DNA of 64,000 bases, taken from Peredibacter starrii. Its GTDB lineage: Bacteria > Bdellovibrionota > Bacteriovoracia > Bacteriovoracales > Bacteriovoracaceae. A program made the translations under genes and the position numbers. The stretch lies in NCBI RefSeq assembly GCF_034259205.1, contig NZ_CP139487.1:2170001-2234000 (forward strand). The letters are read 5' to 3'. A model generated the notes under the pieces. It made no database searches and had not been told where the DNA came from. It worked only from the letters and a program-made list of their open reading frames with translations. Shown here piece by piece: positions 1 to 64,000 of the stretch. How positions within the stretch are numbered: the first letter of the stretch is position 1; the number at the start of each line of letters is the position of its first letter.

Positions 1-34
1 AGCGACAGATTTTTTCGGAACGCTATAAACAAAA

Positions 35-54
35 AGGGGACCTTTCGGTCCCCT
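35..54. terminator. Bidirectional hairpin terminator
   Basis: An 8-bp stem AGGGGACC/GGTCCCCT closes a 4-base loop. A T-run follows on the plus side, and on the minus strand the hairpin reads C(GAAA)G and runs into TTTTTG. It would end the secreted-protein gene at 69-569 on the minus strand and any transcript entering from the left. Confidence 0.8.
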
Positions 55-68
55 TATTTTTTGAAATC

Positions 69-569
69 TTAGAAGTGAATATCGTCGTATTCGCCGCCCA
101 CGCGAGCAGGGAATTCAGAGTAGTTGTCGTATGAATCACGGTGTGAATCACGACGACCGAACTCATCTTCTACTGCATCTGGGTTCTCAGATACGCCTCT
201 GTCATCGTAACTAGAACCACTAGAGTAGCCACCACCATCGATACGCTTACGACAAGAAACGTTACCGTTTTTAACAATACATTTTTCGTAAGAAGCTACG
301 CGCTTATAATCAACCAGGCGACAAGAGTAGTTTCTGTTACAAGTATAGAAACCTTTTACAACTTCATAAACGTGAACGCCCCACTGAACAACAAGTTTAC
401 CAGCTAGGTAGTTAGTGTTCTTAACAGGCTTTAGAGTTTGGCTTTGAAAAATTACTTTATGGTTCATTGGTCCAAGAGTACGAACTCTTTGAACGCGTAC
501 GTTTTGAGCATGAGCTACGTTGATGACGAAAAACACAGCTAGTGCGAGAGAAGTAAGGATGTGTTTCAT
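69..569 (-). CDS. Small secreted protein, unknown function
   Basis: This 166-residue protein has a clear Sec signal peptide: basic start, hydrophobic core to about residue 18, and an AHA-Q cleavage site near 21. The mature part has four cysteines in two pairs between about residues 76 and 107, suggesting disulfides and a periplasmic or extracellular location. The C-terminal third is low complexity, rich in Gly, Ser, Asp and Arg. A strong ribosome site, CGGAGGA, lies just before the ATG and supports the start. It is monocistronic with its own terminator at 35-54. I do not recognise a family. Confidence 0.8.
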   Translation of the reverse strand: MKHILTSLALAVFFVINVAHAQNVRVQRVRTLGPMNHKVIFQSQTLKPVKNTNYLAGKLVVQWGVHVYEVVKGFYTCNRNYSCRLVDYKRVASYEKCIVKNGNVSCRKRIDGGGYSSGSSYDDRGVSENPDAVEDEFGRRDSHRDSYDNYSEFPARVGGEYDDIHF

Positions 570-677
570 GTTTCCTCCGGGTGAATTAATTTTAATGCCG
601 CTTTAGATAAACCATTTATGGCATTAATAGAAGGACCTGCTGAAATATTTTCAGAGGAAACACGAAAAAAGATTTTG

Positions 678-860
678 TTATTCTCGATATTGGCCCACGG
701 CCGGTCTTCTCATCATGGCGATTTTCATTCTGAGATAACCAGAACCAATGCGATAAAGGGCCTTAAATTTGGTCATGTTCATGGTCTTCATCTCTTCCCA
801 AAGATAGAGAAGCGAGCCCTTGATCATGCGGGATTTTCCTGACTCATTTTTTTTGGTCAT
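678..860 (-). CDS. Small basic protein, unknown
   Basis: A 60-residue, strongly basic frame with several Met, Arg and Lys residues and no signal peptide or membrane segment. It is called because AGAGGAGG sits 5 bases before its ATG, one of the best ribosome sites in the window. A competing plus-strand frame at 618-842 has no such site. No domain is recognised. It could be a DNA- or RNA-binding small protein, but that is only a guess from charge. Confidence 0.5.
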   Translation of the reverse strand: MTKKNESGKSRMIKGSLLYLWEEMKTMNMTKFKALYRIGSGYLRMKIAMMRRPAVGQYRE

Positions 861-933
861 ACATTCCTCCTCTTTAACCTTGTTAAAGAAGCAGAAACGA
901 TGCCATGGGGAAGGGAGAGTAAAATGTGGATTT

Positions 934-1311
934 TTAAGTCTGAAACCAGCAGCTCATCTTAATGTCGCGGAAATCTATGCCGTAAGCAGGGACATAAAGT
1001 CTCGACATGACGCCGGTTTTCCGAATTGGATTACTTAGTTTTCCTTCTGCGATATCGCCCTGGCCATTGGCCATGCGGAAGCTCCGAGAAAGAAGACTTA
1101 GATTAACATCATATCCCGTAAATGTGGCCACTTGGCGCCCATCCACGAATACTCCACCTGTAAGATTTTCGAGATAATCGATATCACTCATATAGGCCGA
1201 AAAAGAAACTTTCTTTCCCTGGTGCACTCCTGAACAACCACCTTTTCCCGGGCCTGCGGCAAATGCTAGGGAAGTGGTAGCAAGTAGAAGGGAAAAAACG
1301 AGTTTTTTCAT
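934..1311 (-). CDS. Small secreted protein, unknown function
   Basis: A 125-residue protein with a typical signal peptide ending in AFA-A near residue 19. The mature chain has just two cysteines, one near its N-terminus (GGCSG) and one three residues from its C-terminus (MSCWF), which could form a disulfide closing a single compact domain. A ribosome site AGGAG precedes the ATG. It is divergent from the S28 peptidase gene starting at 1451, so the two may share a regulatory region of about 140 bases. No family is recognised. Confidence 0.78.
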   Translation of the reverse strand: MKKLVFSLLLATTSLAFAAGPGKGGCSGVHQGKKVSFSAYMSDIDYLENLTGGVFVDGRQVATFTGYDVNLSLLSRSFRMANGQGDIAEGKLSNPIRKTGVMSRLYVPAYGIDFRDIKMSCWFQT

Positions 1312-1450
1312 AAAAGGCTCCTATATATAGGCCACTATAGGCCGGAATCCCATTTGGACCTAGACTCCCTGTAAAATTGTAAGAATAAGCCAGTTGATAG
1401 CTGTCTCTGTGAGTGATATGAAAACCCACCCCAATTTTGAAGGAGACACA

Positions 1451-2860
1451 ATGTCTTTTAAATTTCTTGCACTTGGACTGACTCTCGTGGCATCAGTCAA
1501 CGCTCTGGCCGTTAACCACGGACATTTCTTTCATAAACAATCGCTTCTCATGCAATCAAACTCACCTGAAGGCGCTCACCTAAAACTACGCGCTGATGGA
1601 ACAATGAGATCTGAGGAAGTTGGTTTTTATAATCAAAAACTTGATCACAGAAACCCAAATTCACCTATTTTTAAGCAGCGTTTTTTCGTTGATTCAAAAT
1701 ATGCTTCTGGCCCAGATGCTCCGGTTTTCCTCATCATCTGTGGAGAGTGGAACTGTGGCGGTACAGGTTCTTCTTCATTTGTAGAAAGCATGGCCAAAAA
1801 TATGAAAGGTCACTTGGTGTCTCTTGAGCACCGTTTTTATGGTGAGTCTCTTCCAACCGCTAACCTTACGGCCCAGAATCTTCAGCACCTAAGTTTAGAA
1901 GCTGCCCTTATGGACCTTGCAACTTTCCAGCAAGATCTTATGAAAACCCGGGGCTGGACAGGTAAGTGGATTGTTACTGGTGGTTCATACGCTGGTACTC
2001 TTGCTGCCTTCTACCGTTTAAAATTCCCGACTCTTGCTGCTGGCGCATTGGCATCTTCAGCTCCGGTTCTGATGAAGAATCGTTTCTCTGAATACGATGC
2101 TCACATCGCCTCAGTGATCAACAAGACAACGTGTGGTGATAAAGTTCGTGAAGCGGTTAAGCTTATCGAAGACAAACTAGAAACTCCGGAAGGTACAAAC
2201 GAAGTTAAGACCCTTTTCAAGGCGACTAACGTTGTTAACAATAAAGATTTCCTTTATGTCGTAGCAGATATGCTGGCCGCAGCTGTTCAATATGGCCGCG
2301 ACAAGGTCTTCTGCCAGGCCCTAACATCTAACTCAGACCTTATTCAGGGTTACGCCAAAGGCGGTCTAGCAGTTCTTACTTCAATGGGTTCTACTCCATT
2401 CGAGATTTCTCTGGCCGTAGCTGAGAGAGAAAACGTAACTGCCGACGATAATATGCGCCAGTGGATGTGGCAGAGCTGTCGTCAGTTCGGTTGGTTCCAG
2501 GTTGCCAACGGTACTGGAAATGGTACATCTCGTTCTTCGCAGATCGACCTTGCTTATCACCAGGAAGTTTGTGCTCGTCTGTATAAGCAACCAATGACTG
2601 CTAACGAGTCACTTAACCGTTCTTACTACAATCAACTATTCAGCCCTGTGATGAACAATATCATCTTCACTAACGGCTCAAATGATCCGTGGTTGACTCT
2701 TTCAGTAACTGAAAGAACAACTCAGAGAAACCCTGGCTTTGATCTATTTATGATTCAAGGGGCAGCTCACTGTGATGATTTACGTCTATCGATGAATAAC
2801 CCGGCCATGATGAGTGCTCAGGCAGAAATCGTGAAGGTTGTTACTGAGTGGTTAAAGTAA
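1451..2860 (+). CDS. Secreted S28-family serine peptidase (Pro-X carboxypeptidase-like)
   Basis: This 469-residue exported protein matches peptidase family S28, the alpha/beta-hydrolase-fold serine peptidases that cleave next to proline. The nucleophile motif is GGSYAG with Ser near residue 179. The acid lies in NGSNDPW (Asp near 412) and the base in GAAHCDD (His near 440). The N-terminal FYNQKLDHRN and CGEWNCGGTG stretches are also family-typical. A signal peptide covers about residues 1-19. The frame opens further upstream at 1394, but AAGGAGA directly before 1451 fixes the start. S28 enzymes are best known from eukaryotes, and here the likely role is secreted protein digestion. It ends in a strong terminator. 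Confidence 0.92.
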   Translation: MSFKFLALGLTLVASVNALAVNHGHFFHKQSLLMQSNSPEGAHLKLRADGTMRSEEVGFYNQKLDHRNPNSPIFKQRFFVDSKYASGPDAPVFLIICGEWNCGGTGSSSFVESMAKNMKGHLVSLEHRFYGESLPTANLTAQNLQHLSLEAALMDLATFQQDLMKTRGWTGKWIVTGGSYAGTLAAFYRLKFPTLAAGALASSAPVLMKNRFSEYDAHIASVINKTTCGDKVREAVKLIEDKLETPEGTNEVKTLFKATNVVNNKDFLYVVADMLAAAVQYGRDKVFCQALTSNSDLIQGYAKGGLAVLTSMGSTPFEISLAVAERENVTADDNMRQWMWQSCRQFGWFQVANGTGNGTSRSSQIDLAYHQEVCARLYKQPMTANESLNRSYYNQLFSPVMNNIIFTNGSNDPWLTLSVTERTTQRNPGFDLFMIQGAAHCDDLRLSMNNPAMMSAQAEIVKVVTEWLK

Positions 2861-2884
2861 TCTAAAGTTTAGATAAAATAATAA

Positions 2885-2902
2885 GGGCCCCGCTTGGGGC
2901 CC
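2885..2902. terminator. Hairpin terminator
   Basis: A 7-bp all-GC stem, GGGCCCC/GGGGCCC, with a GCTT loop is followed by TTTTTATTTT. It ends the S28 peptidase gene and lies just before the 3' end of the convergent gene at 2921-3406. Confidence 0.85.
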
Positions 2903-2920
2903 TTTTTATTTTGGGAAAGG

Positions 2921-3406
2921 CTAAAGAGGAACATCCATAGAAAGAACGTGAGTGTTCACGATGGTACAAACAGCTTCAACTCTTGGAGTGACACCTTTTG
3001 TACAAGAAAGATTCGCTACTTGCTTCGTAGAAGCACCAACACGATTGATGGCCGTTTTGTTATCCAAGGCCTTGAATAGCTCAGTTGCAAGTTTTCCAGA
3101 AAACTTAACCGAACCAGAAAGACCTCTTCCGCGAACAACCTCGGCTTTCTGAGAAGCACGAAGAAGGAACATAAAACCTGATTCATCACTTTCGATGTTT
3201 GATTCGTCAGCAATTTGAATTACTTTTTTACCGCGGGCATCGGCCTGAACATTAAGGAGACTGTAGATCTGTTTAGCGTCTCTTACCGATGTTTTTAGAG
3301 GTATACTCTGGTTAGTAGCACCATCGATACCAAATCCACCTTGAGTGAGAACTTCGGCCTGTGCGGCGAAACTAAGACAGCAAAGCATGATTGCTAATTT
3401 TTTCAT
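2921..3406 (-). CDS. Secreted protein, unknown function
   Basis: A 161-residue protein with a signal peptide cut after AQA near residue 17. The mature chain is of mixed polar composition with two cysteines in its C-terminal third (LSCTKG and AVCTIV) and no repeated motif or recognised catalytic signature. CCGGAGG lies at optimal distance before the ATG. It is convergent with the S28 peptidase gene and divergent from the phospholipase-like gene at 3566. An operator-like palindrome lies in that divergent spacer. A secreted periplasmic role is inferred only from the signal peptide. Confidence 0.78.
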   Translation of the reverse strand: MKKLAIMLCCLSFAAQAEVLTQGGFGIDGATNQSIPLKTSVRDAKQIYSLLNVQADARGKKVIQIADESNIESDESGFMFLLRASQKAEVVRGRGLSGSVKFSGKLATELFKALDNKTAINRVGASTKQVANLSCTKGVTPRVEAVCTIVNTHVLSMDVPL

Positions 3407-3485
3407 AAAACCTCCGGGGTTTTTTAGTTAAGCGGATGTTAGTTCCATCAGGCACTTGGAGCAACTAGGGTATGTAGGAAGTAAC

Positions 3486-3504
3486 CTGTCTAAGATTTTG
3501 ACAG
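3486..3504. promoter_or_regulatory. Operator-like inverted repeat CTGTCTAA-N3-TTTGACAG
   Basis: An imperfect 19-base palindrome in the spacer between divergent genes at 2921-3406 and 3566-5392. It matches 15 of 19 positions of a perfect palindrome at 9342-9360 that also sits between divergent secreted-protein genes. Two such copies suggest a dimeric regulator site. No regulator is assigned. Confidence 0.45.
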
Positions 3505-3565
3505 TCCTTTGTAATAACTGCTGGATGGCACCTACGGAGCAAATGCTTCGGCTAAAATCTGGAGC

Positions 3566-5392
3566 ATGAGAACATTTCTCGCGCTCTATATTTTGTCAGC
3601 ACTGTCGCTTCATGCGGCCTCGATCTTCGTTCCCGAGAACGGGAAGTTTGCATATAACCTCGCAGGAATTACCCAAAACTTTAAGAACCATCGTAACGAT
3701 TATGTGACCCTTCGCTCAGAGTATGCCAAGTCTGGTGAAGTCTATAAATTAGATGCCATTAAAAATGAATATCAGATCAGAAACTATTACCAGCGTGATC
3801 TGTTTAAACTGCAGGACATGTTTGTTCTAAACTCTGAGGCCTATATTAAGTCTCAAAATGCTAAGACCTTTAACGAAGCAAAACGCACTCAGTATTCTAA
3901 GTATATCTTCAATCATAAAAAACTCACTCACCAGAAAACCACTCCAGCGATGAAAGAGTGGGGTGGTCTCACCCATCCGCCGGTCAAGAAACTCACCATG
4001 CCTCTTCATAAATATGATGAAAATTTTGGGGCCATTGATTACAGAAAAATATCGAGCCCTTATTTTAATCCGGCCCTGCAGCTTGATATTGATCAGGTTT
4101 CCCGCTCAGAACTGTCATTTGGAAATACCGTTAAGGCCCTGGCCGACCATGATGCCTTCCTTGCTAAAAAGCGACTTATTAAAAATGCTACGACCACAAT
4201 TTTTATGTCTTCCCTGGTTTTTGTTTGTGACAAGAGCACCAGAGAATTGGTTGAGCTCCTGATTGATAAGCATCATGAAGGTGTGGATGTGAAAATCATC
4301 GCGGATGGTACCGTCGGGAAAATTCTCGGACACCGGGAGTGTTTTGAACTTATGAGAAATGCCGGGATCAATGTGATTGAGACCAAAGATTTCTTCAAAC
4401 ATAAGCTTAAGGCCATTTATCATACAAAAACTTTGGTGGTTGATTTCAGAGAAGCGATTGCCGGCGGCCAGAACATGCTGGATGCGGATAATTTATCTCG
4501 AGGTACTGATTTTCAGAATCGTGACATCGATCTCTATATCAAAGGGCCAATGGTCTCTGATGTAACTAAACAGTTCTTAGAAAACTGGGCCTATCAGGTC
4601 TCACTTAATCCGGAGCACCCACTTCTACTGGGCTATGAATTTTATTTAAAGCAGCAAATGAAGCTTGAGCGAGAGCAGGGTCTGCGTGGACAAAATCTAT
4701 ACGCGCGTATCCTAAATAATCCGGAAACTCGCATGAAAGGCGTTTGTCGCTTTATTAAACAAGCTCCTTATGAAGATCGTCACACCATCGGTAAGGCCTA
4801 CTTAAAACTTCTTCCCTTGGTGAATAAGCACCTTGTGATTACAGATCCCGTGAAGAGCGACACTTATACTCCAGATCCTTTGAAAGCTTCCATCACAGAT
4901 AAGCTCGACAATTTTGACATGTTTAACCAACTTCATCTGGCCACTCAGTCTCTTGCCCGAAAAGGCAAAAAGATTGATTACATCACTACCAATATCAATA
5001 TGGCCGGAAATGAAAATGTGGCGATGATGAATGATCGAATCAAAGAACAACTTGGTATGGGCAAGGACATGGCGGCCAACATCAGCCTGCTTAAGATTGT
5101 TCTTACCAACGATTATTTTGGAATTCCTCACTACGAAAATCTTTTGAAGGACTGGTACCCACATAAAAGTGTTCACATCTGGAAACACCTAAGCTTCATG
5201 CACTCGAAGATCTTTTACTTTGATCGGGTGGTTTCTTCAGTGGGAAGTTTAAATTTCCAACACAATGCCACTGATCAGGCCTATGAATCGACGACGATTT
5301 GTATGGATGAAAAATTAAATGCTGAACTAGATCAAATTCTTGTGCAAGATATGGCCAATTCTATTCCTTTGATTTTTCAGGCGCTAAAATAG
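3566..5392 (+). CDS. Secreted phospholipase D-like protein with two HKD motifs
   Basis: This 608-residue protein has a signal peptide (residues 1-18) and two PLD catalytic motifs. HTKTLVVD begins near residue 287 and is followed by the usual GGQN. HSKIFYFD begins near 545 and is followed by GSLNFQ. Paired HxKxxxxD motifs are the hallmark of the phospholipase D/cardiolipin synthase superfamily, in which both histidines form one active site. The long N-terminal part of about 200 residues is not recognised. It lacks the membrane anchors of a cardiolipin synthase, so an exported phospholipase or phosphodiesterase acting on prey lipids is more likely. Its last 32 bases overlap the convergent lipoprotein gene. 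Confidence 0.88.
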   Translation: MRTFLALYILSALSLHAASIFVPENGKFAYNLAGITQNFKNHRNDYVTLRSEYAKSGEVYKLDAIKNEYQIRNYYQRDLFKLQDMFVLNSEAYIKSQNAKTFNEAKRTQYSKYIFNHKKLTHQKTTPAMKEWGGLTHPPVKKLTMPLHKYDENFGAIDYRKISSPYFNPALQLDIDQVSRSELSFGNTVKALADHDAFLAKKRLIKNATTTIFMSSLVFVCDKSTRELVELLIDKHHEGVDVKIIADGTVGKILGHRECFELMRNAGINVIETKDFFKHKLKAIYHTKTLVVDFREAIAGGQNMLDADNLSRGTDFQNRDIDLYIKGPMVSDVTKQFLENWAYQVSLNPEHPLLLGYEFYLKQQMKLEREQGLRGQNLYARILNNPETRMKGVCRFIKQAPYEDRHTIGKAYLKLLPLVNKHLVITDPVKSDTYTPDPLKASITDKLDNFDMFNQLHLATQSLARKGKKIDYITTNINMAGNENVAMMNDRIKEQLGMGKDMAANISLLKIVLTNDYFGIPHYENLLKDWYPHKSVHIWKHLSFMHSKIFYFDRVVSSVGSLNFQHNATDQAYESTTICMDEKLNAELDQILVQDMANSIPLIFQALK

Positions 5393-5735
5393 TTTTCACA
5401 GGTGGACATGTGCCATTCTGTTCAAAGGCGAGGATGATTCCATCCTTGATACTAAAAGCATTGTCGCAATTGTAGAATGGCATTCCCATACAACCGCCAA
5501 GACTCTGACAGTAGGCCGAAGATTGATATCTTGATTGGTCCCGAAAGATCCAAGTCTCGGCCCCATCTTCGTGTTTTTTCTTGTTAATTGGTAAGTCTCT
5601 GAAGTATGAATGTTTTTTTAATTCTTCAACTGAATGGCCCTTCCAAGATTCTAAAGCAACTTCACGTTGTTCTTTAGAGGTCGAGGAGCATGCCGTGAAT
5701 AGAAGAGTTATTAAAAGAAGTATGATTTGTGTCAT
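5361..5735 (-). CDS. Small lipoprotein, unknown function
   Basis: A 124-residue protein with a lipoprotein signal peptide: hydrophobic segment ending in LFTAC, with the lipidated Cys at about residue 16, followed by a Ser/Thr-rich linker. The mature domain contains four more cysteines (including CQSLGGC and YNC) and ends near CPPVKT. It should be anchored to a membrane facing the periplasm. It overlaps the 3' end of the phospholipase-like gene tail to tail by 32 bases. No family is recognised. Confidence 0.78.
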   Translation of the reverse strand: MTQIILLLITLLFTACSSTSKEQREVALESWKGHSVEELKKHSYFRDLPINKKKHEDGAETWIFRDQSRYQSSAYCQSLGGCMGMPFYNCDNAFSIKDGIILAFEQNGTCPPVKTILAPEKSKE

Positions 5736-5808
5736 AACGACCGCCTTCTAAGAGTGAATATATTACGGCCACTCTAGGAGTAACCTAAAACCTAACTTAA
5801 AATTTTTT

Positions 5809-7761
5809 ATGATGAAATTTACAGCTTTAATTCTCGGTATTCTGGTCCTAGTTGCTCAAGAAGCATCTGCTTCACGTGAATGTAAAAATGGTAAGTGGCG
5901 TGCCGCTGCTGAACAAATTGCGCGCATGAAGTTAGAGGGTGAACTTGATCTGATTGATTTGGATTTGTTCCCGGGCGGAAGTTTTGTGGCGGGCTTTGAA
6001 TACGAAGTTGAACCGGCCCACACCAAAGGTCTTTATTCTCGTACAGATTCTTGGCAAGTAAGCACCAAGGCCATTCCTGGCCGTACTGTTGAAGTTGGTG
6101 GCTTTGATGTAGGTCTTAACGGCGGTGTAAAAAATCAAATCGAAGCAAACTTTGTTCGCTTTATTAAAGATCCATGTGAGGCCATTGCTGCTACTCCATA
6201 TACTCCAAAAAGAATTCCTCTTAAGGCAAGCATCGCCCTTGGACCTAAGTTCAATGTTGGTGATTATTTCTTCTTTAAAGGTTCTCTAGGCTTTGTAGCG
6301 AGTGCTGAACTTCTTCAACTCCTAAGCAACTCAGCTTGGGGTGTTAGCTTCTCAGCTGGTTATATGATGGAAGGTTTCTATAAGCTTCACATCGTAAGAA
6401 TTGATGAAACTCACGTTCGTCTTAAAGTTATCGCTCACCGTGGTCACGGTGTATCGGGATCAATTGGTCTTGGTTACCAGAATGACTTCGAAGTGTTCCA
6501 GGTTGATCGTTTGAACGATATTCTTGAAGATTGGATCAATCTAAAACCGGTAGAACTTACTGCTTCGAAAAACCAGAGCAAGGTTTTCATGGTGGACTAC
6601 GTTCTTGATCTGACTGATCCTGAAGTGATTCACGCTTACGATACACTTCTTAAAAAAGTTCGTGAGTTCAAAAATATCAGCCTGATCAAGCCATTCAAAA
6701 ACGATCCTGATCTTGAAGGAAACGTTCTTCTTGATCTACGTGAACTAGAGGATCTTTACCGCCGCGATTATCAAAACGGATCAGTGGCAAGAATCAAACG
6801 TAACCTTCGCACAAATTCTCACCAAACTTCTTTTGGTATGAATCTAGAAATCGGTAACCGAATTCTTGGTTATGAATGGGACAAAAATAACTCAACTGCC
6901 ATGATGAGTGTGAAACAAGATAACGATACAATTGATCGTTTTATGCTTAAGTCTTGGGGTACTTCTCGTGAAGGTCGCTTTTTCTATTCTTGGTCTAAGG
7001 CAAAATCTCACGATTCTCTAAACGCTCTATTTGCAGCTGATGATGAGAAGTTTCAGTACCTTCGTCCGATTAATATCGTGAAGTACAAGAGCCGTAAGAA
7101 AAACCGTTTCTCATTCAAAGAATTCCATAAGTTAAAACTTCTTATGAAGAAGTCACTTCCTGCTGAAATCTTTGCAGGAATTCCTTGGTCTACATGGAAC
7201 CAAACGAAAGACGATAAGTTCACGAACTACGGTCTTCGTTTTGAGCTACTTCTAGCTCCTGAGGCCATTACTGAAACAATGCCGCTTACACGCAAAGATG
7301 TAAAAGTTTTCTTCATGGATTACTTAAAGAGCAAGGGACTTAAGCCTCGTGATTTCTTCCCGGCCTACTTCAATAATCAAAGCGGTGAGCAACTGTCTCC
7401 AGAAGAGCAGTTTAATCTTAGCCTTGATGATTTTTCAGTGAAGATGGAATACGGTCTCGATAAGGCAAAACCTGCGGTGGAACGTCTGGAAGTATTTAAT
7501 CGCATGAAGAACAACGTTCTTTTCGAAGAAAGTGGTTTTGGTTTTATGATGTATCTGCAACAAGACAAGATGGCGTCTAACTATCATCTTGATCTCGATA
7601 TCTCTTCTAACGAAGCGATCATTGATTACTCGTATGGAGACAGTTCACTTTCTGCACTCTATAAGAAGCTTCTAACGATTAAGGCCGCTTTGGATGATGA
7701 CGCTCTGGATATCATTCGTGAAGCGGAGTCTCTTTCTGTTTCTACTTCTGCATTAAATTAA
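5809..7761 (+). CDS. Large secreted protein, unknown function
   Basis: A 650-residue protein with a signal peptide cut after ASA near residue 22. The first third contains Gly-rich alternating stretches such as FKGSLGFVASAEL, suggesting beta structure. The remainder is charged, with many Lys/Asp/Glu residues and no recognised motif. Two adjacent ATG codons (5809 and 5812) are possible starts. There is no Shine-Dalgarno, only TAAAAT 5 bases upstream, as in other candidate leaderless genes here. It is monocistronic with a strong terminator. The size and export suggest a surface or periplasmic protein, but I assign no function. Confidence 0.78.
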   Translation: MMKFTALILGILVLVAQEASASRECKNGKWRAAAEQIARMKLEGELDLIDLDLFPGGSFVAGFEYEVEPAHTKGLYSRTDSWQVSTKAIPGRTVEVGGFDVGLNGGVKNQIEANFVRFIKDPCEAIAATPYTPKRIPLKASIALGPKFNVGDYFFFKGSLGFVASAELLQLLSNSAWGVSFSAGYMMEGFYKLHIVRIDETHVRLKVIAHRGHGVSGSIGLGYQNDFEVFQVDRLNDILEDWINLKPVELTASKNQSKVFMVDYVLDLTDPEVIHAYDTLLKKVREFKNISLIKPFKNDPDLEGNVLLDLRELEDLYRRDYQNGSVARIKRNLRTNSHQTSFGMNLEIGNRILGYEWDKNNSTAMMSVKQDNDTIDRFMLKSWGTSREGRFFYSWSKAKSHDSLNALFAADDEKFQYLRPINIVKYKSRKKNRFSFKEFHKLKLLMKKSLPAEIFAGIPWSTWNQTKDDKFTNYGLRFELLLAPEAITETMPLTRKDVKVFFMDYLKSKGLKPRDFFPAYFNNQSGEQLSPEEQFNLSLDDFSVKMEYGLDKAKPAVERLEVFNRMKNNVLFEESGFGFMMYLQQDKMASNYHLDLDISSNEAIIDYSYGDSSLSALYKKLLTIKAALDDDALDIIREAESLSVSTSALN

Positions 7762-7770
7762 TTTTTCTCT

Positions 7771-7799
7771 TTCTCACCTGAGTCACACTCAGGTGAGAA
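7771..7799 (+). terminator. Long perfect hairpin terminator
   Basis: A perfect 12-bp stem, TTCTCACCTGAG/CTCAGGTGAGAA, closes the 5-base loop TCACA and is followed by TTTCTCTTC. It lies 10 bases after the stop of the gene ending at 7761. Confidence 0.75.
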
Positions 7800-7936
7800 T
7801 TTCTCTTCGCAAATTCCCAACTAAAGCATTTCAGGACCCTCATTTAATTCACATAGGACTACTTACTTAAGAAAACTCATGCCTGAAACAGGGTCGAGTG
7901 ACTTAAAATAAGAGCGGGAAATCCATGGAGGGATTG

Positions 7937-8878
7937 ATGGGGCGCTCTTGGTGGGCCAATAGCAAAAGAGTATTTCTCGCACTGTTGATTATCTTTTCTC
8001 TAATTCACTTAGGGACAATGCTTCTGCGCCTGAAGATCCTTGATCGCACCAAATACACGCCTGTGGCCAAAACCAGACCTCCTATCAAAGTAGATTTGCG
8101 TAAACTTCCTCCGTCATCTCAATCCCCTTTTAAAAAACAAATCGTTGAGTCAGAAGATGGGGGAGAGAAAAAGAAGGTCAAAGGGGCCTATCTCAGTGAT
8201 AAAGACCGGGCCTTTGATAAGGAAACCATCGCTAAGCGAGTCGATCCATTTAATAAAGGGGCAAAGGCCGGTGGCGGTGAGAAAGGTGACGCTGACAAGA
8301 GTAAGAAAGGATCAGAGGGTAAGAAGAAAAACATCGCCTCGGGTAAAGGAAGGCCCAATAAAGGCATGAAGCTTTCAGACCTTGGTGCACATGTTGGACA
8401 ACCAGACCCGTTCATGGAGGCGGCGAAAGAATACTCGAGTAAAAAGAAGGGCAATGGAGGAGATCCTAATCTTCCCGGTAGAAGTGTGAGCTCAACCAAT
8501 GATCATGTGGAAGAAGTGCCATTGGGTGATATGACTCATCTGAATACTGTTGAATACAAATACTATGGATTCTATCACCGTATTAAACAACGCTTAGAGC
8601 AGTTCTGGGGAAGAAGTATTCAGGAAAAGGCCCAGCAGCTTGCTAAGGCCGGAAGGACTGTGGCGTCAGATGATGAACTGGTGACTTCATTGCAAATTAC
8701 GATGAATCATTTAGGTGAAGTTTTAGAGATTAGCATCACTGGAGCGAGTGGAATTAAAGAACTCGATGATGCGGCCATAGAATCCTTCAATCAGGCGGGA
8801 CCATTTCCAAACCCACCCAAAGGGCTTCTCCAAGATGGGAAGGTCACTATTGAGTGGGGCTTTGTGGTAAATACTTAA
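7937..8878 (+). CDS. TonB-family energy transducer-like protein
   Basis: A 313-residue protein with one N-terminal membrane helix (about residues 10-28). A long Lys/Gly/Ser-rich hydrophilic linker reaches about residue 195, followed by a C-terminal TonB-like domain. That domain contains YYGFYHRIKQRLEQFW, then LQITMNHLGEVLEISI, the pattern DDAAIESFNQAGPFPNPP, and a final strand VTIEWGFVV. This layout is typical of TonB/TolA-type proteins that carry inner-membrane energy to outer-membrane transporters or gliding machines. No ExbB/ExbD genes are adjacent. The frame opens at 7925, but GGAGGG placed 4 bases before 7937 makes that ATG the better start. Confidence 0.82.
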   Translation: MGRSWWANSKRVFLALLIIFSLIHLGTMLLRLKILDRTKYTPVAKTRPPIKVDLRKLPPSSQSPFKKQIVESEDGGEKKKVKGAYLSDKDRAFDKETIAKRVDPFNKGAKAGGGEKGDADKSKKGSEGKKKNIASGKGRPNKGMKLSDLGAHVGQPDPFMEAAKEYSSKKKGNGGDPNLPGRSVSSTNDHVEEVPLGDMTHLNTVEYKYYGFYHRIKQRLEQFWGRSIQEKAQQLAKAGRTVASDDELVTSLQITMNHLGEVLEISITGASGIKELDDAAIESFNQAGPFPNPPKGLLQDGKVTIEWGFVVNT

Positions 8879-9264
8879 GGCTGCTTTTTGTATTGGAAGA
8901 GGCTCAGCATGGTGTTTCTGAAATTATTATTTTTCACTCCACGGGCCACCATGATGTAATCATTTTCTCTAAGCGCGATGGCCCCTAGATCGATTCCACC
9001 TTCTGATGAAAAATTGGCCTCATATGAGTTTCCTGGGGAAAAGAAGCTAGAAATCTTTCCACCAAGTTCCAATATGCCTGATTCAGTATCTGTTCCACTT
9101 GGCTCTGAACATTTTGAGTCTCTAAACCAAGAGCGTTTAAATTCATAAGAACCGTCTTTCTGAATGTGGTAAGACTCCACCACGAAACCCTGATGGTCTG
9201 GACTCATCTGAGTTTGAATACAAGTAGTACTCCAAATACCCGCTAATAATGCCAATGTGATCAT
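8875..9264 (-). CDS. Small exported protein with lipocalin-like start
   Basis: A 129-residue protein whose N-terminus has a short hydrophobic run followed by AGIWSTTC. The G-x-W pattern and the later strand-like segments (GILELGGKI, DYIMVARGV) suggest a small beta-barrel such as a lipocalin-like domain, but this is weak. The annotated ATG gives an unusually short signal peptide. The frame continues upstream with KKQRGIT but offers no standard start codon before a stop. It overlaps the TonB-like gene tail to tail by 4 bases. Confidence 0.65.
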   Translation of the reverse strand: MITLALLAGIWSTTCIQTQMSPDHQGFVVESYHIQKDGSYEFKRSWFRDSKCSEPSGTDTESGILELGGKISSFFSPGNSYEANFSSEGGIDLGAIALRENDYIMVARGVKNNNFRNTMLSLFQYKKQP

Positions 9265-9340
9265 GGTTATACCCCGTTGTTTTTTGCGGACTTATAGCCT
9301 CCCTGGCCTGTTTCTGAAAACTTAATCTTTCTTCATGTTA

Positions 9341-9361
9341 GCTGTCTAAACTTTAGACAGC
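9341..9361. promoter_or_regulatory. Perfect 21-base palindromic operator-like site
   Basis: Ten-base arms GCTGTCTAAA and TTTAGACAGC flank a single central C. With essentially no loop this is more likely a binding site for a dimeric regulator than a hairpin. It sits between divergent genes at 8875-9264 and 9411-10499, about 50 bases before the M28 peptidase start. A near copy lies at 3486-3504. Confidence 0.55.
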
Positions 9362-9410
9362 GGCCGAAAACCTTTCACTCCATCCCTTTAAAACGTGAGA
9401 CCCCCTTAAA

Positions 9411-10499
9411 ATGAATGAGATGAAATTTCTTATTCTTGGTCTCTTCATGCTTGGTCTATTTTTGGGTCTCAGTGCGGGCCCCAAGGACGATCATGTTTAC
9501 CAAGTGATTAGTAGTCACCCTCATGACGTTGAGGAGTTAAAAAACCACACTGAAACCATTCATCAAAAAGGCAGACTTTGGATCGTTCGCTTAAAAGAAA
9601 ATGCACCAAAGGAACTACTGGAGCATCTTAGACCTCTGCGTGGTGGTGAAGATCATTATTCATTCGTTGGCAGACTGATTACCAACAAAGTGTTCAAGTC
9701 AAAACCGGTTGATTATCGCGGATTGATTAATCAGCTTTCTCTGGAAAACATCAAAAACGAAGTTTACTGGCTCTCAAATTTTGAAACTAGATATGCTGGT
9801 AGTGACGAAAATCAATTGGCCACAAACGGAGTTGCTAAAAAACTAGAATCTCTTGGTTATACGGTTAAGAAAATTTGCTATCACCCAGAGGCCTGCAGTC
9901 TTGTTGCAGAAAAAACCGGCACGATTCTCAATCGTGAAGTGATTATGGTCATGGGCCATATTGATTCAGTAGGAGAGTATTTTGCTGGCGCTGATGATAA
10001 TGCCAGTGGAGTCAGCGTGATTTTAGAGATGGCACGAGTTCTAAAGGACTATAACAATAATAAAACGATCCGATTTTTTATCTCAAATGGTGAAGAACTT
10101 GGTCTCATCGGTTCCACTCAATATGCCACTCAACTTGAGCGTGCAAAACAGTTAAAGAACATCTCACTTGTGATTAATATGGATATGGTTGGCTACAATA
10201 CAACTGGTGTTGTAGAGCTAGAAACTGATCCTGAGTTTGAAGAACATGCCCAATGGATGGCCGGAGTTGCGGCCAAGTACACTAAGCTTAAAACAAAAAT
10301 CTCTCTCGGCGCCTATGGCAGTGATCACGTGCCTTTTCTTCAAAGAGGTGTGCCAACTGTTCAGACGATTGAAGATTGGGAAAATAAGAATCCATGTTAC
10401 CACATGGAATGTGACAGACCCGATGCTCTAAATTATGAGTATGCCACCGAAGTGGCACGACTCAATTTAGCTGCTGTTCTATTAAAAGATAACGAATAA
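9411..10499 (+). CDS. Secreted M28-family zinc aminopeptidase
   Basis: This 362-residue exported peptidase shows the M28 metal-ligand series. GHIDS (His near residue 183) and ADDNASG (bridging Asp near 195) come first. NGEELG (catalytic and metal Glu, near 227), NMDMVGY (Asp near 258) and SDHVPF (His near 306) follow. M28 enzymes use two zinc ions to remove N-terminal residues from peptides. A signal peptide covers roughly residues 1-24, and about 100 residues before the catalytic domain may form a propeptide. The start is uncertain between 9411 and the ATG at 9420, as neither has a strong ribosome site. Its stop directly abuts that of the convergent dehydrogenase gene. Confidence 0.9.
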   Translation: MNEMKFLILGLFMLGLFLGLSAGPKDDHVYQVISSHPHDVEELKNHTETIHQKGRLWIVRLKENAPKELLEHLRPLRGGEDHYSFVGRLITNKVFKSKPVDYRGLINQLSLENIKNEVYWLSNFETRYAGSDENQLATNGVAKKLESLGYTVKKICYHPEACSLVAEKTGTILNREVIMVMGHIDSVGEYFAGADDNASGVSVILEMARVLKDYNNNKTIRFFISNGEELGLIGSTQYATQLERAKQLKNISLVINMDMVGYNTTGVVELETDPEFEEHAQWMAGVAAKYTKLKTKISLGAYGSDHVPFLQRGVPTVQTIEDWENKNPCYHMECDRPDALNYEYATEVARLNLAAVLLKDNE

Positions 10500-11660
10500 T
10501 TAGCCGTGTGGTTTTAACACCACCTTCATACACTTATCTTCTTTGTTATTAAAGATATGGTAGGCCTCACTGATTTTATCCAGTGGTAAGCGGTGAGAGA
10601 TAATATCATCCAGGAAAACTTTTTTATCTCGCACCAAACCAAGTAATTCATCGATATATTTGTGAACTGGTGCCTGGCCACCTACCAGTCGAAGTCCCTT
10701 ATCGAAAATTTGTCCCCAAGGGAAATTATCATAAGTCGTTCCGTAAACACCGACCACACTGACCACACCACCTCGACGAACGGCCCTCACTGCCATTTTA
10801 AGTGCATTAAGCGTACCTGCTTCGAGATGAACAAATTGGGCGGCCTTATCAAAGAGGGTACGATCGGCCTCCATTCCAACGGCATCGATGACGACATCAG
10901 CACCACGTCCTCCCGTCATTTCTCGGATGATTTCTGCAGGATCGTGCTCTTTGAAGTTAATCACTTCTGCTTTGGCACTTTTTTGGGCGACTTCCATACG
11001 ATAAGGCAGGTGATCGATACCAATAACTCTCTTAGCACCTTTAAGCCAGGCTGCTTTCATGGCCATGACTCCGACCGGGCCACAACCAAAGACGGCCACT
11101 GTCTCGCCACCTTTTAGATCGGCCCAATCAACTGCCGACCAGCCAGTTGGAAAAATGTCTGTAAGAAATAAAACCTGATCATCAGTTAGTGATTGATCTA
11201 TTTTTCTTGGACCAAAATTAGCGAAGGGCACTCTCACGTATTCCGCTTGGCCACCGCTATAACCACCATAAAGGTCAGTGTATCCAAACAAGGCCGCACC
11301 CTTTTCCCTTAAAAGACCACCCTCAGGACCATAGTTTGAGTTACTGTTCTCACAATGGGTCGATAATTGATGCTCACAAAAAAAGCATTGCCCACACGCG
11401 ATAGGGAATGGCACCACAACGCGGTCGCCACGTTTCAGATGCTTGATGTCTTTGCCCACTTCTTCGACCACCCCCATAAATTCATGGCCCATCACCATTG
11501 GTCTTACCTGAGGGATGAGTCCGTTATAGATATGCAAATCTGAGCCGCAAATGGCGGTAGAAGTGACTTTTAAAATGATATCGTTATTTTTCTCGATGAT
11601 GGGATCTGGGACAGTATCTAGAGTTACTTTTTTAGGACGATGAAAAACTAAGGCCTTCAT
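10500..11660 (-). CDS. Zinc-dependent medium-chain alcohol dehydrogenase
   Basis: A 386-residue cytoplasmic oxidoreductase of the MDR superfamily. Seen in order are CGSDLH (catalytic-zinc Cys near residue 38), GHE (near 60), a structural-zinc cluster CGQCFFCEHQLSTHC (near 90-104), and a nucleotide-binding loop GCGPVG in the Rossmann domain. The long insertion after the zinc cluster resembles glutathione-independent formaldehyde dehydrogenases and related threonine-type dehydrogenases. Substrate cannot be read from sequence, so formaldehyde or another alcohol are both possible. It is monocistronic, and a 15-base palindrome lies upstream at 11719-11733. Confidence 0.88.
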   Translation of the reverse strand: MKALVFHRPKKVTLDTVPDPIIEKNNDIILKVTSTAICGSDLHIYNGLIPQVRPMVMGHEFMGVVEEVGKDIKHLKRGDRVVVPFPIACGQCFFCEHQLSTHCENSNSNYGPEGGLLREKGAALFGYTDLYGGYSGGQAEYVRVPFANFGPRKIDQSLTDDQVLFLTDIFPTGWSAVDWADLKGGETVAVFGCGPVGVMAMKAAWLKGAKRVIGIDHLPYRMEVAQKSAKAEVINFKEHDPAEIIREMTGGRGADVVIDAVGMEADRTLFDKAAQFVHLEAGTLNALKMAVRAVRRGGVVSVVGVYGTTYDNFPWGQIFDKGLRLVGGQAPVHKYIDELLGLVRDKKVFLDDIISHRLPLDKISEAYHIFNNKEDKCMKVVLKPHG

Positions 11661-11718
11661 GTCAAACTCCCTTTGTTACTTCTTAAGAGAGTTGAAACTT
11701 TTTTTTGATCAGAGTCAA

Positions 11719-11733
11719 TTCAACCGGGTTGAA
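11719..11733. promoter_or_regulatory. Perfect 15-base palindrome upstream of dehydrogenase
   Basis: Arms TTCAACC and GGTTGAA flank one G, about 60 bases upstream of the dehydrogenase ATG on the minus strand. The symmetry and near-zero loop suggest an operator for a dimeric regulator. No regulator is identified. Confidence 0.4.
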
Positions 11734-11842
11734 GGTTGGCAAAATAAAGCTAAACTTAATACTGATGTTTTTAGTGGGAGTATCCTTGCGAAACTCTTCA
11801 CTCCTAATGCATATGGTTAGTGAAGTGAGTGATCTTCGACTG

Positions 11843-11856
11843 TTCCTAATTAGGAA
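11843..11856. promoter_or_regulatory. Perfect 14-base palindrome upstream of response regulator
   Basis: TTCCTAA directly followed by TTAGGAA lies 40 bases before the response-regulator start at 11896. It could be an operator or part of that promoter. It is distinct from the palindrome at 11719. Confidence 0.35.
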
Positions 11857-11895
11857 TTAATGGTATGACCAAAGTTACCTTTGGGGAGAGTAGGA

Positions 11896-12267
11896 ATGAA
11901 AAAAGTCTTTGTCATTGATGATGATGCTGATGTTCGCGACGTCATCGTGTTTGCCCTTGAAGAAGAAGGTTATGAAGTTGAAGTTTCTGAGAACGGCAAA
12001 CAGGGCCTGGACATTCTTAGTTCATATGAAGAGTCTCGTTATCCGGGACTTATCATTGTTGATTATCTCATGCCAGAAATGGACGGGATTACTTTTATCA
12101 AAACCCTGAAATCTGAATATCCTGATACTCTTGGAAAAATTCCTCTTGTTATCAGCAGTGCTATGGGACAGATGGATGAGTTTGATTTTCTCAGCGATGT
12201 AAGTCGTCTCTACAAGCCGATGGATCTGGAAGATCTTCTGAAAATCGTTAAAAAATACTGCGATTAA
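11896..12267 (+). CDS. CheY-like single-domain response regulator
   Basis: A 123-residue stand-alone receiver domain. The acidic pocket DDD is at residues 8-10, the phospho-acceptor Asp near 55 in IVDYLMPEMDG, a Ser-Ser pair near 91 and the conserved Lys near 106 in LYKPMD. There is no output domain, so it would act by protein contact as CheY-type regulators do. The frame opens 15 bases earlier at a TTG, but GGGGAGAG 5 bases before the ATG at 11896 sets the start. No histidine kinase or chemotaxis gene is adjacent. Its last 4 bases overlap the convergent metzincin gene. Confidence 0.9.
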   Translation: MKKVFVIDDDADVRDVIVFALEEEGYEVEVSENGKQGLDILSSYEESRYPGLIIVDYLMPEMDGITFIKTLKSEYPDTLGKIPLVISSAMGQMDEFDFLSDVSRLYKPMDLEDLLKIVKKYCD

Positions 12268-13019
12268 TAGTTTTGAGCATCATTCAGGCATTGGGAATCA
12301 AACATCACAATGCTTCTGGTTTGAATGAGATTTTTCACAAAGTTTCTAAGACCAGAAGTTCCTTCGTTTTGCCAGTACATCACACAAGTAGGCTCATTAC
12401 AGTGCGCCCCATGTTCAGAGTCCTGATGAGCGGCCTTCATTGGTAGGCCATTATTCACAAGACCTAGGGCATGGCCGGTTTCGTGAATGATGGTCGCCTG
12501 TTCAACATATTGAGGAATTCGTTCTGCTTCTGATCCGCTTCTGGCAATTACGTCTTTAAAAATCGCCATCGTGTAGGTATTAGAAATATGAAATCCTAAA
12601 ACGTTGCTATTTTCAGTGTATTCACCTTTCACGAAAAAGATCTTAAACACCAGTCCACTTTCTGAAGTCTCCACGGTTTTTGAAAGTGAAAGAACATCAT
12701 CGATGCTCCATTTGGCCTTCCCTACAGTTTTAATTTTAGTCATTTGACTAAGAGATGTGGGGATCACCAGCGTGGGTTTGGGTGAACGATTTTTAAACAG
12801 GGCCTCTATGTTTGCCTGGTAGATTGACCAGTATTTCAAGAGGGCGAGATCTGAATCTTGTGTATAAGGTTCAGCGCCTTCTTCGTAATAGACCTTCACC
12901 GTAATCTGATTGGCACCAAAAATAGTATTGGGATTCTGGGCCTGGGTAGAAGATTTCTTGCCGGGATCTTTTCCGCAGGCGGAGATGAGCAATAAGAGGG
13001 TTAGAAGGAACATTTTCAT
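12264..13019 (-). CDS. Lipoprotein metzincin-type metalloprotease
   Basis: A 251-residue lipoprotein: hydrophobic signal ending in LISAC, with Cys near residue 15. The C-terminal half has the zinc motif HETGHALGLVNN, where the usual third zinc ligand position holds Asn. A His-rich stretch (HQDSEHGAHC) follows, then a Met-turn-like CVMYW. HExxHxxG plus a Met-turn defines metzincins. The altered third position may be compensated by one of the following histidines. It should act on the periplasmic or outer face of a membrane. An upstream GTG at 13043 is possible, but the ATG at 13019 gives a compact lipoprotein signal. Confidence 0.78.
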   Translation of the reverse strand: MKMFLLTLLLLISACGKDPGKKSSTQAQNPNTIFGANQITVKVYYEEGAEPYTQDSDLALLKYWSIYQANIEALFKNRSPKPTLVIPTSLSQMTKIKTVGKAKWSIDDVLSLSKTVETSESGLVFKIFFVKGEYTENSNVLGFHISNTYTMAIFKDVIARSGSEAERIPQYVEQATIIHETGHALGLVNNGLPMKAAHQDSEHGAHCNEPTCVMYWQNEGTSGLRNFVKNLIQTRSIVMFDSQCLNDAQNY

Positions 13020-13124
13020 AAAGGACTTATCGAGAAAGGGCACAATAAACTTTTGGATTGTTTTGGTCGGGAATAACTTTTGCCCAGTCTCACGAGTATT
13101 TTGAAAGGGTGTTAGACTTTAAGA

Positions 13125-13967
13125 GTGAAGACTGATTTAACCACCCCAGGTTCTTACGCTCAAACCAAGGCCCTCGCTCCGAAGAATAATTCGGCATTGA
13201 AGCCTGTTTTAAATCCATTAGACTTAAAACCCACTGGCAGCGGTCCTGATTATAAGGTTGAACTTAGTTCTCCGAAGCTTCCAAGTGCCCCAAGTCTTCC
13301 AGGGGTGCCAAGTCTTCCGGACTTTCCGAGTCTGAACAAACCAAAACCTGAAGTTCCTACCAAAGAAATCGTTAAAGAAGAGATCAAAGAAGAAATTAAG
13401 GCCGAGGCAGTTAAAAAACCAGAGGCCAAAGAAGGCTCTGTAAAGAAACCTGCGATCTTCTTTATTAAGGGTCTTGATATCTTTAGTTCTCCTTCAAATT
13501 CAGAGTCTGGATACGCGGGCCTAGGTCGTATGGCCGAAGCTGTTGATGGCTCTCGCCTTTATGGTTGGGACCAGAAAGAAGAAATCATCAAAGAGATTAA
13601 AAAAGTTCACCCTGACTATCCTGTGATCCTTGTGGGCCACAGTCTTGGTGGAGATACGGCGATTGAAGTGGCCGATGAACTAGACAGTCTTGGTAACAAG
13701 TTTAAAGGTGTGGATCTATTGGTAACAATTGATGCCGTGGGATTCTCCCATGACATCGTTCCTCAAAATGTAAAAAAACATCTCAATGTCTTTGGCGAAA
13801 AGAGTTTGTTTTTGAATGATGGACCTCACGTGGCCCGTCGTGAAGAGAAGACTTCTGTCAGAAACATCCTTTCACCACTTGATCACACGGAAATTGATGA
13901 TGATCGAGAAATCCAATTTGAAATTATGAGTATGATTCAAGAGACACTGAAAGGTGTGATCTACTAA
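13125..13967 (+). CDS. Alpha/beta hydrolase-like protein with Pro-rich N-terminus
   Basis: A 280-residue protein with no signal peptide. The first 75 residues are rich in Pro, Ser and Leu with LPSAPSLPGVPSLPDFPSL-type repeats. A charged EIVKEEIKEEIKAE segment follows, likely a linker. The hydrolase domain has the nucleophile elbow GHSLGG (Ser near 173) and a possible acid in TIDAVG. Late histidines (DHTEIDDD) could complete a triad. It resembles small lipase- or thioesterase-type folds. The start is a GTG with no Shine-Dalgarno. An extended -10-like TGTTAGACT ends 6 bases before it, so the transcript may be leaderless. Confidence 0.72.
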   Translation: MKTDLTTPGSYAQTKALAPKNNSALKPVLNPLDLKPTGSGPDYKVELSSPKLPSAPSLPGVPSLPDFPSLNKPKPEVPTKEIVKEEIKEEIKAEAVKKPEAKEGSVKKPAIFFIKGLDIFSSPSNSESGYAGLGRMAEAVDGSRLYGWDQKEEIIKEIKKVHPDYPVILVGHSLGGDTAIEVADELDSLGNKFKGVDLLVTIDAVGFSHDIVPQNVKKHLNVFGEKSLFLNDGPHVARREEKTSVRNILSPLDHTEIDDDREIQFEIMSMIQETLKGVIY

Positions 13968-13973
13968 AAAAAA

Positions 13974-13993
13974 GGCCCCACCGAAGTGAGGCC
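13974..13993. terminator. Bidirectional terminator with UUCG loop on minus strand
   Basis: GGCCCCAC-CGAA-GTGAGGCC: on the minus strand the stem is closed by C(UUCG)G and followed by a run of eight T, so it ends the serine protease gene at 14006. Near-identical hairpins are at 21456-21475 and 22574-22591. Confidence 0.82.
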
Positions 13994-14005
13994 CTTGAAG
14001 AGAAC

Positions 14006-15250
14006 TTAGATAGTATCAGTAACCATGCGACCCGTTTTATTTGGATCTAGGTGATCTTTAAGAGATCCACCTTTTGTACCGTCACCTTTCCAAGAAGTGT
14101 TCAGACGGCCGTAGTAATCTGAAAGATCATTACCACAAGCTGCACCACCGCCATGAAGCTGACCAACTACACGGTGAGATGAGTTGAATAGTGGAGAACC
14201 TGAAGAACCTGGCTCTGTTGTACCTTTATCCCAGTCGATTACACGAACGTGAGTTCCATCGCCTGGAGATGATTGACCAGAGTAAGAAGAAAGTACTGCG
14301 CGATCGTTATCGAAAGAGATCGATTTTTCATCAACATTCGGGTGGTGAATGGCAGTTGATGGAGAGTCGTGACCTGTTTCAGTCGCGTCCCAACCAGCAA
14401 AGTTTACGTTCCATTCAGGACGTGGCTGAGAGTTAAGTCTCACAAGAGTAAAGTCTGATTTTGTGCCAGTTGCAAGAAGAACTGAACCTGTTTGGAAATC
14501 AGTCATTTTGCCGTCACGAGCACCACCACACTTAGAAGTCTGGTAGTTCCAGTAAACAACTAGTGAAGGAGCAGCTCCTGCATTGATACGGCAGTGGTTA
14601 GCTGTCATGAAAAACGGAGTTTTATCATTGTTAGTATTGTTAACCATGAAGCCAGTACAGAAAGTTGAACCACCTGTAGAGATAACACCTACAGAGTTAA
14701 CTTCTTGTTCCCATCCTCTTGATTCAGTACAAGCAACATCAATGTTACAGCTTCCTGCTTTTTGTGTTGATTGACCGAAAGTTCTGAAACCCTGGCCAAC
14801 TTGACCAAGCTCGATTTCAACCTGGCCAACAACTTCTGCTGGAGCTGAAACTTCGATGATCACGTCATCACTCATGATAACTGGAGTCCAAAGTTCCTTG
14901 GCAGCATTGTTGTCTGCTGAAGTGAATGGACGGATGAACTCAGAGCGATCGGCTGAATAAATGTTCAGCTCAGCACCTTCCGGAAGATTAAACTTTGAGA
15001 AACCAAAGTTTAACGAAACAGCGTTTGGAGCTGTCACTTGGTGTGTCCACACGTATCCACCCTTGGCCTTTTCCCAAGATGGCTTAATAGATACTTTGTG
15101 AGGAACAGCGAAACGAGGGGCCTCGCCCTTCTTTTCACGTTGAACTTCGAAGTCATGTAATGATTTTACATCTAATGGCTGGAAGTAAGATGAACCTGCG
15201 AAGGCTTCAAAAGATAGGCCTAGAATGGCCATAACGGCTAATAGTCTCAT
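14006..15250 (-). CDS. Secreted trypsin-fold serine protease, lysyl-endopeptidase-like
   Basis: A 414-residue exported protease with a signal peptide cut after AFA near residue 18. The catalytic His lies in TANHCR (near 218), preceded by STFCTGFMVNN. The Ser lies in EPGSSGSPLF (near 350) and is followed by VVGQLHGG. The TANHC and GSSGSPL style and the Cys distribution resemble Achromobacter lysyl endopeptidases rather than classical trypsins. About 160 N-terminal residues likely form a beta-rich propeptide. An AAGGAGGAG ribosome site just before the ATG is among the strongest seen here. Likely role: digestion of external protein. Confidence 0.9.
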   Translation of the reverse strand: MRLLAVMAILGLSFEAFAGSSYFQPLDVKSLHDFEVQREKKGEAPRFAVPHKVSIKPSWEKAKGGYVWTHQVTAPNAVSLNFGFSKFNLPEGAELNIYSADRSEFIRPFTSADNNAAKELWTPVIMSDDVIIEVSAPAEVVGQVEIELGQVGQGFRTFGQSTQKAGSCNIDVACTESRGWEQEVNSVGVISTGGSTFCTGFMVNNTNNDKTPFFMTANHCRINAGAAPSLVVYWNYQTSKCGGARDGKMTDFQTGSVLLATGTKSDFTLVRLNSQPRPEWNVNFAGWDATETGHDSPSTAIHHPNVDEKSISFDNDRAVLSSYSGQSSPGDGTHVRVIDWDKGTTEPGSSGSPLFNSSHRVVGQLHGGGAACGNDLSDYYGRLNTSWKGDGTKGGSLKDHLDPNKTGRMVTDTI

Positions 15251-15410
15251 GTCTCCTCCTTGAGAAACGTCAGTAATAAAACTGTAGAAATTTATTTTTG
15301 GTATGCCATCTTACATTTACTCTCATTGGAAAATGTAATCATTGATTAAAATTGTCGTGATTAGATTAATTCATAGATAAATAGTTTTTTTCTCTCTAAG
15401 ATATCTCGTC

Positions 15411-16340
15411 ATGAAAATATTTTTATTTCTCACGCTCTTTGTTTTTCACTGTGCTCAAGCACAGGATTTTTTCTCATTTCTCGCACCTAACACACCTCAA
15501 ACTTCACTTGAACTTGAAGGCGGCTATTCGCCGATGAGTGACATTGATGGCGGAAGAGATCAGACGCAGGTCATGCCTACGGCCGTAGGGGCAAATCAAA
15601 AAGTTTACGATGAAGGAAAAAACCTGGTGACGCTTGGAGGGAAATGGCAAAAGCTTGATCTCTCGGCTCGGTCGAATCAGTTGAATGATTTTTACAATAT
15701 TCAAGGAAGCATCGGTTATAGACGGATGCTTGAAAATGATAACTTCGCTTTCACAACGATTAGTTATGGTTCGGCATCGGATCGACCTTTTAAAAGCAAT
15801 CGCGATAACACTATAAGTGCGAACTACATTCAGAAATTCAATCAGAAGTGGCTCGGACTTGTGAACTATTCAAACAACCGAACTTTCTTAAACAATGTTC
15901 CGTTACCGGGATTTCTTTATGTCAAAGAAATGACAAGAGAAAGAGCGATGATTATCGGATTCCCGATTTTTTACTGGATGACCCCTGTTGGAGAAAATTT
16001 TTCTTTCCGTTATTTCGGGATTCTTCCTTGGACTCACAGAGCAAAGTTTCTTTATACCAAGTATAAATTTCTTCTTCCTTACATCGGTTACGAGCAAGCT
16101 CCTCAGACTTATTTCAGAGATGATCGAGAGAAAAAAAGAGATCGTTTCTTCTGGTTTGAGAGACGAGTAGGTGCAGGGTTTGAGGGCGGTCTGTCTCGTG
16201 CATTCCGATTTGACTTTTTCACTGGCTGGGCCTTTGACCGTCAATTCTATGAAGCACGTAACTTCTCAGAAAAGAAGAACTTCCTTCTCAATTTAGAGAG
16301 TGCTCCATTCGTTCAATTGAATCTCAAATACGCTTTTTAA
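15411..16340 (+). CDS. Probable outer-membrane beta-barrel protein
   Basis: A 309-residue protein with a signal peptide cut after AQA near residue 17. Aromatic-rich alternating strands run throughout (LVTLGGKWQKLDLSARSN, FSFRYFGILPW), and the C-terminus LNLKYAF ends in Phe, the usual outer-membrane assembly signature. No family is recognised. It is divergent from the lysyl-endopeptidase-like gene. There is no Shine-Dalgarno; an AAGATAT element ends 6 bases before the ATG, suggesting a leaderless transcript. Confidence 0.72.
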   Translation: MKIFLFLTLFVFHCAQAQDFFSFLAPNTPQTSLELEGGYSPMSDIDGGRDQTQVMPTAVGANQKVYDEGKNLVTLGGKWQKLDLSARSNQLNDFYNIQGSIGYRRMLENDNFAFTTISYGSASDRPFKSNRDNTISANYIQKFNQKWLGLVNYSNNRTFLNNVPLPGFLYVKEMTRERAMIIGFPIFYWMTPVGENFSFRYFGILPWTHRAKFLYTKYKFLLPYIGYEQAPQTYFRDDREKKRDRFFWFERRVGAGFEGGLSRAFRFDFFTGWAFDRQFYEARNFSEKKNFLLNLESAPFVQLNLKYAF

Positions 16341-16347
16341 CACAATC

Positions 16348-16365
16348 GTTACAATTTGTTACAAT
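16348..16365 (+). repeat. Tandem GTTACAAT repeat, 10-base period
   Basis: Two exact GTTACAAT copies start 10 bases apart, one helical turn, in the spacer before the MarR gene. This could be a direct-repeat protein-binding site. A TATA-like ATAATATAG follows at 16369-16377. Confidence 0.4.
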
Positions 16366-16379
16366 CCATAATATAGACA

Positions 16380-16397
16380 GGGTCTCGCAAGAGACCC
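16380..16397 (+). terminator. GNRA hairpin, possible terminator
   Basis: A perfect 7-bp stem GGGTCTC/GAGACCC with a GCAA tetraloop, 40 bases after the outer-membrane protein gene. Only TATACTT follows, so it may be a weak terminator or a leader structure of the MarR operon. Confidence 0.5.
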
Positions 16398-16402
16398 TAT
16401 AC

Positions 16403-16415
16403 TTAACCAAGTTAA
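16403..16415. promoter_or_regulatory. Candidate MarR operator
   Basis: Inverted repeat TTAAC-CAA-GTTAA immediately before the MarR reading frame. MarR proteins commonly bind AT-rich palindromes near their own start, so autoregulation is plausible. Confidence 0.4.
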
Positions 16416-16433
16416 CAATTGCCATGGTTGAGT

Positions 16434-16853
16434 ATGTTGTCCAAATCCATCCTCTCGGTTGTTCCATTATCTATTAGAACCATACGCCGCCTTACCGCCG
16501 CGGCGATTACCGTTCCATTATCTTTTCAGCAACTCCGAGTTTTGATTTTAATCAGGGAAGGCAAGGGACAGACCGAAATGGCGGACCTTCTACAGGTTTC
16601 GACTGCCGCCATCTCTAAAATGATTAGCCAGCTTGAAAGCAAGAAATATGCCTTACGCACTCCTGGTAAAGACCGCCGTTCTTTGGATATCAAGCTTACG
16701 GCCGAAGGCACTAAGGTCCTGAATAAGGTCTTTGGGAAATTAGAAAATCAATTTGAAAAAAATATTAAACGATTATCAAAACAAGAACAGACTGATCTTG
16801 GAAAAGGTCTTCTGGTTCTTGAAAAACTAATGGGATTTGTGAATGAAGTATAG
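16434..16853 (+). CDS. MarR-family transcriptional regulator
   Basis: A protein of about 139 residues with a winged helix. LSFQQLRVLILI leads into the recognition region MADLLQVSTAAISKMISQLESK, here split by position, followed by the wing (RTPGKDRRSLDIKLTAEG). The dimerising C-terminal helices are also evident. MarR proteins often repress adjacent efflux genes, and here the gene overlaps the tolC-like gene by 11 bases, so control of the pump is very likely. The start is uncertain: the frame opens at a TTG (16419) and no strong ribosome site is seen. A palindrome at 16403-16415 may be the operator. Confidence 0.85.
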   Translation: MLSKSILSVVPLSIRTIRRLTAAAITVPLSFQQLRVLILIREGKGQTEMADLLQVSTAAISKMISQLESKKYALRTPGKDRRSLDIKLTAEGTKVLNKVFGKLENQFEKNIKRLSKQEQTDLGKGLLVLEKLMGFVNEV

Positions 16854-18081
16854 ACTAACGTTATCTCTCTTCCTCATGTCTTCCATGGCCTCTGCCGCCC
16901 CTTTGACTTTAAAAGAGTCATTTGAGGCCGCCAGAAAGAACATGGAAACTCTTAAGCGGGCCGATGCAACCATCACTCGCAATGAAGAAACTGAAAATCG
17001 TGCGAAGGCAACGATCCTGCCTAACATTAGTGGTGTAGGTTCATACACCAGAATTGATCCACCCAATGCGGCCGGAAATTCTCCCTTCCTACTAACAAGA
17101 CAGTACTCGGCGGCCTTGAGACTTACTCAGCCGCTTCTTCGTGGTGGTTCAATTGCCGCTTATCAAGTGGCCAAAGAAAACGTTCTTCTGGCCAGATTCC
17201 AAAAAGAAGCAAGTGAACTGAACCTTTATCAATTGGTGATTAACTCCTACTACAATCTTCATATCGCCCAGGTTGATGTCTTAAATCTTCAGGAGTTTTT
17301 GAAACTCACTAAAGAGCGTGTGAAAGAACTTCGTGAAAGAACAGCGATTGGTCGTTCACGTCGTGGAGAGTTGGTTGAAGCTGAGGCCCAGGAGAAATCG
17401 GCCGAATCTCAACTTCAAGCGGGACTTATTAGTCTCCAGCAAGCGGAAGTGACGTTCGAATTCTATACAAGAATGAAGCCGGGGGAGATCGCAACACTTG
17501 GAAATGTTCCTAAGCTTCAAATGAGCTCGCAGGAATATTTAAATAAAGTAAAAGGTCGTCCGGACATCATGGCCGTGAATCAGCAGGTTCGTGTTGCCGA
17601 TCGCCAAATTGAAGTGTCTCGCGGTGGTCACTTACCTTCATTAGATCTAACCAGTAACTATTACTTCGACCGCACCGGTGTATTATCAACTTCTGACTGG
17701 GACGTTGGGCTGGCGGTTGTTGTTCCTCTTTATCAAGGGGGCGGAGTGCAGGCGGCGGTTCGTGAAGCAGTTGAAGCAAAACGCATTGCTGAGTTAACCA
17801 GCTCTGAGACTGTTCGTGCGGCCGAAAGAGATATGATGATCAGTTATCAAAATCTTTCACAGTTGATGATTCAACTTGAAGCAGTTAAAGGTGCCTACAG
17901 TAAAGCTGAAGAGGCCTATAAGCTGAATAAGAGAGACTACCAGTATGGACTTGTGACGAACTTAGATGTTCTTCAGTCACTAAACTACTTTATTGAGAGT
18001 AAGCGTACTTACAACACTCTCAGTATCATGGCCCATATGAACTATAAAAACCTTGAAGCTCTTACTGGAGTTCTCCCATGA
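16843..18081 (+). CDS. TolC-family outer-membrane efflux protein
   Basis: A 412-residue protein with a signal peptide cut after ASA near residue 18, followed by LTLKESFEAARKN, the usual start of TolC-type proteins. Long heptad-rich helices follow, and conserved turns such as NLDVLQSLNYFIESKRTYNT lie near the end. TolC proteins form the trimeric outer-membrane and periplasmic exit duct of efflux systems. The gene overlaps the MarR gene by 11 bases and the RND gene by 4, so all three are one coupled operon. No membrane fusion protein is encoded here. Confidence 0.9.
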   Translation: MKYRLTLSLFLMSSMASAAPLTLKESFEAARKNMETLKRADATITRNEETENRAKATILPNISGVGSYTRIDPPNAAGNSPFLLTRQYSAALRLTQPLLRGGSIAAYQVAKENVLLARFQKEASELNLYQLVINSYYNLHIAQVDVLNLQEFLKLTKERVKELRERTAIGRSRRGELVEAEAQEKSAESQLQAGLISLQQAEVTFEFYTRMKPGEIATLGNVPKLQMSSQEYLNKVKGRPDIMAVNQQVRVADRQIEVSRGGHLPSLDLTSNYYFDRTGVLSTSDWDVGLAVVVPLYQGGGVQAAVREAVEAKRIAELTSSETVRAAERDMMISYQNLSQLMIQLEAVKGAYSKAEEAYKLNKRDYQYGLVTNLDVLQSLNYFIESKRTYNTLSIMAHMNYKNLEALTGVLP

Positions 18082-21000
18082 GTTTATCCGATATTTCGAT
18101 TCGTAAACCGGTCTTCGCCTGGATGCTCATGGCCGCCATGATCATCTTTGGTTACATCTCCATGAGAAAGATGGGTGTGTCCCAGATGCCAGACGTGGAT
18201 TTTCCGGTGGTAAACGTTTCTGTTATTTATGAAGGTGCTGCGCCGGAAGTAATGGAACTAGATGTAATTGATCCAATTGAATCTGCGGTTCTTTCGGTAG
18301 AAGGTGTAAAAAACGTTACCTCAACCGCTCGTCTTGGTACGGCCAATATTTCAGTTGAGTTCAACCTTAATAAGAACATTGATGTGGCGGTGTCTGAGAT
18401 TGAATCGAAGATTAACCAGGCCGCTCGACTTCTTCCGGATGATATTGATCCTCCGACCATTTCAAAAGTTAACCCGGACGACCGTCCGATTATGTTCCTT
18501 GCGGTTGCTGCTCCTGAGATGTCACGTAAAGACCTTATGGCCTATACTCGTGACGTCCTTAAGGACAAGTTCCAGACTGTATCTGGCGTGGCAGACGTTT
18601 TCCTTGCAGGTTACATCGATCCGAACCTTCGTGTTTGGGCCTTCAATGAAAAACTCAATAAGCTAGAGCTTACAGTTAATGATGTTATCGGTGCAGTTCA
18701 GGCCGAACACAAAGAATCTCCGTCAGGATTTATTGAAGATCCTTTTAAAGAAAAAAACGTTCGTACACTCGGTGAAGCAACTTCGGTTTCAGAATTTAAA
18801 AAACTTCCGATTATCCGTCGTGGCGGATCTCCTAACTTCATGCCAGTGTTTCTCGATCAAGTGGTTGATGTTGAAGAGGGGATTGCTGACGTCCGTCGTA
18901 TCTCTCGATCAAACGGCAAAAACGCTCTTGGTCTTGGTATCCGTAAACAGCGTGGTACCAACACAATGGCGGTCGCTGATGGTGTAAAAAAGAAGATGGA
19001 AGAACTTCAGAAAGATCTTCCGCCTGGAATGGAGCTTTATGTGAACTTCGATACCACGAAGTTCATTGATGAGTCGATTCACGAATTGACCTTTAACTTG
19101 ATCCTCTCATCGATTCTGACTGCAATTGTCTGCTGGTTGTTCCTCGGTTCATTCTCGGCCACGATCAACGTTATTCTGGCGATTCCGACATCAATTCTGG
19201 GTGCCTTCGTTATTCTGAAGTACCTGAACTTTACTCTCAATACCTTTACCCTCCTGGCCCTTTCACTTTCGATTGGTATCGTAGTGGATGACGCCATCAT
19301 GGTTCTGGAGAATATTTTCCGTCACCACGAGATGGGAAAAAATCGTGTTGATGCTTCCCGCGATGGAGCAAATGAAATTTCCTTCGCCGCTCTTGCCGCA
19401 ACAGTGGCGATTATGGCGATCTTCCTTCCAGTGGCCTTCATGGATGGTATCATTGGTAAGTACTTCTTCCAGTTCGGTATCACAATTTCAGTGGCCGTAG
19501 GTCTTTCATATATTGAGGCGCTGACTCTGACCCCGATGCGTACCAGTCAGTTTATGGAAGAAGTAGGTCGTACTTCTAAAATTGGTGCGGCCGTGGATAA
19601 GTTCTTCGAAAAGCTTATTCATTTCTACACAAACATTCTTCGTACATGTTTGAATCACAGAGTGATCCTACTTTTGGGATCGACCGTCTTCTTCGCCGTT
19701 TCATTCGGCGTGGTGAAGTTCCTTCCAAAAGAATTCGTGCCGGTTCAGGATACTTCGAACTTCATGATGCGCGTGAAGACACCAGATGGTTCATCTCTTG
19801 AGTACACGGACAAGCACACTCGTGAAGTTGAAAAATACCTTATGTCTCGTGGTGAAGTTCTTCGTTACTTCGTGGCAGTAGGGGGCTTTGGCGGAAGTAT
19901 GGAGGCCAACTCGGCGAACCTTTTCGTGACTCTTAAAGAGCCAAAAGATCGTCCAAAAACAAAAGATGGCAAGACTCCTTATCAGCCGGATCTGTTAAAT
20001 GAGTTCCGTGCTCACTTCAAAGAATTCAAAGGTGCGAAGGTTTTCGTTCAAGATACTTCTCAGTCTGGTTTCTCGGCCTCTGGTCGTGGTTTCCCGGTTG
20101 AATTCACTCTTATCGGTCCAAACTGGCCGACACTTATCAAGGCCGCTCGTGATGTTATGGGCGAGATGAAAGAGTCTGGCTACTACGTGGATACTGATAC
20201 TGACTTTAAAGAATCAGTAATGGAGATCCAGGTCTTCCCGGATCGTGATAAGGCCAAGCTTCGTGGTGTATCGGTTCAAGAAATTGGTACAACGATCAAT
20301 GCGCTTATTGGTGGTGTGGTTATCGGTAAGTATTCTAAGGACGGTCACCGTAATGATATCCGTATTAAGATGGCCGATGCTTCTAAGAACAAGCTTGATG
20401 ATCTTAAAAAGATCTATGTTCGTAACACTCGCGGAGAGTTGGTGAAACTTCTTGATGTGGTTGTGGTAAAAGAACTTCCAGGTGTTCAATCCGTGAACCG
20501 TCGTTCTCGTCAACGTGCGATTACAATTTTCTCAGGTGTTGCTCCAGGAAAGGCCCAGGGTGAAGCACTTGCAAAGGTCCGTGAGATTACCCAGAAGCAT
20601 CTTCCGGCCGGTTACACTCTGATTGAATCAGGTTCAGCTGAAACATATAACGAGGCCTTCACGAGCTTAATTTTTGCTCTTCTCATGGGTATTGTGATTG
20701 CGTACATGGTTCTGGGAACTCAGTTTAATAGTTTCATCGATCCGATTACGGTTCTCACGGCCCTACCGTTCAGTTTCTCGGGTGCGTTCTTAGCACTTTA
20801 TTTGATGGGTCAGTCGATCAATCTTTACTCGATGATTGGTTTAATTCTCCTCATGGGTATCGTGAAGAAAAACTCGATTCTCCTGGTGGATTTTACAAAT
20901 CAGCGTCGTGAAGATGGACTAAGTGTTAAAGACGCTCTTATCGATGCGTGTCCAAAACGTCTTCGTCCGATTCTTATGACAACCATCGCGACCATTGCTG

Positions 21001-21161
21001 GTGCGATTCCCCTGGCCTTCTCTCTGGGTGCGGGTTCTGAAGCACTTAAGCCGATGGCCGTGGCAATTATCGGTGGTTGTATTGTTTCAACGGTTCTGAC
21101 TCTCGTTGTAGTTCCTGCCTTCTACTCACTACTATCTCGCGAAAAGAAGGCCAGTCATTAA
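18078..21161 (+). CDS. RND efflux pump (HAE1/AcrB-like)
   Basis: A 1027-residue inner-membrane pump of normal family length. It has an N-terminal helix, a large periplasmic porter domain, and a helix block around 340-500 including LSLSIGIVVDDAIMVLENI with the paired proton-relay aspartates near 403-408. A second porter domain and a second helix block follow (LILLMGIVKKNSILLVDF). The opening SIRKPVFAWMLMAAMII and MGVSQMPDVDFP are typical of drug-type RND pumps. It starts in the tolC-like stop by an ATGA overlap. No adaptor gene accompanies it, so an adaptor encoded elsewhere is inferred. Confidence 0.93.
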   Translation: MSLSDISIRKPVFAWMLMAAMIIFGYISMRKMGVSQMPDVDFPVVNVSVIYEGAAPEVMELDVIDPIESAVLSVEGVKNVTSTARLGTANISVEFNLNKNIDVAVSEIESKINQAARLLPDDIDPPTISKVNPDDRPIMFLAVAAPEMSRKDLMAYTRDVLKDKFQTVSGVADVFLAGYIDPNLRVWAFNEKLNKLELTVNDVIGAVQAEHKESPSGFIEDPFKEKNVRTLGEATSVSEFKKLPIIRRGGSPNFMPVFLDQVVDVEEGIADVRRISRSNGKNALGLGIRKQRGTNTMAVADGVKKKMEELQKDLPPGMELYVNFDTTKFIDESIHELTFNLILSSILTAIVCWLFLGSFSATINVILAIPTSILGAFVILKYLNFTLNTFTLLALSLSIGIVVDDAIMVLENIFRHHEMGKNRVDASRDGANEISFAALAATVAIMAIFLPVAFMDGIIGKYFFQFGITISVAVGLSYIEALTLTPMRTSQFMEEVGRTSKIGAAVDKFFEKLIHFYTNILRTCLNHRVILLLGSTVFFAVSFGVVKFLPKEFVPVQDTSNFMMRVKTPDGSSLEYTDKHTREVEKYLMSRGEVLRYFVAVGGFGGSMEANSANLFVTLKEPKDRPKTKDGKTPYQPDLLNEFRAHFKEFKGAKVFVQDTSQSGFSASGRGFPVEFTLIGPNWPTLIKAARDVMGEMKESGYYVDTDTDFKESVMEIQVFPDRDKAKLRGVSVQEIGTTINALIGGVVIGKYSKDGHRNDIRIKMADASKNKLDDLKKIYVRNTRGELVKLLDVVVVKELPGVQSVNRRSRQRAITIFSGVAPGKAQGEALAKVREITQKHLPAGYTLIESGSAETYNEAFTSLIFALLMGIVIAYMVLGTQFNSFIDPITVLTALPFSFSGAFLALYLMGQSINLYSMIGLILLMGIVKKNSILLVDFTNQRREDGLSVKDALIDACPKRLRPILMTTIATIAGAIPLAFSLGAGSEALKPMAVAIIGGCIVSTVLTLVVVPAFYSLLSREKKASH

Positions 21162-21448
21162 TGTCTCATTGGTTAAAGGTGCATCCGAAAGGATGCACCC
21201 TTTCTCTTTATGTCCAACCGGGCGCCTCTCGTTCTGAGGTCTCGGGTCTACACGGCGACAGATTAAAAGTTAAAATCAAGGCTCCGCCTGTTGATGGTGA
21301 GGCGAATGAGGCCCTCATTGAATTTATTGCGGAGACTTTGGAGATACCTAAACGAAGTGTCCATCTCACTCAAGGCGAGACTTCCCGTCAGAAAACGATC
21401 TTGGTTGAAATGGCGGTAGAGAATGTGCGAGCGATTATTAAAGACTAA
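21161..21448 (+). CDS. yggU: DUF167/YggU family protein
   Basis: A 95-residue protein matching the small conserved DUF167 family: YVQPGASRSEVSGLHG, then KVKIKAPPVDGEANEALIEF, and SVHLTQGETSRQKTILV. The biochemical role of the family is unsettled. The ATG shares one base with the stop of the RND gene, so it is translated from the same transcript, although its function need not concern efflux. The frame opens 28 codons earlier inside the RND gene, but that part is a shadow. Confidence 0.9.
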   Translation: MSHWLKVHPKGCTLSLYVQPGASRSEVSGLHGDRLKVKIKAPPVDGEANEALIEFIAETLEIPKRSVHLTQGETSRQKTILVEMAVENVRAIIKD

Positions 21449-21455
21449 AAAAAAA

Positions 21456-21475
21456 GGCCCCACCGAAGTGAGGCC
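21456..21475. terminator. Bidirectional terminator with UUCG loop on minus strand
   Basis: The same GGCCCCAC-CGAA-GTGAGGCC hairpin as at 13974-13993. It separates the convergent efflux operon and the trypsin-like gene at 21484. A long T-run follows on the minus strand. Confidence 0.82.
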
Positions 21476-21483
21476 TTTAGAGA

Positions 21484-22437
21484 TTACTTAGTTAATTGAG
21501 CTTGTTTGATTTTTGAAGTAAGGGCCGTAATTCTTAGAACCACTTCACCCCATTGAACACCACCAAGATTGTCATTACCTACGAAAGCACAGTTTTGAAT
21601 GTTTTCGTCACACTTGTTTACAACTAAACAGCTGCGAGGATCAGATTCTTTGCTTGGGTGGTAATCAGTTCTACCTTGGATCAGGATACCTTCAAGCATA
21701 CCAGTGTTGGCATCGAATACCGCTGAACCAGAGTTACCTTGGAAAGTATCCAGGTTAGTAGAGAACTTTGTTGAGTCTGTATTTCTTGTAACTTTAGCAC
21801 CTGGAGAAACCTTAGTTGGTAGACCAGTTGGGTGACCGATAACAACAAGCTGAGCGTTGTTGGCGATTTTCCCAGTTGTACGGAACTTAAGTGGAGTGCG
21901 GCCAGTAACTGGACGGTCTAGCTTAATGATCGCGTAGTCTAGAGTCTGATTAAGTTCAGCAGCAACTACTGACTTACAAGTATAGATGTTTGTTACTGAG
22001 ATATCTTTTGTAGGGTTAGCAGTCGGCGACTTCATATCGTAGCCGAACACCCATGCGAAACCTCTACAAACGTTCTCTGGCGTAGAGAATGATTTGTAAC
22101 AGTGACCTGCAGTGATCAAAGTATCAGGAGAAACCAGGAAGCCCGAACAGTTCGGAGCGATTGGCTGCTGAGAGAATGATTCTGAAGGACAGATATTCAT
22201 CGCGCGCTCTAGAGATTGTGTCCCTACAAGGTCGAAGAAGTTTGGTTTAGATGATTTTTGGAACTGACGAACATCGATCATGCCGGCAGTTGCTTGCGCA
22301 AGCTGAAGATGAAGCTGATTTCTAACCTGATAGATATCCTGTCGGTTATCTGGGCCGTAAACAACTTCGATACTCTGATTAGCTGCGAAGGCTTGAGAAA
22401 GGGCCAGAAGCGAGGCCAAAGCGATTAGATTTTTCAT
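21484..22437 (-). CDS. Secreted trypsin-like (S1) serine protease
   Basis: A 317-residue exported protease with a signal peptide cut after AFA near residue 18. The triad is visible: His in ITAGHC, Asp in TLDYAIIKLDR, and Ser in FQGNSGSAVFD. The early motif VYGPDNRQDIYQV and the NSG(S/A) surroundings match the protease domain of the trypsin-ankyrin protein at 52673-54148, so the two are paralogues; this one lacks ankyrin repeats. AGGAGATGGA before the ATG at 22437 decides the start over the longer frame to 22476. Confidence 0.9.
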   Translation of the reverse strand: MKNLIALASLLALSQAFAANQSIEVVYGPDNRQDIYQVRNQLHLQLAQATAGMIDVRQFQKSSKPNFFDLVGTQSLERAMNICPSESFSQQPIAPNCSGFLVSPDTLITAGHCYKSFSTPENVCRGFAWVFGYDMKSPTANPTKDISVTNIYTCKSVVAAELNQTLDYAIIKLDRPVTGRTPLKFRTTGKIANNAQLVVIGHPTGLPTKVSPGAKVTRNTDSTKFSTNLDTFQGNSGSAVFDANTGMLEGILIQGRTDYHPSKESDPRSCLVVNKCDENIQNCAFVGNDNLGGVQWGEVVLRITALTSKIKQAQLTK

Positions 22438-22573
22438 TCCATCTCCTATGAGGAAAGGTGCGTTGAACGGGGGCATTTATTCCAAAGTAAGAACAGATTG
22501 AAAACTAACATCTTCTGACAAATTTTTGACGGATTGCCTAAGTGCTTGAAATTGACCCGGCGAAATAAAAAAA

Positions 22574-22591
22574 GGCCCACCGAAGTGGGCC
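22574..22591. terminator. Hairpin terminator with UUCG loop on minus strand
   Basis: GGCCCAC-CGAA-GTGGGCC, a perfect 7-bp stem followed on the minus strand by TTTTTTT. It ends the HiPIP gene and is a variant of the hairpins at 13974 and 21456. Confidence 0.82.
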
Positions 22592-22619
22592 TTCTTATGA
22601 AGCTTTATTGAGATCTAAA

Positions 22620-22931
22620 TTAAGCTTTTTTGGCCCACATATTACAGTAAGCGCCTTCTTTTACCATTGGAGCTGTTGGAGTCTTCATAGCATTTTTCAT
22701 TGCTGGAAGAGTACATTCGCCCACGCCTGCAGCGCCAGCTTTATAGTGCTTACAAGTTGAACACTGTTTGCCGTTCTTAGCTTGTGGAGAAACTTCTTTA
22801 TAACCAAGTTTACCAGCTGTAACGAATGTACCTGCGGCAACTGCGTCGTTAAGAAGACCAGCAGCTTTTCCAACTACAGTTGAAACAGCGGCGAAAAATA
22901 GAGATGTTTTTAAAAATTCACGTCTTTTCAT
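22620..22931 (-). CDS. High-potential iron-sulfur protein, Tat-exported
   Basis: A 103-residue protein with a twin-arginine signal (KRREFLKTS followed by a hydrophobic stretch). Four cysteines follow in the HiPIP pattern: CSTC, a third after 12 residues (GEC), and the last near the C-terminus (AYCNMW). HiPIPs carry a 4Fe-4S cluster folded in the cytoplasm, which fits Tat export, and shuttle electrons in the periplasm between cytochrome bc1 and oxidases or reaction centres. No partner gene is nearby. The frame opens at a TTG two codons earlier, and the ATG at 22931 is preferred. It has its own terminator. Confidence 0.87.
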   Translation of the reverse strand: MKRREFLKTSLFFAAVSTVVGKAAGLLNDAVAAGTFVTAGKLGYKEVSPQAKNGKQCSTCKHYKAGAAGVGECTLPAMKNAMKTPTAPMVKEGAYCNMWAKKA

Positions 22932-23124
22932 ATTCAAGCCCTTTGTTAAAAAAAATTGTTCTTAATTTGATAAAAATCTTTATGGGAATTTTAGCATAAA
23001 AAAAATTGGTTTTAAGAGTGAAAAATGCACCACAAGAGCACCTACCTTTGCTCGAAATATCATGCAAAAGTTTGAGCTATAAAACTGATAGACACTCCGA
23101 ATAAGTTCTAACTAATATTAAAGA

Positions 23125-24255
23125 ATGAAAACACAAACTAAATCATTTAATTTTATCGATCTATTCTCTGGTTGCGGCGGACTCTCTTGCGGTCTAGAAA
23201 TGGCGGGTCACCGTTGTTTATTGGGCGTTGATGCAAATAAAGAGGCGATTCAAAGTTTTGCGGCAAACCATCACGAAGCAGCAGTTTATTTGGGAGACAT
23301 TAAAAAACTTTCAGAGAAAAAGTTAACTGAGCTTCTGAAAGGTCAGAAAGTTGATATGGTTGTTGGTGGACCTCCTTGTCAGGGTTTCTCGACTGTTGGT
23401 CGTGGCCAGGTAGAGGATGAGCGTAACCAACTTTTTAAAGAGTTCGTACGTATCGTTAAAGTAACTCAGCCGAAAGTTATTCTATTTGAAAACGTGACTG
23501 GTCTTGTGGCCAAGAAGAACCAACCGATTCTTGCTAAAATTTTCCAATATTTTGAGAAGCTCGGCTACAACATGGATGCCCGTGTTCTTTCAGCTGAAGA
23601 ATTTGGTGTGCCTGAAAAGCGTCGTCGCGCCATTATCATGGGTGTAAAAGGGGGAGAGTGTGTTTTCCCTGAAGTGACTCACGGTAAGCGTTCAAAACAA
23701 AAAGTTCGCACGGTTTCTGAAGTGTTCAAAAACTTAAAAGCTAAAAATGGCCAGATCTATAATCACGATGTGAAGGCCGCTCAGATTAAAAAAGTCGAAG
23801 ACCGTGAACGCCTGAAATTTATTCCGGCCGGAAAAGGGATTCGTTACCAGGAAGATGAACTGAACTATCTTCCAAAAAAACTTCGTTACGGCATTGATTG
23901 GAACACTCTTCGTGAAAAGCGTTTCCGTCAGACTCGTCTTCAGCGTCTTCCGCTGAATGAGCCATCGCCAACGATCCTTACAGCGAGAACAACTTATTTC
24001 CACCCGACTGAAGCTCGCTACCTCACTCCACGTGAAGCGGCCGCATGTCAGAGTTTCCCGAATGACTTCATTTTCCACGGTTCTCAGACGGCCATGTTCC
24101 GTCAGATCGGAAATGCAGTTCCTCCGGGTCTGGCCCATGCACTCGGACAGGCGATCAAAAAGATCGAATTTAAAAAAGGTGTTTTCAAGAAGAAAACCGC
24201 GGAGAATATCCTAGGTAAGAACGCTTTCCACTATCACGAGACGACATACCTATGA
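23125..24255 (+). CDS. Orphan DNA (cytosine-5) methyltransferase
   Basis: A 376-residue C5 methyltransferase. Motif I is LFSGCGGLSCGLE (near residue 13). The catalytic loop is GGPPCQGFS with Cys near 85, then FENVTG (near 122), QTRLQRLPLNEPSPTI (motif VIII region), and a final RQIGNAVPP. These transfer a methyl group from S-adenosylmethionine to cytosine C5 in a specific site. No restriction endonuclease or Vsr gene is adjacent, so it is probably a solitary methylase. Its last 4 bases overlap the ampG-like gene. There is no Shine-Dalgarno; TAATAT ends 6 bases before the ATG. The target cannot be read from sequence. Confidence 0.93.
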   Translation: MKTQTKSFNFIDLFSGCGGLSCGLEMAGHRCLLGVDANKEAIQSFAANHHEAAVYLGDIKKLSEKKLTELLKGQKVDMVVGGPPCQGFSTVGRGQVEDERNQLFKEFVRIVKVTQPKVILFENVTGLVAKKNQPILAKIFQYFEKLGYNMDARVLSAEEFGVPEKRRRAIIMGVKGGECVFPEVTHGKRSKQKVRTVSEVFKNLKAKNGQIYNHDVKAAQIKKVEDRERLKFIPAGKGIRYQEDELNYLPKKLRYGIDWNTLREKRFRQTRLQRLPLNEPSPTILTARTTYFHPTEARYLTPREAAACQSFPNDFIFHGSQTAMFRQIGNAVPPGLAHALGQAIKKIEFKKGVFKKKTAENILGKNAFHYHETTYL

Positions 24256-25487
24256 TTGAAACTGTGAAGAAGATTTTTAGTACCCGCATGCTATCCATGC
24301 TTCTTATTGGTTATAGCGCGGGACTTCCGCTTCTTCTCATTGGTTCGACGTTGCAGGCGTGGATGACAGATGAAGGTGTTGACCTGACGGCCATTGGTCT
24401 CGTGTCACTTCTTGGCCTTCCCTATGTTTTCAAATTTCTATGGGCGCCACTCCTGGACCGTTACAAACTTCCATTTCTTTCTCGACGAAAGGGGTGGATG
24501 CTTTTGTTCCAGGTAATGCTGGTTCTTTGTATTCTTGGTTTATCTCTTACAAATCCTAAAACTGATATCAACCTCGTTTGTGTTTGGGCATTCCTCATTG
24601 CCTTTTTCTCGGCCTCTCAGGACGTTGTGCTTGATGCTTATAGAAGAGAAATTCTGCCTGATGAAGAACTGGGACTAGGTTCATCTCTTTATATTACAGG
24701 TTACCGTTTAGCGATGCTGGTTTCAGGTGCCCTTGCTCTGATTCTCGCGGACACTATTCCTTGGAAAGATGTGTATATGTGGCTTGCGGTGTTTATGGCG
24801 CCGGCGATTCTCTTCACATTTCTGGCCCCTAAAGAAAATCATCACATTCCAATTCCGGCCAATCTTAAGGCCGCAGTTGTGGGACCTTTAAAGGATTTTT
24901 TCACTCGTAAGGGTGCTTGGATCATGCTTCTCTTTATTCTGATGTATAAAGTGGGCGATAGCATGGCCTCGAATATGACGACTCCGTTTATTCTGGATAT
25001 CGGCTATTCAAAAACTGATATCGGAACTGTGGCGAAGACCTTCGGTATGGTTGCAACAATTCTAGGTGGAATCTTGGGTGGAACCATGATGCTTAGAATG
25101 AACATGCGCTACTCTTTGATCACTTTCGGTATTCTTCAGGCCGTATCAACTCTTGGTTTTGCTGCTCTTCCGGCCATGCCTGTGACATTCATGTCATTGG
25201 CCCTCATCATTGCGTTTGAAAACCTTGCTTCTGGTATGGGAACTGCCGCGTATTCAGCTTATATGGCCTCTTTGACCAATAAGCAGTTCACTGCCACTCA
25301 ATATGCGCTTCTCACGGCCCTCATGGGCATTCCTCGCGTAATCCTCGCCAGTCCGACAGGATGGATGGCAAAGCAGATGGGTTGGGAAATGTTCTTTGTG
25401 GTTTGTACGTTGGTAGCAGTGCCTGGACTTCTTTTATTGATTCCAGTTTTCCGCTTAGAAAAGCCAGCTCAAAAAGCCGCAATCTAA
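24252..25487 (+). CDS. ampG: AmpG-like muropeptide permease (MFS)
   Basis: A 411-residue membrane protein with about 12 predicted helices. The N-terminal half carries AmpG-typical features: GYSAGLPLLLIGSTLQAWM, FKFLWAPLLDRY, and FSASQDVVLDAYR. AmpG imports GlcNAc-anhydroMurNAc peptides released from peptidoglycan. In a predator this could recover wall fragments of prey, though self-recycling is the established role. It is translationally coupled to the methyltransferase (ATGA overlap), and its 3' end overlaps the convergent ankyrin lipoprotein gene by 33 bases. Confidence 0.87.
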   Translation: MIETVKKIFSTRMLSMLLIGYSAGLPLLLIGSTLQAWMTDEGVDLTAIGLVSLLGLPYVFKFLWAPLLDRYKLPFLSRRKGWMLLFQVMLVLCILGLSLTNPKTDINLVCVWAFLIAFFSASQDVVLDAYRREILPDEELGLGSSLYITGYRLAMLVSGALALILADTIPWKDVYMWLAVFMAPAILFTFLAPKENHHIPIPANLKAAVVGPLKDFFTRKGAWIMLLFILMYKVGDSMASNMTTPFILDIGYSKTDIGTVAKTFGMVATILGGILGGTMMLRMNMRYSLITFGILQAVSTLGFAALPAMPVTFMSLALIIAFENLASGMGTAAYSAYMASLTNKQFTATQYALLTALMGIPRVILASPTGWMAKQMGWEMFFVVCTLVAVPGLLLLIPVFRLEKPAQKAAI

Positions 25488-26627
25488 TTCGCCTTGAATC
25501 TTGCTGTTAATTTCTTTTTCTTCGCTTGAACGAAGCTTTTTCGCCATTTCTTTAGCGGTGGCACAAGCACTGATGGTGACTTTCTTACCGTCTTTTCTGA
25601 AAGTGTATTTCTCGGCGGCGGAGAACTTAATCAGCGACTTCACGAGTGGCAAACTATTAAGTTCAATGGCATGAATGAGGGCCGACTTTCCGTCTTTGTC
25701 CCATAGATGAGGATTGGCATTGTGACTTAAATACAAGTCTACAAATTTCTGTTTTTTTAACACCGTTGATTTAATCAGAGGTGTGATCTCAGCATCTTTA
25801 GGTCCATCGATATCAGAAAGGTTTTCATTTAAAAGATATTCTGCGGTTAAGATGGCCTTGTTTTCATCTCGAGAATCAACCAGAATGCTAAGAGGATTAC
25901 AGTTATCATAACTCTTCAGGAGAGTTGGAAATAATTGGTTAAGCTTCTTCACCATAGTGTAATCGGCCTGGCCCAAAACACTTCTATAGCTCGCCAGATC
26001 CGGGGCCCCTACTTCCACTTTCAAATAAGTCTGAATGAGTTCAGCGATTCTCGTCATCTGATTTTCTTCGGCGATTCGAAGAGGACTGCGATCCAGTTTA
26101 TCCGGAATTGTTAAGCTAGCACCTTGATTGATAAGAAGATTGGCCGAATCTTCATCCAGATTCTTAATAGCAACAATCAGGGCCGTATCACCTTCTGCAT
26201 TTTTCTTATTCAGATCAACTTTTAAATCTAATAAAACTCTCACTGAATTTGAGCGGCCCTTTGCAATCGCCACCATCAGCGGAGTTTCTTTATTGATATT
26301 GGCCTTGTTAACGTCAGCGCCTTTCTCAATCAGGAAGTTTCTGATTTGGTTAAAGTTATATTTAATGGCGAGAGTGAGATAGGTTTCCCCATCAAAGAGA
26401 ATCTCATTCAAATTAATGAAGCTATTTTCCATCAGCACCCTTCTCAGGGCCGGAAGATCGTCCTCAACTACCGCACGTCTCATTTCTTTCTGAGCGTAGA
26501 AAGAAACCTCGGCCTCGGTTGGCTGGGTGGAAATGTCGTTATTGCCTTTGTCTTCATGTTCCTTTTTCCCACATGAAGCGAGAAGGGACAGCACGAGACA
26601 GCTTGTGGCCAGCCAATAAGATTTCAT
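25455..26627 (-). CDS. Ankyrin-repeat lipoprotein
   Basis: A 390-residue lipoprotein: signal ending in LLASC (Cys near 19), then a charged linker. Ankyrin repeats begin about residue 60, with three or four recognisable units (TYLTLAIKYN, TPLMVAIAKGRS, TALIVAIKNLD, SPLRIAEEN). A second, degenerate set lies in the C-terminal part (TPLIKSTVLKK, SALIHAIELN). Four cysteines in the mature part could form disulfides. It is membrane-anchored and periplasm-facing, acting through protein contacts. Bdellovibrio uses a periplasmic ankyrin protein (Bd3460) to protect itself from its own endopeptidases; a comparable role here is inference. Confidence 0.85.
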   Translation of the reverse strand: MKSYWLATSCLVLSLLASCGKKEHEDKGNNDISTQPTEAEVSFYAQKEMRRAVVEDDLPALRRVLMENSFINLNEILFDGETYLTLAIKYNFNQIRNFLIEKGADVNKANINKETPLMVAIAKGRSNSVRVLLDLKVDLNKKNAEGDTALIVAIKNLDEDSANLLINQGASLTIPDKLDRSPLRIAEENQMTRIAELIQTYLKVEVGAPDLASYRSVLGQADYTMVKKLNQLFPTLLKSYDNCNPLSILVDSRDENKAILTAEYLLNENLSDIDGPKDAEITPLIKSTVLKKQKFVDLYLSHNANPHLWDKDGKSALIHAIELNSLPLVKSLIKFSAAEKYTFRKDGKKVTISACATAKEMAKKLRSSEEKEINSKIQGELDCGFLSWLF

Positions 26628-26699
26628 AAATCGGAGTTTACTAGGGGTTTTGGAGCAGGCGGGAACAAAAGGAGATTTCGGGAAAACTTTACATGAAAA

Positions 26700-26717
26700 G
26701 GGCCTCTTGCGAGGCCC
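26700..26717 (-). terminator. GNRA-loop terminator
   Basis: On the minus strand a 7-bp stem GGGCCTC/GAGGCCC closes a GCAA tetraloop and is followed by TTTTC. It lies 14 bases after the stop of the gene at 26731-27390. Confidence 0.78.
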
Positions 26718-26730
26718 TAACTAACTGGAA

Positions 26731-27390
26731 TTAGTAAGTAAGATGAGGGTTCATCTTCGAAAGATTGATCAGACGCTTAAGTTGTTTGTCCTTAAGAGCT
26801 GCCATACGAAGAAGAACGATCGCACCAGCTTTATAGCCACGTACTTCGTCATTACCAACAAGACCTAGGAAACCAGCTTGCTTGTTGTTAACGTTGAAGT
26901 TCCAGTAACCAGAGATACCAGCAGTTTCAAATCCAACTGGGATCCAAACACCGAATAGTTCTTTGTGGTAATAGAACGACATATCGTGGAAAGCCGTATC
27001 GATACGAAGTGAGTTCTCAAGTTTACCACCTGGGATACCTGGAACAGCACGGCCGTCTGGAAGGTAGTTACCATCGCCAAGGCCGATGTTGATTGCTTCA
27101 AGATCAGCAACGTCTAGGTATAGAGCTAGAATCATACCACCGTCGATAACGTTTGGTGCGAATTCAAAGAATGAACGTTGTGTCTTAGGAATTGGGGCCT
27201 TTAAACCTGCATCAACCTGCATGTTTAAAAATTTGAAAGTCATAAGAATTTGACCATCGACTACGTTAAAGATTGGGCCCTTAACGCCGTTGATCTCAGG
27301 CACGCCGCCAGTTTGCTGGCCGCAGCTTGGAGTCAACACGATAGCGAGCATGAGAATCATCGCTTTAAGTGAAAGCATCCACTTTTTCAT
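26731..27390 (-). CDS. Exported lipoprotein-like protein, unknown function
   Basis: A 219-residue protein with a hydrophobic N-terminus ending in LTPSCGQQ, an imperfect lipobox, so either a lipoprotein or a secreted protein. The mature part has strand-like, Gly-rich segments (GNYLPDGRAVPGIPGG) and a YWNFNVNN motif. No catalytic signature is visible. AAGGA lies 6 bases before the ATG. It is monocistronic with its own terminator. No family is recognised. Confidence 0.72.
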   Translation of the reverse strand: MKKWMLSLKAMILMLAIVLTPSCGQQTGGVPEINGVKGPIFNVVDGQILMTFKFLNMQVDAGLKAPIPKTQRSFFEFAPNVIDGGMILALYLDVADLEAINIGLGDGNYLPDGRAVPGIPGGKLENSLRIDTAFHDMSFYYHKELFGVWIPVGFETAGISGYWNFNVNNKQAGFLGLVGNDEVRGYKAGAIVLLRMAALKDKQLKRLINLSKMNPHLTY

Positions 27391-27517
27391 TTTACCGTCC
27401 TTGTTGGTTTACTGAGTTAAAAACTCATTTGGTAATATTATTGTGCAAAATATTCCGAATGCAATGTCGGTAGAAATTTCTAAGACAGATGCATCAATTT
27501 GTTAGATAATTCGGCCC

Positions 27518-28330
27518 ATGAAATTGACAGGTACACTCTCTAAAATGGAAACGCGACATGATGATGTCGTAAGTTATGGATTGCAACTCCGCGAGGTGCG
27601 TTTTGACCTCAACCAAGCTGTTGGTAAAGATCTCCGCTTAACTTACTCCGGTAATATTATTTGTGAGAACTGCGGCAAAAAAACCAAGAAATCTTATGCA
27701 GAAGGGCACTGCTATCCCTGCACGATGAAATTAGCGTCATGCGATTTGTGCATATTGAAGCCAGAACTTTGTCACTTTGATAAAGGCACTTGTCGCGAAC
27801 CACAATGGGGCGAAGAAAACTGTTTCAAAAACCATATTGTGTATTTGGCCAATTCATCAGGTTTAAAGGTTGGTATCACTCGTAAGACTCAAGTTCCTAT
27901 TCGTTGGATGGATCAAGGGGCCAGTGAAGCACTGCCAATTTTAGAAGTTAAGAATAGATTTGTTTCAGGTCAGGTGGAAGTGCTGTTCAAGAAGCACATT
28001 AATGATAAGACTGACTGGCGAAAGATGCTTAAAGGCGAGCCTGATTCAATTGATTTGAAAGAATGGCGAGACAAGCTTTTAAAAGAAGTGGCGGAAGATT
28101 TAAAACATTTCGACGTCACTGTACTTGATCAAGAAATTTATAAGTTCAAATATCCAGTTGAGAAATACCCTGAAAAAGTGAATTCATTCAATCTGGATAA
28201 AACGAATGAGGTCACTGGCCGCTTGATGGGAATCAAAGGGCAATATCTTATTTTTGATACAGGTGTACTCAACGTGCGCTCTCACACTGGTTACGAAATT
28301 ACTCTGGAGGAAATCCATGCAACAACCTAA
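27518..28330 (+). CDS. DUF2797 family protein with zinc-ribbon cysteines
   Basis: A 270-residue protein matching DUF2797. Its N-terminal third has a cysteine-rich region (CENCGKK, CYPC, CDLC, CHFD) likely to bind zinc. A segment NHIVYLANSSGLKVGITR resembles the start of GIY-YIG-like domains, with a possible Arg further on (IRWMDQGA). Function is not established. It overlaps the pepN start by 14 bases, so the two are co-transcribed. No Shine-Dalgarno is present. A TTAGATAAT element ends 7 bases before the ATG, a possible leaderless promoter. Confidence 0.85.
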   Translation: MKLTGTLSKMETRHDDVVSYGLQLREVRFDLNQAVGKDLRLTYSGNIICENCGKKTKKSYAEGHCYPCTMKLASCDLCILKPELCHFDKGTCREPQWGEENCFKNHIVYLANSSGLKVGITRKTQVPIRWMDQGASEALPILEVKNRFVSGQVEVLFKKHINDKTDWRKMLKGEPDSIDLKEWRDKLLKEVAEDLKHFDVTVLDQEIYKFKYPVEKYPEKVNSFNLDKTNEVTGRLMGIKGQYLIFDTGVLNVRSHTGYEITLEEIHATT

Positions 28331-30926
28331 GACAATCTACTTAAAAGACTACAGACCTTCACCATTCACGATCGATACGATTGATCTTACGGTTGATATT
28401 CACGCTGATCACTCGATGGTGACCTCAGTGATGAGAATTGAGAAACACAAGGATTCAGTTGGACAAAAATTAAATCTGGAACTGAACGGCGAGGGCATGG
28501 AGCTTGTGGGCCTTAAGTTTAACGGGGAAGTTCTTCCGAATGATCGTTTTCAGGTTTCTAGTGACAAGCTTGTGATCCTGAATGTGACTCACGATGAATT
28601 CACACTTGAGATTCAAAACAAAATCAATCCGGCCGAGAACAAGGCCCTGGAAGGTTTTTACCAGTCATGCCCTCAGCTTTGTACGCAATGTGAGCCGGAA
28701 GGTTTCCGCCGTATTACTTATTTCATCGACCGTCCGGATGTGATGGCGAAATATACAACAAAAATGATCGCTGATAAGAAGCAATATCCTTCGCTTCTTT
28801 CTAACGGTAACCGCATTGGTAGTGGTGATCTTCCTGGTGGACGTCACTGGGCCCAGTGGCAAGATCCATTCAGAAAACCAAGTTACCTTTTTGCGATGGT
28901 GGCCGGCGAGTTCGATGTGGCACGTGATACTTTCACAACGATGAAAGGCCGCAAGATCGATCTTGAGATCTACGTTGATAAAGGCAATTTAGGGAAAACT
29001 CCTCACGCCATGAACTCTCTTAAACAGAGTATGAAGTGGGACGAGGAAACATTTGGTTTAGAGTATGACCTTGATATTTACATGATCGTTGCGGTTGATT
29101 CATTCAACATGGGCGCCATGGAAAACAAGGGCCTCAATATCTTCAATTCGACTTACACACTGGCCGATGAGAAAAGTGCAACTGACCACGACTTCCAGGG
29201 CGTTCAAGGAGTGATTGGTCACGAATATTTCCATAACTGGACTGGTAACCGTGTGACTTGTCGTGACTGGTTCCAGCTAACGCTGAAAGAAGGTCTGACT
29301 GTATTCCGTGATCAGGAATTTTCTTCTGACATGCTTTCACGTGCTGTTAAACGCCTGGAAGATGTTCGTCTTCTAAAAGACTCACAGTTTGCGGAAGATG
29401 CGGGTCCTTTAAGTCACCCGATTCGTCCATCGAGCTATATTGAAATTAATAACTTCTACACTCGCACTGTTTATGAAAAAGGTGCGGAAGTGATTCGTAT
29501 GATTCACACCCTGATCGGAAAAGAAAAGTTCCGTAAGGGGATGGATAAGTATTTCGAGCTCTTCGACGGTCAGGCCGTAACGACGGAAGACTTTGTACAC
29601 GCTATGGAAGTGGCAAGTGGAAAGGATCTATCTCAGTTCAGAAACTGGTACTCACGTCCCGGCACTCCAACGTTGAAAGTGACTTCGAGAAAAGAAGGCA
29701 ATGAATTCGTTCTGGATATCGAGCAGAAGTACCCACTTCCGACGGTGAAGGTTGAGGATAATAACGTTCTTCTAATGCCGTTTAAGATTGGTCTTCTTGA
29801 TAAAACAACTAAGAAAGAAGAAGAGCATCTTTTAGAGCTTAAAAACCTAAAAGAGACTTTCCGTTTCAAAGTAAATGGCGACGTCACTCCATCACTTAAC
29901 TTGGGTTTCTCAGCTCCAGTTATTGTTGAGTATCCATATGAAGTGGCAGACCTGATTGAACTCATGAGTTTCAATAAAGATCCTTATTGCCGTTATGAGG
30001 CGACTCAAAAGATTTATGATCACGTATTTAAGGCCGAGTTCTATTATTTCAAAGCGAATGGAAAACTTAATCCTGATTTAACTTCAGAGTTTAAATCAGC
30101 GTTCCAGAATCTTCTAAAAGATGAAAGCATTGATCTGTCGTTTAAGTCATATCTTCTAGATCTACCGACTGAAAATGGTCTTTCTCAAGAAATGATTCAG
30201 CCGGACTTTGATGCCATTCATACTGTTCACGGTCATCTTCGTAAGAAACTTGGTCTTGAATTCCAGGATTGGTTCCTAAAGGAGCATGAGCGTCTTTCAA
30301 AAGTGAGCAAGTTTGAGCTTACTCCAAAAGCATTTGGTGAAAGAGCATTAAAAAATCAATGTCTCACATATCTTGTTGCCTCTGAAACGAAGGCCGGTAT
30401 GGAGGCCCTTGATAAGCACTACGGTAATGCTACTAACATGACGGAAGAAATCCACGCTCTACAACTTTATATCGCAAGCGGCGTAGAGCTTGAGCATGAT
30501 TCAATTCAAAAGTTCTATCAGAAGTGGAAGCACGACTCACTTGTGATGCTTAAGTGGTTTAGCTCTCTGGCCGCATATTCTCCGAAGAAATTTGCTCTTG
30601 AGCGCATTGAGAAATTAGAGAAGAACGTGCTTTTCCAGAAGCAAGTTCCGAACTATCTAAGATCTCTTTATCTTCAATTTGCTAAAAACAATCTTCATGC
30701 TTTCCATGATGATAACGGCGCCGCTTACCGCTTTGTGGCCCAAAGAATTTGTCACATTGATGGTTTCAACCCTCAAGTGGCATCTCGAGCTGCAGGCGCG
30801 TTTTCATTGATTAATAAATTGGATTCTAAACGTCAGACAGAAATGAAGGCGGCTTTGAAGACAATCATGGATAACAAACCGTCTCGTGATACTTTTGAGG
30901 TGGTTTCTAAGTATCTTGCCCAATAA
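28317..30926 (+). CDS. pepN: Aminopeptidase N, M1 family
   Basis: An 869-residue zinc aminopeptidase of the E. coli PepN type. The exopeptidase motif GAMENKG lies near residue 266. The zinc motif HEYFHNW lies near 301, with the third ligand Glu in LKEGLTVF. Family length and the helical C-terminal half fit. PepN removes N-terminal residues from peptides in the cytoplasm and would finish digestion of imported peptides. GGAGG 6 bases before the ATG at 28317 fixes the start inside the 3' end of the DUF2797 gene. Confidence 0.95.
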   Translation: MQQPKTIYLKDYRPSPFTIDTIDLTVDIHADHSMVTSVMRIEKHKDSVGQKLNLELNGEGMELVGLKFNGEVLPNDRFQVSSDKLVILNVTHDEFTLEIQNKINPAENKALEGFYQSCPQLCTQCEPEGFRRITYFIDRPDVMAKYTTKMIADKKQYPSLLSNGNRIGSGDLPGGRHWAQWQDPFRKPSYLFAMVAGEFDVARDTFTTMKGRKIDLEIYVDKGNLGKTPHAMNSLKQSMKWDEETFGLEYDLDIYMIVAVDSFNMGAMENKGLNIFNSTYTLADEKSATDHDFQGVQGVIGHEYFHNWTGNRVTCRDWFQLTLKEGLTVFRDQEFSSDMLSRAVKRLEDVRLLKDSQFAEDAGPLSHPIRPSSYIEINNFYTRTVYEKGAEVIRMIHTLIGKEKFRKGMDKYFELFDGQAVTTEDFVHAMEVASGKDLSQFRNWYSRPGTPTLKVTSRKEGNEFVLDIEQKYPLPTVKVEDNNVLLMPFKIGLLDKTTKKEEEHLLELKNLKETFRFKVNGDVTPSLNLGFSAPVIVEYPYEVADLIELMSFNKDPYCRYEATQKIYDHVFKAEFYYFKANGKLNPDLTSEFKSAFQNLLKDESIDLSFKSYLLDLPTENGLSQEMIQPDFDAIHTVHGHLRKKLGLEFQDWFLKEHERLSKVSKFELTPKAFGERALKNQCLTYLVASETKAGMEALDKHYGNATNMTEEIHALQLYIASGVELEHDSIQKFYQKWKHDSLVMLKWFSSLAAYSPKKFALERIEKLEKNVLFQKQVPNYLRSLYLQFAKNNLHAFHDDNGAAYRFVAQRICHIDGFNPQVASRAAGAFSLINKLDSKRQTEMKAALKTIMDNKPSRDTFEVVSKYLAQ

Positions 30927-30946
30927 AAAATTCTAGATCGAGGGGC

Positions 30947-31060
30947 CTATTTCTTAGGCTTCTCGATTCTCACAAGCTTCATCGCCGGTTCACGGGTTTT
31001 AAGAGTCAAAACAGTGGCCGTTACCAAAAATAATGCCGCAGAAAAGATAAGGTATTCCAT
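30947..31060 (-). CDS. 37-residue single-helix membrane peptide
   Basis: A small frame with a membrane helix (MEYLIFSAALFLVTATVL) and a short basic tail ending RIEKPKK. AAGGAGT lies 6 bases before the ATG, which supports a real gene. The frame continues upstream, but that part has no ribosome site. Small membrane peptides of this shape often modulate larger membrane complexes. No partner is evident here. Confidence 0.5.
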   Translation of the reverse strand: MEYLIFSAALFLVTATVLTLKTREPAMKLVRIEKPKK

Positions 31061-31205
31061 AAAGTACTCCTTGATGGATTTATCGGCATTTCCCTCTGGA
31101 AAATGATGCCCGGAGTTACTGTTTTTTCTCCTCAAAGACAGACAATTGGTGATACAATTCCACGGGAAATCAACAATTTCAGGTTCTTAAGGGAAACTAA
31201 CCATC

Positions 31206-32630
31206 ATGGAAGCTATACTCTCGCTTAGGCAGAAAGCACTTAAAATCAATCTAGCAAAAAGGTTTTACGGAACATTTGCTGAAATTGGCGCCGGACAGGA
31301 AGTTGCCCGACATTTTTTTCAGGCCGGTGGATCAAGTGGTTCAATCGCAAAAACCATTTCTGCCTATGACATGACTTTCTCAGATTCGATCTATGGAAAA
31401 GAACCGTCAGGTCGTTATGTTTCTCAAACCAGACTTCTAAGAATGCTCGATAAAGAGTTTCAACTTCTGGAAGAACGCTTAGGAGAGACTCGCGGTAAGA
31501 ATCACCAGTTCTTCGTTTTCGCGAATACAGTCGCTGCACTTAATTTCCAAAGAACTAATGAGGCCCACGGTTGGCTTGGGATGCGTTTTCAAGATGCTCC
31601 AGGTTCGGAAGTAAGTGATGTTGTGATTCACGTGCGTATGCTTGATCCTCAGAATCTTCTACAACAAGATGCTCTTGGGATCATGGGGCTGAACCTTGCT
31701 TACGCTTCAATGTTTTTATCTCACGATCCAGAGTGTTTTATTCGTTCACTCATGGATCACCTTGATACTTCTCGAATTGAAGTTAACTTCATTCGTTTTG
31801 GTGGAAAAGTCTTTAAAGAAATTGATAACCGCCTGATGAACCTTCAACTTCTAAAAGAAGGTTACACTCACGCCATCATGTTTGATGAGCAGGGAGAAGT
31901 GGTTCTGGCCAATGATGTTCTTTATAAGAAAGACGTTCTCGTGGTCCGTGGTTCATACCGTCCACCTACACTTGTAAGTATGGATATGATCAAAACCGGT
32001 GTGGCCAATTTTGCGAAAGATCATGGTAAGAAAGTTGAAGATGTGGTGACGATTTCTGAAATCACCATTTCAACTCTTAAAGCTGATGATGGCGATATCA
32101 CGAAAGAGGATTTCCTCGCCCGTGTGGATCTTATGTGTGCCATGGGACAGAAAGTGTTAATCACGAACTATCCTCAGTACTACAAACTTGCCAACTACTT
32201 CGCAAAATTTAACGTTCCTCACTTAGGTCTGGTACTTGGTATTTATAACTTCCAGCAGATCTTCACTGAAGAATACGCCAACGTTGAAGGTGGAATCTTA
32301 GCGGCCTTGGGCCAGCTTTTCCGTCATAACGTAAAGGTTTATATTTATCCATACAAGTCTGAGCAAGGTGCCATTGAAACGCTCGCGAACTTAAAAGTTC
32401 CAACGCAGTTTGATCACTTGTTCGCTCACATCAAAGCGATGAAACAGATCGATGATGTTGCCAATTACAATAAAGACATTCTTCATATCTACTCATCAAA
32501 AGTTCTTCAGATGGTTGTGAATAATGAGCCAGGCTGGGAAGCAATGGTTCCACCAGAAGTGGCAAAGAACATCAATGCAAAATGTCTCTTTGGTCATCCA
32601 TGCTTCATTGGAAAAAAGAACAAAGAATAA
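31206..32630 (+). CDS. Conserved-looking cytoplasmic protein, function not recognised
   Basis: A 474-residue protein with no signal peptide or membrane helix. Its features include an early GAGQEVARHFFQAGGSSGS segment, a conserved-looking ALNFQRTNEAHGWLGMRFQ and a C-terminal KCLFGHPCFIG. The composition is that of a soluble globular enzyme. I cannot assign a family with confidence, and similar proteins may carry unreliable names in databases. It is monocistronic, with AAGGGA upstream of the ATG and a terminator directly after the stop. Confidence 0.8.
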   Translation: MEAILSLRQKALKINLAKRFYGTFAEIGAGQEVARHFFQAGGSSGSIAKTISAYDMTFSDSIYGKEPSGRYVSQTRLLRMLDKEFQLLEERLGETRGKNHQFFVFANTVAALNFQRTNEAHGWLGMRFQDAPGSEVSDVVIHVRMLDPQNLLQQDALGIMGLNLAYASMFLSHDPECFIRSLMDHLDTSRIEVNFIRFGGKVFKEIDNRLMNLQLLKEGYTHAIMFDEQGEVVLANDVLYKKDVLVVRGSYRPPTLVSMDMIKTGVANFAKDHGKKVEDVVTISEITISTLKADDGDITKEDFLARVDLMCAMGQKVLITNYPQYYKLANYFAKFNVPHLGLVLGIYNFQQIFTEEYANVEGGILAALGQLFRHNVKVYIYPYKSEQGAIETLANLKVPTQFDHLFAHIKAMKQIDDVANYNKDILHIYSSKVLQMVVNNEPGWEAMVPPEVAKNINAKCLFGHPCFIGKKNKE

Positions 32631-32633
32631 AAA

Positions 32634-33101
32634 CTACAAAGCGCTCTCTAACTTTAGGAGCGCTTTTTTCATTTCCAGACCATGGGCAAAGCCGCCCAGA
32701 TCTTTAGAACCAACAACTCGGTGACATGGATAAATCAGCATCAGAGGATTTCTCCCACAGGCAGTTCCGATGGCCTGAAACGCGCGAGAATTCATTTTAA
32801 CAGCTAGATCGCGGTAAGAGGCGACCTGACCAAAGGGAATCTCTATCATGGCGTTTAAAACCTCTAGATGAAAAGGGGAAACTTGGGAGAGATCAGTCGG
32901 GATATCAAGGGAGTCGGATTTACCCTCTAGATAAGAAAGAAGTTTTTGAAAGCAGTCTTCAAAGAAGATGTTTCTTTCACCCGGGACCGAAGGTTCTACC
33001 ACGTGGATGGAACTCAAGGTTTTGCCGTCAAAGCTTGTGAGTTTAAGCGTTCCCACGATAGGAAGTGCCGGCAAGATGACGCTCATTGATTGTTCTTTCA
33101 T
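32634..33101 (-). CDS. ogt: Methylated-DNA-protein cysteine methyltransferase
   Basis: A 155-residue O6-alkylguanine repair protein. The acceptor-cysteine motif PCHRVVGS is near residue 125, preceded by IPFGQVASYRDLA (helix-turn-helix region) and the Asn-Arg-Pro-like turn GRNPLMLI. These proteins take the alkyl group onto their own Cys in a single-use reaction. Length fits the Ogt class without the Ada regulatory domain. It is divergent from lplA with only 23 bases between the start codons. A downstream Met (MSVILPAL) could be an alternative start. Confidence 0.93.
   Translation of the reverse strand: MKEQSMSVILPALPIVGTLKLTSFDGKTLSSIHVVEPSVPGERNIFFEDCFQKLLSYLEGKSDSLDIPTDLSQVSPFHLEVLNAMIEIPFGQVASYRDLAVKMNSRAFQAIGTACGRNPLMLIYPCHRVVGSKDLGGFAHGLEMKKALLKLESAL
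32638..32666 (+). terminator. Hairpin terminator inside the 3' end of ogt
   Basis: A perfect 9-bp stem AAAGCGCTC/GAGCGCTTT followed by TTT ends the gene stopping at 32630. It is also read as the last codons of the convergent ogt gene, so terminator and coding sequence overlap. Confidence 0.78.
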
Positions 33102-33124
33102 GGGGAAAAGCTTATCATGGCCTC

Positions 33125-34021
33125 ATGATAAAAGTCTTCACTTCGCCCTTTAATAATCCCTTTATCAATCTCGCACTAGAGGATCATTTCCTGCGTGGGG
33201 GAGCGGATCTTCCGTTGTTATTTTTCTATGTGAATCGTCCAAGCGTTGTGCTTGGCCGCTTTCAGAATCCATGGGTGGAATGTAACCTTCCGTATCTGGT
33301 GAAAAATGATATTTGGATGGTGAGACGTCAAAGTGGCGGCGGCTGCGTTTTTCATGACGAAGGGAATTTAAATTTTAGCTTCATCGTTCCGGAAGGGATG
33401 ATTGATCGAAAGAAGCACGCTGAAATTTTAAAAGGTGCCTTTGCCAAAGCAGGCATTGAACTTCAGATTTCACCTCGAAATGATTTATGGCTTCAGGATG
33501 AAAATGGTGAGTGGAAGAAGATCTCTGGGTCTGCTTATAAGCAGACTCGTGAGGCCTCATTTCACCACGGTACATTTCTTGTAAGTTCTGATTTAAATAA
33601 ACTCGAAGAGAGTTTGAAGCAAACAATGGTGCCTAAAAATACCAAATCGATTGCTTCAGTTCGTTCAAAAGTTATTAGTCTGCAGCAGCGTCACCCGGGA
33701 GTGGAAATTCAGGACGTAATTGAGCTTGTGGCCCATGATCTTCGCACTGTTGCCATTGAGTTAGATGGAAGTCTCTTATCTCTTCCTGAGCTTCAGGCGA
33801 GTTTTAATATGCTAAGAAGTTGGGAATGGTTGTGGGGTGAAACTCCGCTCTTTGATTTAGAAACGTCAGAGGGAGTGAAATCTATTCGTAAGGGGATCAT
33901 CGAAGAAACAGGAGCGAAATTTTCTCCTGCTACGATGAAGGGTCTTCTTTCAGAAGATCAGATTCAGAAATACTTTCCGGATTTTAGTGAGCAGCACAGG
34001 TCGAGCAACCAGATTTTGTAG
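33125..34021 (+). CDS. lplA: Lipoate-protein ligase A family protein
   Basis: A 298-residue protein of the BPL/LplA fold: early NPFINLALEDHFLR, the signature VRRQSGGGCVFHDEGNLNFSF, and KISGSAYKQTR with the catalytic Lys. LplA activates lipoate with ATP and attaches it to 2-oxoacid dehydrogenase and glycine-cleavage proteins. The frame opens at 33086 but overlaps the ogt start. The ATG at 33125 matches the conserved N-terminus. There is no Shine-Dalgarno; TATCAT ends 6 bases before it. The 3' end overlaps the convergent gene at 33984 by 38 bases. Confidence 0.9.
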   Translation: MIKVFTSPFNNPFINLALEDHFLRGGADLPLLFFYVNRPSVVLGRFQNPWVECNLPYLVKNDIWMVRRQSGGGCVFHDEGNLNFSFIVPEGMIDRKKHAEILKGAFAKAGIELQISPRNDLWLQDENGEWKKISGSAYKQTREASFHHGTFLVSSDLNKLEESLKQTMVPKNTKSIASVRSKVISLQQRHPGVEIQDVIELVAHDLRTVAIELDGSLLSLPELQASFNMLRSWEWLWGETPLFDLETSEGVKSIRKGIIEETGAKFSPATMKGLLSEDQIQKYFPDFSEQHRSSNQIL

Positions 34022-34259
34022 CCGTCTGGTCTTCGAAGGTCCAATCGCTGTAATTTTCATTCAGGTAGAAACAAGCATCTGATAGGGAATCAAACGTTTC
34101 CTGGAAAACCTCTTTTTCTTCGTTCTCCAGCACGGTCACATAATATTCCAAACGATCATCGGCCATGCTTTCTGGATTGGCCCCGAAACTGATCATCGCC
34201 ATGAAATTACCTTTCTCATAACGTGTATATGTCCAATTTTCGATATTTACGCATTGCAT
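33984..34259 (-). CDS. Small cytoplasmic protein, unknown
   Basis: A 91-residue acidic protein without signal peptide. Its C-terminus holds a CSTCAAH sequence, a possible metal or redox site. Internal Met residues (MAMISFG) might be the true start. It overlaps the 3' end of lplA by 38 bases tail to tail and lies just upstream of, and divergent from, the rpmG promoter. No family is recognised. Confidence 0.6.
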   Translation of the reverse strand: MQCVNIENWTYTRYEKGNFMAMISFGANPESMADDRLEYYVTVLENEEKEVFQETFDSLSDACFYLNENYSDWTFEDQTATKSGCSTCAAH

Positions 34260-34283
34260 CCGACTCTCTCCATCAACTAATAC

Positions 34284-34312
34284 TTGTCAAGCACTTACGG
34301 GTAGTCTATAGT
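34284..34312 (+). promoter_or_regulatory. Sigma70-like promoter of rpmG
   Basis: A -35 box TTGTCA (34284-34289), a 17-base spacer and a -10 box TATAGT (34307-34312) are followed by a leader of about 35 bases to the rpmG ATG. This is the best consensus-type promoter seen in the window. Confidence 0.75.
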
Positions 34313-34353
34313 GTGTGGACTTTTAAGTAAATGATTACCATTGCGAGGATATT

Positions 34354-34530
34354 ATGGCTAAGGGACCACGAGTTATTGTTACTTTAGAATGTACGGAAGC
34401 TAGAAAAGAAGGTGCTTCACCTTCTCGTTATACTACAACAAAAAACAAAAAGACGACTCCAGAGCGTCTTGAGAAAATGAAGTATAACTCAAATCTTCGT
34501 CGTCACACTCTACACAAAGAAATTAAGTAA
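34354..34530 (+). CDS. rpmG: 50S ribosomal protein L33
   Basis: A 58-residue frame beginning [17 protein letters not shown], with [16 protein letters not shown] and ending [12 protein letters not shown], which is L33. It keeps only one cysteine and has YNSNLRRH where zinc-binding forms have a second CxxC, so it is the zinc-free (C-minus) type. A GCGAGG ribosome site lies about 8 bases before the ATG. It has its own promoter at 34284 and a terminator at 34557. It is separate from rpmB (38905-39126), although the two are often adjacent in other bacteria. Confidence 0.95.
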
Positions 34531-34556
34531 TTTTCGAAAGAAAGATTTCATAAAAA

Positions 34557-34576
34557 AAGGGACTCTAGGGTCCCTT
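34557..34576 (+). terminator. rpmG terminator
   Basis: A 7-bp stem AAGGGAC/GTCCCTT with loop TCTAGG, followed by TTTTTTATTTT. On the minus strand the hairpin also has a T-run and lies just past the DUF4340 gene end. Confidence 0.85.
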
Positions 34577-34584
34577 TTTTTATT

Positions 34585-35580
34585 TTATTTAAGCTCAGAA
34601 CTTTTCGTCGATAGCATCCGCAGCTGATCTTTATCAATCAAAACAAATGACTGTTTCTCATCCGTCGATAAAGCATAAGTATCGCTCTTAACCACGTTCA
34701 TGCCTGGAATCTGGCCTTTAATCGGAGCAATGATATAAGTACGCACACCTGAGGCCGAAATCAGTTTTAAACTGAATTCCGGGGTGGCCATGACCTTTTC
34801 CATGAAGATTTGTTGGTCTGTATTTAACTTATCTAGAATCGAGAAACTCTTCATGTCTTCTAAGCGTTCAAAGAAGCGCTTAACTTTTGCTTCCGCCAGA
34901 ACTACGCCACTCTGATCTACCCATTGATCATCTTTTTTAAGGAGCTTCAGATCCAAAGTATTGTTCCCATACACTTCAAGCGAAGCGAGTGAATCAAGAT
35001 TCACGGCGAATACTTTTGATTCAACTAATTGGGCCAGATCGTAACTCTCAAGAGTCATTTCAATTGGATCAATCTGATAAATCTGATCTTGTGACGAGAG
35101 TGAAAGATAGGCCGAGTTATCAATCGGGTTAATAAGACCCATTTTAATTTCGAAAGATTTATCACGAGTATTCGTGAATAGGAGAGTCAGGGTTGGATTA
35201 TCCAGAGAAAAACTCGTGATGTTAATTGGCTCAAGACGGTGAAAGTTACGAACACGAATCACATTAAGCGCATCAATGATCTTTGCAACCACATCACCTT
35301 TCACGCGAAGGGCCTGTGGTTCAAGCATCTGCCAAGGGCCCGCGAGGTTACCTTGGGGGTCTGTGTTCTCGAACAGAAAAGATCCGTGCTTATTGGAAAG
35401 CTTCAGAGTCTTCAAACTTTGGAGTTCATTGACAGGCACCGGGTTCGCATAAATCTGAGCGATGTCCACTTCAGGAGTTTGGGATTCAAATACTTCTGCG
35501 AATAGTCCCAGAAATAAAAGAATCAAAAAGAAAAAGGCCACGAGGAACGTGGATAGCGACGGGCGAAGTAATGCTTTCAT
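34585..35580 (-). CDS. DUF4340-like membrane-anchored protein
   Basis: A 331-residue protein with an N-terminal membrane helix (about residues 10-30) and a periplasmic region rich in alternating strands. The pattern of repeated beta units with LxLLFTNTRDKSFEIKMG and TYIIAPIKGQIPGM suggests a DUF4340 domain, often found beside gliding/ABC-type GldFG-like exporters. No ABC genes are adjacent here. A perfect TATAAT ends 6 bases before the ATG, which points to its own leaderless promoter even though another minus-strand gene ends just 20 bases upstream. Confidence 0.7.
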   Translation of the reverse strand: MKALLRPSLSTFLVAFFFLILLFLGLFAEVFESQTPEVDIAQIYANPVPVNELQSLKTLKLSNKHGSFLFENTDPQGNLAGPWQMLEPQALRVKGDVVAKIIDALNVIRVRNFHRLEPINITSFSLDNPTLTLLFTNTRDKSFEIKMGLINPIDNSAYLSLSSQDQIYQIDPIEMTLESYDLAQLVESKVFAVNLDSLASLEVYGNNTLDLKLLKKDDQWVDQSGVVLAEAKVKRFFERLEDMKSFSILDKLNTDQQIFMEKVMATPEFSLKLISASGVRTYIIAPIKGQIPGMNVVKSDTYALSTDEKQSFVLIDKDQLRMLSTKSSELK

Positions 35581-35586
35581 GGGAAC

Positions 35587-35592
35587 ATTATA
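35587..35592 (-). promoter_or_regulatory. Consensus -10 box abutting a start codon
   Basis: On the minus strand TATAAT is followed by six bases and then the ATG at 35580. A transcript starting at the usual distance would begin at or next to the ATG, so translation would be leaderless. Confidence 0.5.
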
Positions 35593-35600
35593 CGCTGAGA

Positions 35601-36350
35601 TTAAATTCCAAGGGAATCATCTTCTTTCTTAGATTTCTTGTCAGTGATTGTTGGCTCAATCGACTTTAAGAAGTTTCTAAGGTTTTCTCTCTCGCCAGGG
35701 ATTGAGTAAGAAAACTTACATTGAAGACGATAATCCGGCTTAGTTGAGCTAATGATTCGGCTTCTCATGGCGTAGTGATGGCAATAGGTCACATCCGCCG
35801 TCATCATAAAGTTCTGAGGGATAAGGAACTCTACAACCACTGACTGACCTTGAAGGAACTTGTCCTTGGTAAAGCTCAAGATACTGTCCATATTGATATC
35901 TGAGAGAAGAACGAAGCCATAAGAGACCTTGTTAAGGTCCGGTGCTTGACGCTGATACGGGCGTTCTAGAATAGGATTTGGCTTCTTCGTTTCATGGCCC
36001 TGCATGGTTTGCTCAGCAATGATTTCTTCCGCTTCGTTAAGCGTATTGGCCGCCTCAGGGGAGTCTGCCTTGGCCTCGTCTTCTTTAGCGTCTTCTGCCA
36101 CTGATTCCATAAGTGACGCCATACCATCAGCATCTGATTCTTTTGGCTTCAGTTGGAAAACGTTATCAGGGGAAGATGGGGCATTTAGATTATAAAACTT
36201 TTTGATGTCTTCGATATAAAGAGGAACACCCGCGGCCTCACATTCTTTCATTCTACGTCCTAGGGCCGCTTCGATTTCATCACGAAGGCTCCATAGGCGA
36301 ATTGAAATTTTTTTAACTTCTACCGGATGACCGCTTTTATTGAAAATCAT
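35601..36350 (-). CDS. Cytoplasmic protein with possible PilZ-like C-terminus
   Basis: A 249-residue soluble protein. About 60 N-terminal residues are ordered (ISIRLWSLRDEIEAALGRRM). An acidic low-complexity linker rich in Ala, Glu and Asp covers about 75-120. The C-terminal domain has strand patterns (VSYGFVLLSDINMDSI, GQSVVVEFLIPQ) resembling PilZ or PilZ-like domains, but the RxxxR and DxSxxG ligand motifs for cyclic di-GMP are not clear. A receptor-like role is therefore only a suggestion. It is followed closely by the DUF4340 gene on the same strand. Confidence 0.65.
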   Translation of the reverse strand: MIFNKSGHPVEVKKISIRLWSLRDEIEAALGRRMKECEAAGVPLYIEDIKKFYNLNAPSSPDNVFQLKPKESDADGMASLMESVAEDAKEDEAKADSPEAANTLNEAEEIIAEQTMQGHETKKPNPILERPYQRQAPDLNKVSYGFVLLSDINMDSILSFTKDKFLQGQSVVVEFLIPQNFMMTADVTYCHHYAMRSRIISSTKPDYRLQCKFSYSIPGERENLRNFLKSIEPTITDKKSKKEDDSLGI

Positions 36351-36533
36351 GTGACTTTTTCCCTCTCACATCTATTGTGACAGACTTTGTAATTTTGAGA
36401 AGAGAGGAAATTGTATCCGACCGGGGCGCTCTTAATTGACCGGTTGCGTAAGCCTTTTTTACCTCCCATGTAAAAAACTCGGAAGCACCTACAATTTAAA
36501 GATAGAGAAATTTTTTATGAGCTAGGAGTGCGA

Positions 36534-38255
36534 ATGAAAAAAACGACGTTTGTTTCGGTATTAGGTCTCGCTGTTTTATCTACAGGTGCTTTCGCAAAAG
36601 GTACTCAATCAACGGAAATTCCACACGTTCCGGGTGAAGTGCTAGTAAAAGTTAAGCCTGGTTTCATGGGTAAGTTCCTGGCCAAGAAGTCCCTTATGGG
36701 CGCAGAAGTAAAAAAACAACTAAATACAGTAGCTGGCCAATACGTGCTTGTAAAAAGCAATGCTAAGTCGACTGCTTCTTTGATCTCAGATCTTAAGTCA
36801 CTTCCTGAAGTAACTTTCGCTGAGCCAAACTTCATCTATAAAGCAATTGATAACGTTCAAACTGTAGAAGGCATGCTTGCTGGTACAGTTCGTGAAGCTT
36901 TCTCGGCTTCAGCTCCTCGTGATCCTCTCTACGGAAAGCTTTGGGGTCTTAACAATACTGGTTCAAACGAGCCGGACAGAAACGGCAACACATCTCCGAA
37001 TGTAAACGTTCAAGGTGCAGACGTTGCGGCTGAACAAGCTTGGGGAATCACAAAAGGTTCGAAGCGTGTGGTAGTTGCAGTAATCGATACTGGTATCGAC
37101 TACAATCACCCGGATCTTAAAAACCAAATGTGGGTAAACTCAAAAGAAATTCCAGGTAACGGAATTGATGATGATAACAACGGTTACATCGATGATATTC
37201 ACGGTTGGAACGCTGAAGGTAACAACGGTAATCCAATGGATGGTAATGCTCACGGTACTCACTGTGCTGGTACTATCGGTGCTGAACACAACAACGGTAT
37301 CGGTGTTGCTGGTGTGATGGATGAAGTTCAACTTATGGGTGTAAAGTTCCTTTCTGATTCTGGTTCAGGAAGCCTGGCCGACGCTGTTGAAGCAATCGAC
37401 TACGCGACAAAAATGAATGTAGATATCATGAGTAACTCTTGGGGCGGCGGTGGATTCTCGCAAGCTCTTGAAGATTCAATCAAAGCTGCTAAAGATAAAG
37501 GCATCGTTTTCGTTGCGGCCGCTGGTAACGATTCATCTAACAACGATTCTCGTCCTTCATACCCGGCAACTTACCAAGTGGACAACGTAATCAGCGTTGC
37601 TTCTCACACTGCTGGTGACATCGTTTCTTCATTCTCAAATACTGGTAAGAGAAATGTTCACGTTGCAGCTCCAGGTTCAAACATTCTTTCTTCTACACCA
37701 AATGGTGAGTATAAAGTGTTCTCTGGTACTTCAATGGCAACTCCGCACACTTCAGGTGTTGTTGGTCTACTTATCGCTAAAGAAGGTCGCCTTCCGGTTC
37801 TTGAACTTCGTAACCGTCTAATGGCAACGACAACTCCTTCGGCTGCTTACCGTAAAACAACTGTAGCTGGTGGACGTGTGAACGCTTACAACTTCCTAAC
37901 TGATACTCGTATTCCTCGTCAGGGACCAAACGAGAGAGATTGGAGAGTTGAGCAGCTTTCAGAAGTTTTCGAAACAGCTCACCCATACCTTGATAACACT
38001 AAGACTTCTAAAACTTACACTTTCCCTGGTGCGAAGTACGTGAAGTTTGTGATCGAGAAGTATGACACTGAATCAGGTTATGATTTCCTTACTCTTAAAG
38101 ATGCTAAGGGTGTTGTGATTGAGAAGATTTCAGGTAAAGGTGAAAACTACGAAACTGATTACACTGAAACTCAGTCAGTGACTGTTGAGTTCTCTTCGGA
38201 CTCAAGTCAGACGAAGTGGGGTGCGGTGATTAAAGAAGTGAAAGTAATCTACTAA
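36534..38255 (+). CDS. Secreted subtilisin-family (S8) protease with CUB-like C-terminus
   Basis: A 573-residue exported protease. It has a signal peptide (to AFA near 21) and an I9-type propeptide (VPGEVLVKVKPG, LPEVTFAEPNF; about 25-110). The catalytic domain has Asp in VIDTGIDYNHPD (near 185), His in AHGTHCAG (near 241), and Ser in FSGTSMATPHTSG (near 400). After residue 460 a separate beta-rich domain (SGYDFLTLKDAKG, TETQSVTVEFSSD, TKWGAVI) resembles a CUB domain, often an adhesion or substrate-binding module. GGAG before the ATG at 36534 sets the start; the frame opens 6 bases earlier at GTG. Confidence 0.93.
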   Translation: MKKTTFVSVLGLAVLSTGAFAKGTQSTEIPHVPGEVLVKVKPGFMGKFLAKKSLMGAEVKKQLNTVAGQYVLVKSNAKSTASLISDLKSLPEVTFAEPNFIYKAIDNVQTVEGMLAGTVREAFSASAPRDPLYGKLWGLNNTGSNEPDRNGNTSPNVNVQGADVAAEQAWGITKGSKRVVVAVIDTGIDYNHPDLKNQMWVNSKEIPGNGIDDDNNGYIDDIHGWNAEGNNGNPMDGNAHGTHCAGTIGAEHNNGIGVAGVMDEVQLMGVKFLSDSGSGSLADAVEAIDYATKMNVDIMSNSWGGGGFSQALEDSIKAAKDKGIVFVAAAGNDSSNNDSRPSYPATYQVDNVISVASHTAGDIVSSFSNTGKRNVHVAAPGSNILSSTPNGEYKVFSGTSMATPHTSGVVGLLIAKEGRLPVLELRNRLMATTTPSAAYRKTTVAGGRVNAYNFLTDTRIPRQGPNERDWRVEQLSEVFETAHPYLDNTKTSKTYTFPGAKYVKFVIEKYDTESGYDFLTLKDAKGVVIEKISGKGENYETDYTETQSVTVEFSSDSSQTKWGAVIKEVKVIY

Positions 38256-38267
38256 GATCGATAAAAG

Positions 38268-38285
38268 AGGGTCCTTCGGGGCCCT
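38268..38285 (+). terminator. UUCG-loop terminator of the subtilase gene
   Basis: Stem AGGGTCC/GGGCCCT with a C(UUCG)G loop and one G-T wobble, followed by TTTTTTTATT. Confidence 0.85.
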
Positions 38286-38423
38286 TTTTTTATTCTGATT
38301 TTTTCATCAAAAATGTGCAATCCGGCATTCATCAAATTCAACTCAGCGCTTTCAGTGCTTCCGGCAAATACTTTTTTAATTATTCGAGCTATTTCCTCTC
38401 TTCTTAATGAGAAAGGAGATTTT

Positions 38424-38825
38424 ATGAAAGTAGTGATGGCTTTTTTGATTCTCGGTTCAATGTCTTTTACTGTGAGTGCTTATGATCAGATTGCTGCCTC
38501 TTCAATCTGCTCCACAAGACCTTCTGACTGCCAGGGATTTGATGGTCCTACGATCACAATTGGCGAGGCCACCTATTTACTCGGATGGCATAGCAGTGGC
38601 TGGAGAGAAGAAAACAATTCCGTTGTAAAAGGAGTGTTAAATACCTTCTGCTCATTGAAAGGCTTCGATGTCGGTTATGCCTCAGTACAGACAGCTCAGA
38701 GAGATCCTCATGTTTCTGTTTTTGTAGGACAAAATTATCCAAGCACTGGGGCCCTTAATTTGCCTGACTGGCCTCGCTCATATGTAAGCAAAGTTTTTTG
38801 CGCCAAAGATGTTACACGTTATTAG
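38424..38825 (+). CDS. Small secreted protein, unknown function
   Basis: A 133-residue protein with a signal peptide cut after VSA near residue 19. The mature chain has four cysteines (SSICST, SDCQG, TFCSL, VFCAK), likely two disulfides, and several Trp/Tyr residues. AAAGGAG before the ATG at 38424 decides the start over a longer frame to 38313. No family is recognised. It is convergent with rpmB. Confidence 0.78.
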   Translation: MKVVMAFLILGSMSFTVSAYDQIAASSICSTRPSDCQGFDGPTITIGEATYLLGWHSSGWREENNSVVKGVLNTFCSLKGFDVGYASVQTAQRDPHVSVFVGQNYPSTGALNLPDWPRSYVSKVFCAKDVTRY

Positions 38826-38853
38826 GGAAGAATGTTTTGGATAGAAAAAAAAA

Positions 38854-38873
38854 GAGCCCACATTCGTGGGCTC
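38854..38873. terminator. Hairpin terminator at rpmB 3' end
   Basis: Perfect 8-bp stem GAGCCCAC/GTGGGCTC with loop ATTC. A nine-base T-run on the minus strand makes it the rpmB terminator, and it also blocks read-through from the plus-strand gene. Confidence 0.85.
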
Positions 38874-38904
38874 GAAGCTTTTTATTGTAAAAGATATACT
38901 ACAA

Positions 38905-39126
38905 TTATTTGTAGTATTTGCGTAAGAATTTAGAAAGGCCCATCTTATCAAGAGTCTTGATTGTAGATGTAGCAAGTTTAAGACGGATTGTTTGACCTGA
39001 TTCAGGATCGAAAACTTTCTTAGTCTTTAGGTTAGGCTGTTTAAAAGTACGTGTCTTGATGTTTGAGTGAGACACTTTATGGTTTGCCTGACGGCTTTTA
39101 CCAGTAAGATCACATTGACGTGCCAT
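38905..39126 (-). CDS. rpmB: 50S ribosomal protein L28
   Basis: A 73-residue L28: MARQCDLTGKSRQANHKVSHSN at the start, TRTFKQPNLKTKKVFDPESGQ in the middle and STIKTLDKMGLSKFLRKY at the end (all family-typical, quoted in parts). L28 is a large-subunit protein near the E site. AAGGGA lies upstream of the ATG. It is alone, with its own terminator, and divergent from the transketolase gene. Confidence 0.95.
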   Translation of the reverse strand: MARQCDLTGKSRQANHKVSHSNIKTRTFKQPNLKTKKVFDPESGQTIRLKLATSTIKTLDKMGLSKFLRKYYK

Positions 39127-39171
39127 AAAAATTTCCCTTGGTCTAATAGTCTGTTTTAAAAAAGTCCTATG

Positions 39172-39200
39172 AAGTTAAGCTCTTTTGAGCACCTTGGCAA
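39172..39200 (-). promoter_or_regulatory. Possible rpmB promoter
   Basis: On the minus strand TTGCCA (39200-39195), a 17-base spacer and TAACTT (39177-39172) lie about 45 bases before the rpmB ATG. The -10 match is weak. Confidence 0.35.
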
Positions 39201-39290
39201 GTGTAAAACTGAAGAATCTTGTGGACTTAACTCTGAGGGTTGCTCCATACTCTTTTCATTCATATCTCATTCCCCCAAAGGTGGTCTTTC

Positions 39291-41597
39291 ATGTCACTTA
39301 AACCCTTGAATATTAAATCAAAATTATTAGATGCTCCGTCTGGATCGCCTCTATATTCTGTGTCGATTAAGGACGCAAAGCAGAAGAAAGTTGTGCTCGC
39401 CAACCCTAAAGCGACTCGTTCTTTAATTGCCCTGATGGACTTGGCCGCTGTAAATGGCGGGGCCGCTTGTCACTGGGGTGGACCTTCTGCCATGACAGAA
39501 ACTTGGACAGCTCTTCACGCTCTTATGTTCAAGAATAAAGACTGGTACAACCATTTCAACTTCGTAAATGATATCGGTCACGCTGAGAACGGTATTTACG
39601 CTCTTAGAACTGTACTTGGTTACGGTGACCTTACGATGGAAACACTTAAAGGTTTCCGCGCTATGGGCTCTAAGCTAACTGGTCACGGTGAATCTCACCT
39701 TTATCCAGAAGGCGTTCTTCTTTCTAACGGTCCTCTTGGTTCTGCACTACCACAAGCTCAAGGTCTAGCGGCCGGAGATAAAGTGGCGAAGAACAATCGT
39801 GTGACTGTTGTATCAGTATCGGATGGTGCTGCAATGGAAGGGGAAGCGAAAGAAGCTTTCACAGCGATTCCAGGACTAGCGAGCAAAGGAAAACTAAATC
39901 CATTCGTGATGCTTGTGTCTGATAACAACACAAAACTTGGTGGACGCATCGATAAAGATTCATTCTCTATGCAGCCAACTTTTGATTCTTTCAAAGATCT
40001 TGGTTGGGACGTAGTTAAAGTTGAAAATGGTCACGACCTGGAAGCTGTTTATCACACAATTGAAGAATCAATTGAGAAAGCAAAAAAAGATCCTTCGAAG
40101 CCAGTATGCGTATGGCTTAAAACAATTAAAGGTTATGGTGTGAAGTCGACGATGGATTCAGCGTCTGGCGGTCACGGTTTCCCTCTAAAAGCTCACGATG
40201 ATGGTATTCATGCTTTCATTAAAGAAATCTGGGGTGATGAAGCTGTTCCAGCTGAGTTCACAACATGGGCCAATGAACTAACTGTTAAACCAGAGAAGAA
40301 ATCTTCTGGTTCATCGACTCCAAAAGATAAAATTCAAGTTGGTGTAGCGAAGGCACTTTCTCGTGCTGCTAAAGAAGGCTACCCGGTTTTCTCGATCACA
40401 AGTGACCTTCAGGGTTCAACAGGTCTTAAGGCCTTTCACTCTGAATATCCTGATCACTATCTGGATGTGGGTGTTGCTGAATCGAACATGGTTTCGACTG
40501 CAATTGGTATGAGTAAGGTTGGTTTTATTCCTGTGGTTGATACTTTCGCCGCTTTCGGTGTAACGAAAGGTAATCTTCCACTTATCATGGCCTCTCTTTC
40601 TCAAGCTCCAGTGATTGCTGTATTTTCTCACACTGGTTTCCAGGATGCGGCCGACGGTGCTTCTCACCAATCACTAACTTATCTAAGTGCACTTGGAAGC
40701 ATTCCTCATCTAAATACTGTAAACGTTGGTTCAGCGAAAGAAGCTGAAGAGTATATGTTCAAAGCGATTCAAAAGATCGCAACTGATCGTCAGTGCGGTA
40801 AAGATGGTGAGTCTTATATCTTCTTCATTGGCCGTGAGAATTTCGCGCTGGAAATGAAAGAAGGTCTTAACTATGACCTCCACAAGCCACAAAAATTGGC
40901 CGAGGGAACGGATGCTGCAATTATCGTATCTGGTTCATTGGTTGCTAAAGGGATGGAGGCAGCTGAAAAATTAAGATTGCGCGGAATTGAAGCCACTGTC
41001 ATTAACCATAGTTTTGTGAATCACTCAGATTTTACGCAAATTGCTAATTGGATCGCTGAGAGTGGATCGAAAGTTGTAACAGTTGAAGATCACCAATTAA
41101 TCGGTGGTATGGGCTCACAATTGGTTCACCAACTTAAGCTTTTAGGTCTTGAGTTTGATGTTGAAACTTTAGCGATTAAGGGCGAATTTGGTCAGTCAGC
41201 TTACTCTGCTGATGAATTGTACACTAAGCACCATGTGGATTCTGGTGCTATTATCGAGGCGGTTGAAAGACTTGTTCATAACAAAGGAAGTTTTATGAAT
41301 CTCGATACGGATATCCTTAAATCAAAATGGAAGGATATTTCTCATGAGGCCAAAAGAAAGTGGGACTCAATTTCTGAAAAAGATCTGGAGAAAGTAAAAG
41401 GTAACGCTGTTGCCATGGTTTCTCTGATCCAGGAGAAATTTGGTATCTCAAAGGAAGACGCAACTAAGAAGGTTGAAGAGCTTCTAGCTAAGTATCCAAA
41501 AGACGAACTTAAAGCGAAAGTTGAAAAGACCGCTGAGAAAGTAATGGGTACAGCGAACACTTTGATGGATGAGATTAAAAGCAAACTAAAAAAATAA
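39291..41597 (+). CDS. Divergent transketolase with in-frame CsbD-like tail
   Basis: A 768-residue frame. Residues 1 to about 665 form a transketolase-type enzyme. The thiamine-diphosphate region is VSDGAAMEGEAKEAF (near 178), then NNTKLGGRIDKDSFSM, the pyrimidine domain (SITSDLQGSTG, GVAESNMVSTAIGMSK), and a C-terminal domain with VEDHQLIGGMGS. The N-terminal ACHWGGP and TGHGESHLYPEGV regions differ from common transketolases. From residue 669 the frame continues as a CsbD-like stress domain (KSKWKDISHEAKRKW, then KVKGN and IQEKFGISKEDATKKVEEL). There is no stop between them. GTGG precedes the ATG at 39291. It precedes cysK by 12 bases. Confidence 0.88.
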   Translation: MSLKPLNIKSKLLDAPSGSPLYSVSIKDAKQKKVVLANPKATRSLIALMDLAAVNGGAACHWGGPSAMTETWTALHALMFKNKDWYNHFNFVNDIGHAENGIYALRTVLGYGDLTMETLKGFRAMGSKLTGHGESHLYPEGVLLSNGPLGSALPQAQGLAAGDKVAKNNRVTVVSVSDGAAMEGEAKEAFTAIPGLASKGKLNPFVMLVSDNNTKLGGRIDKDSFSMQPTFDSFKDLGWDVVKVENGHDLEAVYHTIEESIEKAKKDPSKPVCVWLKTIKGYGVKSTMDSASGGHGFPLKAHDDGIHAFIKEIWGDEAVPAEFTTWANELTVKPEKKSSGSSTPKDKIQVGVAKALSRAAKEGYPVFSITSDLQGSTGLKAFHSEYPDHYLDVGVAESNMVSTAIGMSKVGFIPVVDTFAAFGVTKGNLPLIMASLSQAPVIAVFSHTGFQDAADGASHQSLTYLSALGSIPHLNTVNVGSAKEAEEYMFKAIQKIATDRQCGKDGESYIFFIGRENFALEMKEGLNYDLHKPQKLAEGTDAAIIVSGSLVAKGMEAAEKLRLRGIEATVINHSFVNHSDFTQIANWIAESGSKVVTVEDHQLIGGMGSQLVHQLKLLGLEFDVETLAIKGEFGQSAYSADELYTKHHVDSGAIIEAVERLVHNKGSFMNLDTDILKSKWKDISHEAKRKWDSISEKDLEKVKGNAVAMVSLIQEKFGISKEDATKKVEELLAKYPKDELKAKVEKTAEKVMGTANTLMDEIKSKLKK
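41295..41597 (+). other. Internal in-frame start for a CsbD-like protein
   Basis: Inside the transketolase frame, AAAGGA lies 6-7 bases before an ATG at 41295 that would yield a separate 100-residue CsbD-like protein, exactly at the domain border. Either a fusion, a free CsbD protein, or both may be made from this gene. Confidence 0.55.
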
Positions 41598-41609
41598 GCG
41601 AGTTTCATT

Positions 41610-42521
41610 ATGAAAGGGCAATCCATTCTCGATGTTATCGGCAACACACCACACGTGAAGATCAACCGTCTCTACGGTCAGTCAGAAGTATGGATGAAGT
41701 TAGAACGTCAGAATCCTGGGGCCTCAATCAAGGACCGGATTGCTCTTTCAATGATCGCTGAAGCTGAAAAGCGTGGCGATTTGAAACCTGGTATGACTAT
41801 CATTGAGCCAACTTCTGGTAACACAGGTATTGGGCTTGCGATGGTGTGTGCGGTGAAGGGTTATAAGCTTATTCTCGTGATGCCTGAATCAATGTCGGTT
41901 GAGCGTAGAAAAGTCATGGCCGCTTATGGCGCAACTTTTGAACTCACGCCAAAAGAGAAAGGCATTAAGGGCTCTATTGCTCGCGCTCAGGAACTCTTCG
42001 GAACAACTCCTAATTCATGGATTCCGATGCAGTTTGAAAATAAAGATAATGTAAAAGTTCATGCTGAAACCACGGCCCAGGAAATTTTAAAAGATTTCCC
42101 GGATGGATTTGATTATTTAGTCACTGGTGTTGGTACTGGTGGACACATCACGGCCGTAGGTAAAGTTCTTAAAGAAAAATTTCCAAAATTAAAAGTCATT
42201 GCAGTTGAACCAGCGGATTCAGCGGTGTTGTCCGGTGGCCAACCTGGGCCCCATCCACTTCAGGGTATTGGAACAGGATTTGTTCCAAGCATTCTTGATC
42301 GTTCGGTGATTGATCAAGTGATTACGATCACAAAAGAAGAGGCCTTCGAGATGGCCCAAAGATCAGCGAAAGAAGAAGGTATTTTTGTTGGTATTTCTTC
42401 TGGTGCTTCATTAGCGGCCGTGAAGAAAGTATTGGCAAAATCTCCCGGTAAAGTTCTGACATTCTGTTATGACACCGGTGAGAGATATCTCTCTATCCCA
42501 GGATTATTCGAAACACCTTAA
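41610..42521 (+). CDS. cysK: Cysteine synthase A
   Basis: A 303-residue PLP enzyme (O-acetylserine sulfhydrylase). The PLP lysine lies in PGASIKDR (near residue 42). The phosphate-side loop is [11 protein letters not shown] (near 69), then [11 protein letters not shown] (near 175) and SSGASLAA near the end. It makes cysteine from O-acetylserine and sulfide in the cytoplasm. It sits 12 bases after the transketolase gene and 11 before the VOC gene, so the three form an operon. No CysE gene is seen. Cystathionine beta-synthase-like use cannot be fully excluded. Confidence 0.93.
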
Positions 42522-42532
42522 GCGAGGTGCTT

Positions 42533-42994
42533 ATGTTGTCATCGATTCCCAATTACGTTCCTAGTGGTTACAAAACCATCAATGTCATGCTGACTGTGAA
42601 AGACGTGGATAAGGCGCTGGAGTTCTATAATAGAGCTTTTGGGGCCGAAACAACCATGGAGCTTAAGCAGCCTGATGGTATTGTTGCCCACGCTGAGTTT
42701 AAAATTCAAGATACTGTGATTATGCTGACTGAAGAGGGCACTTACCAGAGTGGTCCCTTAAAACTGCATGGCACGCCTGTTACCATTCAAATTTATACTC
42801 CGGACTGCGAGGGCTTTTTTGAGGAAGCTGTGAAGGAAGGGGCGAAGGTTCTTCTGCCTATTTCGAAGCAGTTCTATGGGGACAGATCGGGTCTTTTAGA
42901 GGATCCCTTTGGCCATCGCTGGATCATTGCGACCCATGAGGAAGATCTCACCGCCAATGAGCTTCAGCACAGATTCAATGATTTGTTTCCTTAA
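42533..42994 (+). CDS. VOC-superfamily (PhnB/glyoxalase-like) protein
   Basis: A 153-residue protein with two beta-alpha-beta-beta-beta modules of the vicinal oxygen chelate fold: INVMLTVKDVDKALEFYNRAFG and later IQIYTPDCEGFFEEAVKEGAKV and LLEDPFGHRWIIA (in parts). Family members bind a metal or act in resistance and isomerase reactions; PhnB-like forms are often of unknown activity. GAGG 5 bases before the ATG at 42533 supports the start. It is the last gene of the transketolase-cysK operon and is followed by a long hairpin. Confidence 0.85.
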   Translation: MLSSIPNYVPSGYKTINVMLTVKDVDKALEFYNRAFGAETTMELKQPDGIVAHAEFKIQDTVIMLTEEGTYQSGPLKLHGTPVTIQIYTPDCEGFFEEAVKEGAKVLLPISKQFYGDRSGLLEDPFGHRWIIATHEEDLTANELQHRFNDLFP

Positions 42995-43013
42995 GAGCAC
43001 TAACCGGCAAGGA

Positions 43014-43054
43014 TAGAATTTAAGCCTGGTTATCAAGGCCAGGCTTAAATTCTA
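43014..43054. terminator. Long bidirectional terminator, 16-bp perfect stem
   Basis: Left arm TAGAATTTAAGCCTGG and its exact complement CCAGGCTTAAATTCTA enclose a 9-base loop, TTATCAAGG. It sits at the convergent junction of the VOC gene and the secreted-protein gene ending at 43063. The AT-rich stem base could serve as the U-tract in both directions. Confidence 0.7.
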
Positions 43055-43062
43055 GTGTGGAA

Positions 43063-44019
43063 TTAAAAATCACAACTTCTAATGCCTACAACTCTATATT
43101 CCATTGTTTCAATTGGATTCAAATCGGAACCACTTGAATGTGGACCATCAGAATACTCTTTCTGAGTGGCCTGCACTAAGGTCGATTCATCTTCTAAGTA
43201 GGTTAAAGTAACTTCATAAAATTCATTGCCGTAGTGTTCTGGATTATTTATTGCCGACATATCATTCATATAAGAAGCCCAAGGGCCGCGGAAAGTGAGC
43301 AAGACTTTTCCTTCAATATGATTCATTTTAATTTCAGGAGCAATGCTGATGATGTTTGCCATTTGATGTGCAATAGCATCCTCTTGGGACCTGCTTTCTG
43401 ACCAGACCATCCCCCCTGCTTTAAGTTCACATGTAAGCGAACCATTGGCCCTACTCTTGAGTGTATTTATGACTCGCTTTCTTATTAGGGAAAAGTCAGG
43501 TTGATCTGGAGAAGTTGTTTTAACTGAAAGCCTCTTAACCACCATATCAACTAAGTAAGAGGAGATTTGATTTGAAACTTGGTAATGAGAATCATCTTTG
43601 TTTGGCGATTCGATCCCTGCAAGTCCCGCATATTCATGATGGATTAAAACATATTGGTTTGTTTCGTTAAGTTTCATGAAATCTTCACGAGAACAAGTTA
43701 TCGTTGGTCTTTTCAAGAGACCTTTATCGAAACGACATACTTTAGGGGAGCCGTAAACCTCAACAGGGTATCCGCTATCGCCTTGGCCGACACACTTGAT
43801 CTTCGCTTGTTTTATTTGATCGAGCATGCCTAGTGCATATTGATTTGAATCTATGCCACTTAGTTTTAAGTTTTTATGGCCATCTTTTTGAATCCAGTTG
43901 GCAAGATCATCTCGTATGATTTTGATTTGGTTTTCACAAATGTCTCCACCTCCACGGTCTTGTCCAGCAAAAGCGTTAAAGGCGAGCATACTTAATAGAA
44001 CACACATTTTAATTTTCAT
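43063..44019 (-). CDS. Secreted protein with DRGGGD start and HHEYAGLAG motif
   Basis: A 318-residue exported protein with a signal peptide cut after AFA near residue 18. The mature N-terminus is QDRGGGDIC, and a central HHEYAGLAGIE segment with a later SHYQVSNQI could bind metal, although it is not a standard HExxH zinc motif. Six or more cysteines suggest disulfides. No named family is recognised. The start overlaps the TIGR02147 regulator gene by 11 bases, so the two are coupled and the regulator likely controls or senses this protein. Confidence 0.75.
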   Translation of the reverse strand: MKIKMCVLLSMLAFNAFAGQDRGGGDICENQIKIIRDDLANWIQKDGHKNLKLSGIDSNQYALGMLDQIKQAKIKCVGQGDSGYPVEVYGSPKVCRFDKGLLKRPTITCSREDFMKLNETNQYVLIHHEYAGLAGIESPNKDDSHYQVSNQISSYLVDMVVKRLSVKTTSPDQPDFSLIRKRVINTLKSRANGSLTCELKAGGMVWSESRSQEDAIAHQMANIISIAPEIKMNHIEGKVLLTFRGPWASYMNDMSAINNPEHYGNEFYEVTLTYLEDESTLVQATQKEYSDGPHSSGSDLNPIETMEYRVVGIRSCDF

Positions 44020-44779
44020 AAGAACTCCTATTTGAATCTGTAATTGTTAATGGGAAAAAAGAAACCTGAAGCTGGTAGACCTCATCGAGATCTGACTCAT
44101 CTCTTTGCATAAAAGCATTGAGGTCATGTCTGAACTTTTTGATGAGTTCCTTGGCCTTTTGTAAATCCTTTGAGTTTATGGCCATGGTAGTTGAGGTATG
44201 GTCTCGCTTCTTGCGGTCTATATTCTCAAGTGCCTCTAGGGATTTTTCCAGAACGGACCTTTGATAGTTTTTCTGAGCGCTCGTAGTTGTATCGGGATCT
44301 AGATAATTGATGCTGTTTTTGTAAGTGATTTCATAACGACCTTGATCATTCTTTTTGAGAAGTTCTAGGCGCTCAAGTGTTTCAAGGGCGATGGTTGCTT
44401 GAACCAGAGGAATATCCAGAATCTGAGATATTGTTTTTGGTTCGATTTTGGTCTTTGGAACCAAGGTAAGTTCAAGAATGGCATCGTAGTACCATTCTGA
44501 AATGAAGGAGAAGACATCGTTTTGAAGAAGGAAAAAACTTTTTTCGGCTTCTGAAATTTCCTCTTCTAAGTATTTACTCGTTTCTTGAGGAGACAAGCCT
44601 AGAGCATTAGAGAACTTCATCACCATATTCTTAGTGACCTTTCTTTTGCCAGAAAGGACCATTGAAAGAATAGCGTGGTTAACATCTAAGTGTTGAGCAA
44701 AGGCCCTTAAAGAGTAGTGAGGGTTTTTACTCACACGTCTTAGATACTCTTGCTGGAGAATGTTTTTAAAGTCTTTCAT
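44009..44779 (-). CDS. TIGR02147-type regulator
   Basis: A 256-residue cytoplasmic protein with an N-terminal helix-turn-helix (YSLRAFAQHLDVNHAILSMVLSGKRKVT, quoted in part as YSLRAFAQHL and ILSMVLSGKRKV). A central winged-type segment (FISEWYYDAILEL, LDIPLVQATIALETLERL) follows, then a C-terminal region ending QVSFFPLT. This matches the TIGR02147/DUF4423 family, common in Bdellovibrio and Fibrobacter. The ATG at 44779 is chosen because it begins the conserved region; an upstream frame to 44866 is probably not translated. Confidence 0.85.
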   Translation of the reverse strand: MKDFKNILQQEYLRRVSKNPHYSLRAFAQHLDVNHAILSMVLSGKRKVTKNMVMKFSNALGLSPQETSKYLEEEISEAEKSFFLLQNDVFSFISEWYYDAILELTLVPKTKIEPKTISQILDIPLVQATIALETLERLELLKKNDQGRYEITYKNSINYLDPDTTTSAQKNYQRSVLEKSLEALENIDRKKRDHTSTTMAINSKDLQKAKELIKKFRHDLNAFMQRDESDLDEVYQLQVSFFPLTITDSNRSSYEN

Positions 44780-44917
44780 GCCCCGGTTATACAGAAGTTT
44801 TGACCAGGACGACACAGCGAGTGTAACAAACTGGTACACCTGAAGTGTACCGTATAATTTTTTCACGTTACTCGACGGAAGAGACTAAACTTGAATTCAA
44901 GAAAGATCAGTCCTAAT

Positions 44918-45388
44918 CTATTTCATTTTCTTCCGATAATTTCCTCGTATAGCTCCAATTTGATTTTCACTCATGCCAGAGAGATAGGTTTTGAGAATAA
45001 AAAAGCGGTACAAGATATCTGCTGAAATTAGTCGGGCCTTGGGAGTATTAATGTAGAGTAGTAAAAGTGCCAGGCCAAACTCTGTAATATCGTATTTTAG
45101 GCTTTGACGCTGCCTATCCTTAGGGCCAGCTAAGTAGCTGTTTTGTATAATGTTTTCATTCAGCCCAAATTTGGGCTGAATGGAAAGTTCTTCAATACAT
45201 TTCTTAATGGCCCGCAAAACATGCTTATGCTCCATCCCGAATTTTTCAGCAATTTTTAATGAGTCTGTTACCGGACCAAAGGGAGTATCCCTTACCCAAA
45301 CGTCACCCATCACATGATTGTTAATAAGTTCCTTTAAGCGAGGTGGACGCTTTTCAAAAGGAACATCAATACTAAAATTATTCGTCAT
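44918..45388 (-). CDS. Rha-family (phage-type) regulatory protein
   Basis: A 156-residue protein whose middle (PVTDSLKIAEKFGMEHKHVLRAI, in parts) matches the Rha/pRha regulator family, first known from lambdoid phages, where it interferes with infection in some hosts. A C-terminal part (YDITEFGLALLLLYINTPKA) continues the match. AGGAGA before the ATG at 45388 fixes the start. No integrase, capsid or other phage gene is near, so it seems to be a domesticated or orphan gene. Confidence 0.72.
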   Translation of the reverse strand: MTNNFSIDVPFEKRPPRLKELINNHVMGDVWVRDTPFGPVTDSLKIAEKFGMEHKHVLRAIKKCIEELSIQPKFGLNENIIQNSYLAGPKDRQRQSLKYDITEFGLALLLLYINTPKARLISADILYRFFILKTYLSGMSENQIGAIRGNYRKKMK

Positions 45389-45539
45389 GTTTATCTCCTG
45401 CGTGTTTAAACAGAAGTACATAGTCTTTATCTTAATACTGTTCTAGTTGAGACTCTAATACTGGTTAATGAAGTTCAATTATGAATCTCTAATCTTAAAT
45501 CCAGTAATGTTATTGAAAAATAAACTTTGGAAGGCGGAG

Positions 45540-46016
45540 CTAAGAACACCAGCCAGCAATAATAATCCGACGACCTTTAGTCACTTGGTGAATTTTGTGT
45601 TCATACCCGTAGAGGCCAGTAAGGAAGAGAATGATCCCGCCAAATTCTGGAGTTGGGATTTGTAAAAATTCTTCGGTGTTTTTCTGACGAACACCTAAAC
45701 GTCCACCTTCAATTTGATCTGAATCTTCTGAAAGGGAGAGTGAGAAAGCGAAAACGCGTGAACCATCGTCATGCCAGATGCCGTCTTCTTCCCATTCATT
45801 GGCCGCATCACGGATGCTGATGATGAATTCGATGCTAATAAAGTCATGAAAGGTTCTTAGGAAGTTAAAGAGGCGACCGTTCTCTTTAGTTAGTTCCTGA
45901 AAGGCACCATCCAGGTTTTTCCAGTCTTCATTGCGAACAAGTTCGCGAATATCATCTCCCAAGGGGAAATAAGTCTTATGAAAACCATTCTGAAAAAGTT
46001 CAGGTCGTTTAAGCAT
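45540..46016 (-). CDS. 2-oxoglutarate/Fe(II)-dependent oxygenase-like protein
   Basis: A 158-residue double-stranded beta-helix protein. The iron facial triad is visible as HDD (in GIWHDDGSRVFAF, near residue 82) and His in HKIHQVTKGRR (near 144), with Arg 5-6 residues later for 2-oxoglutarate. EGGRLGV and GGIILFLTG are strand motifs of this fold, close to prolyl-4-hydroxylase-type oxygenases. The gene overlaps the upstream radical-SAM gene by 8 bases, so it belongs to the same operon. The substrate is unknown; protein, small molecule or damaged base are possible. Confidence 0.8.
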   Translation of the reverse strand: MLKRPELFQNGFHKTYFPLGDDIRELVRNEDWKNLDGAFQELTKENGRLFNFLRTFHDFISIEFIISIRDAANEWEEDGIWHDDGSRVFAFSLSLSEDSDQIEGGRLGVRQKNTEEFLQIPTPEFGGIILFLTGLYGYEHKIHQVTKGRRIIIAGWCS

Positions 46017-47007
46017 TTTCTTCCATGCAAAGATAAATCGCCTCTGGCTTCACTCCATGAGTGATGGCGAGTTCTTTAATACTGTTCATGAGCCACATAC
46101 GCATTGGACGATGATAGCGGACCTTATTATCAAAACTCTTAATCATGGGGCCCGTGTGAAGGACCGAGTCCGGATAGTTGCGTTCCACTTCGCGGTAAAC
46201 GTCTTTTGTGAAACGAACGACACCTAGGGACAGATATTTTAAATCTCCGTTCAGGTCCTTCATTTGATTTAATAATTCGGTATAGGTCTTTTTGAAATTA
46301 TCTTCGTAAACAATGGGATCAAAGTGCGCAGCAATGGGGAAACCAAGAGACTTTAACATACTCATGGCCTTCACCCGGGAGTCGGCACTTGGAGTTTTAA
46401 GGTCCACTCGTCTGGCCATAGATGAAGGTGAGAGAGAGAAGCTTACGATGAGGTTTGAGAGAGGTTTTAGTTTCTCAATCTCACGCACATTCACGGATTT
46501 TGTTCTTAGCTCAATAATGGCATTTGGATTTCTCTCACAGAACCCGTGATAGAGTTCAAGTTCACCGGTTAGATGAGTGAGTGCCAAAGAATCCGAGAAT
46601 TCTCCAGCGTGGAACCAAACTTTCTGCCCTGGATGCTTTTTAAGCACTTCTTCCATCTCCTGCATGATTTCTTCATGATTAATGAAAAGCACAATGTCCG
46701 GAGTGTTGAAATAGCCTTGAAGATAACAGTACTGGCATTCGTAAATGCAGTTATAAGCGTGGATGAAATAATAGTGGGGCTCGCCATAACTGCCATAAGC
46801 ATCGGGAGCTTCTTTTAAGAGCTGACCTTTCTTACGAGCAAGAAACAGATTCAGAGAGTCTCTTTTTTGAAGATAGGGTTTCTTAGAGCGACCCCAGATA
46901 TCATCGTAGCGCTCTAGATAGAGTGGTTCTTTTTTGAGTTTCCCCAAAATCGATGTCACTCGTGGATGAAGCTTTATGTCCTCTTCGACATAGATTTCAT
47001 TCCACAT
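46009..47007 (-). CDS. Spore photoproduct lyase-like radical SAM protein
   Basis: A 332-residue protein with the radical-SAM cluster motif CIYECQYCY (near residues 88-96), followed by a barrel of the spore photoproduct lyase type: KVWFHAGEFSDSLAL, IELRTKSVNV, IVSFSLSPSSMARRVD, and AAHFDPIVYEDN. SPL repairs UV-made thymine dimers in spores using S-adenosylmethionine. This organism shows no sporulation genes here, so a related repair or modification role is inferred. It overlaps the phosphorylase-like gene by 11 bases upstream and the oxygenase gene by 8 downstream. Confidence 0.87.
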   Translation of the reverse strand: MWNEIYVEEDIKLHPRVTSILGKLKKEPLYLERYDDIWGRSKKPYLQKRDSLNLFLARKKGQLLKEAPDAYGSYGEPHYYFIHAYNCIYECQYCYLQGYFNTPDIVLFINHEEIMQEMEEVLKKHPGQKVWFHAGEFSDSLALTHLTGELELYHGFCERNPNAIIELRTKSVNVREIEKLKPLSNLIVSFSLSPSSMARRVDLKTPSADSRVKAMSMLKSLGFPIAAHFDPIVYEDNFKKTYTELLNQMKDLNGDLKYLSLGVVRFTKDVYREVERNYPDSVLHTGPMIKSFDNKVRYHRPMRMWLMNSIKELAITHGVKPEAIYLCMEENA

Positions 47008-48004
47008 CGAGTTTTCCTTCCATCATTTGAGAGAACGGAGCGAGAGACAGTTTATTAAGTGTTTCTAGTTTTGATTTAAGTTCAGTGTCGTTCGCCACTG
47101 AGAATTTTAGAGTTATTTCTTTGTTTTCCCAATTGGGATCCGTTTCGATAGAAATGCCCGCTTTCGTATAAGGGGAAGTCCATTTGTCCTTAGTCGCCTT
47201 TAATGTTTCACGGAAAGGATCGAGCTTTGACTCCATCTTTTCGAGTAAGACTTTTGAACGATCTTTCGGGAAAGAGATGTTCTCGCGAATTTCATCCAGG
47301 TTAAACGTTTTCAGGAGTTCTTCTGTCGATATTTCATACTTAATGGAAAGTTTAGACAGGAGAGTCTTAAAACGGTGGCCGCTGGTGAAGGTAAAATGAA
47401 AGCCTGGCACAGTAACAATTTCTTCGGTTGAAGTTTCCTGACCTAGTACACTACTAATGTGCAAAGCAAGCTTCATGGAAAACTCAGAAGCATTATCACG
47501 AACAAGCTCACAGGCACCTACCGTGCCAGCGATATCAGAAATAAGTTTATAAGATTCAAATGGAATACCGGCCGATTTAGCAGCATAAGCTGAGCCCCAG
47601 GCCTCACGATCAACAATGCCACCCATCCCTCGAAGTGCTTTGGCCTTCTCATTATCAAGGATACGTTCAAAGGTCGTTAGACAATCTTCACCTTTGTCGG
47701 CACTCACAAAACTTTTAAAGGCGGGACGCATGTCTTGCACCAGATAGTGAGTTCTGATGGGATAAATCTCACCGACTTTGAGCTCGGAGTTCAGGGCCCC
47801 GGCAATGCCGAGATTAATGACTTTGGTAATGGGGTATTTTCCTAGCATCAGAGAAGTTTTAATCGCCGCCTCGAAAGGACCTTCGCCAGTCAAAATAAGA
47901 ACCAACTCTTCGTTTTTGAAGAGGTCTGAATCAATTCTTTGAAGTTTAAATTTTTCGATGACGCCTTGGGCTTCACCCAAGTGTGCCATTGTGATAAGAT
48001 GCAT
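46997..48004 (-). CDS. Nucleoside phosphorylase/nucleosidase-like protein
   Basis: A 335-residue protein. Its first 190 residues resemble the PNP/MTA-nucleosidase fold: MHLITMAHLGEAQGVI at the start, LTGEGPFEAAI, VINLGIAGALN, DREAWGSAYAAKSAGIPF and KLISDIAG with the likely catalytic Asp. The C-terminal 140 residues are charged and unrecognised, an extension beyond the usual length. Enzymes of this fold cleave the base-sugar bond of nucleosides. A longer frame starts at 48061, overlapping the divergent reductase start, but the ATG at 48004 fits the family. It is first of an overlapping three-gene operon. Confidence 0.78.
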   Translation of the reverse strand: MHLITMAHLGEAQGVIEKFKLQRIDSDLFKNEELVLILTGEGPFEAAIKTSLMLGKYPITKVINLGIAGALNSELKVGEIYPIRTHYLVQDMRPAFKSFVSADKGEDCLTTFERILDNEKAKALRGMGGIVDREAWGSAYAAKSAGIPFESYKLISDIAGTVGACELVRDNASEFSMKLALHISSVLGQETSTEEIVTVPGFHFTFTSGHRFKTLLSKLSIKYEISTEELLKTFNLDEIRENISFPKDRSKVLLEKMESKLDPFRETLKATKDKWTSPYTKAGISIETDPNWENKEITLKFSVANDTELKSKLETLNKLSLAPFSQMMEGKLDVE

Positions 48005-48059
48005 AACCGCACTTTGCAGGGGCCACTCGTTTTTGTCAACGAAGGGCACAGGAGACTTC

Positions 48060-48995
48060 ATGATCTACCGGGACATTCCTGGCTTTAATTCACCATTACC
48101 CGTCATTACATTCGGGGGAGCATCCGTAAGCGGTGAAGGCGGAGGCTATGGTTTTGGTTCAATGTCTGAAGGGGAATCAGAAAAGCTTCTAAAAGGCGCC
48201 TGGGAGGCCGGAATTACGCTTTTTGATACCGCCCCAATCTACGGCTTTGGTTTGTCAGAAGAGCGTCTAGGACGTTATTTACCAATAGAGGCCATGATTG
48301 TGAGTAAGTGTGGCGTTGATTGGCATCCATCGATGCGAGTCAATATGACCAATGATCCAAAAGTTGCGGAACGCATGCTGGGTGAATCGCTTAAGCGCTT
48401 AAAACGCGAAGTGATCGACATCTACATGGTTCACTGGCCCGATTCAAAAGTTGATATCCGTGTGACCCTAGAAGTTTTAAAGAAAACACAGGATCAGGGG
48501 AAGATAAAAAAAATTGGTCTTTGTAACACCAATCTCGATGAACTAAATAAGGCCCGTGAGGTCTGCAAGATTGAAGTGATTCAAAGTGAACTGAATCTTT
48601 TCAACCAGGAAGCGTTCACTCGTCTAGGTGATGAACGGAAAAATTATTTCACCATGGGTTGGGGAACCTTCGATAAAGGGATTCTTTCGGGGCGAGTAAC
48701 GAAGGATCGTCAGTACGATAAATCGGATGCGCGCTCCTGGGCACCTTGGTGGAACAAAAAAGAAGTCCAGAAGAAGATTGAGAGAACTAATCAGCTCAAA
48801 GAAATACTTCAAGATTATCAAGTTTCATTACCTGAGTTTTGTTTTCAGTACAATTTGCATTTCTTTAATATTTCGAGCTGTCTCATAGGCTTTAAATCAG
48901 TCAGTGATATTGTCCACGTGACGTCTAATTTACAACAAAATCTTATGCGAGAGAGAATAGAGGAGGTAGTAGAGCGTTGGAATAAATGCTCATAA
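48060..48995 (+). CDS. Aldo/keto reductase
   Basis: A 311-residue TIM-barrel oxidoreductase. FDTAPIYGFGLSEERLG holds the active-site Asp and Tyr, VSKCG the Lys, and YMVHWPD the His. C-terminal GFKSVSDIVHV is the NADPH-binding part. AKRs reduce aldehydes and ketones in the cytoplasm; substrate unknown. GGAGA 5 bases before the ATG sets the start at 48060. It is divergent from the phosphorylase-like gene, whose longest possible start codon overlaps this one. Confidence 0.9.
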   Translation: MIYRDIPGFNSPLPVITFGGASVSGEGGGYGFGSMSEGESEKLLKGAWEAGITLFDTAPIYGFGLSEERLGRYLPIEAMIVSKCGVDWHPSMRVNMTNDPKVAERMLGESLKRLKREVIDIYMVHWPDSKVDIRVTLEVLKKTQDQGKIKKIGLCNTNLDELNKAREVCKIEVIQSELNLFNQEAFTRLGDERKNYFTMGWGTFDKGILSGRVTKDRQYDKSDARSWAPWWNKKEVQKKIERTNQLKEILQDYQVSLPEFCFQYNLHFFNISSCLIGFKSVSDIVHVTSNLQQNLMRERIEEVVERWNKCS

Positions 48996-49017
48996 AATTA
49001 TAATAAACGGATTTTTT

Positions 49018-49899
49018 ATGAATGAGCAGATGTACTCTATCGGGCCCTTGATGAAGGCCGCCCGTAAGTTTAAAAAGTTCAATCAAGCAGATGTGGCCCA
49101 GGCCATCGGATGTTCACAAAGCGCACTTTCGAAAATGGAACATAACTTGTTGATTCCTTCTGCGCCTCAATGGTTCTTGTTCTCACGCTTCACTTCCATT
49201 CCCCCTGAAACTTTGGAAACCGGTATTATCGACCGACATTCCAAAGTAAAATTTAATAATGATCAGGTCTCTCTAGGATTTAAAATTCCTAAGAAGTACC
49301 GTCATTTCCGGGCCGGCAAGGTTCGAGAAATCTATCCATTTTTATTCTATCTGGAGAAAAAAGTCGGGCCCGACGCTCACAAGGACTTTATTGCTTCAAC
49401 CGGACTAGAAACAGAATTCTTCCTCGACTTTGATAATTTGATTAACTTTCAATTGTTCCTGGATTCGATGGAGTACTTCATCAAGCTTGGAAAAAATTCG
49501 GATGAGACCATTAATGAGATCGTCAGTGTTGGACAAAATGATCTCTATTGGAATCATTATAAAGTCGAATGGATGAAGCTAGGTTCCGTTGCGGCCGTTC
49601 TGAATGAATATGCTAACGAGCAATTATTCTTTCAGACAGACTTCCAATTAAAAGTTGAAGGCCAAGGCGGTCGGACTCTCGTAAGTTACTTCCCGGAATA
49701 TCATTTGAAACAATTCGCGGCGAGTGCTTCGAATGAGCAAGTGAGATTCTTGAATACTTATCGTAAGAAAACTTTGGAGAATCTGATTAAACGAATTCTA
49801 GATCAGAATGTGACTTTTGATCTTATTGCAGAGACTCAGAACTCACCTCTGGGTGCTCGTTTTGAGGTCAAAACTCACGCTGCTTCTCAAGCTTCTTAG
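49018..49899 (+). CDS. XRE-type helix-turn-helix protein with large C-terminal domain
   Basis: A 293-residue protein. Residues 10-60 form an XRE helix-turn-helix (MKAARKFKKFNQADVAQ, CSQSALSKMEHN). The remaining 230 residues are not recognised; they contain YPFLFYLEKKVG and a final GARFEVKTH, which could be a ligand-sensing domain. It follows the reductase gene by 22 bases on the same strand, so co-transcription is possible, and overlaps the convergent LysR gene by 4. There is no clear ribosome site; TATAAT is 13 bases before the ATG. Confidence 0.75.
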   Translation: MNEQMYSIGPLMKAARKFKKFNQADVAQAIGCSQSALSKMEHNLLIPSAPQWFLFSRFTSIPPETLETGIIDRHSKVKFNNDQVSLGFKIPKKYRHFRAGKVREIYPFLFYLEKKVGPDAHKDFIASTGLETEFFLDFDNLINFQLFLDSMEYFIKLGKNSDETINEIVSVGQNDLYWNHYKVEWMKLGSVAAVLNEYANEQLFFQTDFQLKVEGQGGRTLVSYFPEYHLKQFAASASNEQVRFLNTYRKKTLENLIKRILDQNVTFDLIAETQNSPLGARFEVKTHAASQAS

Positions 49900-50768
49900 G
49901 GAATGGCCTTTTGAAGTAGGTTGAGAAATTTTTCTCCTGCCAGATGTGGGGGATAATCTCTGTGGGTGACGAGGTTAAGCTTAAAGTGAAGTCGCTCCTT
50001 AGGGAGCAAATCAACTAGTTGTCCTTGTTTCAGTTCTTTTTCAATTAAAAATGATGGAAGAACAGCTATTCCCAGACCTTCTTTCGCCATCGATAGGTGG
50101 GCCATAATTGAATTGGTCGATATTTTAATCTTGGTCTTTGGTTCTACTTCTTTCCATAAGCTAAGTGTCGGAAACTTCTTATTAGTGACTTCATCCACTT
50201 CGCGGGAACCAATGAAGCTAGTTCTTGTTTCCTCATTCTTCTGAAACTTCTTATTTATCACAAGATGAAACCGGACTTCTGCAAATGGGCGTATCACCAG
50301 GCCCGTGCGAGTCGATGGAGTGTGAAAGAGTAGCGCAAAATCCAAGGTCCTCTTTTCAATGAGGTCAAAAATCTCTGTACTGGTTCCAATCTGAACCAAG
50401 GGATAAATCGATTCATCCTTTGAAAATTTAGTAATGATTTGTGGGAAGACTTGAGTGGCAAGAACATCTGAGGTTCCGATACGAAGTGGAGGGAGACTTG
50501 TTATGTCCTCTTTACTGAAAAACTTTTCAAGTTCATTAACCTGATCAAAGATGCCTTGAGCATATTTCCAGGCAGCTCGACCATGATCCGTTAAAGTGAC
50601 TTGTCTCTTGGTTCTGACTAAGAGTTCTTTTTCAAAGCTTTCTTCCAGTTCCTTAACCATTCGGCTCAGTGCCGGCTGGGCTATTTTTAGTTTCTCGGCC
50701 GCCCGGGTAAAGCTACCTTCTTTGGCCACAGTGTAGAAATATCGCAAGTGTAGAAGGTTTGTTTTCAT
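49896..50768 (-). CDS. LysR-family transcriptional regulator
   Basis: A 290-residue LysR protein. The N-terminal winged helix (LRYFYTVAKEGSFTRAAEKL, IAQPALSRMVKELE) is followed by the long linker helix and a two-lobed effector domain (LRIGTSDVLATQVFP, LDFALLF, GLGIAVLPSFLIEKEL). LysR proteins usually control a divergent gene and themselves. The divergent gene at 50856 encodes a small secreted protein, and an inverted repeat at 50810-50831 is a likely binding site. The effector is unknown. Confidence 0.92.
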   Translation of the reverse strand: MKTNLLHLRYFYTVAKEGSFTRAAEKLKIAQPALSRMVKELEESFEKELLVRTKRQVTLTDHGRAAWKYAQGIFDQVNELEKFFSKEDITSLPPLRIGTSDVLATQVFPQIITKFSKDESIYPLVQIGTSTEIFDLIEKRTLDFALLFHTPSTRTGLVIRPFAEVRFHLVINKKFQKNEETRTSFIGSREVDEVTNKKFPTLSLWKEVEPKTKIKISTNSIMAHLSMAKEGLGIAVLPSFLIEKELKQGQLVDLLPKERLHFKLNLVTHRDYPPHLAGEKFLNLLQKAIP

Positions 50769-50809
50769 ATCTTAAAGGTCTGCTCTCATAGAAATTATAT
50801 ATTTTTATT

Positions 50810-50831
50810 ATAATAGATTTGAACCTATTAT
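50810..50831. promoter_or_regulatory. Candidate LysR binding site
   Basis: Exact 7-base arms ATAATAG and CTATTAT separated by 8 bases lie between the LysR gene and the divergent small secreted-protein gene, the usual place for a LysR operator. Confidence 0.45.
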
Positions 50832-50855
50832 GCGCCTACCTAAAAGGGGGCAAAC

Positions 50856-51110
50856 ATGAAAAACTTATTGGTACTTGGTGTTTTAATTCTTGGAACAACT
50901 GCCGCAAAGGCCGATATCCCTTGTATTTCTTATAGGGAAGCAATGAATGCTAGCAGTCGTATCCCTTCACATGTAGCTGAGTCCGAGTTGCCAGAACTTA
51001 TCTCTGGCTGGTCTTGGATCAAGGTCTATACACCTTCTCGTGATCCTGAGCTTATGGATTGGAATTGGATGGCGTGGCCGGATGGGGAAACTCTTACTCT
51101 TTGTCAGTAA
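50856..51110 (+). CDS. Small secreted protein, unknown function
   Basis: An 84-residue protein with a signal peptide cut after AKA near residue 19. The mature 65 residues contain two cysteines (IPCIS and LTLCQ at the very end), likely one disulfide, and many Trp residues (SGWSWIKVY, DWNWMAWPDG). AAGGGGG lies just before the ATG. It is divergent from the LysR gene and may be its target. No family is recognised. Confidence 0.75.
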   Translation: MKNLLVLGVLILGTTAAKADIPCISYREAMNASSRIPSHVAESELPELISGWSWIKVYTPSRDPELMDWNWMAWPDGETLTLCQ

Positions 51111-51155
51111 GCATTTAAGAAGGTTCCAGCGTTTACTGGAACCTTCATAAACTCA

Positions 51156-52526
51156 TTAAGCTAATTCGTGAGGAAGCGTCTTCTTTCTTGGACGGTAGTA
51201 AGTTCTGGGTGAGTAGTCCGTGAAATCAGAGATTTTTGCCATATAGATACAAGCATACTTTTCAATCTGACCAGCCAGGCGGCTTGGCTCAACACCCGCA
51301 CGCATTGTCTCACCCCAATACGGGTTAAAGAATTGAGAGTGCGAACGAATAAGTTTTCCGATTTTCTTATCCACACCTTCGATCTTTTTGAAGTGCGCTT
51401 GAACTTTCGTTTTATCCGGTTTTTTTCCTTTCTCGATTTCCTTATCAAAAAGATCATCAAGTTTTTGCTCGAGATCAACTTTTTCTGCCATAAGATCATT
51501 GATTTGATCTGTAAGCGTGGCACTCTTATCCAGGGCTTCAACTTCAGAGATAAGTTCATCGATAACCAGGGCCGTACGCCAGTTACAGGTTTTTTTAATT
51601 TGAAGAACGTCACCGTAAATGTGGTCACCAAGATAAAGAATTTGCTCACCTGATAGGCCAGCGTTTTTCTGGATGGTTTGCGCGTTACCGCCTTGATAGA
51701 TACCGTCTTCAATTTTTCCATGGTGGTTTCTCATGAGTCCAGTCGCTGGATCGATTTGAAGAAGTGGCATTTTATCCGTAAAGAAACGTGGCTTACTTGC
51801 AGCAGTTACAACTAAGTTGAAAAGTTCTGACCAGTGTTTGTGTTCCTTCAAATAAGGATTGATTGAATAATCCAGCAGAAGCTTCGAGTACTCATAGTCA
51901 GAGTTTGTGATGACCCAAAGTTTTTTTCCATGACGTTTGAATCGCTCTAGAGCTTCGACAATACCAGCATCATGAACGATGAACTTCTTAACGTTTTTTT
52001 TCACCTGACTCTTGAGAGAACCATCACGGTGAGAAATATCCAACGCCTCAATCAAATCTTGCTCAAGAGTTTTATAGTCTGGAAGATTAAGATCCGGTTG
52101 AGAATCCTTCATATCTACAAGCTGCATATATAGAACGCAGTACGCGATTGAGAAAGTTGTATCAACGATTGAGTAACGATCTGTATCGTTCAGATCAATC
52201 ACTAGGTTCTGATAGATTTTTTGTTGAGTCTTAAAATCCATCTCATGAAGACCGTGGTAAGCGTGCTTCACTTTACTGTAAGTGCTGAGCTTTAAGATGT
52301 TTCCGTGTGGCTTATCGATTACCAGGCCTCTGATGGCCAGGTTGATTTTAAATTTCAAAGCACCAATAGCATCCGGGTAGCCTTTCTCGAGAAGTTTTTT
52401 AACAATTTCTTTGTAAGTCATTTCTTCGAAGGCCTCGGAATCATATCGAACTAGCGTGTAGTCCATGTCGAAGCCAATGGCTGCGATCTGCTTCATATTA
52501 AGGGTTCTATTTACGTAAATTCCCAT
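51156..52526 (-). CDS. HAD-superfamily 5'-nucleotidase (IG family)
   Basis: A 456-residue cytosolic nucleotidase-type HAD phosphatase. Motif I is FDMDYTLVRYD (near residue 19), with the two catalytic Asp. Motif II is VITNSDYEY and motif III/IV the later LYLGDHIYGDV. A helical insert (LMAEKVDLEQKLDDLFDKE) predicts a coiled coil. It resembles cytosolic purine 5'-nucleotidase (cN-II) relatives, which dephosphorylate nucleoside monophosphates. AGAGGA precedes the ATG. A second possible start (MKQIAAIGFD) is 10 codons later. Confidence 0.9.
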   Translation of the reverse strand: MGIYVNRTLNMKQIAAIGFDMDYTLVRYDSEAFEEMTYKEIVKKLLEKGYPDAIGALKFKINLAIRGLVIDKPHGNILKLSTYSKVKHAYHGLHEMDFKTQQKIYQNLVIDLNDTDRYSIVDTTFSIAYCVLYMQLVDMKDSQPDLNLPDYKTLEQDLIEALDISHRDGSLKSQVKKNVKKFIVHDAGIVEALERFKRHGKKLWVITNSDYEYSKLLLDYSINPYLKEHKHWSELFNLVVTAASKPRFFTDKMPLLQIDPATGLMRNHHGKIEDGIYQGGNAQTIQKNAGLSGEQILYLGDHIYGDVLQIKKTCNWRTALVIDELISEVEALDKSATLTDQINDLMAEKVDLEQKLDDLFDKEIEKGKKPDKTKVQAHFKKIEGVDKKIGKLIRSHSQFFNPYWGETMRAGVEPSRLAGQIEKYACIYMAKISDFTDYSPRTYYRPRKKTLPHELA

Positions 52527-52672
52527 GGTTATCCTCTTTTTAAACGATTTAAAATTGTCTCTTTTTCCTAACTCAGAGTCAAACTAAAGAACTTTTACAC
52601 AGTGCGCAAGATTGCTCAAATAAGTCCCAGAAAAGAGGTTACTATCCTTTATCTCGAGTTTTAGGAGTTTCG

Positions 52673-54148
52673 ATGCTGAAGTCAGTTCAATTAGCGGTAT
52701 TAAGCAGTGTTCTTCTTTCTGTCGGTGCCCAAGCGCGGGTCATCTATGGAGATGATAACCGAGTTGAGGTCTATCAGGCCTCTCCGCTTATGCAGCGTCT
52801 GGCCCGCTCATCGGCTACAGCAGTTGCAAAAACTGATATCATTCGCAATCTTTTCCGTCCCGGTATGGTTCAGTTGAAGCAAAAAACGCTTCAGGACTGG
52901 TTGTCTTCTGCTGATAAAAATAATCGCTCAAAAAGTTTGTTTACTGAAAAAGCACGAAATGGGGCAAAGAGCGGAGCTCGTTTTTGCGACGGTGAGAGAT
53001 TTACTGATCAACCGAATCCCGGAATGTGTAGTGGTTTTCTAATTGCCCCTGATCTTCTGGTTACTGCTGGCCATTGTGCTACTGAAGAAAACTTCTGTGA
53101 GGAGTATGACTGGGTCTTTGATTTTAAAGTTGATCCTTCAACTAAAAAGGCGGGCCTAGATATCAGAGAGGAAGACGTTTATCGCTGCAAAAGAGTTGTT
53201 TCGAGTTCTTTAAATATGGACCTTGGTCTTGATTACGGCATTATTCAATTAGATCGTATGGTGAAAGGTCGTGCTGCTTTGAACATCAGAACTGATGGAC
53301 AGGTTTTTGATTTTACCAATGTTACGGTAATTGGATCCCCTTCGGGTCTTCCACAAAAGGTCTCTGGTGGGGCAGTTGTTCGTAAGAACACTCATCCATT
53401 TTATTTCACAACCAACCTGGATGCTTTTCAGGGTAATTCAGGTGCTCCAGTTTTTAATACCAAGACTGGTTTAGTGGAAGGAATTCTTGTTCGTGGTGAA
53501 GAAGACTTCGTTTTGAATTACCAGAAAATGTGTGTGAGTGCCAATCGTTGTAAAGATAACGAGTGTCGTGGGGAAGATGTGAGTCGCATGACTTCAATTC
53601 CAGAGATTGGTGTGATGGATGTTCTATTTAAATCTGCCAAAGAGGGTGATCTTGAAACGCTTAAAAATATTTTAAAGCTTAATTTCTGGATCGATATTTA
53701 TGGTAGAGACCGTAAGAGTGCTTTGATTCAGGCCGCGACTTCCAATCAACATGAAGTCATGAAAGTTCTTATCGAGAAAGGTGCCGACGTGAATCTTCAG
53801 GACATTGAAGGAAACACGGCCCTACATTCGTTCGCAAAAGTTCTAACAGAAAGAAACAATGATGTTTTAAATAAAATGTTGGCCCAAAAAGCTGACCTGA
53901 ACTTAGTAAATGCTAATGGTGACTCTGCACTTCTTATGGCCGCGAAGGCCCGTAATCTAGCTGGCGTTAAGCTTCTTATTGCAGCAGGTGCATATGCTAA
54001 CTCTGTTGATGCAAATGGTGAGTCAGTGCTATTTACCTTCGCACGCTTAGGACTTACAAATGTTGTTAACGAATTGGCTGATCTTGGTGTGAACTCAGCC
54101 GTCAAGAACGCTACGGGCGAAACGGCCTTGGATCTCTTGAAGAAATAG
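52673..54148 (+). CDS. Secreted trypsin-like protease fused to ankyrin repeats
   Basis: A 491-residue exported protein. The signal peptide ends near AQA at residue 21. The S1 protease domain has His in VTAGHCA (near 136), Asp in GLDYGIIQLDR (near 185), and Ser in FQGNSGAPVF (near 258). From about residue 320 it continues as five ankyrin-type repeats (SALIQAATSN, TALHSFAKVL, SALLMAAKAR, SVLFTFARLG, TALDLLKK). The protease part is paralogous to the protein at 21484-22437. AGGAG lies before the ATG. The repeats may bind, restrain or target the protease. Confidence 0.92.
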   Translation: MLKSVQLAVLSSVLLSVGAQARVIYGDDNRVEVYQASPLMQRLARSSATAVAKTDIIRNLFRPGMVQLKQKTLQDWLSSADKNNRSKSLFTEKARNGAKSGARFCDGERFTDQPNPGMCSGFLIAPDLLVTAGHCATEENFCEEYDWVFDFKVDPSTKKAGLDIREEDVYRCKRVVSSSLNMDLGLDYGIIQLDRMVKGRAALNIRTDGQVFDFTNVTVIGSPSGLPQKVSGGAVVRKNTHPFYFTTNLDAFQGNSGAPVFNTKTGLVEGILVRGEEDFVLNYQKMCVSANRCKDNECRGEDVSRMTSIPEIGVMDVLFKSAKEGDLETLKNILKLNFWIDIYGRDRKSALIQAATSNQHEVMKVLIEKGADVNLQDIEGNTALHSFAKVLTERNNDVLNKMLAQKADLNLVNANGDSALLMAAKARNLAGVKLLIAAGAYANSVDANGESVLFTFARLGLTNVVNELADLGVNSAVKNATGETALDLLKK

Positions 54149-54233
54149 CCGTCTGCGGCATTAATATTTATTTATTGCTTTTCTCCTTTAATCCTGAAAC
54201 GCTTAAAGAAGTTTCATAATTAAAGGAGTACTT

Positions 54234-54560
54234 ATGAAAAAGGTAATCGCATCGGTTCTATTACTTGCTTCTGTTTCTTCTCTCGCAGCTACAGTTAAGA
54301 TCACTTCTTTCAATTACGTTCGCACAAGTACTGATACTTTCCATAGTCCACTGGCCGAGCTTTGTGGTGTGGTTGAGGGTCAGACTACAGTTCCAACTTT
54401 CGTCAGCATTAAAGTTGATCCAGGCACGAATAACACTGCCTCTTACAACACTCTTGGTGATGCTAATGGAAAGTTCTGTATGGCCGTAATTACTTACCGC
54501 GGAAGAGCGGAAGTTTCTATCACTGGCGAGACTTTAACAACTGAAGCGCTAGTTAAGTAA
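54234..54560 (+). CDS. Small secreted protein, unknown function
   Basis: A 108-residue protein with a signal peptide cut after LAA near residue 19. The mature part looks beta-rich with two cysteines (AELCGVV and GKFCMAV) likely paired. AAAGGAG lies just before the ATG. It ends in a bidirectional terminator shared with the next, convergent gene. No family is recognised. Confidence 0.75.
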   Translation: MKKVIASVLLLASVSSLAATVKITSFNYVRTSTDTFHSPLAELCGVVEGQTTVPTFVSIKVDPGTNNTASYNTLGDANGKFCMAVITYRGRAEVSITGETLTTEALVK

Positions 54561-54571
54561 TTTGTTTTTTG

Positions 54572-54593
54572 AAGGGACCTTTTCAGGTCCCTT
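54572..54593. terminator. Hairpin terminator between convergent genes
   Basis: Perfect 9-bp stem AAGGGACCT/AGGTCCCTT with loop TTTC, followed by TTTTTG on the plus side and by CAAAAAAC on the minus side. It mainly serves the gene ending at 54560. Confidence 0.83.
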
Positions 54594-54608
54594 TTTTTGT
54601 TTCTCGAA

Positions 54609-54998
54609 TTACATGAAATCAGGTCTTTCATGGAACCAGTGCCAAATTTTCTTTTCACAATAGACAGTGTCTTCATCTGAACCATAAGTCGCTTCAACAG
54701 GAATTAGACCATTCACGCGCTGACCTTCACCCGGACATAGAGTCAGGTAGGCAGGAGCTTCTTCCACCATTGAACTTGTTCTTGGATACTCTAGACAACC
54801 TGATTGCTCGTTAAGACGAAGCGGTTGCTTGAATGGATACACAACACTTTTGTATCCGTGATGACTCTTCAACTTATAGACAACTTCCATGTCATTACCT
54901 TGGGCCATATCATAACACTTTACCCATTCTTCACGACCCATACTTTCTGCAAATGCCGATGCTGAAGCTAGAAGCGATAGTGCGATTAGAAATTTCAT
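54609..54998 (-). CDS. Small secreted protein, unknown function
   Basis: A 129-residue protein with a signal peptide cut after AFA near residue 17. The mature chain has four cysteines (VKCYD, SGCLE, TLCPG, VYCEK), likely two disulfides, and ends in a Trp-rich IWHWFHERPDF. AAGGAG precedes the ATG. It is convergent with the gene at 54234. No family is recognised. Confidence 0.75.
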   Translation of the reverse strand: MKFLIALSLLASASAFAESMGREEWVKCYDMAQGNDMEVVYKLKSHHGYKSVVYPFKQPLRLNEQSGCLEYPRTSSMVEEAPAYLTLCPGEGQRVNGLIPVEATYGSDEDTVYCEKKIWHWFHERPDFM

Positions 54999-55206
54999 AA
55001 ACTTTCTCCTTTTAGAAATTTTCTTACGAGGGAGTAAAGTTTTTTTGGAAAAAAATGTAAACGTGTTGGATTCAATCTTAAAGATAAAAAACGGATGAGC
55101 ACATGATCAAGTTATTCGACTGTGGCCGAAACACTAGTGAAGCGTATGTGCTTTTCAAGAGTGAAGGGACGGTCTAGATTATGCTTTCTGACCACGGAGG
55201 GCAGAT

Positions 55207-56043
55207 ATGAAAAGAATTATGATTGGGATACTAGCAATCGGAATTTCGCAGATCGTGAATGCAGAAACGTTTCATTCAAGTATTCATTCAATTGCTTTTG
55301 GAAAAGGCACTGCTCCTCATCTTGTGAGATTTGATAATGGCCGGGTGAGTTTTCTCGAAAGTGAGAAAGGTGATCTTCTTCAATCACTCCAATTCAGTCT
55401 TTCAAAGGGTCGTATGGTGAAAGTAAAGGCCGACTCTTCAAACACAATAAGAACAGTGAAAGCGATTTCTTATGCTGCTCCGGTTGCTGACGATTTGGCC
55501 TGGGCCACAAAGAGGGAACCATATACTCCTGCGGTCGTAAAAAATTCGGCCACTGCCCAGAAAATTTTCGGAAAAATGAGAAAGGATTATACAAAGTCGG
55601 GTGAGTGCTTCAACCGTGCGCATATTTGGGGATTGGAGGAGTATAAAAGGTCGGGACTAAAGTCGATGAAGGTGTTTATGTTTTTTACTGAGAGATATAT
55701 TCGTAAATACAATTTCCACTGGTGGTTTCATGTGACGCCTATGGTTTATGTAAAAAACCTCACATCTCCCAGGACACTTGATCGCCGCTATACCTCTGGT
55801 CCAAGACAAATGAAGACGTGGTCAGATACTTTTGTGAGAAGCAAACGCAGTTGCAAAATCGTTAAGAAGTTTGATGACTATTGGCTTAACCAAAAATCTC
55901 AGGACTGTTATCATATTTATACGAGTATGCACTACTATGTACCGCGAGATATTGAAAAGCGCGACTTAACTGGTGTTGAGAAGACAGAATTCGTGGATCG
56001 GGAGATTAAGAAGGCCTATAAGAATGGGTTCAAGAAGAGATAA
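55207..56043 (+). CDS. Secreted protein-glutaminase-like (possible deamidase)
   Basis: A 278-residue exported protein with a signal peptide cut near VNA at residue 20. The domain after residue 100 shows a Cys-His-Asp order: GECFNRAHIW (Cys near 134), WWFHVTPMVYVK (His near 175), and LDRRYTSGPRQMKTWS (Asp near 192). This matches the layout of bacterial protein-glutaminase/transglutaminase-like enzymes that deamidate Gln in proteins. The N-terminal part may be a propeptide blocking the site. GGAGGGCAG precedes the ATG at 55207. Function is inferred from motif order only. Confidence 0.7.
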   Translation: MKRIMIGILAIGISQIVNAETFHSSIHSIAFGKGTAPHLVRFDNGRVSFLESEKGDLLQSLQFSLSKGRMVKVKADSSNTIRTVKAISYAAPVADDLAWATKREPYTPAVVKNSATAQKIFGKMRKDYTKSGECFNRAHIWGLEEYKRSGLKSMKVFMFFTERYIRKYNFHWWFHVTPMVYVKNLTSPRTLDRRYTSGPRQMKTWSDTFVRSKRSCKIVKKFDDYWLNQKSQDCYHIYTSMHYYVPRDIEKRDLTGVEKTEFVDREIKKAYKNGFKKR

Positions 56044-56045
56044 AA

Positions 56046-56069
56046 AAAGAGCTCCTTTCGGAGCTCTTT
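56046..56069. terminator. Bidirectional hairpin terminator
   Basis: Perfect 10-bp stem AAAGAGCTCC/GGAGCTCTTT with loop TTTC, between convergent genes ending at 56043 and 56078. T-rich flanks lie on both strands. Confidence 0.83.
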
Positions 56070-56077
56070 ATCATTTA

Positions 56078-56359
56078 TTATTCAAGTCTTTTGCTTACGA
56101 TTGAAACCTTCGCAGCTTCACCTGGATATTTCACAGTTTTTACTCTTAGAGTTAGAGTCTTCGTGATCTGACCGTCAGTACAAGTAAAGATCTCTTTGTT
56201 CGTGCAAATATAACCAAGGCAGATATTCATTGTTGATTTCTTAGGTGAGCAAGTTAGCTCTTCACCACGCTCAACTCTCTCAACAGCATCAGAAACTACG
56301 TCAGAAGCGAAAGAAGAAAAGCTTAAAAGCATAAGAGAAGAAATAAGTAGGGCCTTCAT
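56078..56359 (-). CDS. Small secreted protein, unknown function
   Basis: A 93-residue protein with a signal peptide cut after FAS near residue 18. Four cysteines (LTCSPK, NICLG, YICTN, FTCTD) in a span of about 30 residues suggest a small disulfide-stabilised domain. AGGATGAT precedes the ATG. It has its own terminator on the 3' side. No family is recognised. Confidence 0.72.
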   Translation of the reverse strand: MKALLISSLMLLSFSSFASDVVSDAVERVERGEELTCSPKKSTMNICLGYICTNKEIFTCTDGQITKTLTLRVKTVKYPGEAAKVSIVSKRLE

Positions 56360-56467
56360 ATATCATCCTTTGGGTAAGTGGTTTTTTGGATGAGCCCTTT
56401 TACGCGAATTCTGGATTTGGTGCAATATTAAGGTAAAACTTATAGGTTAAAGCAATGATTAAAAAAA

Positions 56468-56483
56468 GGGGCCCTAAGGCCCC
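56468..56483 (-). terminator. Hairpin terminator
   Basis: On the minus strand stem GGGGCC/GGCCCC with loop TTAG is followed by a seven-base T-run. It ends the gene at 56493-57050. Confidence 0.82.
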
Positions 56484-56492
56484 ATATTTGGC

Positions 56493-57050
56493 CTATTTGA
56501 CGATTAGTTTGTAGTTGGCAGAGGCGCAACGAAGAACGGCCTTCTCAGCAACACAGTCCATTTTCAGGTTTGTAACCTTGCGGCCCATATTGTTTCCATC
56601 AACTTCGATTACCTGAACGTCGCCAGTTTGGGCAACTGTCATCATTTTAATGTCGATGAACTTGGAAGAGGCGTTCCAGCGAGTGGCCTTCGTCGTTTTA
56701 AGAGTTAGAACGTTTCTTTCCTGGCCAATAACTGAAAGTTCAGTTGTTGAAAGAATCTTTTCTACTACAACATTATCGCGGATTTCAGTACCAGCTGTTT
56801 CAACGAATATGGCCTGTTTACTTTGGTAGTTTGGAACATCACAAACCTTCGCCATTTCTCTTACCATCGGAGCGCGAGCATCGTCTTGAGAAGCTAGTAG
56901 CTCGTCGATTTCAGCTGGAGTAAGGGCATAGTAAATATCGCTGTTATAAGCTTGAAGAGAATCAGCAATACATTGATAGTTATGCTTTGGAGCTTGAGCG
57001 AAAGCGGAGACTGCAAGAAGCATGAGGGTGATCGATAGAATCGTTTTCAT
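56493..57050 (-). CDS. Secreted protein, unknown function
   Basis: A 185-residue protein with a signal peptide cut after FAQ near residue 18. Four cysteines occur in the mature chain (YQCIA, KVCDV, MDCVA, LRCAS), the last two close together. An ordered N-terminal helix-rich part (YYALTPAEIDELLAS) precedes a strand-rich C-terminal part. GAGAGGACAC lies before the ATG. No family is recognised. It is the last minus-strand gene before the tRNA-Ala. Confidence 0.75.
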   Translation of the reverse strand: MKTILSITLMLLAVSAFAQAPKHNYQCIADSLQAYNSDIYYALTPAEIDELLASQDDARAPMVREMAKVCDVPNYQSKQAIFVETAGTEIRDNVVVEKILSTTELSVIGQERNVLTLKTTKATRWNASSKFIDIKMMTVAQTGDVQVIEVDGNNMGRKVTNLKMDCVAEKAVLRCASANYKLIVK

Positions 57051-57167
57051 AGAGTGTCCTCTCTGGTTGGGTTGTTGGCCGGAAACTACCAGAAAGGGGT
57101 CGAAAGTGTCAGTTAGGGAATTGTTGGGAAAGGTTAAGTGTGTGTCAGGAGATGAAGAAAGGTTAAT

Positions 57168-57195
57168 TTTTACTTTCGCTGGCGGAAGTAAAAAT
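57168..57195. repeat. Unassigned inverted repeat
   Basis: Arms TTTTTACTT and AAGTAAAAA around a short GC-rich centre with one mismatch. It lies just past the tRNA terminator on the minus strand and may be a second terminator or processing hairpin. Confidence 0.35.
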
Positions 57196-57198
57196 AAA

Positions 57199-57222
57199 AA
57201 GGCCCGTCTTTTGACAGGCCTT
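57199..57222 (-). terminator. tRNA-Ala transcript terminator
   Basis: On the minus strand AAGGCC(T)GTC/GAC(G)GGCCTT with loop AAAA, one mismatch, is followed by TTTTATTTTTAC. It lies 13 bases after the tRNA 3' end. Confidence 0.78.
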
Positions 57223-57235
57223 CTCTATTTTTATT

Positions 57236-57311
<76 letters not shown>

Positions 57312-57512
57312 AAAACTTGGATACTTAGGTGATAATAATTTATTAAATACTTTTGAGGTGGGCAAGAGGTTTTTAGGCCGAAAAAGGTGGATTTTTAGGT
57401 ACCTGGAGAAACTAAATCCAAGTAAAATCAAAAATATGGCAAAAGAGTCAGAGCGGGTCTGGGAATTGTGGATTCTAAGCAAGCTCAATTAATTTTCGGC
57501 GGAGAGGATTAG

Positions 57513-58289
57513 ATGGAAATTCTAAGTTCTTTTGATAACACAAAACTCAATTATGAAGTCATAGGGACGGGTAATACTGCTCTAATCTTTGTTCACGGTT
57601 GGATGGGGAATTGTCGTTGGTGGGATTCTCAACGAGATTATTTTTCTGGCAAATATCTCATTGCTCAAATGGATCTTGCGGGCCATGGAAGATCTGGGAT
57701 CAGTCGCAAAGAATGGTCAGTTAAGGCCTATGCAGAAGACATTAAAGCTGTGGCCGATACATTGGATGCTGAAAAAATCATTCTTGTTGGTCATTCGATG
57801 TCCGGTGCAAATGTAGTAGAAGCGGCAACAATGATTCAAAAAACTGTTGGTATCGTTTTGGTTGATACGTTGAAAGACCTGGATCAGCTTATGCCACCTG
57901 AGCAGACGGAACAGTTCTTCGGGATGCTTCGGAATGACTACAGAGGCACTATTGAAAATGTTATGCCTCAATTCTTATTTGCTAAAACTTCTCCAGTAGA
58001 GATCGTAAATCAAATTTCGAAGGAATTTCTTAAATATTCACCAGAGTTATCAATTTCCGCACTAAGGCCCTTTTATACAACTGATATGCGTGAAACCGCT
58101 TCGAAAGTGAAGATACCTGTCCGGGCCATTAATGCAGACTTAACTCCCACTGAAGTGGCAGTGAATAGAAAATATTTTAATGATTTTGATGCCAGCATCC
58201 TAAAAGGTGTCGGGCACTATCCGATGCTTGAAAATCCAACAGAGTTCAATGCAATACTTGGAAAGATTCTAAAAGATTTAAATCTTTAA
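57513..58289 (+). CDS. Alpha/beta hydrolase
   Basis: A 258-residue soluble hydrolase. The oxyanion region is FVHGWMGN (near residue 28), the nucleophile GHSMSG (Ser near 94), the acid likely in INADLTP (near 210), and the His in GVGHYPMLENP (near 234), all in the expected order. It resembles small esterase or lactonase-type enzymes. No signal peptide, so cytoplasmic. GGAGAGG precedes the ATG. It ends in a hairpin at 58298. Substrate is unknown. Confidence 0.88.
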   Translation: MEILSSFDNTKLNYEVIGTGNTALIFVHGWMGNCRWWDSQRDYFSGKYLIAQMDLAGHGRSGISRKEWSVKAYAEDIKAVADTLDAEKIILVGHSMSGANVVEAATMIQKTVGIVLVDTLKDLDQLMPPEQTEQFFGMLRNDYRGTIENVMPQFLFAKTSPVEIVNQISKEFLKYSPELSISALRPFYTTDMRETASKVKIPVRAINADLTPTEVAVNRKYFNDFDASILKGVGHYPMLENPTEFNAILGKILKDLNL

Positions 58290-58297
58290 AATAGAAA

Positions 58298-58315
58298 GGC
58301 CACCCGGAGGTGGCC
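58298..58315 (+). terminator. Hairpin terminator
   Basis: Perfect 7-bp stem GGCCACC/GGTGGCC with loop CGGA, followed by CAATCTTTTCT, a weak T-run. It lies between convergent genes. Confidence 0.65.
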
Positions 58316-58324
58316 CAATCTTTT

Positions 58325-59461
58325 CTATCTTGTTCTAATATCATTACACTGAAGAACCTTAAATTCAGAAAGAGGAATTTTTGTCAGATCTCCCAACTGA
58401 GTTTGTTCCCATAAATAAGAATTCGATCCCAGGTTTTGGAAGTAAATCGAAAACGTCATCCCGTTATCGGCCATGAAAGCACCATATTTTTGCAGGGCCT
58501 TTGCTACAACCTTCGCATCAGCACTTAAATTCAATGAATCTAAATCGAGATTTGGGTTCAGCTGAATACGAGCACCTTCTAGAATAGTGTTGTCGCCAAT
58601 CTCCCAACCGTCGGTTCTTGCTGCCATCGGAGCGCAAAGCTCTTTGGTCCAAGTGTTCGAAGCGAGTTTCTTTAAACGGTTTGTAGGTCCGGCCATTGAA
58701 AGAGCGTGTTTAATTTCTCCGGATTGAAATTCTGTATAACGAACGAGACCACCAATGAATGGCATCCCGGAGCCACGAACGTTCTTCATCCACCAACGAG
58801 ATCCATCAAATGGAACTTGCGTTCCTTCACTCGTGCTTTCAAAAATCGCCACTCTTGTTGCGAGTGCTTTACCGGTAGAGTCCCAACGGAATCGGCTGAA
58901 CTCATAAATAAGACCAGTGGCCGTATCATACATGATCATGTGCCCGTCAGTTTTCGGATCGGGCCAGACCCAAGTCGGCATCGGAACATTTGGAACTTCG
59001 CCAATACCTAGAGGGTCAACTGAGTTATGGAATCCTTCATGATATCCCACTTTCGCAGTATCAAAATAAACTGTTCGCTTAGGTGCAGTGGTTGAATCGA
59101 TAAAGTGAAGAGGTGAAGTCCATTGTTTGTAATTGAGCCCAAGAACCGGTGAGTATCCGCTTTGCTGAACATACAGCTTCACTAGCTCCATCATCGCGGC
59201 AGAATTCGGTTCATAAACTGGATTAGCACCAATGGGTGTATTCCAAGGTGAAGTCGCTGAGAATACTCTGGTTAGAAGAGGATCAACAGTAGGAGTCGTC
59301 GTAGTAGTCGTGGTTGTCGTTGTCGGAGCTACTGGTTTAGGTGCAGGTTTTGTTTGAACTCGGGAAAAAGTTGTCTTTTTTAGAGAGAATGCTTCCGCAG
59401 ACAAGGAGAAGCATGACAGAGTTAACAACACTGCTAAATGGGATAGTTTTGTTTTTTTCAT
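58325..59461 (-). CDS. Secreted protein with poly-threonine linker, unknown function
   Basis: A 378-residue exported protein with a signal peptide cut near AEA at residue 24. A Pro/Thr-rich linker with ten consecutive Thr (about residues 47-58) separates the N-terminus from a large folded domain. The domain starts at SATSPWNTPIGANPV and contains WTSPLHFIDS, GYHEGFHNS and several Trp-rich strands. Thr linkers are typical of secreted multi-domain enzymes of cell-wall or polysaccharide degradation, but no catalytic motif is recognised. Only one or two cysteines are present. Confidence 0.75.
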   Translation of the reverse strand: MKKTKLSHLAVLLTLSCFSLSAEAFSLKKTTFSRVQTKPAPKPVAPTTTTTTTTTTPTVDPLLTRVFSATSPWNTPIGANPVYEPNSAAMMELVKLYVQQSGYSPVLGLNYKQWTSPLHFIDSTTAPKRTVYFDTAKVGYHEGFHNSVDPLGIGEVPNVPMPTWVWPDPKTDGHMIMYDTATGLIYEFSRFRWDSTGKALATRVAIFESTSEGTQVPFDGSRWWMKNVRGSGMPFIGGLVRYTEFQSGEIKHALSMAGPTNRLKKLASNTWTKELCAPMAARTDGWEIGDNTILEGARIQLNPNLDLDSLNLSADAKVVAKALQKYGAFMADNGMTFSIYFQNLGSNSYLWEQTQLGDLTKIPLSEFKVLQCNDIRTR

Positions 59462-59560
59462 GAAAAGCTTAATCGGGCCGTTCGTTAGGAAGATTCACTC
59501 TTGATTAAGAAAAATTAAAACTATTGCTCCAGTTGCTGAATAGAACCTTAAGATATAAAA

Positions 59561-59580
59561 GGGGATCCAGAAGGATCCCC
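59561..59580. terminator. Hairpin terminator
   Basis: Perfect 8-bp stem GGGGATCC/GGATCCCC with loop AGAA. On the minus strand CTTTTA follows. It lies beyond the tolC remnant and may have been that gene's terminator. Confidence 0.65.
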
Positions 59581-59589
59581 CTAAGTTAC

Positions 59590-59648
59590 TTAAATTTCAA
59601 TTAGACTCATGAGATAGAGAGAGTGAATCTGAAACCGAAGGTCACATC
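59590..59648 (-). pseudogene. Deletion remnant of a tolC-like gene
   Basis: Bases 59620-59648 are identical over 29 bases to 61261-61289 inside the tolC-like gene, coding [10 protein letters not shown]. Bases 59591-59619 match that gene's 3' end, coding LYLMSL followed by a short different tail and a stop. The two pieces are in the same order and strand as in the intact gene, but about 330 bases are missing between them and the reading frame shifts at the junction. So it is a broken copy of a TolC-type gene. Confidence 0.7.
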
Positions 59649-59682
59649 TGTTTAATGTCTACTTGAGAAGGCCCTTAACGAG

Positions 59683-60825
59683 TTACTGTAATTGAAATTT
59701 CTCAAAGCGCTGAAGTTCCGTTTCTATCTGCTTTTTAAAGGTCGCAGATTTTTGTTTTGGTAACCATGTCCACTTCTGAATTAAAAGTTTTTTTAATTGG
59801 CGATCAGTTTTAAGATCTATAACTGCCACGATTTTGTCACCAATGAGAATTGGCAATGCAAAATAGCCATAAACCCGTTTTTCTTTTGGGATGTAGGCCT
59901 CAAACAAGTGCTGATAATCAAAAAACAGATTTAATCTTTTTCTTTGAATAATTAAAGGGTCAAAAGGAGAAAGGATATGGACCAACTCATGATCTAAGGT
60001 CACTTTTTTCTTCAGAAGTTCTGGTCTCATCCAATGTTGAACTTTTTCTGCACCATCTATGAGGACTGGGATTAGGTCTTGCTCATCAATCTGTCTTTGA
60101 ATCAAGGCCTTCATGGCGGCCTTTCGAGATGGCTCAAGATGGCAAATGGAATCAAGACTTACGATAGCTTGAGATCTTAATGCTCGCTCTAGTAAATATT
60201 CATTTAGCTCTTCTTCATTAGCTCGTTTAGGCCTTTTGTCCCAATTAAAGTGACGATCAGCCAACTCATACTTCTTTAACATGCCGATACGTTCACTAAT
60301 AACCAGTTTCCCTTGGTTAAATCCTAATTGAAGCGCTTTCTTGGATGGTTTTCGACTGGCCCAAGCGTGATCTTTTTCTACTAAGACATCATCTTGAATG
60401 TCTCGAATGCTAATCGGGCCATCCTTTTTGATAAGACGAAATAATTTCTGCAGATCTTCTTTTTTTACGCTGTCATACCAGGGATGGGGTGACTTCACAT
60501 TTTTTTCCATCCGGCCCCGGAAGAATCGATAGTCCTTTATCGGCACATAGGCCAAGGCATGGGTCCAATACTCGAAAATGGTTTTATCGTGGGTTTGAGC
60601 TTGGTAAAGATGCTTTTGATGATAATCGGGGATGCGTGAATACAAAATGTGATGATGACAGCGTTCAATGACATTGATGGTATCGATTTGAACGTAACCT
60701 AGATGCTCAATTACCTTGGTGGTGGCGGAAGGACCTTTTCCGAAATAATTTTTCTCATGAAGTCCTTGAGCGGAAATCCAAAGTGCCTTGGCCTGGCCTT
60801 TCATTATCTTTTCCGATTTCATCAA
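59683..60825 (-). CDS. ycaQ: YcaQ-family DNA glycosylase
   Basis: A 380-residue protein of the HTH_42/YcaQ (AlkZ/AlkX) family. The catalytic QxD-type motif is VQIDTINV (near residue 46), followed by ERCHHHILYSRIP, then three winged-helix domains and a C-terminal beta part (YGYFALPILIGDKIVAVIDL). In E. coli YcaQ removes bases in interstrand crosslinks, and its AlkZ relatives carry QxQ; QxD here points to the AlkX side. It is alone on the minus strand. The frame has several Met codons at the start. Confidence 0.87.
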   Translation of the reverse strand: MMKSEKIMKGQAKALWISAQGLHEKNYFGKGPSATTKVIEHLGYVQIDTINVIERCHHHILYSRIPDYHQKHLYQAQTHDKTIFEYWTHALAYVPIKDYRFFRGRMEKNVKSPHPWYDSVKKEDLQKLFRLIKKDGPISIRDIQDDVLVEKDHAWASRKPSKKALQLGFNQGKLVISERIGMLKKYELADRHFNWDKRPKRANEEELNEYLLERALRSQAIVSLDSICHLEPSRKAAMKALIQRQIDEQDLIPVLIDGAEKVQHWMRPELLKKKVTLDHELVHILSPFDPLIIQRKRLNLFFDYQHLFEAYIPKEKRVYGYFALPILIGDKIVAVIDLKTDRQLKKLLIQKWTWLPKQKSATFKKQIETELQRFEKFQLQ

Positions 60826-60864
60826 CTTTTTCCTACTGATTATTTAATTAAAAATTAAAATATT

Positions 60865-60889
60865 GGCCGAGACTTTGAATGTCCCGGCC
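60865..60889 (-). terminator. Terminator of the TolC/RND cluster
   Basis: On the minus strand stem GGCCG(G)GAC/GTC(T)CGGCC, one mismatch, loop ATTCAAA, is followed by AATATTTTAATTTTTAAT. It lies just past the tolC-like stop at 60900. Confidence 0.65.
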
Positions 60890-60899
60890 AGTAAAAGTG

Positions 60900-62138
60900 T
60901 TAATTTCCACTAAGACTCATCAGATACAGGGCCTCTGCCGTTGCAAACTGATAGTTCTTTTTAACTTCAGCGAAGTTCTCTCGAGCAGCAATCCATCTCT
61001 GATTGGCCTGGAGAACATCTGGAGAGTTTTTGATTCCTTTGGAATACTCTGTCAGAATACTTTCTTTGTAATCATCCATCAGCTTCACGTTGTCCTCAGC
61101 TCCATGAATAAGAGTGTGAGCAAGCTCAAGCTTCTTTTTCGCGTTTTGAGTTTCACGTTCAACTTCAAGCTGTTGAGAGCGAATTTGGGCCGCCTGGGCC
61201 CTAACAAGTGAGGACTTGGCCTGCGCCTGCTTAATTCCTTCACCTCCATCAAACAAAGGAAGAGTGAATCTGAAACCGAAGGTCACATCATTCCGCTGGC
61301 CCACATCAGGATACTCACGTTCCTTTTGAGTGAATCGTAAAGCGTAACCATAAAGTTCTAAATTAGGCGTCCACCATTTGGCCGCTTGCTTTTGCTCCAG
61401 ACTTGCCACTTCACTTAAAAGATTCGCTTTTTGGATGAGCATTGAGCTTCCCACTGAGGGTGAGAGTGTGTCTTCTTTTCCGTGTACAGGATGTGAATTC
61501 ACAAACTGAATCTCAAGTCCATTATCAGGATTTTGACCGAGAAGAGTCGCGATCATTCTTTTCGCCACGCCTTCTTCATACTTTAAACTTTCAAGTTCCT
61601 GGGTCAGTTGTATTTTCTGTTGTTGGAAATCCAAAAGATCTGTTCTGGTGGCAAGTCCCGCGTTGATTCTTTTACGGGCCCCTCTTAAGTTCACTTCATT
61701 GGAATCTATTGCTTTAACGAGGATGTTCTCAAGTTCAATGATGTAAGCGTAATGTGCCATGGCCTTGCGGACTTCAGAGATGATAAGAGAACGCGAAATC
61801 TTTGTTTCCACATTCGCGATCTCAGCTTCTTTATTTCGCTTTTCATTTTCAACCGAATCACGTCCAGAGTTAAAGACATTGATCTTGGCCTCAACACCAC
61901 CATACGGTTGGTTCACCCAGTAATAAGGTCCAGTGGTATATTTCTCACGACCGTAGAGAGTTGTGATCTTGGGTAAAAAGGATCTTGTTAAAGAACCTTT
62001 TAAGGTCTCAGAAGCGTGAAGCCTTTCCTTAAGAGTTGTGAGATTTGGATTTTGTTCAATCAATTCATTAATAGTCGTCTCATTGAGAGTCGTGGCGCTC
62101 AATGGTAAACTTATTAATAACAATAATAACCATTTCAT
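60900..62138 (-). CDS. TolC-family outer-membrane protein of an HME-type efflux system
   Basis: A 412-residue protein with a signal peptide cut near LSA at residue 15. The long coiled helices are of TolC/CusC type ([18 protein letters not shown] near the start, [19 protein letters not shown] near the end). It lies downstream of the RND pump and the HEGGHG protein on one transcript and is the probable exit duct. It is unlike the TolC-type protein at 16843. A short broken copy lies at 59590-59648. Confidence 0.87.
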
Positions 62139-62150
62139 AAAAACCTTTTC

Positions 62151-62594
62151 TTAGTCGAGATTTGAAAAACCGACGAACAATTTCTGCGTTCCTTTAGTTA
62201 GAAACAAATCAATGTTGAATGGTTTATATTCAACTTGTGGAAGTTGCGCCTCGTAGTGGTTTCCGGCCTTCTTGAATTTGAAGTCTCCGAAGTAAGTGAA
62301 CTTACCTTTTTTCTTTGCTTCTAATTTCGCTTCTACTTCATTTCCAAAAGCCGCGAGATCCATAAGGTTCATTTTGTTATCGAAAAGATAAAGGCTCAGC
62401 TTTCCTGAAGCAGCACGAACTAATTCGGCCTTAAAAAGAACTTTGGCATGGTCACCTTTGCCTGCCTCGGCCTTATCAACGATAGGGGAAGTAATTCCAC
62501 CAAATTTACCACCCTCGGTAAGTGAACCATGTCCACCTTCGTGCGCGAAAGCTGAAAGATTTAGAATCATAAGTGCCGTGATTAATAGTTTCAT
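62151..62594 (-). CDS. Small periplasmic protein of metal-efflux type cluster
   Basis: A 147-residue exported protein with a signal peptide cut after AFA near residue 17. The mature chain begins HEGGHGS, with His residues that could bind metal. The rest is strand-rich (VLFKAELVRAASGKLSLYLF, FTYFGDFKFKKAGNHYEAQL; in parts). It begins directly after the RND stop codon and 12 bases before the TolC-type gene. Its GAGGAG ribosome site is inside the 3' end of the RND gene. A metal-carrier role is inferred from the His-rich start and context only. Confidence 0.75.
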   Translation of the reverse strand: MKLLITALMILNLSAFAHEGGHGSLTEGGKFGGITSPIVDKAEAGKGDHAKVLFKAELVRAASGKLSLYLFDNKMNLMDLAAFGNEVEAKLEAKKKGKFTYFGDFKFKKAGNHYEAQLPQVEYKPFNIDLFLTKGTQKLFVGFSNLD

Positions 62595-64000
62595 TTAAAA
62601 CTCCTCATTTTTTAATTGTTCATTTTTATCAATATATCTTTGTGAAGCATTTTTACCAAAGAGATAAAACACCGCCGGTGTTACGAAAAGGTCCAGTAGG
62701 GTAGAAGTCAAAAGACCTCCCACGATTACAACGGCAACGGGGTGGAGAATCTCTTTCCCGGCCTCGCCTTTTGCGAATAACAATGGAGTTAGGGCAAGAA
62801 TGGCAGTCAGGGCCGTCATGAGAACGGGGACAAGTCTTTCTAGAGTTCCCCGGATAATCATCGCTCGACCAAATTTTTCACCTTCTTCCGTCATAAGATG
62901 GAGATAGTGAGAAATCATCATAATCCCATTTCTTGAAGCGATCCCACAAAGAGTCACAAAAGCAATGAGCGAAGCGATCGAAAATGACCTTTCTGTCAGA
63001 TAGATGGCCCCTACACTACCAATGAGTGCGAGCGGAATATTGAGCATAATTTGAAACGAGAGAACTGCCGAATTAAAGTGGAAGTACAGAATCAAAAAGA
63101 TCAATAAAAGAGAGATAAGACCCAGCCAGATCATTTGCTGAGAAGACTTCATCTGACTTTCAAACTGGCCCCCTACTTCCATATGATAACCTTCCGGCCA
63201 CTCAATTTCTTTTGAGGCCTTCTCGATTTTTGACACCAGTTCCCCAAGATCAACTCCGTGTGAGTTTGCAGAAACCACAAGTCTACGTTGCAGACCTTCA
63301 CGATTAATCATATTCGGGCCACTGCCTTTATAGACGTTTGCCACGTCTTTAACTTGAATATGATCACCAGTCGGAAGAAGTCTCAAACGAATGTTCTCAA
63401 TGGTCTCTGGATTTGAACGTGATGGTTCATCCAGTCTCAGCATGATTCCGTGAATCTGCTGACCTTCAATGACGTTACCGACACTGTAACCATTCAGCAT
63501 GGCCTCCATGTCCTGTGCCATGGAACCAGCACTCATGCGGGCCCTCTTCACTTCTTCTTTATCAATGAAGATCTTGAGTTGTGGGATTTGTACCAGCGGT
63601 TCCACTTGGAGATCTTCCAGACCTTTAATGTCTTTAATTTTTTCAAAAATTTCCCCACCCAGACGACGAAGTTCAACAATGTCTGGACCGAAGATCTTTA
63701 AAGCAATCTGTGAACGAACACCTGAAAGCATATGATCCAGGCGATGTGAAATTGGTTGACCCAGGTTTACAAACACTTCTGGCCATACAGATTTCACCTT
63801 CTCTCGGATGTCGTTGAAGATTGCTTCTCTGGGCCTTTCTGATTTTTTGAAATCAATGTCGATCTCGTTCCAGTTTACACCTTCGGCGTGCTCATCCATT
63901 TCTGCTCGGCCCACACGACGGGTAGTTGATTTCACTTCCGGGATCGTTAAGAGGGCCTTCTCTACTTCAAGACCTTTTCTGTTTGATTCAGTCAAAGAAA
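62595..64000 (-). CDS. RND efflux pump, CusA/CzcA-like, C-terminal part
   Basis: The C-terminal 466 or so residues of a heavy-metal-efflux RND pump, open at the right edge of the window so the N-terminal half is missing. Visible are the second porter domain (LKIFGPDIVELRRLGGEIF, RARMSAGSMAQDMEAM) and the second membrane block (NSAVLSFQIMLNIPLALIG, LIAFVTLCGIASRNGIMMI, LDLFVTPAVFYLFG). These are typical of CusA/CzcA pumps, which export Cu, Ag, Zn, Co or Cd. The adaptor, if present, should lie just beyond 64000 on the minus strand. Confidence 0.9.
   Translation of the reverse strand, partial: SLTESNRKGLEVEKALLTIPEVKSTTRRVGRAEMDEHAEGVNWNEIDIDFKKSERPREAIFNDIREKVKSVWPEVFVNLGQPISHRLDHMLSGVRSQIALKIFGPDIVELRRLGGEIFEKIKDIKGLEDLQVEPLVQIPQLKIFIDKEEVKRARMSAGSMAQDMEAMLNGYSVGNVIEGQQIHGIMLRLDEPSRSNPETIENIRLRLLPTGDHIQVKDVANVYKGSGPNMINREGLQRRLVVSANSHGVDLGELVSKIEKASKEIEWPEGYHMEVGGQFESQMKSSQQMIWLGLISLLLIFLILYFHFNSAVLSFQIMLNIPLALIGSVGAIYLTERSFSIASLIAFVTLCGIASRNGIMMISHYLHLMTEEGEKFGRAMIIRGTLERLVPVLMTALTAILALTPLLFAKGEAGKEILHPVAVVIVGGLLTSTLLDLFVTPAVFYLFGKNASQRYIDKNEQLKNEEF

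Follow-up and report, generated by a model that had tools for sequence, protein, structure and literature searches.

A single reading frame of Peredibacter starrii probably encodes two nested proteins, a transketolase fused to a CsbD-like tail and a free 100-residue CsbD-like protein that starts inside the same frame. From the comparison of related genomes, we estimate the probability of this reading at roughly 0.7. The frame lies on the forward strand of the analysed window, a stretch of 64,000 nucleotides, at positions 39291–41597. The tkt promoter and start codon would give rise to the transketolase with its CsbD-like, predicted helical tail. A promoter-like element in the 3′ end of the transketolase part, together with a Shine–Dalgarno sequence in the linker and an ATG, would give rise to the free protein of 100 residues. 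One clade appears to have re-split the gene by stop codons, and in one species the small gene appears to have been relocated along with the element. We infer that the element is a promoter and that both products are made.

The fused frame and its transketolase part

A frame check of the window showed a single open frame at 39291–41594 followed by TAA, comprising 768 codons. This confirmed the first-pass annotation, which had described a stop-free run from a transketolase into a CsbD-like domain; the orthologous fused frame recurred in 17 genomes of the genus. The order within the frame was transketolase (residues 1 to approximately 662; 39291–41276), a linker of approximately six codons (41277–41294) and the CsbD-like tail of 100 residues (residues 669–768). 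In unfused relatives, the end of the transketolase coincided with residue ~662 of the fused protein.

The three Pfam transketolase domains were present in the right order and above their cut-offs, at residues 46–328 (PF00456, 118 bits), 352–495 (PF02779, 88 bits) and 535–651 (PF02780, 63 bits). The fusion protein was also the sole PF00456 (Transketolase_N) match of the genome. Residues of the ThDP-binding and catalytic motifs (H61, H97, H132, SDG 177–179, NN 212–213, E397, D455 and H459) were present, as equated by eye with known transketolase residues from the motifs. The protein thus shares its three domains with bacterial transketolases and has the motif histidines, the NN pair and the glutamate in place. 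It differs from them by an SDG at the position of the GDG-like motif, by scores below the NCBIfam equivalog cut-offs (230 bits for NF004559, cut-off 488), by an N-terminal extension common to its relatives and by the CsbD-like tail, which was confined to one genus and one neighbour. The N-terminus had been annotated as divergent. While the first ~45 residues indeed lay outside Pfam Transketolase_N, family relatives had the same N-terminus and, by this comparison, it is a trait of this transketolase lineage rather than a peculiarity of the fusion.

The CsbD-like tail

Members of the CsbD/YjbJ family are small, common, stress-linked proteins. The tail resembled this family (PF05532, PRK10428; structures 1ryk and 1yww) in its predicted helical core of approximately 60 residues with W and G-N/K motifs. 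It differed in approximately 35 additional C-terminal residues and in being joined to a transketolase. The similarity covered residues 674–725 of the fusion; in the nested csbD-like gene (41295–41597, forward strand, 100 amino acids with its own ATG), the CsbD core corresponded to 41310–41465 and was followed by a C-terminal extension predicted to be helical. In a PDB search, a profile of 19 orthologous tails (A1) matched PA4738 (1yww, E = 2.1e-9) and YjbJ of E. coli (1ryk, E = 5.6e-6), with no other match up to E = 0.1. With PF05532, residues 658–768 alone scored 20.1 bits (E = 6e-4) and the full protein 9.2 bits, both below the gathering cut-off of 40 bits. The tail matched PRK10428 with E = 1.9e-7, yet remained under the PRK10428 cut-off. 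The CsbD similarity proposed earlier was therefore recovered in profile searches, though under the Pfam cut-off. Since the tail reached 20 bits against a cut-off of 40, we refer to it as CsbD-like; judged by its profile scores, it is a divergent CsbD relative and not a formal member of PF05532.

The AlphaFold model of the tail was all-helical, but the mean pLDDT values of this model (53.5) and of the fusion model (57.8) were both too poor for use. Tail and transketolase part had broadly similar dN values. A search of viral contigs found no relatives of the tail. In group B Streptococcus, CsbD is a stress factor, which ties a CsbD-family protein to stress survival; there, it is a free protein without an enzyme fusion (PMC10294668).

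The Peredibacter genome also contained two ordinary csbD paralogues. Sigma-54-like sites were seen by eye upstream of the ordinary csbD paralogues of the genus (for example, TTGGCATGACCTTTGCT in G011 and TGGCACCAAATATGC in the Peredibacter genome). They were located in L060 upstream of the csbD ATG (about position 1507) and in L001 and L059 on the reverse strand. This suggests that the ordinary paralogues may be under sigma-54 control.

Distribution of fused and split forms

The junction was readable in 24 of 26 genomes of the genus, most of the relatives being metagenome assemblies; the sequences of G001 and G007 stopped at contig edges. Seventeen of the 24 were fused. Fifteen of these had a full tail (including G023, with a contig broken inside tkt), and in G010 and G004 the first helix of the tail was deleted. 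In six genomes (G019, G015, G021, G016, G024 and G005), which formed one nested clade, the two parts were split by stop codons, and in G025 the csbD-like gene was on another contig than tkt; in these seven, the csbD-like gene was a free open reading frame. Across the family (129 genomes, 48 genera), the only fusion outside the genus was the one in G058, a genome of a neighbouring genus in which the tail is shortened. The search of relatives for the same fusion, which had been proposed with the first annotation, thus yielded 17 genomes of the genus and G058. A stop codon deleted by sequencing or assembly error is conceivable for any single genome. However, the same fused frame was common to 17 independent assemblies with diverged synonymous sites, which leaves this explanation next to no probability, and we consider it ruled out.

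In the junction alignment, indels in the linker were of whole codons only, and the linker was open in every fused genome. Fused genomes read AAA/AGA GGA AGT TTT ATG at the junction. The homologous Lys codon was a TAA stop in the split relatives G019 and G015, with G019 reading TAA ACA TAA GGA CCG TTT GTG in the same register. In other split genomes (for example, AAATAAGGA..ATGATG), the stop was inside the Shine–Dalgarno sequence. The alignment therefore identifies a stop codon at the Shine–Dalgarno sequence as the difference between the fused and the separate forms. In G034, from another genus (L028), an unrelated gene (MKSSRIFDVPGLNHLW...) followed tkt in frame behind TAAATAAGGA, a stop-in-Shine–Dalgarno layout like that of the split form.

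Trees built from the transketolase part placed G025 and the split genomes in one clade (100/99). G004 and G058 branched below all others, with moderate support for the deepest branches (80–94). Monophyly of the fused genomes was rejected (AU test, p = 0.01 with G058 included and p = 0.03 when it was left out). A second marker, rpoB, gave no independent tree, as most genomes of the genus were without a match. In G004 and G010, the linker, or what remains of it, extended as far as NLD and was followed by the deletion, which indicates that they were fused before the helix was lost. Since monophyly of the fused genomes was rejected and the split clade was nested inside them, the fusion would have come first. 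Most simply, the fusion appears to be the ancestral state of the genus, with the split form arising from it by a later fission. Stop codons between the two parts in relatives had initially been regarded as evidence against the fusion. Such stops were found, in one clade only, and this clade appears to be derived from fused ancestors.

Selection on the internal start and on the open linker

As annotated in the first pass, an internal ATG at 41295 was preceded by AAAGGA (41283–41288), with 6 nt between GGA and ATG. This internal Shine–Dalgarno sequence lies in the linker and includes a glycine codon of the fused frame. The codon was GGA or GGG in 13 of 13 cases (GGA in 12), which was unique among 57 conserved glycine columns. 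A scan for synonymous conservation gave three peaks, at the start of tkt, at the Shine–Dalgarno sequence and at residues 645–653. Two sequence features expected of an in-frame dual-product gene, a conserved internal start codon and a conserved Shine–Dalgarno sequence, were present. These patterns support selection on the internal start signals. The earlier suggestion that a free CsbD-like product could be made is backed by this apparent selection on the internal ribosome-binding site.

The open linker was compared with a neutral simulation in which the Shine–Dalgarno sequence was fixed and indels were excluded, using 14 full-length fused genes with a tree of approximately 12 substitutions per site at four-fold sites. 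Of 5000 runs, 3 ended with the linker open at all 14 tips; on average, 6.5 tips acquired a stop. This supports the view that selection, beyond chance, has kept the fused frame open. In G002, the whole tail was intact without the internal Shine–Dalgarno sequence or the upstream element, so the tail has been kept there as part of the enzyme.

A promoter-like element within the tkt 3′ coding sequence

A 32-bp promoter-like element was located on the forward strand in the 3′ coding region of tkt (41223–41254), a feature absent from the first-pass annotation. It reads ACTAAGCAC-N17-TATTAT, and a TGC precedes the −10-like hexamer, as in an extended −10. Across genomes, the frozen DNA was CTAAGCAC-N17-TATNNT; TAT was preceded by TGC in nearly all of them, and approximately 40 nt separated this DNA from the internal ATG downstream. 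The element was nearly frozen at synonymous sites. Across the 19 genomes that have the element, 359 columns were conserved and degenerate, and 12 of these were codon-invariant. Six of the 12 fell within codons 1–11, four within residues 642–653 (the element) and two elsewhere. The corresponding hypergeometric probability was 3.6e-7, or approximately 1e-4 after allowing for scan position. At the other end of the gene, tkt codons 3–11 (LKPLNIKSK; window 39297–39323), which hold six of the 12 invariant columns, were almost codon-invariant genus-wide. They are perhaps a translation-start or regulatory signal and lie beside a divergent rpmB-like gene (ribosomal protein L28; 38905–39126, minus strand).

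All 20 genomes in which the csbD-like start and its Shine–Dalgarno sequence were intact had the element (in G006 as CGAAGCAC), and AAGCAC was found in none of the four tkt copies without such an intact start and Shine–Dalgarno sequence (G002, G004, G010 and G025), counts that overstate the number of events because the sequences are related by descent and not independent. In G025, the coding sequence upstream of the moved csbD had decayed, and CTAAGCACCATGTGCATTCCTCTGTTATGAT remained with its 17-nt spacing. This non-coding element was 84–88% identical to the coding copies of relatives, and its flanks were 20–44% identical. At the element site, the tkt of G025 itself had 59% identity, with the protein sequence largely kept. 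By this comparison, the element follows csbD and not transketolase. The non-coding tkt 3′ remnant with the element was found in L054 (G025 contig C50) on the reverse strand at about 1800–1890, before a relocated csbD–cysK pair.

The element looks like an extended −10 promoter. A simple promoter scan called no promoter at the element, and its −35 part was a poor sigma-70 match. The pattern was not enriched in the Peredibacter genome (35 versus 52 in the control) or across the genomes of the genus, and the csbD paralogues were without it, which argues against a regulon of an alternative sigma factor, so none lends support to the promoter reading. An RNA hairpin was rejected as well, as the arms of the dyad lose their pairing across species (by eye).

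Proposed origin and alternative explanations

We lean towards a history in which the gene of an enzyme of central carbon metabolism took up, in frame, a formerly independent stress gene, whose promoter and ribosome-binding site persisted within the coding sequence of the enzyme. The locus would then provide the small protein both tethered to the enzyme and free, the latter under separate control, with a later fission in one clade and the promoter carried away in one species. The tail may let a stress-linked helical protein act on, or remain attached to, transketolase, with the free form made separately when needed. As a putatively helical, highly charged domain, it might stabilise transketolase or couple it to the stress response.

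Instead of a promoter, the 32-bp element could be a regulator binding site or an RNA signal on the tkt–csbD mRNA. We consider this the least improbable of the alternatives, albeit unlikely. The stretch between the hexamers was conserved in the non-coding copy too, AGCA-N15-TGCT forms a dyad, and the −35 part was poor. However, the spacing of 17 nt from AAGCAC to TGC-TATNNT, the distance of approximately 40 nt to the ATG and the Shine–Dalgarno sequence in between form a standard promoter layout, and the pairing of the dyad arms was not conserved among species (by eye).

Another alternative is that only the fusion matters, the tail being a C-terminal domain of transketolase and the internal ATG and Shine–Dalgarno sequence unused remnants of a former gene. 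In line with this, G002, G010, G004 and G058 lack an intact internal start, yet retain the tail or the second half of it. In the other 14 full-length fused genomes, by contrast, the Shine–Dalgarno codon and the upstream element resisted synonymous change, and a remnant would not stay unchanged at pairwise dS values that exceeded 1 in most pairs; we therefore regard this explanation as improbable. Slightly more doubtful still is the converse, that only the free protein matters and that the fusion arose as a neutral side effect of readthrough once a stop had been lost. It would explain the conserved internal signals and the persistence of a free csbD in the split clade and G025. It is at odds with a linker open in every full-length fused lineage (3 of 5000 runs under neutrality), with the intact tail of G002 despite its lost internal signals and with the shortened tails that remain in frame in G004, G010 and G058. 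Two nested products from one frame thus remain the preferred reading.

Relation to known systems

Among the papers searched, none described a transketolase–CsbD fusion. Bacteria are known to have in-frame genes with two starts, for example, those of the N-terminal proteoform pairs of Salmonella, which share with the present locus one frame, two starts and a common C-terminus (PMC11005335). Here, by contrast, the short form amounts to an entire domain, derived from a formerly independent gene that has a promoter-like element of its own, and in a related clade the two parts have come apart again. Two-start in-frame genes and CsbD stress factors are thus known, and the novelty would lie in the combination of fusion, nested signals and fission that can be traced across a genus. 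A fusion kept by selection suggests that CsbD/YjbJ proteins have a partner, physical or functional, in the pentose phosphate pathway, and it opens this link to testing. Gene fusion and fission can, moreover, be read at this locus with unusual ease, as stop status, start signals and a hidden regulatory element could be followed in approximately 25 related species, one of which (G025) uncouples the regulatory element from coding constraint.

The downstream region

A cysK-like gene (41610–42521, forward strand) was located directly downstream of the fusion and was found in most, not all, relatives. We ruled out that the element serves cysK, since the element and the Shine–Dalgarno sequence persisted in G008, G011, G014 and G024 without an intact cysK following. 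With cysK missing in some relatives, it is not the reason for keeping the internal signals. The gene after the tail varied: cysK followed directly or behind a terminator-like hairpin, or was absent (L026, L123, L125, L128 and L120). This variability indicates that, in several species, the transcription unit extends no further than the tail.
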